A stretch of DNA of 36,334 nucleotides from Butyrivibrio sp. (GTDB lineage: Bacteria > Bacillota > Clostridia > Lachnospirales > Lachnospiraceae). The stretch covers positions 1 to 36,334 of the forward strand of contig JAFZQT010000008.1 of assembly GCA_017620235.1 (NCBI GenBank). Direction: 5' to 3'. The notes beneath the pieces are model-generated. The model worked only from the letters and a program-made list of their open reading frames with translations, was not told the DNA's origin and made no database searches. Both the position numbers and the translations under genes were made by a program. Below are positions 1-36,334 of the stretch, piece by piece. Within the stretch, counting starts at the first letter, position 1; the number at the start of each line of letters is the position of its first letter.

Positions 1-1
1 G

Positions 2-298
2 GGTGCGCAGCGTATACCGCGCATGATGAAGTACTTCAGAGAAAATCTTCCTACGGAAGTTGCCGGTGCAAAGGTTGATAAAGTTATCGACTACAACAAC
101 GGCTATGAGGATATTCCGCCTCAGAATGCGATAAGACTGTTCCTTGATAACGGCTCATGGTTTGCGATAAGACCGAGTGGAACAGAGCCCAAGATCAAGT
201 TCTATTTCTATTCGAACAGAGACTCGAGAGAGAACGCGCTAAATACTAACAAAACCATAAAAGAAGAGGTGTTTGACTTAATAAATTCGGTAGAATAA
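2..298 (+). CDS. Phosphoglucomutase/phosphomannomutase, C-terminal fragment (partial)
   Basis: This is the 3' end of a phospho-sugar mutase of the alpha-D-phosphohexomutase family, which interconverts hexose 1- and 6-phosphates. The reading frame is open from base 2, so the gene begins outside the window. The Met at base 23 is internal, not a start. The decisive motif is RPSGTEPKIKFYF near the end, the phosphate-binding loop of domain 4 in this family. The preceding segment ending in NGSWFAIRPSG is also typical. About 98 residues remain of a protein that is usually 550-600 residues in the PgcA-like Firmicutes branch. Glucose versus mannose specificity cannot be told from this end. The stop is TAA, and no clear terminator follows before the next gene. 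Confidence 0.9.
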   Translation, partial: GAQRIPRMMKYFRENLPTEVAGAKVDKVIDYNNGYEDIPPQNAIRLFLDNGSWFAIRPSGTEPKIKFYFYSNRDSRENALNTNKTIKEEVFDLINSVE

Positions 299-319
299 GT
301 TATGAAAAATTGATATTAA

Positions 320-353
320 TTTAATGCATAATTGATTGCTCCTATGCTATCAT
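320..353 (+). promoter_or_regulatory. Candidate extended -10 promoter for the GGDEF gene
   Basis: TATCAT at 348-353 is preceded by TG at 346-347 with one base between, an extended -10. The -35 is poor (TTTAAT at 320-325). It lies 29 bases before the start codon chosen for the following gene. Confidence 0.35.
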
Positions 354-381
354 TTAAACAGAAAGCTGTGAGGTGCATTGG

Positions 382-1815
382 ATGGAGAAAAAATATAGCA
401 ATTCACTTAAATACAGAGTTATTTGGGTATGTCTTGTATTTATTGTTATTCTTTGCATGGCACTTGGTACGATAAGCTTCATGATATTTAGAAATACCAT
501 GATGGATGAGTATCGTACAAGGCTTACTTATGTTGCTGATTATACATTAAAAAATATCGATATAGAGGATCTTGAGGAACGCATCCGTACCAAAGAGTAT
601 TCCGATACGTTTAATGATCTTGTGGATCTTATGAGTAGAGTGAGAGAGAGCTATGATCTTGATTTCATTCTTCTTACAGTTCCATGTAAGGTGGATGACA
701 GATACGATTGCATGATGCTGGCAACAGGACTTACTGAGGCTGAAAAAAGCGGAGAGGGACTTAAGGAAGGTATACCGGTTCCTTATCTCGGAGATATGAT
801 AGGAATGTTCCTCGGAGAAGAACTGTGCGAAATTTCATATAATGTTATGGAGAACAATGAAGGAATTAATTATGCTACGGCAAAAAGTGATTACGGTGAA
901 GATTTCAGCGCCAGCGCATCGGTAAGGAACGCCGCGGGAGAAGGAATAGCTCTTTTTACTTGCGGGTTCAGTACTACGGATATTGCGACTAACTTAAGAA
1001 AATATATAATAACTATGGCTGTGTGCGGCATCGTTCTTGCGATTATCTTTATAAGCGGAATGATATTCTGGCTCAATGAGAGAGTAATAATACCGCTTCA
1101 AAAGATAGAGCGCACCACAAGAGATTTTGCGGAGAACAGCCATTCACAGAAAAGTCCCGAACTTCTTTTAATGGAGAATCCGGACATACATACGGGCGAT
1201 GAGCTTGAATCGCTTGCTGACACTATCTTTTCAATGTCTCAGGATATGAGAGAATATGCGGAGGACCTTTTGAGGTCGTCCAATAAGATCCAGAACATGT
1301 CCCTTGAGATGACTAAGGTTAATGAATTTGCTCTCAGAGATGCTCTTACCGGAGTAAAGAACAAGGCTGCGTATGACAAGGTAGAAGTCAGACTTAATTC
1401 CGATATCATCACTCAGACGGCGCAGTTTGCGATGCTGATGATAGATATAAATTATCTTAAAAAGATAAATGATACCTTTGGACATGAAGCAGGAGATCTT
1501 TATATCAAGAATATGTGCACACTCATATGTGATACCTTTGAGAATTCGCCGGTATTCAGAGTGGGCGGAGATGAGTTTGTTGTTCTTCTTGAGAATAAAG
1601 ACTTTAATCATATGGATGAACTTATTGATTCGATCAAGAGTCACATGGAAGAGCTCCAGAACAATAAGAGCCTGCAACCGTGGGAGAGGCTATCGGCTGC
1701 CATCGGTCTTGCCATATATGACGAATCTATGGATGATGACGCGGACAGCGTACTTAAGAGAGCTGACAGGCTGATGTATCAGAATAAGAAGGATATGAAG
1801 GCTGTCAGAACATAA
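382..1815 (+). CDS. Membrane-bound diguanylate cyclase (GGDEF domain)
   Basis: Probably makes cyclic di-GMP from two GTP at the inner face of the membrane in response to an external signal. The order is: TM helix about residues 11-33, an extracytoplasmic sensor of about 170 residues, TM helix about 207-229, a HAMP-like linker, then a GGDEF domain from about 320. The active-site loop is intact, RVGGDEF with GGDEF at 395-399, and DALTGVKNKAAYD opens the domain. The upstream RxxD allosteric inhibition site is not present (TFEN lies there), so product feedback at that site is unlikely. ATG 382 is preferred to GTG 373 because the purine-rich TGAGG at 369-373 is then correctly spaced. The gene lies 33 bases upstream of the dehydrogenase gene, so the two may be co-transcribed. 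The ligand is unknown. Confidence 0.88.
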   Translation: MEKKYSNSLKYRVIWVCLVFIVILCMALGTISFMIFRNTMMDEYRTRLTYVADYTLKNIDIEDLEERIRTKEYSDTFNDLVDLMSRVRESYDLDFILLTVPCKVDDRYDCMMLATGLTEAEKSGEGLKEGIPVPYLGDMIGMFLGEELCEISYNVMENNEGINYATAKSDYGEDFSASASVRNAAGEGIALFTCGFSTTDIATNLRKYIITMAVCGIVLAIIFISGMIFWLNERVIIPLQKIERTTRDFAENSHSQKSPELLLMENPDIHTGDELESLADTIFSMSQDMREYAEDLLRSSNKIQNMSLEMTKVNEFALRDALTGVKNKAAYDKVEVRLNSDIITQTAQFAMLMIDINYLKKINDTFGHEAGDLYIKNMCTLICDTFENSPVFRVGGDEFVVLLENKDFNHMDELIDSIKSHMEELQNNKSLQPWERLSAAIGLAIYDESMDDDADSVLKRADRLMYQNKKDMKAVRT

Positions 1816-1848
1816 AACATATTTAGAAAGGCATAAGTTACACGAGGT

Positions 1849-2808
1849 ATGAAAATTGTTGTTGCAGATGTAGACAGTGTCGGATCTGACATGGACTACA
1901 GTATTTATGATGAACTTGGAGAAGTTTCCTATTACGGGGACAAGATCACTGACGAGAATGCAAAGGAGAGACTTGAAGGAGCGGAGATACTGCTTATAAA
2001 TAAGAGCGCTATAACCGAGAAGGTTTTAAATGACGCTCCCGATCTTAAGCTTATATGTGAGTTTGCGACAGGTTATGACAATGCAAATATAGAAGCATGC
2101 AAAAGACATGGCGTAAAAGTGGCAAATGTAGTTAATTACTCAACAGCTTCCGTTGCCCAGCACACCTTCGCATTACTCTTTTATCTTATGGAGAACTCGC
2201 GCCATTACGATGAATTTGTAAAAAGCGGCGGATATGCAAATCAGCCGCATTTTTGCTGTCTTGATATACCGTTTGAAGAACTTGACGGCAAAGTGTACGG
2301 AATAGTCGGAATGGGAAATATCGGAAGAAAAGTGGCACAGATCGCAACTGCCTTTGGTGCGAAAGTTATCTTTTATTCAGCATCCGGAAACAGTACATGT
2401 ACAGAGTATGAGAGAGTATCATTCGATGAGCTCTTATCAAGATCGGATGTTATATCGCTTCATTGTCCTTTGAGCGATAAGACCAGAAATCTCTTTAACA
2501 AAGACGCATTCAAGAAAATGAAGAAGAGTGCGATCCTCATAAACGTTGCTAGAGGCGCGGTATTAAGCGAGGAAGATCTTTACGAAGCGCTTGTGTCAGG
2601 CGAGATCAAGGCAGCAGGTCTTGATGTTCTCAATCCCGAGCCGATGGCAAAGGATTCACCGCTTCTTAAGATTCAGGACAGCGGAAAGCTCTTTATTACT
2701 CCACACATGGCGTGGGGCAGTACCGAAGCAAGAACCAGATGCCTTGAAGAAGTTAAAAAGAACATTCAGGCTTTCATGGCAGGAACACCTCGAAACATAG
2801 TAAATTAA
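1849..2808 (+). CDS. D-isomer-specific 2-hydroxyacid dehydrogenase
   Basis: NAD(P)H-dependent oxidoreductase that reduces a 2-keto acid to the D-2-hydroxy acid, or the reverse. At 319 residues it has the usual family length. The dinucleotide loop GMGNIG is at 154-159. The catalytic set is complete: Arg235 (in NVARG), Glu264 (in NPEP) and His286 (in TPHMAWGS). The N-terminal catalytic half contains the expected FATGYDNANIEACK and VAQHTF motifs. The closest functional types are glycerate/hydroxypyruvate reductase and D-lactate dehydrogenase-like enzymes, and the sequence alone does not choose between them. A purine-rich site (AGAAAGG, about 1825-1831) lies rather far upstream and CGAGG lies close to the ATG, so initiation may be modest. 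The gene ends just before a long hairpin. Confidence 0.92.
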   Translation: MKIVVADVDSVGSDMDYSIYDELGEVSYYGDKITDENAKERLEGAEILLINKSAITEKVLNDAPDLKLICEFATGYDNANIEACKRHGVKVANVVNYSTASVAQHTFALLFYLMENSRHYDEFVKSGGYANQPHFCCLDIPFEELDGKVYGIVGMGNIGRKVAQIATAFGAKVIFYSASGNSTCTEYERVSFDELLSRSDVISLHCPLSDKTRNLFNKDAFKKMKKSAILINVARGAVLSEEDLYEALVSGEIKAAGLDVLNPEPMAKDSPLLKIQDSGKLFITPHMAWGSTEARTRCLEEVKKNIQAFMAGTPRNIVN

Positions 2809-2815
2809 GGATTAT

Positions 2816-2886
2816 GAAACTTACCACGCATGGCAGGGGCGCAGCTACAGGCTTTTTGCTGCCCCCTGCCATGCGTGGTAAGTTTC
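2816..2886. terminator. Long inverted repeat between convergent genes
   Basis: A 24-bp perfect stem (2816-2839 with 2863-2886) is followed by a bulged C at 2840 and five more pairs (GCAGC 2841-2845 with GCTGC 2858-2862), with a 12-base loop. It sits between the dehydrogenase gene and the leftward gene ending at 2893, so it probably terminates both. The stem is much longer than an ordinary intrinsic terminator and no good U tract follows on either strand. Confidence 0.7.
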
Positions 2887-2892
2887 GTTTAA

Positions 2893-3144
2893 CTACATGA
2901 GTTCTACGGGCTCGCCTGAGAAATCGGCTTTTCCTTTATCATAGAGCTCTCTTACAAAGTCGATCGCTCTCTGGCCTGAGTTCTCGATCGGTATATTCTG
3001 GTCGTAGATATATTCAAGTCTGTCGCCGCTTGTGAGAGTGAAATTTATCTGAGTTCCGACGATCTTGCCTTCTCCTATATCCATTGGTTTTACTTCTACA
3101 GCGCATACATCTTTAATGACACCTTCTCCAAATAGGACTAACAT
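2893..3144 (-). CDS. Small protein of unknown function
   Basis: An 83-residue soluble protein with no signal peptide or membrane segment and no family that I recognise. It reads as a short beta-rich domain (VIKDVCAVEVKPMD, KIVGTQINFTLTSGDRLEYIYDQ) followed by a helix (ENSGQRAIDFVRELYDKGKAD). A strong TAAGGAGGA site lies about 8 bases before the ATG, which supports real translation. It is transcribed leftward toward the long hairpin. Its promoter would lie in 3145-3240, back to back with that of the lipoprotein gene. Confidence 0.75.
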   Translation of the reverse strand: MLVLFGEGVIKDVCAVEVKPMDIGEGKIVGTQINFTLTSGDRLEYIYDQNIPIENSGQRAIDFVRELYDKGKADFSGEPVELM

Positions 3145-3236
3145 CTAAAATTCCTCCTTATAACGGCTACTATGCCTTGTTTAGTGTTCCGGATAATCTA
3201 TATTTTACCACTATAGTAACGAAAATACGATATTCT

Positions 3237-3264
3237 TTGATTATTTATTCAGATATGTTATACT
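3237..3264 (+). promoter_or_regulatory. Promoter of the 3314 lipoprotein gene
   Basis: TTGATT at 3237-3242, a 16-base spacer, and TATACT at 3259-3264 preceded by TGT (extended -10). It lies 50 bases before the start codon. Confidence 0.65.
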
Positions 3265-3313
3265 AAAGGTTGTGTTTACAAAAATAGTGTTAGGGTACGG
3301 AGAATAGACATTT

Positions 3314-4177
3314 ATGCGCATTGGGAAAAAATTGGTATCAACGATCGTCGTTCTTGCATTGAGTACATCAGCTCTTACAGGATGCACTTCAACCAAGAAA
3401 GCGATATCTGAATCAGCTAAAGATTTTTTGGAAATAGTAAAGAGTGGTTCAACTGAGAACCTTGAACAATATGCGAGTGGCGGAGTTTTAGATGGTGAGT
3501 TTGTTCACACTTTCGATTCGTCTTTCCTTACAGACAACCTTAAATCTGGTATCGATTCAGAGAAGCTTGATGAAGCAACAGCTCAAAGACTTGATAATCT
3601 CTGTGCCAGCTTTTCAGATATGATAACAAGTTATGAGATAACATCCGTTTCTGTAAAAAAAGGTGTTGGTACTGTAGTTGCCAGTGTAAATACAGCTTTT
3701 CCGCTTAATATAATCGGTGGTGAGGAAGCTTCTTCCCGTATAGGAGTCAAAGTTGATTCTTATACACAGGAAAATCCGGATAAGATCAATAATGCCGATC
3801 CGGAGATTGCAAAGCAGGTTTACAACGATACAATAAATCTTGTTTTGGAAACATATGAAGATATGATGAGTGAAAGCTCTGAAGAAACCTATATATTCGT
3901 ATTCACCATGTCAAAAGATTCTGAGACACACAAATGGTGCGTGACAGAGATTCAGGATTACGACAGTGTTGCAAACGGCAAGACAATTGCTGAGACAAAC
4001 ACAGATGCAGGCGACACAGAAGACGAGGATATCCCGATTGAAGAAATGGCGGGAACCGAGGAGTCACAGGAACCTCAGGCAGAGGAGACGGAATCTGAGG
4101 AAGCTGCTCCCGAACAATCTGAGGAAAGTGCTTCCGAAGGACCTGAGATAGAAGAAGTTGATCTTTCAATAGACTAA
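3314..4177 (+). CDS. Lipoprotein with an acidic C-terminal tail
   Basis: A 287-residue exported lipoprotein of unknown role. It has a basic N-terminus, a hydrophobic segment, and the lipobox LTGC with lipidated Cys24. The body (about 30-225) looks like a small folded domain with alternating strands and helices. It recalls the DUF4878/DUF5105-type lipoproteins of Clostridia, but this is only a resemblance in pattern. The last 60 or so residues are almost entirely Glu, Ser, Ala, Pro and Thr, a strongly acidic disordered tail. Position-wise it is a single-gene unit between its own promoter and a clear terminator. The ATG at 3314 is supported by the lipoprotein signal beginning immediately after it. 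The preceding ribosome site (CGGAG) is weak. Confidence 0.8.
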   Translation: MRIGKKLVSTIVVLALSTSALTGCTSTKKAISESAKDFLEIVKSGSTENLEQYASGGVLDGEFVHTFDSSFLTDNLKSGIDSEKLDEATAQRLDNLCASFSDMITSYEITSVSVKKGVGTVVASVNTAFPLNIIGGEEASSRIGVKVDSYTQENPDKINNADPEIAKQVYNDTINLVLETYEDMMSESSEETYIFVFTMSKDSETHKWCVTEIQDYDSVANGKTIAETNTDAGDTEDEDIPIEEMAGTEESQEPQAEETESEEAAPEQSEESASEGPEIEEVDLSID

Positions 4178-4197
4178 TAAATATATTTTACATAGAT

Positions 4198-4232
4198 AAA
4201 AGTCCTATGCTTTTGATGAGCATAGGACTTTT
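4198..4232. terminator. Bidirectional intrinsic terminator
   Basis: Perfect 14-bp stem (4198-4211 with 4219-4232), loop TTTGATG, A-rich on the left and T-rich on the right, between convergent genes. It can serve the lipoprotein gene and the leftward gene ending at 4280. Confidence 0.9.
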
Positions 4233-4279
4233 ATTCTTTCATCGAATCATCCATTGTAATTCTCCATTTAAATGGCGAA

Positions 4280-4453
4280 TCATCTCTTTCCGAGACAACC
4301 CTGATTTTTCAGTTCTATGAGCAGTTCAAAAACATCCCCTAACGGTAAGCCGGTGATATGAGCTACTTTCTCAGGATCCGGATAGAATTCATCTTCACAA
4401 TCCTTTCTGATGCAGTCCAGAACTTCATTTCTAAGGTCTAATGTAGCTGTCAT
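4280..4453 (-). CDS. Small winged-helix-like protein
   Basis: A 57-residue soluble protein. The pattern of three helices (RNEVLDCIRKDC, DPEKVAHITG, LGDVFELLIELKNQG) resembles a minimal helix-turn-helix or winged helix such as those seen in LexA-like or FeoC-like small regulators. This is a fold guess, and no family is recognised. The start is set at 4453: AAAGGAGG, an almost perfect ribosome site, lies about 10 bases upstream. An ATG 21 bases earlier overlaps that site and is unlikely to be used. It forms a single-gene transcript with its own promoter upstream. Confidence 0.7.
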   Translation of the reverse strand: MTATLDLRNEVLDCIRKDCEDEFYPDPEKVAHITGLPLGDVFELLIELKNQGCLGKR

Positions 4454-4518
4454 ACACGTGATTCCTCCTTTCATAAATAGTCAGATAATTTTGTCTACGT
4501 GCTTATCTGTTACTAAAT

Positions 4519-4547
4519 ATTATATCGGAAAAACGTATAAAAAGTTA
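4519..4547 (-). promoter_or_regulatory. Promoter of the small 4280-4453 gene
   Basis: Read leftward: TTAACT (4547-4542), a 17-base spacer, and a perfect TATAAT (4524-4519), 66 bases before the start codon. Confidence 0.55.
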
Positions 4548-4586
4548 ATTAATTTGTGTTAAAAAGTATGAAAATTTAATAAAATA

Positions 4587-4616
4587 ATGGCAATTCCAAA
4601 AATATGGAATTGCCAT
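4587..4616 (-). terminator. Terminator of the 4628-6094 chemoreceptor gene
   Basis: Perfect 12-bp stem (4587-4598 with 4605-4616), 6-base loop, followed on the minus strand by a T-rich run. It lies just past the stop codon. Confidence 0.85.
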
Positions 4617-4627
4617 AAATATTAGCT

Positions 4628-6094
4628 TTAGTGCGCGTTGTTGATCTCTCGAAGCTTGTTTGCCTGTTCTGAGATATCTTCGAGAATTGTCTTAAATGCA
4701 TTGAATTTCTCGGTAGCTTCATCAGAAGACTTGGCACCTTCGTGTGAAAGAGAAGCAACTTCCTGGCTTGTAGCGGAAAGAGTTGAGATGCTGTCGTTGA
4801 TCTCTGTAGTTGACTCTGCGATTGACTTCATTCCTTCAGCGATGTGAGAGAAGCGGGTGATCATTCCGGATACGTTGTTGTTTATGCTGTTGAAACTCTC
4901 ACCGACAGACTCGATCATTTCATTCTGCTTATCAACTGTTGTAACTGTGTCATCTATGCTGAACATTGCTTTCTGTACGTCTTCGTTAAGCTCGTTGATG
5001 ATGTTTGTGATCTCATTTGAAGCCTTGTTTGTCTCGGCTGCAAGTTCACGCACGTTGTTGGCAACGACTGCGAAACCTTTTCCTGCTTCACCTGCTCTTG
5101 CTGCCTCGATACTTGCGTTGAGGGCAAGGAGATTTGTCTGTGTTGATATAGACATGATTGAACTTACGATGTTCTTTACTTCTTCAACTTTATCTATAAC
5201 TGCCTGTGTGGCGTCAACTGTTATCTGGCTTGCCTTTGATACGTCCTTAGATTTGATCTTAAGATCTTCGATAACGTTTATACCTTCATCGATTGCTGTC
5301 TGAGTGCTTTCAGAAGCTTCTGTCATTTCGATTCTGTCTTGCTCTGTGGTAGATGTCTTTTCCTGAATCGACTGTACCTTTTCAGCCTGCTTGATAATGG
5401 ATTGAGATGTGCTCTCCATGCTTGTTGCGATGTTCTGCATGCCGGCCTGCTGTGATTCAAGGATCTTCTGAAGTGATAAAAGATCATCCTGAGAAGCGTT
5501 GAACAGATCAGTGATCTTGTTTGCTATTTCTGCCATGTTGTTTCCAACTGCAAGTGTTTTTTCTTCAACTTTGCTCATGACAATTTTCTTTTCATCGATG
5601 AGATTCTTTTGAAGAGAAACCGTCATCATACATGATACAAACGAAAGAACCAGTGTAGCGATCGCGGGAGCGACAATCTGATTGTCAAAACCGTTTGCAA
5701 AAAGGTTTCTGATCAGTGAAATGCAAAAAGTAAAAGAGATTATGCCGACACCGTATCCGCAGAGCCTTACGTTAGAGTAAAGTGTGCTGCAAATAAGTAT
5801 CGGAAGTCCGAATGCAAAAAAGTAAAGATTGTTTCCTGTAAGGATAAGTGCGAGATAGAATACGCTTACTCCGCACATTATAAATATTGCACCTGCTTTT
5901 TCTGAATAGAATCTGAAATTACCGATAAAGATTAAGATCAAACTGACTACGGCACTTGCAAATATGACCGCCTTTCCTATGTCAAAACCTTTGCTGATTA
6001 GAGATAACAGAGTGAGTATAACTCCCGTTATCACTGTGAAGATACTTACGTAAAAACTGTTTGCGTTTGCGCGCTTATACTGCTGAGCGTCCAT
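4628..6094 (-). CDS. Methyl-accepting chemotaxis protein with a polytopic membrane N-terminus
   Basis: A chemoreceptor that should signal through CheW/CheA. Residues about 14-170 hold some six hydrophobic helices with very short connecting loops. There is no extracytoplasmic ligand-binding domain and no evident HAMP. Residues 190-488 form the long coiled-coil cytoplasmic domain. The hairpin tip is intact (TNLLALNASIEAARAGEAG, from about residue 318), followed by FAVVANNVRELA. Total length is 488. Such receptors are thought to sense something in or across the membrane, such as energy state or a membrane-permeable compound, but nothing here says which. ATG 6094 has a good CGGAGG site. The gene stands alone between its own promoter and a terminator. 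Confidence 0.92.
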   Translation of the reverse strand: MDAQQYKRANANSFYVSIFTVITGVILTLLSLISKGFDIGKAVIFASAVVSLILIFIGNFRFYSEKAGAIFIMCGVSVFYLALILTGNNLYFFAFGLPILICSTLYSNVRLCGYGVGIISFTFCISLIRNLFANGFDNQIVAPAIATLVLSFVSCMMTVSLQKNLIDEKKIVMSKVEEKTLAVGNNMAEIANKITDLFNASQDDLLSLQKILESQQAGMQNIATSMESTSQSIIKQAEKVQSIQEKTSTTEQDRIEMTEASESTQTAIDEGINVIEDLKIKSKDVSKASQITVDATQAVIDKVEEVKNIVSSIMSISTQTNLLALNASIEAARAGEAGKGFAVVANNVRELAAETNKASNEITNIINELNEDVQKAMFSIDDTVTTVDKQNEMIESVGESFNSINNNVSGMITRFSHIAEGMKSIAESTTEINDSISTLSATSQEVASLSHEGAKSSDEATEKFNAFKTILEDISEQANKLREINNAH

Positions 6095-6140
6095 GATATG
6101 CCTCCGTAGAATGGATATAAATTTTTAGAACAATGGAAAG

Positions 6141-6169
6141 ATTCTATCACAAAATCGATAGCGTGACTA
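6141..6169 (-). promoter_or_regulatory. Promoter of the chemoreceptor gene
   Basis: Read leftward: TAGTCA (6169-6164), a 17-base spacer ending in TGA, and TAGAAT (6146-6141), an extended -10. It is 47 bases before the start. Confidence 0.5.
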
Positions 6170-6223
6170 GAGCAAAAGCTACAGTATATCTGGATTAAAC
6201 GGTTTTTTTGATGATGGAAATAT

Positions 6224-6231
6224 GGTATAAT
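6224..6231 (+). promoter_or_regulatory. Extended -10 of the glycosyltransferase gene
   Basis: TGG followed by a perfect TATAAT (6226-6231). The -35 region is only a T run (about 6203-6209). Its position inside the upstream extension of the open frame confirms that translation starts at 6268, not 6208. Confidence 0.6.
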
Positions 6232-6267
6232 TACCCATTAGTAATAGTCATTTGGAGGATTTTGCTT

Positions 6268-7188
6268 ATGCTCTCTGTTATAATTCCCGCATATAATGAA
6301 GAGGAAATGATAAAAAAGACTTCTGAAACAATATCAGGAATACTGGTTGAGGAGAAGATTGATTTTGAACTCCTTTTTATAAACGACGGATCCGTGGATA
6401 ATACCTGGAACGTTATAAATGAAGAATCTGCGCGTGATCCCAGAGTTAAGGGCGTGTGCTTTTCAAGAAACTTTGGAAAAGAATCTGCTGTCTTTGCAGG
6501 TATTGCCGAGGCAACAGGAGATTGCTGTGTTGTTTTGGACTGCGACCTTCAGCATCCGCCGGAAAAGATTGTAGATATGTACAGACTTTGGGAACAGGGC
6601 TATGAGATCGTTGAAGGTGTCAAGGCAAGCAGAGGAAAAGAATCTGCTATGCACAAGTTTGCCGCTAAGAGCTTTTACGATATCATGAGTAATGCTGTCG
6701 GTTTCGATATGTCCAGGGCTTCGGATTACAAGCTTCTTGACAGGAAGGCAATGAATGTTCTTCTTAACATGGATGAGAAAAATGCTTTCTTCAGAGCTCT
6801 TTCATCATGGATTGGATTTAAGAGCACGGAAGTTACCTATGATGTAAGAGAGAGGGAAGCCGGAGTATCTAAGTGGAGTACAAGAGCTCTTTTCAAATAT
6901 GCGATCAACAATATAACTTCGTTTACATCGGCACCGCTTCATCTCGTGACCATATCGGGAGTGGTTGTCACTGTCCTTGGAGTTGGTTTCAGTGTGGAAG
7001 CGCTTTACAGGCATTTTTTTATACACAACGATGAGCCCGGATTTACGACTCTCATAGTTCTTATGTGCTTCGTGTCAGCTGTGATTATGTTTGGGCTTGG
7101 AGTTATCGGAACATATATATCCAAGATCTACGATGAAGTTAAGGGAAGACCCCGCTATATTATTGATAGAACGACGTATGAAAAATAA
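6268..7188 (+). CDS. Family 2 glycosyltransferase, GtrB/DPM1-like
   Basis: Most likely transfers a sugar from a nucleotide donor to polyprenyl phosphate at the cytoplasmic membrane face, supplying lipid-linked sugar for cell-envelope decoration. The 306-residue length and layout fit: a GT-A domain opening with VIIPAYNEEE, FINDGSVDNTW, the metal-binding D91-C-D93 followed by LQHPPE, then SDYKLLDR, and REAGVSKWS near the end of the catalytic part. Two TM helices follow (about 230-255 and 262-290), as in GtrB and its relatives. The start at 6268 follows TTTGGAGGA at a 9-base spacing. No flippase or acceptor transferase gene is adjacent, so the pathway is not identifiable here. Confidence 0.9.
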   Translation: MLSVIIPAYNEEEMIKKTSETISGILVEEKIDFELLFINDGSVDNTWNVINEESARDPRVKGVCFSRNFGKESAVFAGIAEATGDCCVVLDCDLQHPPEKIVDMYRLWEQGYEIVEGVKASRGKESAMHKFAAKSFYDIMSNAVGFDMSRASDYKLLDRKAMNVLLNMDEKNAFFRALSSWIGFKSTEVTYDVREREAGVSKWSTRALFKYAINNITSFTSAPLHLVTISGVVVTVLGVGFSVEALYRHFFIHNDEPGFTTLIVLMCFVSAVIMFGLGVIGTYISKIYDEVKGRPRYIIDRTTYEK

Positions 7189-7206
7189 CGAAATTTTGAA
7201 AAAATC

Positions 7207-7236
7207 TTGGTAAAAATCCGCTATTTGGGGTAAAAT
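7207..7236 (+). promoter_or_regulatory. Candidate promoter of the signalling operon
   Basis: TTGGTA (7207-7212), an 18-base spacer, and TAAAAT (7231-7236), 51 bases before the first start codon of the 7288-15035 gene group. Confidence 0.5.
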
Positions 7237-7287
7237 GTAATTAAGAGGAGTATGGGTTGTTAGGAGGAAGGAGAAAGGAGACAGGCA

Positions 7288-8523
7288 ATGTTAGCTACTT
7301 TAATTCCATTGTTCGATGATAAAATGTCTGTTTGTGCGTATTCTGTTTTTGCGCGTAAGGATAATCATTTTTTGAATCCTGAACTTGAAGGTGGCGCGCG
7401 ATACGATGGTGCAGGTACAGTACATGAACTGGAAGTTGTAAGTAGTATGGGGATGTCGATGCTTTCAGGGGGAAAAGAAGTATTTGTTCCCGTTAACCAG
7501 TTTTCCGTATTTGCAGAGATATCTCTTCAGTGTACAGTTCCTGCCAATAAAGTCGTTCTTCTTATGGACAACAGTATCACGCCTGAGCCCCACTATGTTA
7601 AGAGGGTGAAGGAACTCAAGATGCAAGGATATAAACTTGCGATCAGAAAACTTCCTATTTCAAGTTTTGAACCCTACAAAGAAATTCTTAATCAGTGCGA
7701 TTACATTTTGCTCAATCATGCAAAGATCGATATAGAAAAAGCAAAGATCTATTTCAGTAAAGTTTATCCGAATATAAAACTGTGTGCGGTAAATGTCGAC
7801 ACGCAGGAACAATATGATATGTTGATCTCACACGGAGGATATGACCTGTACGAGGGCGGGTTCTTTAGGATGCCCGTGCGTGAGTCTGAGACAGAGGTCA
7901 ATCCTTTGAAGGTTAACTACATAGAACTTCTTAATGTTGTAAACGCTCCGGACTTTGATCTTACGGATGCTGCCGATGTTATCGGTAAGGATCCCGCGCT
8001 TGTTATCTCACTTCTTGAGATAGTAAACAGAATGGCGCTTAATTCAGAGATCACATCAATCAGACATGCAACGGCTATGCTTGGACAGAAAGAGCTGAAG
8101 AGATGGATAAATACAGCCGTTACAAAGGAGCTTTGTGCAGACAGACCTTCTGAGATAGCAAGGCTTGTAATGATAAGAGCCAAGTTTGCTGAGAATCTTG
8201 CGGAAAGCTTTGAGATGGCTTTGATGGGGCAGGAGCTCTTTATCATGGGACTGTTCTCTGCAATAGACATCATGCTTGGCAAGACAATGAAGGAAGCCCT
8301 TGATATGGTGGTTGTTCCAAAGGATGTTAAACTGGCGCTTCTTGATAATGACGGAGATTTTGCACCTGTGCTTAATTTCATGAAGAGATATGAAGATGCT
8401 GATTGGACAGAAGTTTCAAGACTAATGGTTCTTGGAAATATGGATATGACCAAGGTTTATGAAGCTTATCTGTCAGCTCTCAGATGGTATAGAGATCTTT
8501 TTCCTGTGACAGTAACCGGATGA
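7288..8523 (+). CDS. EAL-like/HDOD signalling protein (YuxH type)
   Basis: A 411-residue soluble protein with the architecture of the YuxH/COG3434 group: an EAL-like N-terminal half (about 1-200) and an HDOD domain (about 200-400). In the N-terminal half the metal ligands of a working EAL phosphodiesterase are absent. The start has SVFARKDNHFL where enzymes have QPI and EAL-type motifs, and a KLAIRKLPISSFEP segment stands at the usual DDFG position. I infer it binds rather than hydrolyses a nucleotide or protein partner. The HDOD half carries the family-typical helix pattern (ALVISLLEIVNRMAL, IRHATAMLGQKELKRWI). The start has a multi-purine leader with AAAGGAG 7 bases upstream. It is the first gene of a four-gene tandem. 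Confidence 0.85.
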   Translation: MLATLIPLFDDKMSVCAYSVFARKDNHFLNPELEGGARYDGAGTVHELEVVSSMGMSMLSGGKEVFVPVNQFSVFAEISLQCTVPANKVVLLMDNSITPEPHYVKRVKELKMQGYKLAIRKLPISSFEPYKEILNQCDYILLNHAKIDIEKAKIYFSKVYPNIKLCAVNVDTQEQYDMLISHGGYDLYEGGFFRMPVRESETEVNPLKVNYIELLNVVNAPDFDLTDAADVIGKDPALVISLLEIVNRMALNSEITSIRHATAMLGQKELKRWINTAVTKELCADRPSEIARLVMIRAKFAENLAESFEMALMGQELFIMGLFSAIDIMLGKTMKEALDMVVVPKDVKLALLDNDGDFAPVLNFMKRYEDADWTEVSRLMVLGNMDMTKVYEAYLSALRWYRDLFPVTVTG

Positions 8524-8548
8524 TTGCTTTGTGCAACGGGGTGACTTT

Positions 8549-11500
8549 ATGGTCGGTACTGAAGTGATAGGCAGTAGTGCCTTCAATTTATCCGCCCTAG
8601 TGATCAGCGTTACGTGCATTGTTTATAAACTGATCATCAGAGGTAAGGTAAAGCTTAAGAATTGGCTTTTCATTGCCTTCATAATGATAATCGCCATCGA
8701 TGCCTTTTCGGGTATTGTGGAGCAGTTTCTTGTCTACAGTAAGCTTACGTTTGAAACTAAGCTTATAATTGGTCATGCAAATCTTTTTGTGTATTTTATT
8801 ACACACTTTGCAATGGCGCCTATTTTTGTATATTACATAGTGATGGAGTGCGGTGTTCAGCACAAGTTTACGGGGAAGGTACGCCTATATTTAGGCATAC
8901 CTTTTATTTTTATGGAGCTGCTGATACTGATAAATCCCCTTTTTGATATTGTCTATGAGATAGATGACAATATGGGTTACATAAGGAGGGGAGGAGTTTA
9001 CATTGCCTATACGATATGCACGTTCTACACTGTTTTTTCCATAATCATTCTGTATATTTACTGGGATGTTCTGAACAGATTAAAGAAGATCGCCATTATA
9101 TATTTCTACGTTCTGGTTATCGGAGGAATGGCGGTCCAGATGATCTTTCCGGATGTTACATGCGAGCTTATGTGCGAAGCAATTGGCTCAATGGGCATCA
9201 TGATAATGCTTGAAGGTGATGATGACAGAAAAGATTTTTCGACAAAAGCGCTTAACAGAAATGCTTTTATCAGTGATATTGGCAATTATTTCAGGTATAG
9301 CAGACCTTTTAATGCTATATGCGTAAAGATATTAAACGGCGATATTTTAAGAAAGACATCAAACTATGAGAATTATGAAAAGATACTTTCGCATGTTGTC
9401 GGCTATCTCGGTGAGGTAAACAAGAAATTTGAAGTTTATCGCGTCGGAATAGAGAGTTTTTTTCTTGTATGCCCCGATATTTCTGATACTTATGCAAAAG
9501 AGCTGGCGGATGAAGTGTACAACAGGCTTGAAAGAAGCATTATGTTGGACGGAGGCAACGTGCAATTAAAGACGCTTGTTATTCAGGCGTCTTCACCGGA
9601 TAAGTTTGAGAACCTTGATAATCTGCTTCTTTTGTCGGATACAAATATTGATGTAGATAAGGGAAGGCCAATCTATAGCAATGAGTTGGATTTTGTAATC
9701 AGAAGAGCAGATGTAGAAAAGGCTGTTAGAAGAGGAATTGAAAGCTCGAGTTTCAGAGTTTTTTACGAGCCTATTTATACAAAGGAAGATCTGTCGATTT
9801 GTGCTGCTGAGGCTGTTCTTAAGTTTAATGACAAAGAACTTGGAGAAATCTCGAAGGAGGAATTTCTTCCGATCGCCAATCAGACGGGAACTATCGAAAA
9901 ACTGGGCTTATTCATGATTGAAGAAGTCCTGTATTTCATAGGCGGCGGAATTGTTGAGGAGATGGGGCTTGAGTTTATATGTATCAAGCTGTCGTCGGCT
10001 CAGATTATCAAGACAGATTTCATTGTGCAGGTAAAAGAGCTCTTTTCCAGATATGGTGTAAGACCTGAGAATATTGTTTTTGGAATAACTGAAAATGCTG
10101 CAGTTACAGATAAGAACCTTATATATCAGGTTATTTCAGATCTCGGCGACATGGGAATCAGGTTCTATATGGATGAATACGGAACCAGCTTTTTCGGAAT
10201 GCAGTCATCGACTTCGTACCTGTTCGAGGGAATAAAGGTAAATGCAGGTCTTTTGCAGGATTCAGAGGCATTTTCGCAAAGAAAGCTTATACTGGAAAAC
10301 CGCCTTTCAACCATGAACCAGACGGGCAAAAAGATAGTTATAGGAGGCATAAATTCCAAGAACTTAGCAGAGAGCATACAGAGCGTAAAAGCAGATTATG
10401 TTCAGGGTAAGTATTATTCAAGAGCTGTCAGCAAAAATGATTTCATCGCGATCCTCAAGGCTACGGAAACTGCAAGAATGGAGGAACGAAGAGCAAAGGC
10501 TGCAAATGAGGCGAAGAGTAATTTCCTTGCAAATATGTCTCATGAGATAAGAACGCCCATAAATGCCGTGCTTGGAATGAATGAGGTAATCTTAAGAGAG
10601 TGTACGGATGAAAAGATCCTTGAGTATTCAAGGAATATTGAGAGTGCGGGAAAAACTCTTTTGTCACTCATAAATGATATCCTCGATTTCTCTAAGATAG
10701 AAGCGGGCGATATGGAGATAACCGAGAGAAATTATGAGCTCAGCTCCGTACTTAATGATGCTTATAACATGATATATTTCAAGGCGCAGCAAAAAGCTCT
10801 TGATCTTATATTTGAGGTAGATGAGGATCTTCCTGACAGCCTGTGCGGAGATGAGATGAGACTTAGGCAGATCATTGTAAACGTTCTGAACAATGCCGTT
10901 AAATACACCGCCGAAGGAAGCGTTACTCTGAAGATAAAAGGTGACGAGTTTGCGAAAGATATGGTGGATCTGCATATAGATATTATTGATACCGGAATGG
11001 GAATCAAACAGGAAGATATCGTGGATCTTTTTGCCAAGTTTAAGAGGCTTGATATTGATAAGAACAGGACGATTGAAGGAAGCGGACTTGGGCTTGCGAT
11101 CACAAGCAATCTCCTTAAGCTTATGAACGGTTCTATAAGTGTTGAGAGCGAATATGGCAAAGGCTCTGCGTTTAAGATCATTCTTCCACAGAAAAAGGTG
11201 GGAGATGCAAAAATTGGAGACTTTAAGAGTAAGACGGCGGAACTTGGCAAGGCACGAAAGAAGTACAGAGCCAAGTTTACGGCGAAAGATGCAAATATTC
11301 TTGTTGTCGATGATACTCCGGTCAACCATGTGGTAATGAATGAGCTTCTTAAGAATACGCTGGTCAATATTGATAATGCGCGTAGCGGCGATGAGTGTCT
11401 TAAGATGCAGAGGGAAAAAGAGTACGACATCATATTCCTTGATTATAGAATGCCGGGAATGGACGGAGTTGAAACTCTTCATAACATAAAGGAAGATGAC

Positions 11501-12328
11501 GAGAGTAAAAACAGCTTCACTCCTATAGTTGTTCTCACTGCCAATGCGATATCCGGGGCAAAAGAAACATTTATCAGCGAAGGATTTACGGATTATCTTA
11601 GCAAACCTGTTGAGAGTGACAAGCTCGAGGAAGCACTTATAAAGTATCTGCCTGCCGAGAAAGTTGAATATAATACGGAAAACTTAGCAGCTGAAGTTGG
11701 CATGCAGGAAGATGATTTTAAGGCATTTAGAGAATATTTGTCGGGACTTAATCAGATCAAGCCTGAAGAAGGACTCAAAAACAGCGGAAGCGAAGAGAGT
11801 TATTTCAATATTCTCAAGGTTTATTATGAATCAATTGATTTTACGAAAGGAAATATAGAGAAGGCATACGCGGATAAAAACTGGAAGGACTATACAAGTT
11901 ACGTACATTCACTAAAGAGTACAAGCAGAGCTATCGGAGCAACTGTTTTATCCAATCTCGCAGAGAAACTTGAGAATGCCGGCAATATCGGAGATACGAT
12001 GTTTATCAAGGAACATCAGTCGGAGCTCTTGAACAGATATCTGCTTGTGGAGTATGAGATCTCGGGAGTGCCGGGAATAGCGGATGAAGATTCCAAGGAA
12101 GAAAATATTGAGAAAAAAGACATTAAGGAATCAGAGCTTAAAGATGCTTACGGAAGTATGGTGGAAGCATGCAAGGGGCTTAACTATGACACGATGGAGC
12201 TTATACTTGATTCTTTGAAGGAATACAATCTTCCGGAAAAAGATAATGAAAACATAGTAAAGATAAAGGCTTACCTCACGAAACTTGATTGGGAAAGTAT
12301 AGAGAAAATTGCGCAGAATGAATTGTAG
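8549..12328 (+). CDS. Hybrid histidine kinase: 7TM, decayed GGDEF and EAL, HisKA/HATPase, receiver, Hpt
   Basis: A 1259-residue membrane sensor carrying almost a whole phosphorelay. Domains in order are: seven TM helices (about 5-220); a GGDEF-like domain whose signature is RVGIESF (298-304) instead of RVGGDEF; an EAL-like domain with EAV (421-423) and DEYGTS (from 542) replacing EAL and DDFGTG; a coiled linker; HisKA with SHEIRTP (His665); an ATPase lid with NVLNNAVKY (from 778), DTGMGI and GSGLGLA; a receiver with Asp965 (LDYRMPGMDG) and the conserved Lys in YLSKPVE; and Hpt with His1120 (HSLKSTS). Kinase, receiver and Hpt residues are all intact, so phosphotransfer His665 to Asp965 to His1120 is expected. 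The cyclic-di-GMP domains look non-catalytic and probably act as ligand or dimer modules. ATG 8549 is favoured over GTG 8531 because GGGGTG lies 6 bases upstream. Confidence 0.92.
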   Translation: MVGTEVIGSSAFNLSALVISVTCIVYKLIIRGKVKLKNWLFIAFIMIIAIDAFSGIVEQFLVYSKLTFETKLIIGHANLFVYFITHFAMAPIFVYYIVMECGVQHKFTGKVRLYLGIPFIFMELLILINPLFDIVYEIDDNMGYIRRGGVYIAYTICTFYTVFSIIILYIYWDVLNRLKKIAIIYFYVLVIGGMAVQMIFPDVTCELMCEAIGSMGIMIMLEGDDDRKDFSTKALNRNAFISDIGNYFRYSRPFNAICVKILNGDILRKTSNYENYEKILSHVVGYLGEVNKKFEVYRVGIESFFLVCPDISDTYAKELADEVYNRLERSIMLDGGNVQLKTLVIQASSPDKFENLDNLLLLSDTNIDVDKGRPIYSNELDFVIRRADVEKAVRRGIESSSFRVFYEPIYTKEDLSICAAEAVLKFNDKELGEISKEEFLPIANQTGTIEKLGLFMIEEVLYFIGGGIVEEMGLEFICIKLSSAQIIKTDFIVQVKELFSRYGVRPENIVFGITENAAVTDKNLIYQVISDLGDMGIRFYMDEYGTSFFGMQSSTSYLFEGIKVNAGLLQDSEAFSQRKLILENRLSTMNQTGKKIVIGGINSKNLAESIQSVKADYVQGKYYSRAVSKNDFIAILKATETARMEERRAKAANEAKSNFLANMSHEIRTPINAVLGMNEVILRECTDEKILEYSRNIESAGKTLLSLINDILDFSKIEAGDMEITERNYELSSVLNDAYNMIYFKAQQKALDLIFEVDEDLPDSLCGDEMRLRQIIVNVLNNAVKYTAEGSVTLKIKGDEFAKDMVDLHIDIIDTGMGIKQEDIVDLFAKFKRLDIDKNRTIEGSGLGLAITSNLLKLMNGSISVESEYGKGSAFKIILPQKKVGDAKIGDFKSKTAELGKARKKYRAKFTAKDANILVVDDTPVNHVVMNELLKNTLVNIDNARSGDECLKMQREKEYDIIFLDYRMPGMDGVETLHNIKEDDESKNSFTPIVVLTANAISGAKETFISEGFTDYLSKPVESDKLEEALIKYLPAEKVEYNTENLAAEVGMQEDDFKAFREYLSGLNQIKPEEGLKNSGSEESYFNILKVYYESIDFTKGNIEKAYADKNWKDYTSYVHSLKSTSRAIGATVLSNLAEKLENAGNIGDTMFIKEHQSELLNRYLLVEYEISGVPGIADEDSKEENIEKKDIKESELKDAYGSMVEACKGLNYDTMELILDSLKEYNLPEKDNENIVKIKAYLTKLDWESIEKIAQNEL

Positions 12329-12342
12329 ACAGGAGCAAAGGA

Positions 12343-13101
12343 ATGTTTGATAAGAAAATTCTTTTAGTCAGAAATGATACGACATTCATGGTGAATGCAA
12401 TAAAAAAGAGTTTGGTAGACAACCACTTTGTTGTGGCGGAGTCTTCGTATTCGATTTCCGATATTAGCGCCAACAAAGATGATGCCAGTCTTGCAATTCT
12501 TTATACAGATTCCGATTTCATCGAACATCAGGACGCGATCATATATTTCAAGGATCTTTGCATAGAAGAAAATATGATCGTGATTGTGATCGGAGACAAC
12601 GATGCCTTTAAGTTTATTCACAGATTCATACCAAAAGAGGACATCGCGAGCGAACTTACAAGACCTCTGGATATGGATGAGCTTCTGAGCAAGATTTTTA
12701 TTGTTACCGCGGATGAGTATATACAGATGAAGAGGAAGTGCATTCTGGTTGTCGATGATGATTTTACCTATCTTCAGATGCTCAGGGAGTGGCTCAAGGA
12801 TGACTTCAGGGTTGGCGTTGCAAACTCGGGAGCACAGGCTGTTGCATGGCTTGCAAACAATAAGGCGGATCTGATACTCCTTGACTATGACATGCCGGTA
12901 ATTGACGGACCGAAAGTTATGGAGATGCTGAAAAAAGAGTCTTTTTCAAGCGGAATACCTGTTATGTTCCTTACGGGAAAAAATGACAAAAAGAGCGTTA
13001 CAGATGTTCTTGCCCTTAAACCTGCAGATTATCTTTTGAAGTCTATAGATAAAGGAAAGTTGTTGGAGACACTTAAGAACTATTTTGATTCAAAGGAATA
13101 A
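12343..13101 (+). CDS. Response regulator with two receiver domains
   Basis: A 252-residue protein made only of receiver-like domains, with no DNA-binding or enzymatic output. The first (about 1-125) has the receiver fold pattern, but the position of the phosphorylated aspartate reads AILYTDSD and its acidic pair is missing, so it is a pseudo-receiver. The second (about 130-250) is intact: VVDDDFT, Asp181 in LLDYDMPVIDG, the Thr in FLTGKND and the Lys in YLLKSID. It begins 14 bases after the hybrid kinase and probably takes phosphate from that protein's Hpt. With no output domain it may work through protein contacts, for example with the next gene's product. Confidence 0.88.
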   Translation: MFDKKILLVRNDTTFMVNAIKKSLVDNHFVVAESSYSISDISANKDDASLAILYTDSDFIEHQDAIIYFKDLCIEENMIVIVIGDNDAFKFIHRFIPKEDIASELTRPLDMDELLSKIFIVTADEYIQMKRKCILVVDDDFTYLQMLREWLKDDFRVGVANSGAQAVAWLANNKADLILLDYDMPVIDGPKVMEMLKKESFSSGIPVMFLTGKNDKKSVTDVLALKPADYLLKSIDKGKLLETLKNYFDSKE

Positions 13102-13106
13102 ATACT

Positions 13107-15035
13107 ATGATCGAAGGTAACCCAAATGGCGGGCTTACGTTCTGTATAGCGGCGCTGATAGTCAGTTTAACAAGTATTTTCTGTGCGATAGTGATAAGGA
13201 AAAAGAAGAGTCTTAAGAATTCCTTATTACTGGCGCTCCTTTTGATTGTCTTTTTGGATTCCTGTACAGGTATCGCCGCGTATACCGCTTATAATCATGA
13301 TTTTCCTTATGCGGTAAAATTCTTTGTTTGTTATCTGAGTAAATATATATATTATGCGACTCACTTTTTGATGATGCCAGTTCTTTTGTACTACATAATC
13401 GTGGTCTGCGGCATTCTGCATCTGTTTTCAAAGCGGCTTCGTATTGCTTTTGCGATACCGATGTTTGTTCTTGAGACGGTTCTTTTCTCCAATCCTATGA
13501 CACAGCTTGCGTTCACGGCTTCGTCTGACCTTGTATTTCACAGAGGACCGGTAGTTTATGCGGCTTATATTCTGAGTGCGTTCTATTTTATCCTGTGTGT
13601 CCTTTTGCTCGTCAGATACTGGAAGAGCATAAATCATCTTAAAAAGGGCGCAATGGTGTACTTTTTGTCTCTTGCGATAGTCGGAGTTATTATTCAGATG
13701 CTTTTCCCTACGATTACGTGTGAGCTTCTGTGCGAGTCCATAGGACTTATGGGAATAATGATCATTCTGGAAAAAGACGATGACAGAGTGGATGCGGGAA
13801 CAGGGCTGTATAACAGGATGGCGCTTCTTCAGGATATCCAAAATTATATCGAACTTAACAGGAGTTTTAGGACTATATGCGTGCGTATAGAAAATGCGGA
13901 TGCATACATAAATATTACGGGATATGCGGATTTTGATGCGATCATAAAGCAGATTTCTAAGTATTTATTTAGTGCTGCGGATAAATATGACGTTTATATA
14001 AGCGGAGCGGCGTGCTTCTATATACTGTGCGTGGACGGTACCGAGGCTGAGAGTAATAAGCTTGCATATTCTATAAGGGACAGATTTGAAAAAGGGTGGC
14101 ATCTTGACGATAATAAGATGAATATCAATGCGATCATTATGTGCGCGGGAACTCCGGAAATGTTTAACAGCGAAGAGGATATTCTCATGTTGTCGGAAGC
14201 ACATATTGACGATACGGGCAAAAATATCCTTATAGATCATGATCTCGATTTCCTTTTGAGAAGGATAGAGGTTGAAAAAGCTATTGTCCGCGGAATGAAC
14301 GAGAATTATTTTAAGGTAAAATACAGACCTTTCTTTGACAAGAGCGGAAATAAAGTCTGCGGGGCAGAGGCACTTCTTAATCTTGACGATGCGATCCTTG
14401 GAGAGGTGTCTTTTAGCGAGTTTATGAGTGTTGCGGAGAAATCCGGATTTGCCGAGGAGATTGAGAACAGGATGATTGGTTCCATCCTTAGATTTACGGG
14501 AGAACTTCTTGCAGAGAACGCAGATTGCATCAATTTCATTATGATGCACACGGTTTCTGACAAAGTAATAAGTAAAGAACTTGTGGGGGTTGTGCGCGAG
14601 TACGCGAAGCAGTACAATGTTGACTTGTCCAAAATAGCTCTGGATATAAATGACAATGTTTTATATGTGCAGACGGATTCTGTTGACTACGTCATAGAAA
14701 GGCTTAGTGAGGACGGAGTAAGGATCTTTATGGGCAATTACAAGAATGATTCAATGGGCGTCAGATATGATATGCTTAGCGGATTCAACGGAGTAATAGT
14801 TAATATCAAGCATTTCATGGAAACGACCGGCGGTTCAAAGCGCAGCATAATCCTTAAGAACAGAATGGATATGCTGAGGCAGATAGACAAGACGGTAATA
14901 GTAACCGGTGTAGATTCGTTTGAATACTATGATAAGATGAAAGATATCTATGCGGATTATATTTCGGGAGATTATCTGTCGCCTGCCGTGTCCAAGATTG
15001 AATTCGTGGATATGGCAAAAACAGGAAGAATCTGA
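13107..15035 (+). CDS. 7TM protein with decayed GGDEF and EAL domains, paralogue of the hybrid kinase N-terminus
   Basis: A 642-residue membrane protein collinear with the first 650 residues of the hybrid kinase. The seven-helix segment ends in the near-identical pattern CELLCESIGLMGIMIILE (CELMCEAIGSMGIMIMLE in the kinase). The GGDEF signature is replaced by SGAACFYI. The EAL half keeps the letters EAL (GAEALLNL), but the other metal and substrate motifs are lost: INDNVL at the ExVET position and GNYKNDS at DDFGTG. Hence it is most likely a catalytically dead binding or sensing subunit. It starts 5 bases after the receiver gene with a weak ribosome site, so translation may be coupled. A strong terminator follows. 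Confidence 0.88.
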   Translation: MIEGNPNGGLTFCIAALIVSLTSIFCAIVIRKKKSLKNSLLLALLLIVFLDSCTGIAAYTAYNHDFPYAVKFFVCYLSKYIYYATHFLMMPVLLYYIIVVCGILHLFSKRLRIAFAIPMFVLETVLFSNPMTQLAFTASSDLVFHRGPVVYAAYILSAFYFILCVLLLVRYWKSINHLKKGAMVYFLSLAIVGVIIQMLFPTITCELLCESIGLMGIMIILEKDDDRVDAGTGLYNRMALLQDIQNYIELNRSFRTICVRIENADAYINITGYADFDAIIKQISKYLFSAADKYDVYISGAACFYILCVDGTEAESNKLAYSIRDRFEKGWHLDDNKMNINAIIMCAGTPEMFNSEEDILMLSEAHIDDTGKNILIDHDLDFLLRRIEVEKAIVRGMNENYFKVKYRPFFDKSGNKVCGAEALLNLDDAILGEVSFSEFMSVAEKSGFAEEIENRMIGSILRFTGELLAENADCINFIMMHTVSDKVISKELVGVVREYAKQYNVDLSKIALDINDNVLYVQTDSVDYVIERLSEDGVRIFMGNYKNDSMGVRYDMLSGFNGVIVNIKHFMETTGGSKRSIILKNRMDMLRQIDKTVIVTGVDSFEYYDKMKDIYADYISGDYLSPAVSKIEFVDMAKTGRI

Positions 15036-15094
15036 TATAAACTAAAAATCGTAAATTGTGTGTGATAGATTTTTTGAAGAATGCAGGAAAAAAG

Positions 15095-15132
15095 CCTCTT
15101 TGTCGGGAAATAGTCTGACAAAGAGGTTTTTT
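15095..15132 (+). terminator. Terminator of the signalling operon
   Basis: Stem CCTCTTTGTC (15095-15104) with GACAAAGAGG (15117-15126), 12-base loop, then six T. The A run before the stem and T run after it extend the pairing past one bulged G. Confidence 0.93.
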
Positions 15133-15187
15133 GTCTGATATTTGTTACATATGATAATTTTTTGATAAAAATACTATATTTCTGCGA

Positions 15188-15223
15188 TTAATTATTGACA
15201 ATCTGTTGCAAATATAATACTTT
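15188..15223 (+). promoter_or_regulatory. Promoter region of the PrsW-like gene
   Basis: A perfect TTGACA (15195-15200) and a perfect TATAAT (15213-15218) are both present, but only 12 bases apart, so they cannot be a pair for one polymerase. Either TTGACA works with TACTTT (15218-15223, 17-base spacer), or TATAAT works with a weak upstream hexamer (about 15188-15193). Confidence 0.45.
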
Positions 15224-15285
15224 TTTTTACAGAGGGATAAAGTTATTTTTAACATTTTGCTTTTGAGAGAAGGGGATTGGTTCTA

Positions 15286-16455
15286 ATGGATATAGTTTTG
15301 GCAATTCTGGCTGTTTTGCCTGCAGCCGTTTTACTTTTTATTATCTATAAGGCAGATAAGGTCGAAAAAGAACCTCTTGGGCTTATGGCTGCCGTATTCT
15401 TTTTTGGCGCGCTTACCACGGTAAGTGCGGTAATCTTGGAATATTTGGGAATCATGGTTCTGGACATGGTGATTCATGAGCAGAACTATCTTTATCTTTT
15501 TATACAGAATTTCTTTATTATCGGTATTGCTGAAGAAGCAGGCAAATACTTCGTTTTGAAGAAATGTACATGGAACAATGAAGAGTTTAACTATGCTTTT
15601 GACGGAATCGTTTACTCGGTGTGTGTATCTCTTGGATTCGCGACGATTGAGAATGTCATGTACGTATTCCAATTTGGATTTATGACAGGTCTTATGCGTG
15701 CGGTGCTTTCAGTGCCCGGACACTGCATTTTTGGTGTATTTATGGGTGCTTATTACGGAGTTGCAAAAGGGTACGAGTGCAGAGGAAGAATGGACAAGAT
15801 GAAGAGCAATGTCCGGAAGGCTTTTTGGATACCCGTTGGTCTTCACGGCTTGTATGATTTCTGTCTTTCAACGGATAATCCGCTTACATTGTTCGCATTC
15901 ATCGCACTTGAGCTGTTTATGGTGGTAAAGGCGATAACATATGTGAGACGTATTTCTTCCAAGGATCTGCCACTCAGACCGTTAATGATGTCCGGACAGA
16001 TGATAAATGGCAGATTTTTTGGGACAAATCCTATGGCGGCACAATTTTATCAGGCACAACAGATGAACGGTAACAGACAGTTTGCTCAGCAGCAGTTCTA
16101 TCAGGGACAGCAGGTGGTTGGAAACGGACAATTTGCACAAGCACAATATTATCAGGGACAGCAGATGAACGGTAACGGACAGTATGCGCAAGCACAATAT
16201 TATCAGGGACAAGTAGTTAACGGACAGCCCATGCAGCCTCAGTTTTATGGAAGACAGCAGGTTGCTTCAAGCAATCAGCCGGTATCTGCGCGTCCTATGC
16301 AAATGCAGGAAGAGGTGCAGGAATCTGAGGATTTCAAGGTGATTCAGAGCTATGTTGGCTGTGAAAACGGTCCTGCAACCGAGAAACTAAGCGATGGAAT
16401 ATGCGATGGGTTAACCAATCCAACGCCTGTTTTTTCGGTATCTGATTTCGATTGA
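15286..16455 (+). CDS. PrsW-family intramembrane metalloprotease with a Gln-rich repetitive tail
   Basis: A multi-spanning membrane protease. The family includes Bacillus PrsW, which cleaves an anti-sigma factor. Hallmarks are the glutamate pair Glu83-Glu84 in EEAGK, the Glu of FATIENVMYV, His146 in PGHCIFGVFMG, and His187 in GLHGLYDF. These form the expected metal-site set within about seven or eight hydrophobic helices (residues 1-225). Unusual is the C-terminal 160 residues: a cytoplasmic, Gln-rich region with four imperfect 17-residue repeats (like YYQGQQMNGNGQYAQ) and an acidic end. ATG 15286 is preferred over TTG 15277, since AGAAGGGGA is then 9 bases away. No sigma/anti-sigma pair is adjacent, so the substrate is not evident. 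Confidence 0.88.
   Translation: MDIVLAILAVLPAAVLLFIIYKADKVEKEPLGLMAAVFFFGALTTVSAVILEYLGIMVLDMVIHEQNYLYLFIQNFFIIGIAEEAGKYFVLKKCTWNNEEFNYAFDGIVYSVCVSLGFATIENVMYVFQFGFMTGLMRAVLSVPGHCIFGVFMGAYYGVAKGYECRGRMDKMKSNVRKAFWIPVGLHGLYDFCLSTDNPLTLFAFIALELFMVVKAITYVRRISSKDLPLRPLMMSGQMINGRFFGTNPMAAQFYQAQQMNGNRQFAQQQFYQGQQVVGNGQFAQAQYYQGQQMNGNGQYAQAQYYQGQVVNGQPMQPQFYGRQQVASSNQPVSARPMQMQEEVQESEDFKVIQSYVGCENGPATEKLSDGICDGLTNPTPVFSVSDFD
16039..16260 (+). repeat. In-frame tandem repeat coding the PrsW Gln-rich tail
   Basis: Roughly 51-bp units (17 codons) repeated about four times, built around TATCAGGGACAGCAG and GGTAACGGACAG blocks. The two middle units are nearly identical at DNA level, which suggests recent duplication and possible length variation between strains. 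Confidence 0.8.
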
Positions 16456-16501
16456 TAACAAAAATGTAAAAAATGTGCTAGACAATCTTAAAATTATCCG
16501 C

Positions 16502-16530
16502 TTTTTAATATACGAGGAATCAACTATAAT
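16502..16530 (+). promoter_or_regulatory. Candidate dctP promoter
   Basis: A perfect TATAAT at 16525-16530 with a poor -35 (TTTTTA, 16502-16507, 17-base spacer), 50 bases before the dctP start. A second weaker option uses TAGACA at 16479-16484. Confidence 0.45.
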
Positions 16531-16558
16531 GACATTGTCGAATAGACTATGTCATTAT
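16526..16558. promoter_or_regulatory. Inverted repeat overlapping the dctP -10
   Basis: ATAATGACAT (16526-16535) and its exact complement ATGTCATTAT (16549-16558) are separated by 13 bases. The left arm overlaps the -10 element. The symmetry fits either an operator or a 5' leader hairpin just before the ribosome site. Confidence 0.5.
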
Positions 16559-16580
16559 TTTTATTTTAGGGAGGTAAAAA

Positions 16581-17657
16581 ATGAAAAAGAAACTTATTTC
16601 GACACTATTAACAGTAGCAACAGTTGTATCAATGACAGCTTGTGGTGTTTCAGCACCTGAGACACCTGCTCAGGCACCTGCAACAGACGCACAGGCATCT
16701 GATGCGGCACCCGCTGATGCTCCGGCAGAGCCCGCAGGAGATGTAATCCAGCTCGTTATGGCTGAGGTTAACCCTCTTGACTCTATTTCTGGAATGACTT
16801 GCCAGAAGTTCAAGGATGAGGTTGAGAAGAGATCAAACGGAGCTATCTCTATTGATCTTCAGGCTAACCAGGTTCTTGGTGCAGAGACAGACGTACTTGA
16901 TACAATGCTTGGTGGCGGCGGAACAATCGACCTTGCTAGAATTTCCGCATTCTCACTTACAAGCTACGGCGGAGAGTCATCAATGCTTCTTTCACTTCCT
17001 TACACATTTGTAAGCCGTGATCATTTCTGGAACTTTGCAACATCTGATCTTGCTAAGCAGTTCTTGCTTGAGCCTTCAGAGAACGGAAGTGGAGTAAGAG
17101 GACTTTTCTATGGTGAAGAAGGTTTCCGTCATTTCTTCACAACAAAGGAAATTTCTGGTATCGATTCACTTAAGGGATTGAAGCTTCGTGTTTCTAATGA
17201 CCCTGTTATGAACGGTCTTGTAGAAGGACTTGGTGCATCTCCTACAGTTGTAGCTTTCACAGAGCTCTACGGTGCACTTCAGACAGGTGTAGTTGATGGT
17301 GCTGAGCAGCCTATCGCTAACTATGCATCAAACTCATTCAATGAGGTTGCTGGAAACATGATCCTTGATGGACATACACTTGGTGCTATCCAGGTTATCA
17401 TCACAGACGAGGCTTGGAACAAGCTTTCAGCTGAGCAGCAGGATATCCTTATGGCAGCAGGCGAAGAGGCTTCTAAGTACAACCGCTCAATCTCAGAAGA
17501 GAAAGAGAAGGAAGAGCTTGAAAAGCTTAAGGCTGCAGGCGTAAAGATCACAGAAGTTGATGATATCAAGCCTTGGCAGGATGCTGTTAAGAAGGTTGTT
17601 GAAGAAAATATTAAGGGCAAGGAAGATCTCTATCAGCAGATCCTTGATATGCAGTAA
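16581..17657 (+). CDS. dctP: TRAP transporter solute-binding lipoprotein, DctP family
   Basis: Captures a carboxylate-type substrate outside the cell and delivers it to the DctQ-DctM permease. It is a 358-residue lipoprotein (lipobox SMTAC, Cys21) with an Ala/Pro/Asp-rich linker to about residue 55, then the two-lobed DctP fold. Arg203 in LKLRVSNDPVM is at the position of the arginine that grips the ligand carboxylate in this family. The segment ALQTGVVDGAEQP is a DctP hallmark. GGGAGGT precedes the ATG at good spacing. The codon choice is more biased than in neighbouring genes (repeated CTT, GGT, ACA, AAG), suggesting high expression. The substrate is not predictable from sequence. Confidence 0.94.
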   Translation: MKKKLISTLLTVATVVSMTACGVSAPETPAQAPATDAQASDAAPADAPAEPAGDVIQLVMAEVNPLDSISGMTCQKFKDEVEKRSNGAISIDLQANQVLGAETDVLDTMLGGGGTIDLARISAFSLTSYGGESSMLLSLPYTFVSRDHFWNFATSDLAKQFLLEPSENGSGVRGLFYGEEGFRHFFTTKEISGIDSLKGLKLRVSNDPVMNGLVEGLGASPTVVAFTELYGALQTGVVDGAEQPIANYASNSFNEVAGNMILDGHTLGAIQVIITDEAWNKLSAEQQDILMAAGEEASKYNRSISEEKEKEELEKLKAAGVKITEVDDIKPWQDAVKKVVEENIKGKEDLYQQILDMQ

Positions 17658-17702
17658 TTTTTTACCGCCTTTAATTGTAACTTATCAATTATTTTAAACG
17701 CT

Positions 17703-17737
17703 GGCATGGGGAGGGTATCCCTTCCCATGCCATTTTT
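17703..17737 (+). terminator. Intra-operon terminator between dctP and dctQ
   Basis: A 13-bp stem with one G-U pair (17703-17715 with 17719-17731), a 3-base loop and five T. It sits in the 97-base gap after dctP. Partial termination here would give more binding protein than permease, as is common in such operons. Confidence 0.85.
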
Positions 17738-17754
17738 AGAAGAAAAGAGGAATT

Positions 17755-18279
17755 ATGGAAGGCTTTTTTAAACAGGTAGATAAGATCAAGGTTTTATATG
17801 ATGTTACATATAAAATTATGCTCTTTATCTGTAAAATTTTTCTTATTGCAGATATCCTGATCACATCAATGAGTGTTGCCGGAAGGTATATATCTTTTAT
17901 TCCGGATCCGTCATGGAGTGAGGAGATTGTGCTTACACTTATGGCTTATATGGCTGTGTTGTCAGCAGCTTTGGCTATCAGACGCGGTGCTCATATAAGA
18001 ATGACAGCTTTGGACGTTTATTTGCCTAAGAAACTTATACAGGTACTTGACATCCTGAATGACGTTTTTGTATTAGCCCTCGCAATTGTTATGATTGTAG
18101 TAGGATGGAATTATGCGTCAACTATTGGAGCGAAAGGATCATACGTTAGTATCCCTTCACTTTCAAAGTTTTGGTTATATTTCCCAATTCCTGTAGCAGG
18201 TGTTGCCATGTTCGTATTTGAACTTGAGGCAATATACAACGATATTAAAAGCATAGTATTAAAGGAGGGAAATAAGTAA
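17755..18279 (+). CDS. dctQ: TRAP transporter small permease subunit, DctQ family
   Basis: The four-helix membrane subunit that partners the large permease in TRAP uptake. It has the usual length of 174 residues. Four hydrophobic segments lie at about 20-42, 58-78, 98-122 and 140-160. Between the second and third lies the family signature: WSEEIVLTLMAYMAVLSAALAIRR, then GAHIRM. Its start is preceded by AAGAGGA. The stop codon TAA overlaps the ATG of dctM by one base, so the two are translationally coupled. Confidence 0.93.
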   Translation: MEGFFKQVDKIKVLYDVTYKIMLFICKIFLIADILITSMSVAGRYISFIPDPSWSEEIVLTLMAYMAVLSAALAIRRGAHIRMTALDVYLPKKLIQVLDILNDVFVLALAIVMIVVGWNYASTIGAKGSYVSIPSLSKFWLYFPIPVAGVAMFVFELEAIYNDIKSIVLKEGNK

Positions 18280-19577
18280 TGGCAGTAAATTCAACAGCGA
18301 TTGCAGTATTGCTTGTGAGCTTTCTTATAATGATTATGCTCAGATTTCAGATTGCTTATGCAGTAGCATTATCTTCACTTTTTTGTTTAATGTATCAGGG
18401 ACTCCCTCTCACAAACATCTGTCAGCAGATGGTTAAGGGAATCAATTCGTTTAGTATGATGGCAGTTCCATTCTTTATCACGATGGGATGCCTTATGGGT
18501 AGTGGTGGTATATCAGAGAAGCTTATTGCTTTGGCCAACGCTTGTGTTGGTTGGATGACCGGTGGAATGGCGATGGTTAACATCGTTGCTTCATACTTCT
18601 TTGGTGGTATTTCTGGATCAGCAGCTGCTGATACAGCTTCACTTGGAAGTATCCTCATTCCTATGATGGTTGAAGAAGGCTATGATGATGATTTTTCAAC
18701 AGCAGTAACAATTACATCATCATGCGAGGGACTTCTTGTTCCTCCTAGTCATAACATGGTAATTTATGCCATGAGTGCCGGCGGTGTATCCATTGGAAGC
18801 TTGTTCCTTGCAGGATATATACCCGGAGCGCTTCTCGCAATATCACTCATGGTTGGATCATATATTATCTCTAAAAAGAGACATTATCCCAAGGGAGACA
18901 AGTTCAGCTTTGCTCGTTTGTTCAAACAGCTTGGAGTTTCCTTCTGGGCACTTGCAGCAGTAATTATCGTAGTATTTGGTGTTATCGGCGGTATCTTCAC
19001 AGCTACTGAGTCAGCTGCTATCGCTGTTATTTATAGCTTGATTGTAAGCGTTTACATCTACAAAGGACTTGACTGGAAGGGTGTATGGAAGACATTGGAG
19101 AGTTGTATTGATACACTTTCAATCGTACTTATCCTTATTTCTACATCAAGTATTTTTGGATATTGCCTTACAACACTTCATGTACCCAGCATTGCTGCAA
19201 ACATGCTTGTAGGATTCACAAGCAATCCTGTAGTTATCGCACTTTTGATTGACCTTATCCTTCTTGTACTTGGATGTATCATGGATATGGCTCCGATCAT
19301 CTTGATCGCAACACCTATCCTTCTTCCTATTGCTCAGTCAATCGGAATCAATCCTGTACAGTTTGGTATCATGATCGTACTTAACTGTGGTGTCGGACTT
19401 TTGACACCACCTGTTGGAGCCGTTCTTTTCATCGGTTCTGCTGTAGGTAAGGTTAAGATGGAGAAAGTAGTAAAGGCAACACTTCCTTTCTACCTTTGCA
19501 TGATCATTGTACTTCTCCTTCTTACATTTGTACCTGAGATTAGTATGTTCTTACCTAATCTTCTTGGACAAAAATAA
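18279..19577 (+). CDS. dctM: TRAP transporter large permease subunit, DctM family
   Basis: The substrate-translocating, sodium-coupled channel subunit. It has 432 residues and about 12 hydrophobic segments. Family motifs include FFGGISGSAAADTASLGSI in the first half, then PPSHNMVIYAMSAGGVSIGSLFLAGYIPG, and the mirrored CGVGLLTPPVGAVLFIGSAVGK toward the end. AAAGGAGGG inside the end of dctQ serves as its ribosome site. The adjacent downstream YcxB-like gene starts within 12 bases, so it belongs to the same transcript. Confidence 0.95.
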   Translation: MAVNSTAIAVLLVSFLIMIMLRFQIAYAVALSSLFCLMYQGLPLTNICQQMVKGINSFSMMAVPFFITMGCLMGSGGISEKLIALANACVGWMTGGMAMVNIVASYFFGGISGSAAADTASLGSILIPMMVEEGYDDDFSTAVTITSSCEGLLVPPSHNMVIYAMSAGGVSIGSLFLAGYIPGALLAISLMVGSYIISKKRHYPKGDKFSFARLFKQLGVSFWALAAVIIVVFGVIGGIFTATESAAIAVIYSLIVSVYIYKGLDWKGVWKTLESCIDTLSIVLILISTSSIFGYCLTTLHVPSIAANMLVGFTSNPVVIALLIDLILLVLGCIMDMAPIILIATPILLPIAQSIGINPVQFGIMIVLNCGVGLLTPPVGAVLFIGSAVGKVKMEKVVKATLPFYLCMIIVLLLLTFVPEISMFLPNLLGQK

Positions 19578-19588
19578 GGTGATTGATT

Positions 19589-20059
19589 ATGGAGTTTCGT
19601 TATATATCTGATGTAAAACCTAAGGATCTGTGGTTTATAGCCATGGTACGTACATACAGGTCACTTGCGGGAGTTGTAAATGTAGTATTTTCCGCCGCAG
19701 TGTTTATGTTGACGTTTAGGTTTTGGGGAACATCAGGACCGTTTATCAGAACACTGCTTATGTTGGGATGTATGTTATTCCCGGTTATCCAGCCGATTTT
19801 AGTTTATTTAAGGAGCATCAAGCAGCTGGAGACACTGCCGGGCAGAGTAGAGCTTTTATTTGATGATGCCGGTGTACATGTCAGCAGTGACGGGAAGCAG
19901 GAAGACATTAAGTGGAATAAGATCGTAAATGCTATCAAGCAGTCCAATATGATAATTGTCATGTCGGACAGATCTCACGGATATATGTTGACTAATCGTA
20001 TTCTCGGTGATGAAAAAGATGAGTTTTATGATTTTCTTTGTAAAAAGATCAGAAATTAG
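19589..20059 (+). CDS. YcxB-like membrane protein
   Basis: A 156-residue protein with two adjacent TM helices (about 25-45 and 52-73) followed by a small cytoplasmic domain. The domain pattern, LLFDDAGVHVSSDGKQEDIKWNKI followed by IIVMSDRSHGYML, matches the YcxB-like family (strand, strand, then W-x-x-I), whose function is unknown. ATG 19589 is favoured over TTG 19583, as AAGGTGA lies 6 bases upstream. It is placed at the end of the TRAP operon and before the sensor kinase. A role in transport or signalling there is only a guess from position. Confidence 0.75.
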   Translation: MEFRYISDVKPKDLWFIAMVRTYRSLAGVVNVVFSAAVFMLTFRFWGTSGPFIRTLLMLGCMLFPVIQPILVYLRSIKQLETLPGRVELLFDDAGVHVSSDGKQEDIKWNKIVNAIKQSNMIIVMSDRSHGYMLTNRILGDEKDEFYDFLCKKIRN

Positions 20060-20101
20060 CGAATATTAGAAAAAAGATGATGGCAGCGCTATAATACTTT
20101 T

Positions 20102-21628
20102 ATGAGTAAATATAACGCTGCTGTCTTTGTAAAGATGGAAAAATTAAAAAACTTTTGGTACACGATCACAATAAAAAACAAAATATCTCTTTTCACGGGA
20201 AGTGTATTTCTGACAATCCTGGTCGCAGTATTTTTTGATGCGATCCTGATCAGACTGTTTATGATCGATGTGAATAACATAATGGAGGACAATTCCAGAT
20301 GCGGTGAGATAATTACCGTTATCGACAGAGAAACGGAATTGTTCAATCAGTACGTTAACAGCACTACAAGTGAAAATGAGGACGCTTTTAAGCTTGCGAT
20401 GAAGCAGACTAAAACTGCGATTTATGCAATTCCGCTCGATTATGCGAGACTGGGAGAGAATAGATATGCACAGCTTTTTTCGCTTCAGACCTGCTATGAT
20501 GTGTATTGCAAATATAGAGATGATTTGCTTGACGGAAAGCTTCCAAAGAGCGGATTGTACGCTGTATATAATATGCAGAATTATCTGCATAACTATGCCC
20601 AGCGTTTTATCGATCTTACTCTTAAAGAAGGTAACGCCAAGTATAATGAGCTATTGCCAAAAGTTTTCATGGTTCCGATGGTCGCAGTGATACTGGGAGT
20701 GTTATTGTTTTCATCGGTGCTTGAAATTTCAAGAATGATGAACAAGTCTATTATTGACCCTGTGCTGAAACTTGCCAATGCGTCCAGAAGGATAGCGGCA
20801 AATGATTTCAGAGTGGATGATGTTGTCGCAAAGAATCAGGACGAGCTTGGTGAGCTTATCGTGGCATTTAACAAGATGAAGTACGCAACAGGCGAATATA
20901 TAGGCGCTTTAGAGGAAAGAAGAGAGGCTCTTGATAAGCTTCATGCAAAAGAAGTTGAAACTCTTGAAGCAGAAAAGCAGCTTGACGCAATGAATCTGGA
21001 ACTTCTTAAGAACCAGATAAATCCGCATTTTCTTTTTAATACACTTAATGTGATTGGTGGTATGGCAAACCTTGAGGGAGCATCAACAACGGAAGAGATG
21101 ATCGCTGCACTCAGTTCGCTGTTCAGATATAATCTGAAGCATCAGGAGAAGGAAGTTTTGCTTTCTCAGGAACTGAAGGTTGCTGCCGATTATATGTATT
21201 TACAGAAGATGCGTTTCGGGGAAAGAGTGACGTATACAGTTGATTGTAAGGTTAACGCAGATAATGTAATGGTTCCTACATTTACATTACAGCCTATAAT
21301 CGAGAATTGTATTATTCATGGTATATCGCCGAAGGTTGAAGGCGGAACTGTGTCGGTTGAAGTCAGCAGACAGGATGATAAACTTCTGATCACCGTAAGT
21401 GATACGGGAAAAGGAATTGAAGAAAAACTACTTGAAGAAATAAGAGGAAGTTTAGGCGGAAAACAAACCAGTACCATGGGTATAGGCATGGGAAATATTT
21501 TTAGGAGAATAAAGGCTATGTATGAGGATGCGGACATGAAAGTTGACAGCATTCAGGGGAAAGGTACACAGATTACGATTATTCTTCCGTACCGTGCAGG
21601 AGATTCAATTTATACTCGAGGAGACTAA
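20102..21628 (+). CDS. Sensor histidine kinase, LytS/YesM type
   Basis: The membrane sensor of a two-component system. It has a TM helix at about 28-52, an extracytoplasmic region of about 130 residues, a TM helix at about 185-207, HAMP at about 210-265, a coiled coil, then the His_kinase domain with INPHFLFNTLN (phosphorylated His309). The ATPase motifs are LQPIIENCIIHG, VSDTGKGI and GIGMGN. The arrangement matches kinases paired with AraC-type receivers. The start is uncertain: no ribosome site precedes ATG 20102, and TATAAT (20090-20095) ends only 6 bases before it, so the messenger might be leaderless. ATG 20135 is the alternative. It is followed after 3 bases by its regulator gene. Confidence 0.92.
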   Translation: MSKYNAAVFVKMEKLKNFWYTITIKNKISLFTGSVFLTILVAVFFDAILIRLFMIDVNNIMEDNSRCGEIITVIDRETELFNQYVNSTTSENEDAFKLAMKQTKTAIYAIPLDYARLGENRYAQLFSLQTCYDVYCKYRDDLLDGKLPKSGLYAVYNMQNYLHNYAQRFIDLTLKEGNAKYNELLPKVFMVPMVAVILGVLLFSSVLEISRMMNKSIIDPVLKLANASRRIAANDFRVDDVVAKNQDELGELIVAFNKMKYATGEYIGALEERREALDKLHAKEVETLEAEKQLDAMNLELLKNQINPHFLFNTLNVIGGMANLEGASTTEEMIAALSSLFRYNLKHQEKEVLLSQELKVAADYMYLQKMRFGERVTYTVDCKVNADNVMVPTFTLQPIIENCIIHGISPKVEGGTVSVEVSRQDDKLLITVSDTGKGIEEKLLEEIRGSLGGKQTSTMGIGMGNIFRRIKAMYEDADMKVDSIQGKGTQITIILPYRAGDSIYTRGD

Positions 21629-21631
21629 GGA

Positions 21632-22417
21632 ATGTATAGAGTACTGATTGCAGATGATGAGCCTATTGAGAGACAGGTTATATCTAAAAAATTAAATGGT
21701 TTTTTTAAAGACCAGATAGAGATTTTTTTGGCAAAAAACGGAGTTGAAGCCGTTGAAATGATCAAGGAGAAGCATTGTCAGATCGCGCTTCTTGATATTT
21801 CCATGCCCGGAAAGAACGGACTTGATGCGGCGGAAGAGATCAGAACGTTTGATGAGAAATGCAGTATTATCTTTCTCACGGCTTTTGATGAGTTTAGCTA
21901 TGCCAAAAAAGCTATCGAAGTAAGGGCACTCGATTATTTACTTAAACCGGGTGCTGACAATGAGCTTATAAATGTATTGGAAGAAGCATTTTCAATCGCG
22001 GATAAATATGAAACAGAGGTAACTAACGTAGATACTATAAAAAAGAACACTAATGTCTCCGATTTCAATCTTGATGAGAAAGATTTTTCGAAATCGGGAG
22101 AAATAGTGCGTGAAGCAAAAAAATATATAGATGAGCACTATAAAGAAGATATTTCATTACAAGATGTTGCCGGAGTTTTGGGATACTCAGATGTATATTT
22201 CTGCAAACTTTTCAAGCAGAATTTCGGCAAAAGCTTTATAGTATATTTGAATGAACTTAGAATAAGTAAGGCAAAAGAATTTTTGGCAAATCCTGCCATC
22301 AACATCAAAGATATAAGTTCTGAGGCGGGTTACAGAGATGCCAATTATTTTGCCAGAGTATTTAAGCGTATGACGGGGCAGACACCCAGTGAATACAGAA
22401 ACGGAGTCATTGGCTGA
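21632..22417 (+). CDS. AraC-family response regulator (YesN type)
   Basis: DNA-binding partner of the upstream kinase. It is 261 residues long: a receiver (about 1-120) with phosphorylated Asp55 (LLDISMPGKNG), the acidic pair DDEP, and Lys in LLKPG; then an AraC-type double helix-turn-helix in the last 100 residues (ISLQDVAGVLGYSDVYFCKLFK and the family signature ending RVFKRMTGQTPSEYR). It probably activates the dctP operon, given the neighbourhood, but the binding site is not known. AAGGA sits 6 bases before the ATG. Its stop overlaps the next start (TGATG). Confidence 0.93.
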   Translation: MYRVLIADDEPIERQVISKKLNGFFKDQIEIFLAKNGVEAVEMIKEKHCQIALLDISMPGKNGLDAAEEIRTFDEKCSIIFLTAFDEFSYAKKAIEVRALDYLLKPGADNELINVLEEAFSIADKYETEVTNVDTIKKNTNVSDFNLDEKDFSKSGEIVREAKKYIDEHYKEDISLQDVAGVLGYSDVYFCKLFKQNFGKSFIVYLNELRISKAKEFLANPAINIKDISSEAGYRDANYFARVFKRMTGQTPSEYRNGVIG

Positions 22418-23427
22418 TGAAAAAAAGATGGCCCATCGTGGCGATGATAGTATGCATATTTTTAATTATGGTTGCTGTCTTATTCTTTTTTAATAACAAG
22501 AAGAGCAAATCCGATTCGCCGGAATATGTTTTCTTTTACGCGGAGAACCAGACCTCTGATTATCCTACTACATTAGGCGGTCAGAAGTTTGCGGATCTTG
22601 TATATGAGAGAACGGGTGGAAGAATCAAGATAATTGTAAAATATGACGCAGAGCTTGGAAGCGAAGCGGAAGCTATCAATCAGATGAAATATGGCGGAAT
22701 TGCTTTTGCCAGAGTTTCACTTTCACAGCTTGCAGAGAGAATTCCGGCAATGAATGTCCTTCTTTTACCTTTCCTGTATAATGATTCGGATCATATGTGG
22801 AGAGTATTGGAAGGTGATATAGGGGCGGAATTTTTGCTCAAGGCTGATGAATATGATCTCGTGGGGCTATCGTGGTACGATGCGGGTGCCAGAAATTTCT
22901 ACAGCAAGTCAAAACCAATTACTTGTCTTGAAGATTTAGCCGATATGAAGATGAGAGTTCAGGAGTCTTCAATGATGGCGGATATGGTGAGAGCTCTCGG
23001 AGCAAAACCGATAACGGTTGTTTATTCCGAAGTTTATTCAGCGCTCGATCAGGGATATGTAGACGGAGCAGAGAACAACTGGCCGTCTTATGAAAGTATG
23101 AAACATTACAAAGTTGCGAAGTACTATACGATCGACGAACACATAAGAGTTCCTGAGATGCAGGTATGCTCAAAGGTTATCTGGGATATGCTCAGTGAAG
23201 AGGATAGGCAGATAATACGCGAATGTGCACTTGAGTCGGCAACGTATGAGAGGCAGCTTTGGAAGGAGAGAGAAGAGAGTTCCAAGAAGATCGCTTTATC
23301 TAACGGAACAAGGATCTATGAGCTTTCTCCGGAAGAAAAGAAGAGATTTAGAGATGCAATGGATGATCTCTATACCAGGTACTGCGGTGATTATATGGAC
23401 ACGGTACGAAAAATAATAAATTATTGA
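22417..23427 (+). CDS. Membrane-anchored TRAP-type binding protein, probable sensor partner
   Basis: A second DctP-family solute-binding protein of 336 residues. It is anchored by an N-terminal TM helix (about 7-25, IVAMIVCIFLIMVAVLFFF) with no lipobox. The fold signatures are there: GGQKFADLVYERTGGRI, DMKMRVQESSMM with ligand Arg180, and ALDQGYVDGAENN. It overlaps the regulator gene by one base, so it is made with the kinase and regulator, not with the permease. This resembles Bacillus subtilis DctB, a binding protein needed by the DctS-DctR pair for sensing. I infer it presents ligand to the kinase at 20102. The alternative, a spare transport subunit, is less likely. The last 7 bases overlap the convergent agrB gene. 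Confidence 0.88.
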   Translation: MKKRWPIVAMIVCIFLIMVAVLFFFNNKKSKSDSPEYVFFYAENQTSDYPTTLGGQKFADLVYERTGGRIKIIVKYDAELGSEAEAINQMKYGGIAFARVSLSQLAERIPAMNVLLLPFLYNDSDHMWRVLEGDIGAEFLLKADEYDLVGLSWYDAGARNFYSKSKPITCLEDLADMKMRVQESSMMADMVRALGAKPITVVYSEVYSALDQGYVDGAENNWPSYESMKHYKVAKYYTIDEHIRVPEMQVCSKVIWDMLSEEDRQIIRECALESATYERQLWKEREESSKKIALSNGTRIYELSPEEKKRFRDAMDDLYTRYCGDYMDTVRKIINY

Positions 23428-24002
23428 TCATGAGAGCCTTGTCTGTGTGCAAATTTTCCGGTTATTGCAGTGATACTGAGAAAAGCGAAGGTTATGGCTT
23501 CGAGCATCAGATAAGAGTTGTTTTTATAAAGAATAAGAAGGATGGATATACCGGTTGCAAAAAGAACCGTTATATTCGTCCTTTTTTTGAATTTCATATT
23601 TTCGGATGCATCAACTTCTCTGTTTGGATGATCGACGGGGCCTGTCATGATAATGATAACGGCAGAGAAAGCGAAGATCATAAATGAGGCGCAAAGAGGG
23701 AGCGTGAAATATTTTACTGCAAGAAGCGTTGATGTGAGAATAAGGCATGAGCCGATATAGCATGCAAAAAAGCTCTTTAGATGCAGTCCGCCTCCGAAAG
23801 AACGCATAGGGATAAATAAGAGAAAGAAAAAAAGACATGGAAGGAGCATTTTTAGAAAAAGAGCTATGATGATACTTGTAGCGGTGCTCAAAGCTATTTC
23901 CAGTGAGCATAGTAAACCGTATTTGTATAGATCATAATCTTTTTCTTCAATAACACCTTTGCTTAATATGTAATCTGTTAGTTTCTTTGCGAGATATTCC
24001 AT
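23421..24002 (-). CDS. agrB: AgrB-like peptide-processing membrane protease
   Basis: Cuts the C-terminal tail from the AgrD peptide and closes the thiolactone ring. It has 193 residues with about five or six TM helices. The catalytic pair of this cysteine protease family is intact: His74 in GGGLHLKS and Cys81 in FFACYIG, seven residues apart, exactly the spacing of His77/Cys84 in Staphylococcus aureus AgrB. Arg67 precedes in the conserved PMRSFGGG. The loop GPVDHPNREVD is also family-typical. It lies 16 bases downstream of the agrA-like gene with AAGGA as ribosome site, thus agrA-agrB is one leftward unit. Its substrate is probably the small agrD at 26399, 2.4 kb away on the other strand. Confidence 0.92.
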   Translation of the reverse strand: MEYLAKKLTDYILSKGVIEEKDYDLYKYGLLCSLEIALSTATSIIIALFLKMLLPCLFFFLLFIPMRSFGGGLHLKSFFACYIGSCLILTSTLLAVKYFTLPLCASFMIFAFSAVIIIMTGPVDHPNREVDASENMKFKKRTNITVLFATGISILLILYKNNSYLMLEAITFAFLSITAITGKFAHRQGSHDQ

Positions 24003-24018
24003 TATCCTTGCGTTGCCC

Positions 24019-24759
24019 TTATTCGGTATAGTTACTGTCGCCTATCATTTCAACAATTTTTCTTCGGACGTCTTTTTGCCTGTTTTCGCTTATCTTAAGG
24101 CAAAACTCGTTGTTGCCATAGTTTATCGTCATACTGCTGTAATTCATTCGGCATACGTATTTGTAATTAACCAGATATGACTGGTGAATTCTGAAGAAAT
24201 ACTGACTTGAACTTTCAAGCTCTTTCTCAATGTCGTTTAGTTTTCCGTAGAAAACGTCGCTTGTGCCGTCGTTTAGATGTATCGTTATAACGCGATTCTT
24301 ACTTTCAAAGTAAACGATATTGCTTATTGAAGTCTTTTTCACCTTCCTGTTATATGTATACTGAAAATAGCCCTCTGCCTTGTCTATTCTGGTGAGCGCC
24401 TGTGAAAAGTATTTTTTGAATATTTTTTCGTCTATGGGTTTTGAAAGAAATCTGAAAGGCTCGACTTCAAAGAGTTCTTTGAGATAACTCTCATAATTTG
24501 AAACGTAGATAATAAGCGAGTCTTTGTCTATTGTGCGGATCATGCGGGCAGTTGTTATTCCGTCAAGCTCTTTCATCTCAATATCAAGAAAGATTATGCT
24601 GTAGCGGTCGCCTTTAATAACACTGCGTGCAAGTGGAGAGCCGTCATAAAAAACATCAATCTCCGGACGGATTCCTCTTGCAAGACATTCGGTGTTTAAA
24701 AGCGTTTCGAGTTTGCCGGAAAGCTTTACATCATCATCGCATATTGCAATCTTTATCAT
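24019..24759 (-). CDS. agrA: LytTR-type response regulator, AgrA-like
   Basis: The transcriptional end of the peptide quorum-sensing circuit. It has 246 residues: an N-terminal receiver with CDDD at 7-10 and phosphorylated Asp59 (IIFLDIEMKELDG), Lys in FLSKPID, then a LytTR DNA-binding domain (about 140-240) with ISNIVYFESKNRVITIHL and FFRIHQSYLVNYKYV, both standard for the family. The ribosome site GGAGGT is 6-7 bases before the ATG. The promoter faces that of the kinase gene across a 219-base region, which presumably includes its own binding sites. Confidence 0.92.
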   Translation of the reverse strand: MIKIAICDDDVKLSGKLETLLNTECLARGIRPEIDVFYDGSPLARSVIKGDRYSIIFLDIEMKELDGITTARMIRTIDKDSLIIYVSNYESYLKELFEVEPFRFLSKPIDEKIFKKYFSQALTRIDKAEGYFQYTYNRKVKKTSISNIVYFESKNRVITIHLNDGTSDVFYGKLNDIEKELESSSQYFFRIHQSYLVNYKYVCRMNYSSMTINYGNNEFCLKISENRQKDVRRKIVEMIGDSNYTE

Positions 24760-24836
24760 ATCCTACCTCCAATATCGGGTAAAAAAATTTAAGTCGGAAA
24801 CAAAAGTGCAGGATCGTTTTAAATATTGTCTATGGT

Positions 24837-24866
24837 AGTATAGCACCTTTTTTCAAAAATGTGCAA
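24837..24866 (-). promoter_or_regulatory. Promoter of agrA-agrB
   Basis: Read leftward: TTGCAC (24866-24861), an 18-base spacer ending in TGC, and TATACT (24842-24837), an extended -10. It is 78 bases before the agrA start. Confidence 0.6.
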
Positions 24867-24878
24867 AAACCGAGAAAC

Positions 24879-24904
24879 TTACATAAAACCCCGTAAATAT
24901 TACA
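24879..24904. promoter_or_regulatory. Candidate LytTR operator between the divergent agr promoters
   Basis: TTACA occurs at 24879-24883 and again at 24900-24904, in the same orientation and 21 bp apart, two helical turns. LytTR proteins bind direct repeats with this centre-to-centre spacing. The repeats are short and lie midway between the two promoters. Confidence 0.35.
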
Positions 24905-24929
24905 AATTGAAAAAAGATTACCTTTTTTA

Positions 24930-24938
24930 TGTTATTAT
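24930..24938 (+). promoter_or_regulatory. Candidate promoter of agrC-agrD
   Basis: TGT followed by TATTAT (24933-24938), an extended -10. TTGAAA at 24907-24912 is 20 bases upstream, longer than ideal. It is 40 bases before the agrC start. Confidence 0.45.
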
Positions 24939-24978
24939 CTATAACAGATGGTTTTAAAGGAAAGAAGGGGCTTATAAA

Positions 24979-26289
24979 ATGGGTGAGTATATGTCGGTTA
25001 TTACAGGAGTTTTCTTAGCTTTTCTTCAAATCATGATCGTTCGGAAATTGATGGACGTATTCTTACAGGAACGGAGCAATAATATAATCAAATATGTTGT
25101 CTGGGCAATGTATTTTACGTTTGCTGCTGCGGTAAGCCTGACGGATATAGTCAGACCGGTCATTCTGATAAGTTCGAACATTCTGTTTATCTTTGCATTA
25201 GCGATTCTTGACAGAAAAGCCACGATAAAGGTAGCATGCTTTTTCTCAATCATAGTATGTGCGGTCTGGATGCTGGTTGAAGTCGGATCTGTGATCGTAG
25301 TTGAGATGTTTGGCATAGACTTTGTTGAAAATCGGGACGCAGTCTGCTTTGTTTCCCTTCTTTTAATGCTTTTACTTGTAGTAATCTTGAACAAGTCATG
25401 GAAGGGACCCAAATACGGTGATATTCCGATCAAGTATTTTATAATGATTCTTTCTATACCGCTTATCAGTATTTATCTTACAAACCGCATTTTTCTGATA
25501 GCGTCGCATCACAATGAATATAGTAACTTTGCGGTAATTTCAAGTTTTTTTCTCCTATTGATGAATTACATAATCTTTGAAGTTTATACATGGGTGAGCC
25601 GGGATGCAGAGCTTAAATCCCTGAATAAGCTGTATGGTCAGCAGCTCGAGCTGTGCAGCAGACAGGCGGCAGAGCAGGAGCAGCTCTATATGGAAATAAA
25701 AAGGACAAGACATGACATGAAAAGCCATCTTGCAAGTCTTCTTGGAATGGTCGAGTCCGGGGAAAAAGATGAAGCGGTCAAATATATACAGCAGCTTCTT
25801 GCAGATGGACTCGGAAGATCAAGCGAAGAGATATCAAAGAGCGGTAATATTGTCGTTGATTCGCTTGTAAATTATAAGTATTCTATTGCGAAAAAAGAAG
25901 GAATTGCATTTGAGGCATCTACTTTTGTACCGGCAGTTCTTCCATTTAAGAGCGAGCATCTTGTAATTATCCTTGGGAATCTTTTAGAAAATGCATTTGA
26001 TGCATGTATGAAGGTTCAGCCAAAGGGGAGATATATCCGGCTTGATATGAACTATGAAAAGAACATGCTTAAGATAAGTATTAAGAACAGCTGTATTTTT
26101 GAAAACAGACGTGACAGACACGGAAGATTCTTTTCAACAAAACATGATGCGGAGCATCACGGAATAGGACTTGCATCGATCAATCAGGCAGTTTCGGGAT
26201 ACGACGGCGAAGTAATCATCGATGATAAAGGCAATCAGTTTAATGTTGATGTAATTATGTACGGAAAAGAAGAAATTGATAATCCGTAA
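24979..26289 (+). CDS. agrC: AgrC-like peptide sensor histidine kinase
   Basis: Receptor for the cyclic peptide. It has 436 residues: six or seven TM helices in residues 5-205, a coiled linker, and a GHKL-type kinase domain. Motifs are RTRHDMKSHL with phosphorylated His245, GNLLENAFDAC (N box), and HGIGLASI (G box). This layout is that of AgrC and its relatives, with the receptor entirely in the membrane. It sits divergently from agrA-agrB and 109 bases upstream of agrD, completing the circuit. ATG 24979 has AAGAAGGGG about 10 bases upstream. ATG 24991 is a possible alternative start. Confidence 0.9.
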   Translation: MGEYMSVITGVFLAFLQIMIVRKLMDVFLQERSNNIIKYVVWAMYFTFAAAVSLTDIVRPVILISSNILFIFALAILDRKATIKVACFFSIIVCAVWMLVEVGSVIVVEMFGIDFVENRDAVCFVSLLLMLLLVVILNKSWKGPKYGDIPIKYFIMILSIPLISIYLTNRIFLIASHHNEYSNFAVISSFFLLLMNYIIFEVYTWVSRDAELKSLNKLYGQQLELCSRQAAEQEQLYMEIKRTRHDMKSHLASLLGMVESGEKDEAVKYIQQLLADGLGRSSEEISKSGNIVVDSLVNYKYSIAKKEGIAFEASTFVPAVLPFKSEHLVIILGNLLENAFDACMKVQPKGRYIRLDMNYEKNMLKISIKNSCIFENRRDRHGRFFSTKHDAEHHGIGLASINQAVSGYDGEVIIDDKGNQFNVDVIMYGKEEIDNP

Positions 26290-26322
26290 AAATTACATGA
26301 ATACCTGTTTTTTCTACATCAA

Positions 26323-26376
26323 GTAATATTTTTCTGCAATCAGAAGTATAATTATTGCAGAAATATTACGTTTTTT
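26323..26376 (+). promoter_or_regulatory. Hairpin between agrC and agrD (attenuator, or promoter with operator symmetry)
   Basis: Arms 26323-26340 and 26354-26369 pair over 16 bp with a two-base bulge. The 13-base loop region is followed by G and six T, as in an intrinsic terminator. However, a perfect TATAAT (26347-26352) lies between the arms, so the same symmetry could mark an operator on an agrD promoter. Either way agrD expression appears separately controlled from agrC. Confidence 0.6.
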
Positions 26377-26398
26377 AGGATTAAGGAGGGTATTCAAG

Positions 26399-26542
26399 AT
26401 GAAAAGAGAGAGAACTTTTATTGCAAAAATGCTAAAAGGAATTGCGCAAACGTCAGTTATGGCTAGTATTGACAGAAGGTGCATATATATTATGCATCAG
26501 CCTAAGATGCCTTCTGATATCGGAGAATTCAGCAAAAAATAA
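26399..26542 (+). CDS. agrD: AgrD-like autoinducing peptide precursor
   Basis: A 47-residue precursor, too short for most gene finders. It has a basic amphipathic N-terminal helix (MKRERTFIAKMLKGIAQ), a central MASIDRRCIYIM, and a charged tail beginning HQPKMPSDIG. This is the three-part plan of AgrD. Cys28 and Met32 fall at the same residue numbers as in S. aureus AgrD-I, whose ring is CDFIM and whose tail has the matching P-x-x-P-spaced residues. The predicted product is a five-residue thiolactone CIYIM with a short N-terminal tail (perhaps SIDRR or part of it). AAGGAGGG lies about 8 bases before the ATG, and a terminator follows the stop. AgrB, AgrA and AgrC are all encoded within 3 kb. 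The mature N-terminus cannot be fixed from sequence. Confidence 0.88.
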   Translation: MKRERTFIAKMLKGIAQTSVMASIDRRCIYIMHQPKMPSDIGEFSKK

Positions 26543-26550
26543 ACATTAAA

Positions 26551-26585
26551 AATCCCCATAAGTTTGATGCTTATGGGGATTGCTT
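26551..26585. terminator. Bidirectional terminator after agrD
   Basis: Perfect 12-bp stem AATCCCCATAAG (26551-26562) with 26570-26581, loop TTTGATG, A-rich before and T-rich after. It lies between agrD and the leftward gene ending at 26604. Confidence 0.88.
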
Positions 26586-26603
26586 TTGGTAAAAAATTAA
26601 AAA

Positions 26604-28349
26604 TTATTTTTCAGCGAGCCAGTCATAACGTTCAATGTCGATACTGCTGATCGTGTTCTTTTCGTCGTTAAGATAGAGCTCGATTGTTTCCTTAGGAAAC
26701 TCTGATTTATCATTCTTATCAAAAGGAATCTTGTATGTGTTGAATTTCTCATTATATACAAAGTTGGTTATTCCTTTTTCATTAAGTTTCTTTTCAAGGT
26801 CTGCCTTAGACATGCCAAGTTTGATGTCTCCTGCGATAGTAAGATCAAGAGGATTAACTGTGCTGTTAAATGCAGATATGAAAACAACAATTGTATTATC
26901 AAGTGTCACAGCATTTGGAAGAGGATTGACCACTTTAGCCGTTATGCTGTAGTCGCCCTTGGACAATGTAAGGATCACACCGTTCATCGAAGGTACCGAT
27001 TCGGATCCACCTGTGCATTTCCAACCCTGTTCGGCAAGTGTCTTGTACGGAACGGGTAAATTGTATGTTTGTCCATCAAGAGTGAAATTACCTGATAAAA
27101 CGTCGTCGCCAAGTTTCAAAGGAGCTTTGTAGAGACCTAAATAATCAGGAGTTTTATTGCTTACTGTGGGCTGTACAAAATCAGCGGGCATTGTCTTGTT
27201 GCGTATGCTGATAAATGTCAGGACGTTGTTTTCGAAGCTATACGTCGCAGACATGTTGAATTCGTCTTCTTTACCTTTTCCTCTGTAGGTGAGTGTTACC
27301 GAATTGCCGCTTGTATTGGTGCTGTTTGGCTCACCGAGCTCGGATTTTACTTCATCTACAGTTGTTTTCTGCAATGTAAACTTATCGTTGCAGAATTTTA
27401 CTTCTGCGCCTGTCATCTTTACAAATGAGTCTGAGAAATCACAATCATAGACCATACATTTGGAAAGAGGCTGCGCATCTATAGAATGATTGATAATTCC
27501 AAAGTACTGTGAATCCTTACCCTTTCCGGAGTAATTTAACTTAACCGATTCGCAATCGCCGGCATACAATGTCTTGTCTGCATCTGCTTTGTCGTCATAA
27601 GTCCAACCGTTTGCAAGAAGTTCATCGATGCTCATAGGGAGAGCATACTGCTTGCCGTCCACGCTAAAACTTGAAAACATTGCAGACTCATTGGCTGAAG
27701 CGTTATTGGGCTTAGGTACAACAGGCGCAGGGCCCGGATTCTTTGAACCGGTTGTTGTAGTCGGATTCTGCTTTGCTATTATATTCTGCTCGTACGGATT
27801 GGTACGATTTGAATTGGTACTGAAAAATAATGCTGTTAATACGATTACTGCTGCTATAGATGAACCCAGCGCAACTGACTGGGGAGTCAATTTCTTTTTC
27901 TGTGGCTGAACATATCCGGGATATGGGAACTGCCCCATATTTGCCTGATAGGGCTGTCCGTACTGGTTGTACATAGGTTGCTGCATGGGCTGTCCGTATC
28001 CGTTGTTCATAGATTGTTGCATAGGCTGACCAAACTGATTATTCATGGGCTGTGGATAAGGCTGTCCGTAAGGATTCATGACAGGCTGCTGATAACCCTG
28101 CTGAAAAGGCTGTGCGTTTGGATTGCCATAGGGCTGTCCGAAATTCTGAACATTCTGATCGGCAAAAGGCTGCTGATAACCCTGTTGATAGGGCTGTGTG
28201 TAATTCTGAGCATTTTGCTGCATATTTGTACTGTCCATCTGATTTTCCGGCTGAAATTTATCTAGTTCTACAGTTTGAGCAGTATCATATGATAACTGAT
28301 TATTTGTAATTGGTTGTCCTGTTATAGGATCATAATTTATTTGGCTCAT
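26604..28349 (-). CDS. Single-pass surface protein with a Gln/Pro-rich cytoplasmic tail
   Basis: A 581-residue protein without a signal peptide. Residues 1-43 begin SQINYDPITGQPI. Residues 44-150 are a low-complexity tract of units like GQPMQQPMNNQY. A KKK stop precedes one TM helix at 159-177, giving N-in, C-out topology. The outer 400 residues contain two related modules, each opening with a F-x-x-D-G-x-x-Y segment (FSVDGKQYALP, FTLDGQTYNLP) and each with a motif like TTVDEVKSELGEPN, also found in the two small lipoproteins at 32875-34258. Function is unknown; cell-envelope sensing or adhesion are possibilities. ATG 28349 is chosen over 28379 because GGAGGT lies directly upstream of it and would be inside the longer version. 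Confidence 0.8.
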   Translation of the reverse strand: MSQINYDPITGQPITNNQLSYDTAQTVELDKFQPENQMDSTNMQQNAQNYTQPYQQGYQQPFADQNVQNFGQPYGNPNAQPFQQGYQQPVMNPYGQPYPQPMNNQFGQPMQQSMNNGYGQPMQQPMYNQYGQPYQANMGQFPYPGYVQPQKKKLTPQSVALGSSIAAVIVLTALFFSTNSNRTNPYEQNIIAKQNPTTTTGSKNPGPAPVVPKPNNASANESAMFSSFSVDGKQYALPMSIDELLANGWTYDDKADADKTLYAGDCESVKLNYSGKGKDSQYFGIINHSIDAQPLSKCMVYDCDFSDSFVKMTGAEVKFCNDKFTLQKTTVDEVKSELGEPNSTNTSGNSVTLTYRGKGKEDEFNMSATYSFENNVLTFISIRNKTMPADFVQPTVSNKTPDYLGLYKAPLKLGDDVLSGNFTLDGQTYNLPVPYKTLAEQGWKCTGGSESVPSMNGVILTLSKGDYSITAKVVNPLPNAVTLDNTIVVFISAFNSTVNPLDLTIAGDIKLGMSKADLEKKLNEKGITNFVYNEKFNTYKIPFDKNDKSEFPKETIELYLNDEKNTISSIDIERYDWLAEK

Positions 28350-28377
28350 CTCAGAGTGACCTCCACATGCATTAATC

Positions 28378-28407
28378 ATTATAAATATTTTATTGTATAA
28401 TTAACAA
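28378..28407 (-). promoter_or_regulatory. Promoter of the 26604-28349 gene
   Basis: Read leftward: TTGTTA (28407-28402), an 18-base spacer, and a perfect TATAAT (28383-28378), 29 bases before the start codon. Confidence 0.6.
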
Positions 28408-28467
28408 TTTGTAAATATAAATTAACAAAAAATAAATATTTAGATTAGAAAAAAACGTAAAAAAATA

Positions 28468-28476
28468 TGGTAAGAT
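28468..28476 (+). promoter_or_regulatory. Candidate extended -10 for the 28538 gene
   Basis: TGG followed by TAAGAT (28471-28476). No convincing -35. The region between the two divergent genes is very A+T-rich. Confidence 0.35.
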
Positions 28477-28537
28477 AGTATTAGATTTAAATATTGAAGC
28501 AAATCCTGTTTTGTTAACGGTGTAGGAGGTGCGTATT

Positions 28538-28792
28538 ATGATGATTTCTGCTGAAGGTTATAAGTCCATGCATGAGAACGATTCAATTGATGAACTTATA
28601 GCGGCACGTAAGCAACTTGTAGGAGAATTGGAACAGCTGGAAAAGATAGTACGTGATACTGACAGAACGGACGAATCATGGAATGAGGGTCCGGGACCGG
28701 ATGTGCGCTATCACATGACACTTACGTATCTTGTGCAGATCTGTGAGCTTTTATGGACAAGAGTCAGCAAGGAAGTGTCATGGGATGAATAA
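28538..28792 (+). CDS. Small helical protein of unknown function
   Basis: An 84-residue soluble, acidic protein. Residues 14-42 form a heptad-like amphipathic helix (DELIAARKQLVGELEQLEKIV), then a short linker with NEGPGPDVRYHM and a second helix ending KEVSWDE. I do not recognise the family. TAGGAGGT lies about 7 bases before ATG 28538, which makes GTG 28529 (overlapping that site) unlikely as the start. Together with the next small coiled-coil gene it precedes a chemoreceptor gene, but no link in function can be shown. Confidence 0.7.
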   Translation: MMISAEGYKSMHENDSIDELIAARKQLVGELEQLEKIVRDTDRTDESWNEGPGPDVRYHMTLTYLVQICELLWTRVSKEVSWDE

Positions 28793-28817
28793 GCACTTTT
28801 AAATGTGAAAAAAGGGA

Positions 28818-28863
28818 TAGACTATAACGAAATGTGATGATATAATTAACATGTTCACATTTC
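28818..28863 (+). promoter_or_regulatory. Promoter flanked by an inverted repeat
   Basis: TAGACT (28818-28823), a 17-base spacer, and a perfect TATAAT (28841-28846). The -10 lies between the arms GAAATGTGA (28829-28837) and TCACATTTC (28855-28863), and a third copy AAATGTGA stands at 28801-28808. This is the geometry of a repressor site over a promoter. Confidence 0.6.
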
Positions 28864-28960
28864 TTTTATATGCATGAGATGTGGACATCCGTGCAAATTG
28901 AAATTTTTATATGAGGTGGTATTTATCAATGTTTTTGGTTGATAGATACCGCCATTTTTA
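28852..28960 (+). ncRNA. Candidate small RNA or attenuated leader
   Basis: The promoter at 28818-28846 predicts a start near 28853. At 28915-28953 a 15-bp stem with two G-U pairs (arms 28915-28929 and 28939-28953, 9-base loop) is followed by ATTTTTA, terminator-like. A transcript of about 105 bases would result, or a leader whose hairpin limits reading into the 28998 gene. No open frame with a ribosome site lies inside. Confidence 0.4.
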
Positions 28961-28997
28961 TTAAGAAGCTAACGCTTATTTGGAAGGAGATTGAAAA

Positions 28998-29273
28998 ATG
29001 GATGCACAGAACTTTTTGACGATGAGTATGGACGAGCTTGCAAATGAGATTTCTGAGACAAAGAAGAAATTATCTGCTCTTGAGCAGCTTATGAAGATTC
29101 GTCAGCAGTTGGGGGAGAGAACGACGAGGCAGATTGAGGCTAAGAAGAAAGCTGAGAAGAGAGCTGCTTTGAAGAATGGATCCGCAAGCGCTTCTACAGC
29201 GGCGTCTAATACAACTGCTGAGTCTGAGTCAGGGTTCGGACATGATTTCTTTGGCGAACGCGAAGAATTCTAA
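28998..29273 (+). CDS. Small coiled-coil protein of unknown function
   Basis: A 91-residue soluble protein. Residues 8-57 form one long charged helix (DELANEISETKKKLSALEQL, then KKKAEKRAALK). A Ser/Ala/Thr-rich linker and an aromatic-acidic end (GFGHDFFGEREEF) follow. The C-terminal short motif after a disordered linker looks like a peptide that docks to a partner, but this is an inference. GGAAGGAG lies 8-10 bases before the ATG. It lies downstream of the candidate attenuator and upstream of the broken chemoreceptor gene. Confidence 0.72.
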   Translation: MDAQNFLTMSMDELANEISETKKKLSALEQLMKIRQQLGERTTRQIEAKKKAEKRAALKNGSASASTAASNTTAESESGFGHDFFGEREEF

Positions 29274-29433
29274 TGAATACGGATAAAGAAATAGAAATTG
29301 TGTGTCAATTATAATAGGAGTATAAACAATTTCTTAATTATCGGTATAACGCACGATTATTTGTTTGAATTGCGCTATAATTATTTGTATCGACGAAGTG
29401 TATTTTCTTTTTGGAGGAAAGGAGTGCATTTAA

Positions 29434-31220
29434 GTGAATAATAGCGCAGAAACAAAAACAGATGGAATTAATTTTTTTAAGAAGATTGGGTTTCAGAATT
29501 TAGCTGTAAATGTAGTTATGCTTGTAATGTTCGTTATCGCGATAGTGATCATGGACAGTAACATGAAGAATATTATCAATATTTCTGTAACTGCAAGCAA
29601 TGACGAGATACAGCTACTTAGCAAAGAGGCAAGGCTTAGAGAAAATCTTATTACTATTGACGGTAATCTTTCAGCCCTGCTCGGTGCAGTATCAATGGGA
29701 ACAAACGATCCCGCAAACTATGAGGTGTATTTCACCAATATTGATACTGTAGAAAAAGAGATGCCTGATCTTCTTTCTTTTATGCAAGGAAGTATTTTGG
29801 TTACTCGGGGTGAGAACGGCGCTGCACAGATGGAAGAAATTATGAGTACCACAAATACTTTTTTGGATATTACAAATGAGATGGTTGTAGCACTTCGAGC
29901 AGCGGATGCCGGTACTGCCATGAATATATATATAGATAAATATGTGGATCATCAGGCTGTTGTGTATGCTGCATATGATAATGTAGAAAATGCTATTGCC
30001 GTGCTTGGAGAACAGCTAAAAGATTATCTTGATACGATGTATGGTAAGGCGTTTGTTAAGACCATTGTTTTGGTAGTGATATTCGTGATAATCATTGCTG
30101 TCAGCCTTGTTCTGAATGAGATGAGAATCAGTAAGAAGATAACAGGTATAGTATCTGAACTTCAGAAAATCATCCATGGCATCAATAATAATGAAGGTGA
30201 TCTTACGGCACGTATCGAAACCAAGACGTCTACGGAACTTGCCTTTGTTGTAGGAGGTATCAATAACTTTATCGAGACCTTGCAGGGCGTTATAAAAGAA
30301 GTTAAGGATGGCTCCATGGTTCTTAATTCGTCATCCGATTCAATGACGCTTAAGATCGAGAAAGCAAGCGATAATATAACAAATACATCGGCTGCTCTTG
30401 AAGAGTTGTCAGCAAGTATGGATACAGTATCGACAACCGCCGATCAGATCTCCGGAAAGCTTGATGAAGTTAAGACAGCGACCGATGAGATCAGACAGGA
30501 AGCTGCAAACGGTGCAGAAACAGCCGAGAATATTAAGAAGGAAGCTGATGAGATCAAGAATGAAGCTCTCAGGAAGAAAGAGAATACAGGCGTGAAGGTT
30601 GAAGAACTCAGCGCGGTTCTTGAAAAATCAGTTAAAGACAGTGAGAAGGTTGCACAGATCAATGAACTTACCAAGGTTATTCTTGATATTGCATCACAGA
30701 CAAACCTTCTTGCGCTTAATGCTTCAATCGAGGCAGCCAGAGCCGGTGAAGCAGGTAGGGATTTGCGGTTGTTGCTGAAGAGATCAGCGCACTTGCCGAT
30801 AACAGCCGACAGACAGCCGGAAATATCCAGACAATCAGTAATGAAGTTACAGAAGCGGTTAATACGCTTTCAACAAACGCCATGGATGTTATCCAGTTCA
30901 TCAATAACGATGTACTTAATGACTATGATACTTTCGTTGAGACCAGTGATAAGTATGAGAATACCGCAGTAGTAATGGATGACATTCTCGATAAATTCAA
31001 CAGAAAAGCTGATAACCTCAACACTATCATGGACAAGATGGCAGATTCGGTTGAATCTATCACTGAGTCGGTAAAAGAGAGTACTCAGGCAATCAACCTT
31101 TCTGCGGCAAATTCTTCCGAGATCGTTGGCCAGATCCAGGGAATCAGCGAAGCAATGGGAGAGAACAACAAGGTTACAGAACAGCTTAACAGCAGTACTA
31201 AGCGCTTTGCCAACCTGTAA
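29434..31220 (+). pseudogene. Methyl-accepting chemotaxis protein gene, broken by a one-base deletion
   Basis: The intact form would be about 595 residues: TM helix about 20-42, a four-helix-bundle-type extracytoplasmic sensor of about 160 residues, TM helix about 205-227, HAMP, and a chemoreceptor signalling domain. The hairpin tip TNLLALNASIEAARAGEAG (from residue 423) is perfect, then the frame goes wrong at 30758-30760. AGG GAT TTG should read AGG GGA TTT GCG GTT GTT GCT, that is GFAVVAEEISALADN, which continues in the next frame to 31220. One G is missing from a G run. Read as is, the product has 512 residues with a nonsense tail and no second arm of the hairpin. GTG 29434 is the start, preceded by AAAGGAG. 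It could be a sequencing error, a phase-variable tract or true decay. Confidence 0.88.
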
Positions 31221-31245
31221 TGTGGTTTGATATTTGAATATTGAC

Positions 31246-31303
31246 TAGCCGTACGACTAAACTTATAGTGTTTATAAGTAAATTTAGCCGTACGGCTATT
31301 TTA
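31246..31303 (+). terminator. Terminator of the chemoreceptor gene
   Basis: TAGCCGTACG (31246-31255) pairs with CGTACGGCTA (31289-31298). The stem continues inward through TTATA/TATAA after a mismatch and a small bulge, and TTTTATT follows. The right arm is part of a 14-base perfect palindrome. Confidence 0.8.
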
Positions 31304-31338
31304 TTGGAAAAATACAGGGTTGTGAGGCAATAGAAGAG

Positions 31339-32700
31339 ATGACATACAGATTAATAGCTTTGTTTTTTATGTTGGTGTTTTATGGCATATATTTTGCCAA
31401 GATGCTTATACAGAGAAGTAAAGGTATAGCTACGGATCAGATAGCGAAGGGCAAGGAGCGTGACAAAGGATATTACATTGAGCTTATAATGAAGATCGCG
31501 ACTTATCTTGTTCCACTGGCAGAAGTGGTATCTATAGTGATTGGTACTGCGGGATTGCCACTGATGTTCAGGATTATCGGAATGTATTTTGCATTTGTCG
31601 GTGACATAGTATTTTTTACGGCAGTGTATACGATGCGGGACAGTTGGAGAGCTGGAGTAGCCGCTGACGATAAAGAGAAAAGAAATCTCGTTACGGTTGG
31701 AATCTATAATTATTCCAGAAATCCTGCGTTTCTTGGGTTTGACCTTGTTTATATTGGAATCTTATTGATGTTCTTTAATCCGGTTCTTCTTGTTGTATCT
31801 GTATTTGCGATGACTATGCTTCATTTGCAGATTCTTAGGGAAGAGAAGTTTCTTGAAGGTATTTTTGGAAGTGAATATGTTGAGTACAAAGAGAGAGCGA
31901 GCAGATATGCGGGTATGGGAAAGCTTACTCCGGCTAAGCTTGTTATGTACATATATTTTGTTCTAACTATTTGGTCGGTGCTATATTATTTTACATGCCT
32001 TGCATATGGCGGAGGACTGTCACTTTCGTGGGTGTGGCTATGGCTTATTATCGCGGCTTTTTCTGCGGTTAGAGTCTTTATGCTAAAGAGGTGCATAAAC
32101 GGAAGTGAGAAGAAAAGACTTCCTAAAGTATTAACATGGGCATACAGAGCGGTATTTATAGCTTTTCTTACATATTTTGCCATAACCGAAGTTAAGATCA
32201 TACGTGCAATGCGTGCAAGACCAAAGGAAAATCTTGATTACATTATTGTGCTTGGAGCGGGACTTCAGGGAACGGAACCGAGCAACGTGTACAGGGTAAG
32301 AATAAAAAGAGCGGCAGAGTATCTTGATGAAAATGAAGGTACAAAAGTGATCGCATCGGGCGGTCAGGGGAAATTTGAGCAGATTAGTGAGGCAGAGTGC
32401 GCTAAAAGAAAGCTTGTTGGTTCATATGGCATAGATGAGAGCAGAATTATTCTTGAAGAGAAGTCAACTGATACGGAAGAAAATCTAAGATATAGTCTTA
32501 AGATCATAGGTGATCCAAAGGCTTCTGTCGGCATAGTTACCAATGGTTTCCATGAATTACGGGCACTATCTATAGCAGAAAGAGAAGGGTATGAAAATGT
32601 CTCTTCGGTTCCTGCGAAGACTCTTTTTCCCTGCGGTATTCACTACGTTGTAAGAGAATTTTTCGGTATGACAGAGTTTTATATTAAGAGGGGCATGTAG
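31339..32700 (+). CDS. Isoprenylcysteine-methyltransferase-like membrane domain fused to a DUF218 (YdcF/SanA-like) domain
   Basis: A 453-residue membrane protein joining two known modules. Residues about 1-200 contain five or so TM helices with the ICMT/PEMT-type methyltransferase pattern: GIYNYSRNPAFLGFDL and, after a helix pair, REEKFLEGIFGSEYVEYKERASRY. These usually methylate a membrane-embedded substrate using SAM. Three more helices follow (about 205-290), then a DUF218 domain (about 305-450) starting LDYIIVLGAGLQGTEPS and containing ASGGQGKFEQISEAE and STDTEENLRYS. DUF218 proteins include SanA, ElyC and YdcF, linked to envelope integrity. I infer a role in envelope lipid or glycan metabolism. 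The ATG has a weak site (GTGAGG 11 bases away). The stop lies within its terminator stem. Confidence 0.85.
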   Translation: MTYRLIALFFMLVFYGIYFAKMLIQRSKGIATDQIAKGKERDKGYYIELIMKIATYLVPLAEVVSIVIGTAGLPLMFRIIGMYFAFVGDIVFFTAVYTMRDSWRAGVAADDKEKRNLVTVGIYNYSRNPAFLGFDLVYIGILLMFFNPVLLVVSVFAMTMLHLQILREEKFLEGIFGSEYVEYKERASRYAGMGKLTPAKLVMYIYFVLTIWSVLYYFTCLAYGGGLSLSWVWLWLIIAAFSAVRVFMLKRCINGSEKKRLPKVLTWAYRAVFIAFLTYFAITEVKIIRAMRARPKENLDYIIVLGAGLQGTEPSNVYRVRIKRAAEYLDENEGTKVIASGGQGKFEQISEAECAKRKLVGSYGIDESRIILEEKSTDTEENLRYSLKIIGDPKASVGIVTNGFHELRALSIAEREGYENVSSVPAKTLFPCGIHYVVREFFGMTEFYIKRGM

Positions 32701-32721
32701 GAAATTACATGCTCCATTTTT
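32690..32721 (+). terminator. Terminator overlapping the end of the fusion gene
   Basis: An 11-bp stem with two G-U pairs (32690-32700 with 32705-32715), capped by GAAA, a stable tetraloop, then ATTTTT. The left arm includes the stop codon. Confidence 0.85.
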
Positions 32722-32773
32722 ATATTACACAAGGAAAATCCTAGTGGCGGCGACTCTTTATAAATATTATTGG

Positions 32774-32802
32774 TTGACAACGCGAGCTCTGTATTATATA
32801 AC
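32774..32802 (+). promoter_or_regulatory. Promoter of the tandem lipoprotein genes
   Basis: A perfect TTGACA (32774-32779), a 17-base spacer, and TATAAC (32797-32802). This is the best sigma-A promoter in the window, 73 bases before the first start codon. Confidence 0.82.
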
Positions 32803-32874
32803 TGTATTAAGTTAATTAATACAGAAGTAACAGCGAGATACCTATGAAAATTACATATTGAAGGAGAAGACAGT

Positions 32875-33546
32875 ATGAAAAGAAAGACAGCAGTAATTTT
32901 ATTGGCATCTGCGATGATGCTTACTATGGTGGGGTGTAGCGGCAATGCGACTGAATTTTTGTCGGAAAAAACTGAAGCTACAGAAACCTGGGAAGAAACA
33001 AAGACAGATGAAGGAACGGAAGATAAGGTGGATAATGCAAGCTCAGACAGTGCTTCTGCAGACTCTTCAGACGCGGCCGGCATTACTGCAGCTTCAGTTG
33101 AGGATTCATTTACATATAAGGGCGAGACATTTTCGGTTCTTGATGATCTGCAAACTTTTTTGAGCAAAATAGATGCCGTAGGAACTCCTACTTCGGATAG
33201 CCCTACTGAAGTAAAAGAGCTTGGTACTCATATTTACTATTATGATGTTGCCGGCAGTGATTGTGATTTTTCGATGTGTACAATTAATAAAAATGGTACG
33301 GAATCTATAGGGTCTATCAGTCTTACGGGGGCAAATGTAAAAACATCCAATGGAATCACCAGCGGAAGTACAGTAGAAGAACTTATTTCTGCCTACGGCG
33401 AACCAACTTTCAAAAAGAATGAAGGAGAATATTATTATGAAGCTGATAAATATGTTACCAGTTTCGACGTCAGGGATGGAAAGGTATTTGCTATTTACTA
33501 CTATGTCACAGATTATTACAATTCCAATGTTAAACCTAATCTATAA
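32875..33546 (+). CDS. Small lipoprotein, first of a tandem pair
   Basis: A 223-residue exported lipoprotein (lipobox MVGC, Cys21). An acidic Ser/Glu/Asp/Thr-rich linker runs to about residue 77. It is followed by a compact domain beginning FTYKGETFSVLDDLQTFL and ending with STVEELISAYGEPTF and a strand-rich stretch (YYYEADKYVTSFDVRDGKVF). The GxTVEEL..AYGEP motif recalls the SmpA/OmlA-like fold of small lipoproteins, but the family is not certain and no function is known. GAAGGAG precedes the ATG. It is 28 bases upstream of its paralogue and shares its promoter. Confidence 0.82.
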   Translation: MKRKTAVILLASAMMLTMVGCSGNATEFLSEKTEATETWEETKTDEGTEDKVDNASSDSASADSSDAAGITAASVEDSFTYKGETFSVLDDLQTFLSKIDAVGTPTSDSPTEVKELGTHIYYYDVAGSDCDFSMCTINKNGTESIGSISLTGANVKTSNGITSGSTVEELISAYGEPTFKKNEGEYYYEADKYVTSFDVRDGKVFAIYYYVTDYYNSNVKPNL

Positions 33547-33574
33547 ATAACCACATCTTGAAAGGAGACTTACT

Positions 33575-34258
33575 ATGAAAAAGAAAACGACTATAGCAAT
33601 AATACTTGCAACTACAATGATGCTTACACTTATGGGATGTGGAGATGCATCTGCAGAGGCTACATCCGAGACAGGCGAAGTTACAGAAGTACAGACAGAA
33701 ACAAATTCAGATACAGATAGTAAAACAGAAGATAAGGATATAGATGGCGAAGCAGAAACAGGCTCGGAGGATGCTTCAAAAACTTCTGATGCAGCAGCAA
33801 CGTCAGATGAAGCTTCTTTTGAGTATAAGGGAAAGACTATATCATTCACTGATGATGCGCAGGCTGTAATAGATGCGTTAGATTCTGTTGGAACTCAAGC
33901 TACTGATGTCGATCGCACAGGATTTGAAGTTGAAGGAGTAAAATGGAATGACTGGGATATGAATAAAGGTGGCACTCCCAATATATCAGTGGCAACACAG
34001 GATGACAATGGAAAGGAGATTATTGGCTGTATCTGCGGCGGAGGTGAAGATTTTAAAACATCAAAAGGAATAAGTACAGGAAGTTCACCGGAAGATATTA
34101 AAGCAGCTTATGGAGAACCCTCCAGTATAGGGAAAGTTGCACAGAATGCTGAAAATTACGATTATAAATTTGATTCATTTAAAATATCGTTTTTTATAAT
34201 GGATGGTGAATTGGATAATATAAGTTATATACATAATAACTATAAAGGATTAAATTGA
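33575..34258 (+). CDS. Small lipoprotein, second of a tandem pair
   Basis: A 227-residue paralogue of the preceding product. The N-termini are very similar (KKKTTIAIILATTMMLTLMGC, lipidated Cys22), and both have an acidic linker (to about residue 84). The C-terminal domains are alignable: FEYKGKTISFTDDAQAVIDAL, then GISTGSSPEDIKAAYGEPSS and FFIMDGELDNISY. The linkers have diverged fully, while the motif with AYGEP is kept, which suggests the domain is what matters. AAAGGAG lies before the ATG. The stop TGA overlaps an ATG of a possible 48-codon frame and lies just ahead of a terminator. Confidence 0.82.
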   Translation: MKKKTTIAIILATTMMLTLMGCGDASAEATSETGEVTEVQTETNSDTDSKTEDKDIDGEAETGSEDASKTSDAAATSDEASFEYKGKTISFTDDAQAVIDALDSVGTQATDVDRTGFEVEGVKWNDWDMNKGGTPNISVATQDDNGKEIIGCICGGGEDFKTSKGISTGSSPEDIKAAYGEPSSIGKVAQNAENYDYKFDSFKISFFIMDGELDNISYIHNNYKGLN

Positions 34259-34260
34259 TG

Positions 34261-34308
34261 AATAAAGGCTATCGCCGTGGGATTATTCCACAAGCGATAG
34301 CCTTTATT
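34261..34308. terminator. Terminator of the lipoprotein pair
   Basis: A 15-bp perfect stem (34261-34275 with 34294-34308) and an inner GTGG/CCAC extension. A-rich left flank and TTTATTAT at the right give bidirectional potential. Confidence 0.85.
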
Positions 34309-34650
34309 ATGCTATACGAAAACCGGAGAGAATCACAGGATTTACTGAAAATAGCTCATGGCATATACAAGGCAGGTGTATCATCCAATTTATATGCTTT
34401 TTAATCTGATGTTTTGCTGCAAAAGCATATAAAGATATAGCGAAAGCAAAACATATATGCTTTTTAATCTGATGTTTGGCTACAAAAGCATATAGAAAAT
34501 ATAGTGAAAATCAAATATATATGCTTTGGATTTCAGTGGCGTGTTAAAAAGGCATATAGAAATATATAAATAGAAACCTTTTATATGTCACAGGTCGAGC
34601 TGCGATAGTGTACCGATATTTCGCAAGCGAAATGCTTTGTTATAGTTTGC
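34309..34650. other. Gene-free interval with tandem hairpin repeats
   Basis: Between convergent genes. It holds the end of a weak 48-codon frame (to 34404), the triple 63-64 bp repeat, and a small hairpin ATTTCGC/GCGAAAT at 34618-34633 close to the end of the leftward gene. Nothing else recognisable; no RNA gene family is identified. Confidence 0.6.
34391..34558. repeat. Three tandem 63-64 bp repeats, each a hairpin
   Basis: Units of exactly 41 bases stand at 34391-34431, 34454-34494 and 34518-34558, with 22- and 23-base A-rich linkers that also resemble each other. Each unit begins TATATGCTTT and ends in its complement (11-bp arms in units 1 and 2). In unit 3 an A to G change in the right arm keeps pairing as G-U. 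Units 1 and 2 differ at only two positions, while unit 3 keeps the arms and loses the centre. Confidence 0.85.
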
Positions 34651-36129
34651 TTATTTGCTTACTTTAACATTGGTGCGATAATTTGAGCCGTATCCGTCAA
34701 GAGAAGTAGAAGACTCAATATAAAGAATATCATCAGAGCAGGAAACTTTTTTAAGCTTGAAAGTGTTATTTGCCTTTTTTACTTTTGGATAATCATCCTC
34801 GTCAATTTCCTCATTCGATAAGTTATCGGATATTGTATTTCCTGTACTTTTATTGCCATTGCTTTCATTATAGATATCAGCCTTATTCTTGGCTATAAAC
34901 AGGTTATGATCGAATACGTTACTGTCACTGTGGGCAAATTGAATCTCGAGACAGCTGTTATTTGTATTATAAACAGTATTGTTGTAAAAATGGCAGTTCA
35001 GGGCTTCACCATTTTTATCGACTTCACTTCCACCAAGAATAATGCCTGCAAGATTGTTGTTTTCAACAAGAGTATTGTGGTAAACGTTGATATTGTTTGC
35101 GGCTTTATGATGATGTTCTGAAGCAACTTCTATTCCGATATCACAATTAGATACATAATTTTCGTAAACATCTATTTCTTTTCCTCCATCGACGTATATG
35201 CCGGCTGCGCAAGTATCACTTCTGTCGCGTTCATCGTTGTAGGTTCTGTTTTTTGCTGAAGAGATGTTTTTTACGGTGTTGCCATGGATTTTGCCATTGT
35301 GAGCACGGTCAGCTTCTTCAAGTTCTTTTTTTTCATCTGAAGAGAGTGTTTTGTACTCTTCATTGTTTGGATCAAACTGTTCATAACCTATGGCGTCAAT
35401 TCCGATATTGTCGCAGTTAGTTATGGTATTGCCAGAAATATTAAAACCCTCAACGTTCCCATTTACGACCAAAGCTTCACTGTTTCCCAAAATGAGATTG
35501 TACAATGTACAAGATTCGATAGTAAGATTTGTTATTGCATTATCGGGTTTACCTTTTGCAAGAATACCGTGTGCGTTGTAATCCGGGCTGCGATCGGGAT
35601 ATCCGGTGAGACCCATGTCATGCACTTCGCAATCCTCAATAGTAACATCATCAGAGTCCGGTGCAACATATATACCTATAGGAGCGATTGCTTTTGAAGG
35701 ACCTTTAAATTTAAGCTTTGTTATTTCGAGTCCTTCTACTTTTACACCTGAAGCGCAGATGCTTACCATGGAATGAGAGCATGTTAATTTCTCATCTTCA
35801 TCGATTCCACTAATATTTTTATACTTTTTATCAATATCATTGTAGTCAGCTTTTAGCTTTACATCGCCACCGGCAAGGACAGCACCCTCTTCAGCATCTA
35901 TCGTGATGCTCTTGGTTATGCATAACTGCTCATTATATGTTCCTGCGGGAATTTTAATAGTGTCACCGTCATTGGCGTCTTCCAGTGCTTCAGATATGGT
36001 ATTGATACCGTCACTTCCTACAACAATTGTTTCACCTTCTTCTGCTTTGATGGAAATTGTTGATGTTAACGAGAATAAAAGAACCGAGCAAAGAATGCCG
36101 GGTAGAACAAGAAGATTTTTCTTTTTCAT
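34651..36129 (-). CDS. Secreted right-handed parallel beta-helix protein
   Basis: A 492-residue exported protein with an N-terminal signal (MKKKNLLVLPG, hydrophobic core to about 25, cut near KAEEG). The body is a series of short strands and turns typical of the pectate-lyase/NosD-like fold, with NxI/NxV repeats: ISEALEDANDGDTIKIPAGTYNE, GLEITKLKF, VTIEDCEVHDMG, LTIESCTLYN, FNISGNTITNCDNIGID, VYENYVSNCDIGIEV, NVYHNTLVENNNLAGIILGG. Members act as polysaccharide lyases, hydrolases or epimerases, or as carbohydrate-binding surface proteins. No catalytic set can be assigned with confidence. No cell-wall anchor motif is visible, so it is probably released. GAAAGG lies 8 bases before the ATG. Confidence 0.85.
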   Translation of the reverse strand: MKKKNLLVLPGILCSVLLFSLTSTISIKAEEGETIVVGSDGINTISEALEDANDGDTIKIPAGTYNEQLCITKSITIDAEEGAVLAGGDVKLKADYNDIDKKYKNISGIDEDEKLTCSHSMVSICASGVKVEGLEITKLKFKGPSKAIAPIGIYVAPDSDDVTIEDCEVHDMGLTGYPDRSPDYNAHGILAKGKPDNAITNLTIESCTLYNLILGNSEALVVNGNVEGFNISGNTITNCDNIGIDAIGYEQFDPNNEEYKTLSSDEKKELEEADRAHNGKIHGNTVKNISSAKNRTYNDERDRSDTCAAGIYVDGGKEIDVYENYVSNCDIGIEVASEHHHKAANNINVYHNTLVENNNLAGIILGGSEVDKNGEALNCHFYNNTVYNTNNSCLEIQFAHSDSNVFDHNLFIAKNKADIYNESNGNKSTGNTISDNLSNEEIDEDDYPKVKKANNTFKLKKVSCSDDILYIESSTSLDGYGSNYRTNVKVSK

Positions 36130-36177
36130 ATTAGTATGCCTTTCTGACTGAAAATTGAGTTAACAGTTACATACGTA

Positions 36178-36189
36178 GATTAGCTAATC
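36178..36189. promoter_or_regulatory. Palindrome in the promoter region of the beta-helix gene
   Basis: GATTAGCTAATC is a perfect 12-base palindrome, about 50 bases before the leftward start codon and directly after TATACA (read leftward), so it would overlap the transcription start. A regulator site is plausible. The rest of 36130-36334 is A+T-rich with no gene seen. Confidence 0.35.
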
Positions 36190-36334
36190 ATGTATATACT
36201 TTAGCATGATATTACTAAAAAGTGAATAAAAATGCGTAAAATGCATAATAAATCTTTATACAATCTTAATACGATAACGTAAGGATTAATATCACCTTAT
36301 TTGTTTTGGGGTTAACATCTTGGTAAATAAAGGA

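Follow-up and report, generated by a model that had tools for sequence, protein, structure and literature searches.

Does a 47-residue reading frame in a relative of Butyrivibrio encode the precursor of a cyclic signal peptide, and does the likeness of its predicted ring to a staphylococcal signal carry any meaning for communication between species? Both questions are raised by positions 26399-26542 of the window, the whole 36,334-nucleotide stretch of contig JAFZQT010000008.1 that was analysed. The evidence gathered here leads us to regard this frame, with a probability of about 90%, as agrD, belonging to an agr-type quorum-sensing locus with its full gene set in a Butyrivibrio relative. The features concerned are:

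26399..26542, plus strand: agrD, 47-residue AIP precursor (translation, TIGR04223 match, orthologues)
26383..26389, plus strand: agrD ribosome binding site AAGGAGG, invariant among the six close loci aligned
26551..26581, plus strand: hairpin between agrD and a convergent gene for a 591-aa protein (fold and shuffles)
24979..26289, plus strand: agrC, sensor kinase (HATPase_c_5/GHKL), 436 aa (PF14501, 74.7 bits)
24019..24759, minus strand: agrA, response regulator with receiver and LytTR domains, 246 aa (PF04397, 55.5 bits; PF00072, 48 bits)
23421..24002, minus strand: agrB, membrane peptidase, 193 aa (PF04647, 125.3 bits)
26293..26352, plus strand: predicted AgrA-dependent agrD promoter (putative function from repeats and -10 geometry)
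24879..24938, plus strand: predicted AgrA-dependent agrC promoter (putative function from repeats and -10 geometry)

Translation of 26399-26542 reproduces the frame described in the original prediction, with 47 residues, a sole cysteine (Cys28) and a methionine at position 32. The comparison with AgrD profiles that had been proposed there bears out the family assignment: residues 7-38 match NCBIfam TIGR04223 with 24.1 bits (E 2.9e-5; curated cut-off 19 bits), while a Pfam search of the 47 residues gave no match. In its own genome (2.70 Mb in 144 contigs, 86% complete), this is the single AgrD match over the cut-off, and there is one copy of AgrB. A crude Cys-Pro DNA pattern tried as an AgrD finder was uninformative (74 matches vs 79 expected). 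The build of the peptide falls within the range of known precursors (40-50 residues), with 47 residues, Cys28 and a tail (residues 33-47) that carries Pro35-x-x-Pro38 and whose 15 residues fit the length of 14-15 given in PMC10482373. Like the TIGR04223 family, it combines the cysteine, a ring of five and an xQP..P tail, and a five-residue thiolactone ring, Cys28-Ile-Tyr-Ile-Met32, is predicted. The leader is basic as expected (net +4), but its amphipathicity is weaker than predicted: 1194 of 5000 shuffles had a hydrophobic moment as high as that of the window copy, which is no better than shuffles; the counts for three orthologous AgrDs were 183, 506 and 33 of 5000. The strong ribosome site was found as predicted, with AAGGAGG 9 nt from the ATG, and so was the hairpin downstream, with 13 pairs, a folding energy of -20.9 kcal/mol (26540-26592) and none of 200 shuffles equally stable. 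Its T-run on the plus strand is short, though (GCTTTT), and it probably terminates transcription of agrD and, read the other way, of the 591-aa gene. Judged from its sequence, 26399-26542 is a real small gene and encodes a genuine AgrD, the precursor of the cyclic signal in agr-type systems.

The AgrB, AgrA and AgrC homologues said to lie within 3 kb are placed as claimed, each identified by its Pfam domains. AgrA scores 39.1 bits against the AgrA equivalog model NF046049, well below its cut-off of 400. In AgrB, Arg67, His74 and Cys81 (His74 and Cys81 being the catalytic pair) are invariant in 10 orthologues, with the same seven-residue spacing as R70, H77 and C84 of S. aureus AgrB. A search of solved structures gave no match for AgrB and only chance-level matches for the AgrD profile.

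The system is conserved in part of the genus. Among 79 genomes sampled, 10 carry the window-type AgrC (E up to 1e-30); these are exactly the 10 that carry the window-type AgrB (E up to 1e-20). An AgrB search matched Butyrivibrio sp. M55, B. hungatei NK4A153, Butyrivibrio sp. LB2008 and B. hungatei XBD2006. All 10 genomes have an AgrD orthologue downstream of agrC, either directly after it (six loci, the window's among them) or at a distance of about 1.6 kb (the other four). These orthologues are 28-69% identical to the window copy, and across the 10 sequences A9, K10, L12, R27, C28, H33, Q34, P35 and P38 are invariant. Had close relatives lacked the frame or Cys28, the original prediction would have been contradicted; both are retained. 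The cysteine and the tail prolines are kept whereas the ring changes: CIYIM, CMYIM (twice), CMYLM, CMFLY, CMFVL, CMMYG (twice), CFMYG and CYMYL. In the comparison with locus L047, identity is 96.7% for AgrA, 94% for the kinase part of AgrC and 83.6% for the flanking TRAP-binding protein, vs 81-86% for the sensor part of AgrC, 73.8% for AgrB and 71.4% over 42 residues for AgrD. By these identities, the parts that would make and read the signal are the most variable, as in known agr groups. Arg27, directly before the ring cysteine, is present in all 10 orthologues vs one of 31 other readable AgrDs, a difference from the TIGR04223 family at large, as is the new ring sequence. The invariant arginine may mark a different N-terminal cut.

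The arrangement of the genes departs from the common one. Here agrA and agrB lie on the minus strand and agrC and agrD on the plus strand, so that agrD and agrB are 2.4 kb apart on opposite strands rather than adjacent in one operon. In a 30-locus family sample, surveyed with a profile built from 10 AgrBs that more distant AgrBs may escape, 20 of the 30 loci have an AgrB no further than about 1.5 kb from AgrD, and wherever the AgrD strand was called (17 of these loci) the two genes share it; in the genus sample, the two are near each other in one of 15. The S. aureus agr system (agrBDCA, AIP-I) has the same four gene types, the same Cys28 and Met32 limits and paired 9-bp sites (PMC10482373), but it forms one operon; here the agrA-agrB pair is read away from agrC and agrD, and a putative promoter of its own precedes agrD. 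In Clostridium autoethanogenum (agrD1-C1-B1 and agrD2-C2), agrD likewise stands beside agrC, system 2 has it separated from agrB, and Pro-x-x-Pro is also present; agrA is not nearby in that organism, whereas here it adjoins agrB and diverges from agrC (PMC8748961). Given these precedents and the order agrACDB in C. difficile (PMC3754575), the layout in the window is a variant and not a new kind. The split layout with its twin promoters is mildly interesting. Other agr types also occur in the genus, with agrB-agrA-agrC-agrD on one strand in one locus (L057) and agrA-agrC-agrD, agrD lying just after agrC, in two others (L056 and L058).

Both plus-strand genes are preceded by paired direct repeats. 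Those of agrD, TTACATGAA (26293) and CTACATCAA (26314), are 21 bp apart and are followed, 33 nt from the second repeat, by TATAAT at 26347-26352; those of agrC, TTACATAAA (24879) and TTACAAATT (24900), are also 21 bp apart, with TATTAT at 24933-24938. This period equals that of S. aureus agr P2, where two 9-bp LytTR sites are separated by 12 bp (PMC10482373). Across the six close loci, TTACAT-GAA, the second TACAT 21 bp on and TATAAT are all kept in the agrC-agrD gap, as is TTACAT...CCGTAAATATTACA in the agrA-agrC gap, and a LytTR/AgrA-type box precedes agrC in six genomes. In the four distant loci, no box was found before agrC at up to 3 mismatches, and the only box found lies after agrC, ahead of a gene with a VTC domain. 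The 10 loci together hold 16 paired-repeat boxes, of which 15 have a hexamer with at least 5/6 identity to TATAAT exactly 33 nt from the second repeat, and the remaining one at 34.

The search pattern for these boxes was built from these very sites, so that its perfect matches there are partly circular. At up to one mismatch, all 13 matches in the 10 genomes are at agr; at up to three, there are 111 matches vs 144 for a reversed control. A 60-nt form of the pattern, derived from the same sites, matched twice in the window and never in 100 shuffles. When the agrD site of the window was used as the query within the window, the agrC site tied for second to fourth place (17/24 positions), and with three orthologous agrD sites as queries it ranked next after agrD. 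This direct comparison favours the paired boxes only moderately. A looser composite pattern (up to 2 mismatches) gave 128 matches vs 77 for its reversed control in the 10 genomes, with one zero-mismatch match away from agr (G069 C13:191274). Two-mismatch sites away from agr occur in the own genome (C59:33665) and in G050 (C56); the former was rejected as an AgrA target, lying by eye inside a carbamoyltransferase-like frame (L090). The search of the 10 genomes established no further target beyond agr, although weaker ones may exist. In the six loci of the close group that were read, the VTC genes showed no such box by eye, and Rfam over 20000-30000 found no family, including no RNAIII-like RNA such as accompanies agr in S. 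aureus. If the boxes act, autoinduction of signal and receptor would proceed apart from agrA-agrB.

A VTC-domain match lies between agrC and agrD in all four distant loci (L052-L055); in L053 (2101-3587), the VTC-domain gene is followed by a DUF4956 gene and then by agrD. In these four genomes, the VTC gene behind the box is a candidate for direct control by the system. The 591-aa protein convergent on agrD in the window (26604-28379, minus strand) has a Gln/Asn/Pro-rich N-terminal part and matches no NCBIfam or Pfam family above cut-off; its gene neighbours agrD in all six close loci, with 44-81% identity in five relatives. Before agrB (17755-23427, plus strand) are TRAP-transporter-like genes, a sensor kinase, an AraC-type regulator and a DctP-type binding protein, and the binding-protein gene is found beyond agrB in all 10 loci.

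From these parts a working scheme can be proposed. AgrB, from the agrA-agrB operon on the minus strand, would cleave AgrD on the C-terminal side of Met32 and close the ring CIYIM by a thiolactone link between this residue and Cys28, and a second protease would release the AgrD-derived peptide. AgrC would sense the peptide and phosphorylate AgrA. By binding the repeat pairs upstream of agrC and agrD, AgrA would then increase the expression of both genes. The resulting positive feedback would act on receptor and signal precursor, and not visibly on agrA-agrB. A more detailed version is offered tentatively, and we think it somewhat more likely to fail as a whole than to hold. It combines a split loop, in which agrD and agrC have their own AgrA-type promoters, agrA-agrB stay outside and the boxes occur almost only at agr, with a second group of four genomes in which the box after agrC would drive the VTC gene and agrD in one transcript, and with an invariant Arg-Cys junction that would yield a tailless or Arg-tailed ring.

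Other explanations of the locus fare poorly. A chance reading frame would be in keeping with the shortness of the gene and with the empty Pfam search, but the AgrD match over the cut-off and orthologues in all 10 loci at 28-69% identity speak against it; since the frame is conserved, this explanation is refuted, and we give it next to no credence. It is also very improbable, if less extremely so, that AgrD and AgrB are vestigial and that AgrC-AgrA answers another cue, the peptide no longer being made. The distance of agrD from agrB would agree with such decay, as would the departures from the S. aureus pattern in leader amphipathicity and at residue 34, which is Gln here and a reportedly required Glu in S. 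aureus AgrD (PMC10482373). Decay is, however, hard to reconcile with the retention of frame, ribosome site, promoter geometry and Cys/Pro residues in 10 loci and of the catalytic residues of AgrB. Third codon positions also change the most against each of five relatives, which speaks against decay, although nonsynonymous codons outnumber synonymous ones in all five.

The original prediction went further and saw in CIYIM, with its IM end, a similarity to the S. aureus ring CDFIM that raised the chance of cross-species signalling. In its strongest form, the peptide would not be a self-signal and would act chiefly on other species, for example on staphylococcal receptors, which we consider about as improbable as decay. 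Cys28 and Met32 do coincide with the ring limits given for S. aureus AgrD-I (PMC10482373), and the two rings do have Cys, Ile and Met in common. Nevertheless, only three of the 10 orthologous rings end in IM, and a cognate AgrC lies next door and co-occurs in all 10 loci. A wider tally covered 41 AgrDs readable from 45 loci (L007, L101, L106 and L109 were left out), nine of them from the own orthologue group, with 30 loci being the best-scoring of the family sample. Ile is the commonest residue at ring position 4 (18/41), and a ring ending in IM occurs in three of the 41, all from the own group and one being the window's. What matches is the residue most often found at a position that varies; it is therefore no conserved trait, and the resemblance to the S. 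aureus signal looks like coincidence. The Asp that follows the cysteine in AIP-1 is needed to activate its receptor, and its replacement by Ala gives a cross-group inhibitor (PMC10482373). Neither Asp nor Glu stands there in the window AgrD or in any of the 41. Competitive inhibition of AgrC tolerates much variation in AIP sequence (PMC10482373), which leaves some room for an effect on other species. By analogy, activation of a staphylococcal receptor by the CIYIM peptide is therefore unlikely, and inhibition, while possible, would not set this peptide apart. A search of 397 family genomes for the coding pattern CIYIM-x-[QE]P matched two, the window's and one (L154) where the match overlies a hairpin between transporter-like frames and is not an AgrD. 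Together with the ring statistics, this search gave no support to the cross-species reading, nor do the sequences compared support any special signalling to staphylococci.

In the preferred reading, an agrD gene serving its own agr-type locus, the kind of gene is ordinary, the ring sequence new and the layout somewhat unusual. Liu et al. reported agrA/agrB in 199 rumen species (PMC9540692; also PMC10838665), and their work shares with ours the presence of agr genes in rumen bacteria; the available passages of PMC9540692 describe neither an AgrD peptide nor a locus layout or a promoter. Agr genes have been counted in the genus before, and the peptide was not found described in the literature searched on Butyrivibrio, Lachnospiraceae or rumen AgrD, a weak absence given the sparse coverage of subscription journals. 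The locus offers an exact, testable peptide with a predicted CIYIM ring, together with its putative receptor, for a fibre-degrading rumen genus, and a compact example in which the signal gene of an agr loop would be wired separately from the maturase.
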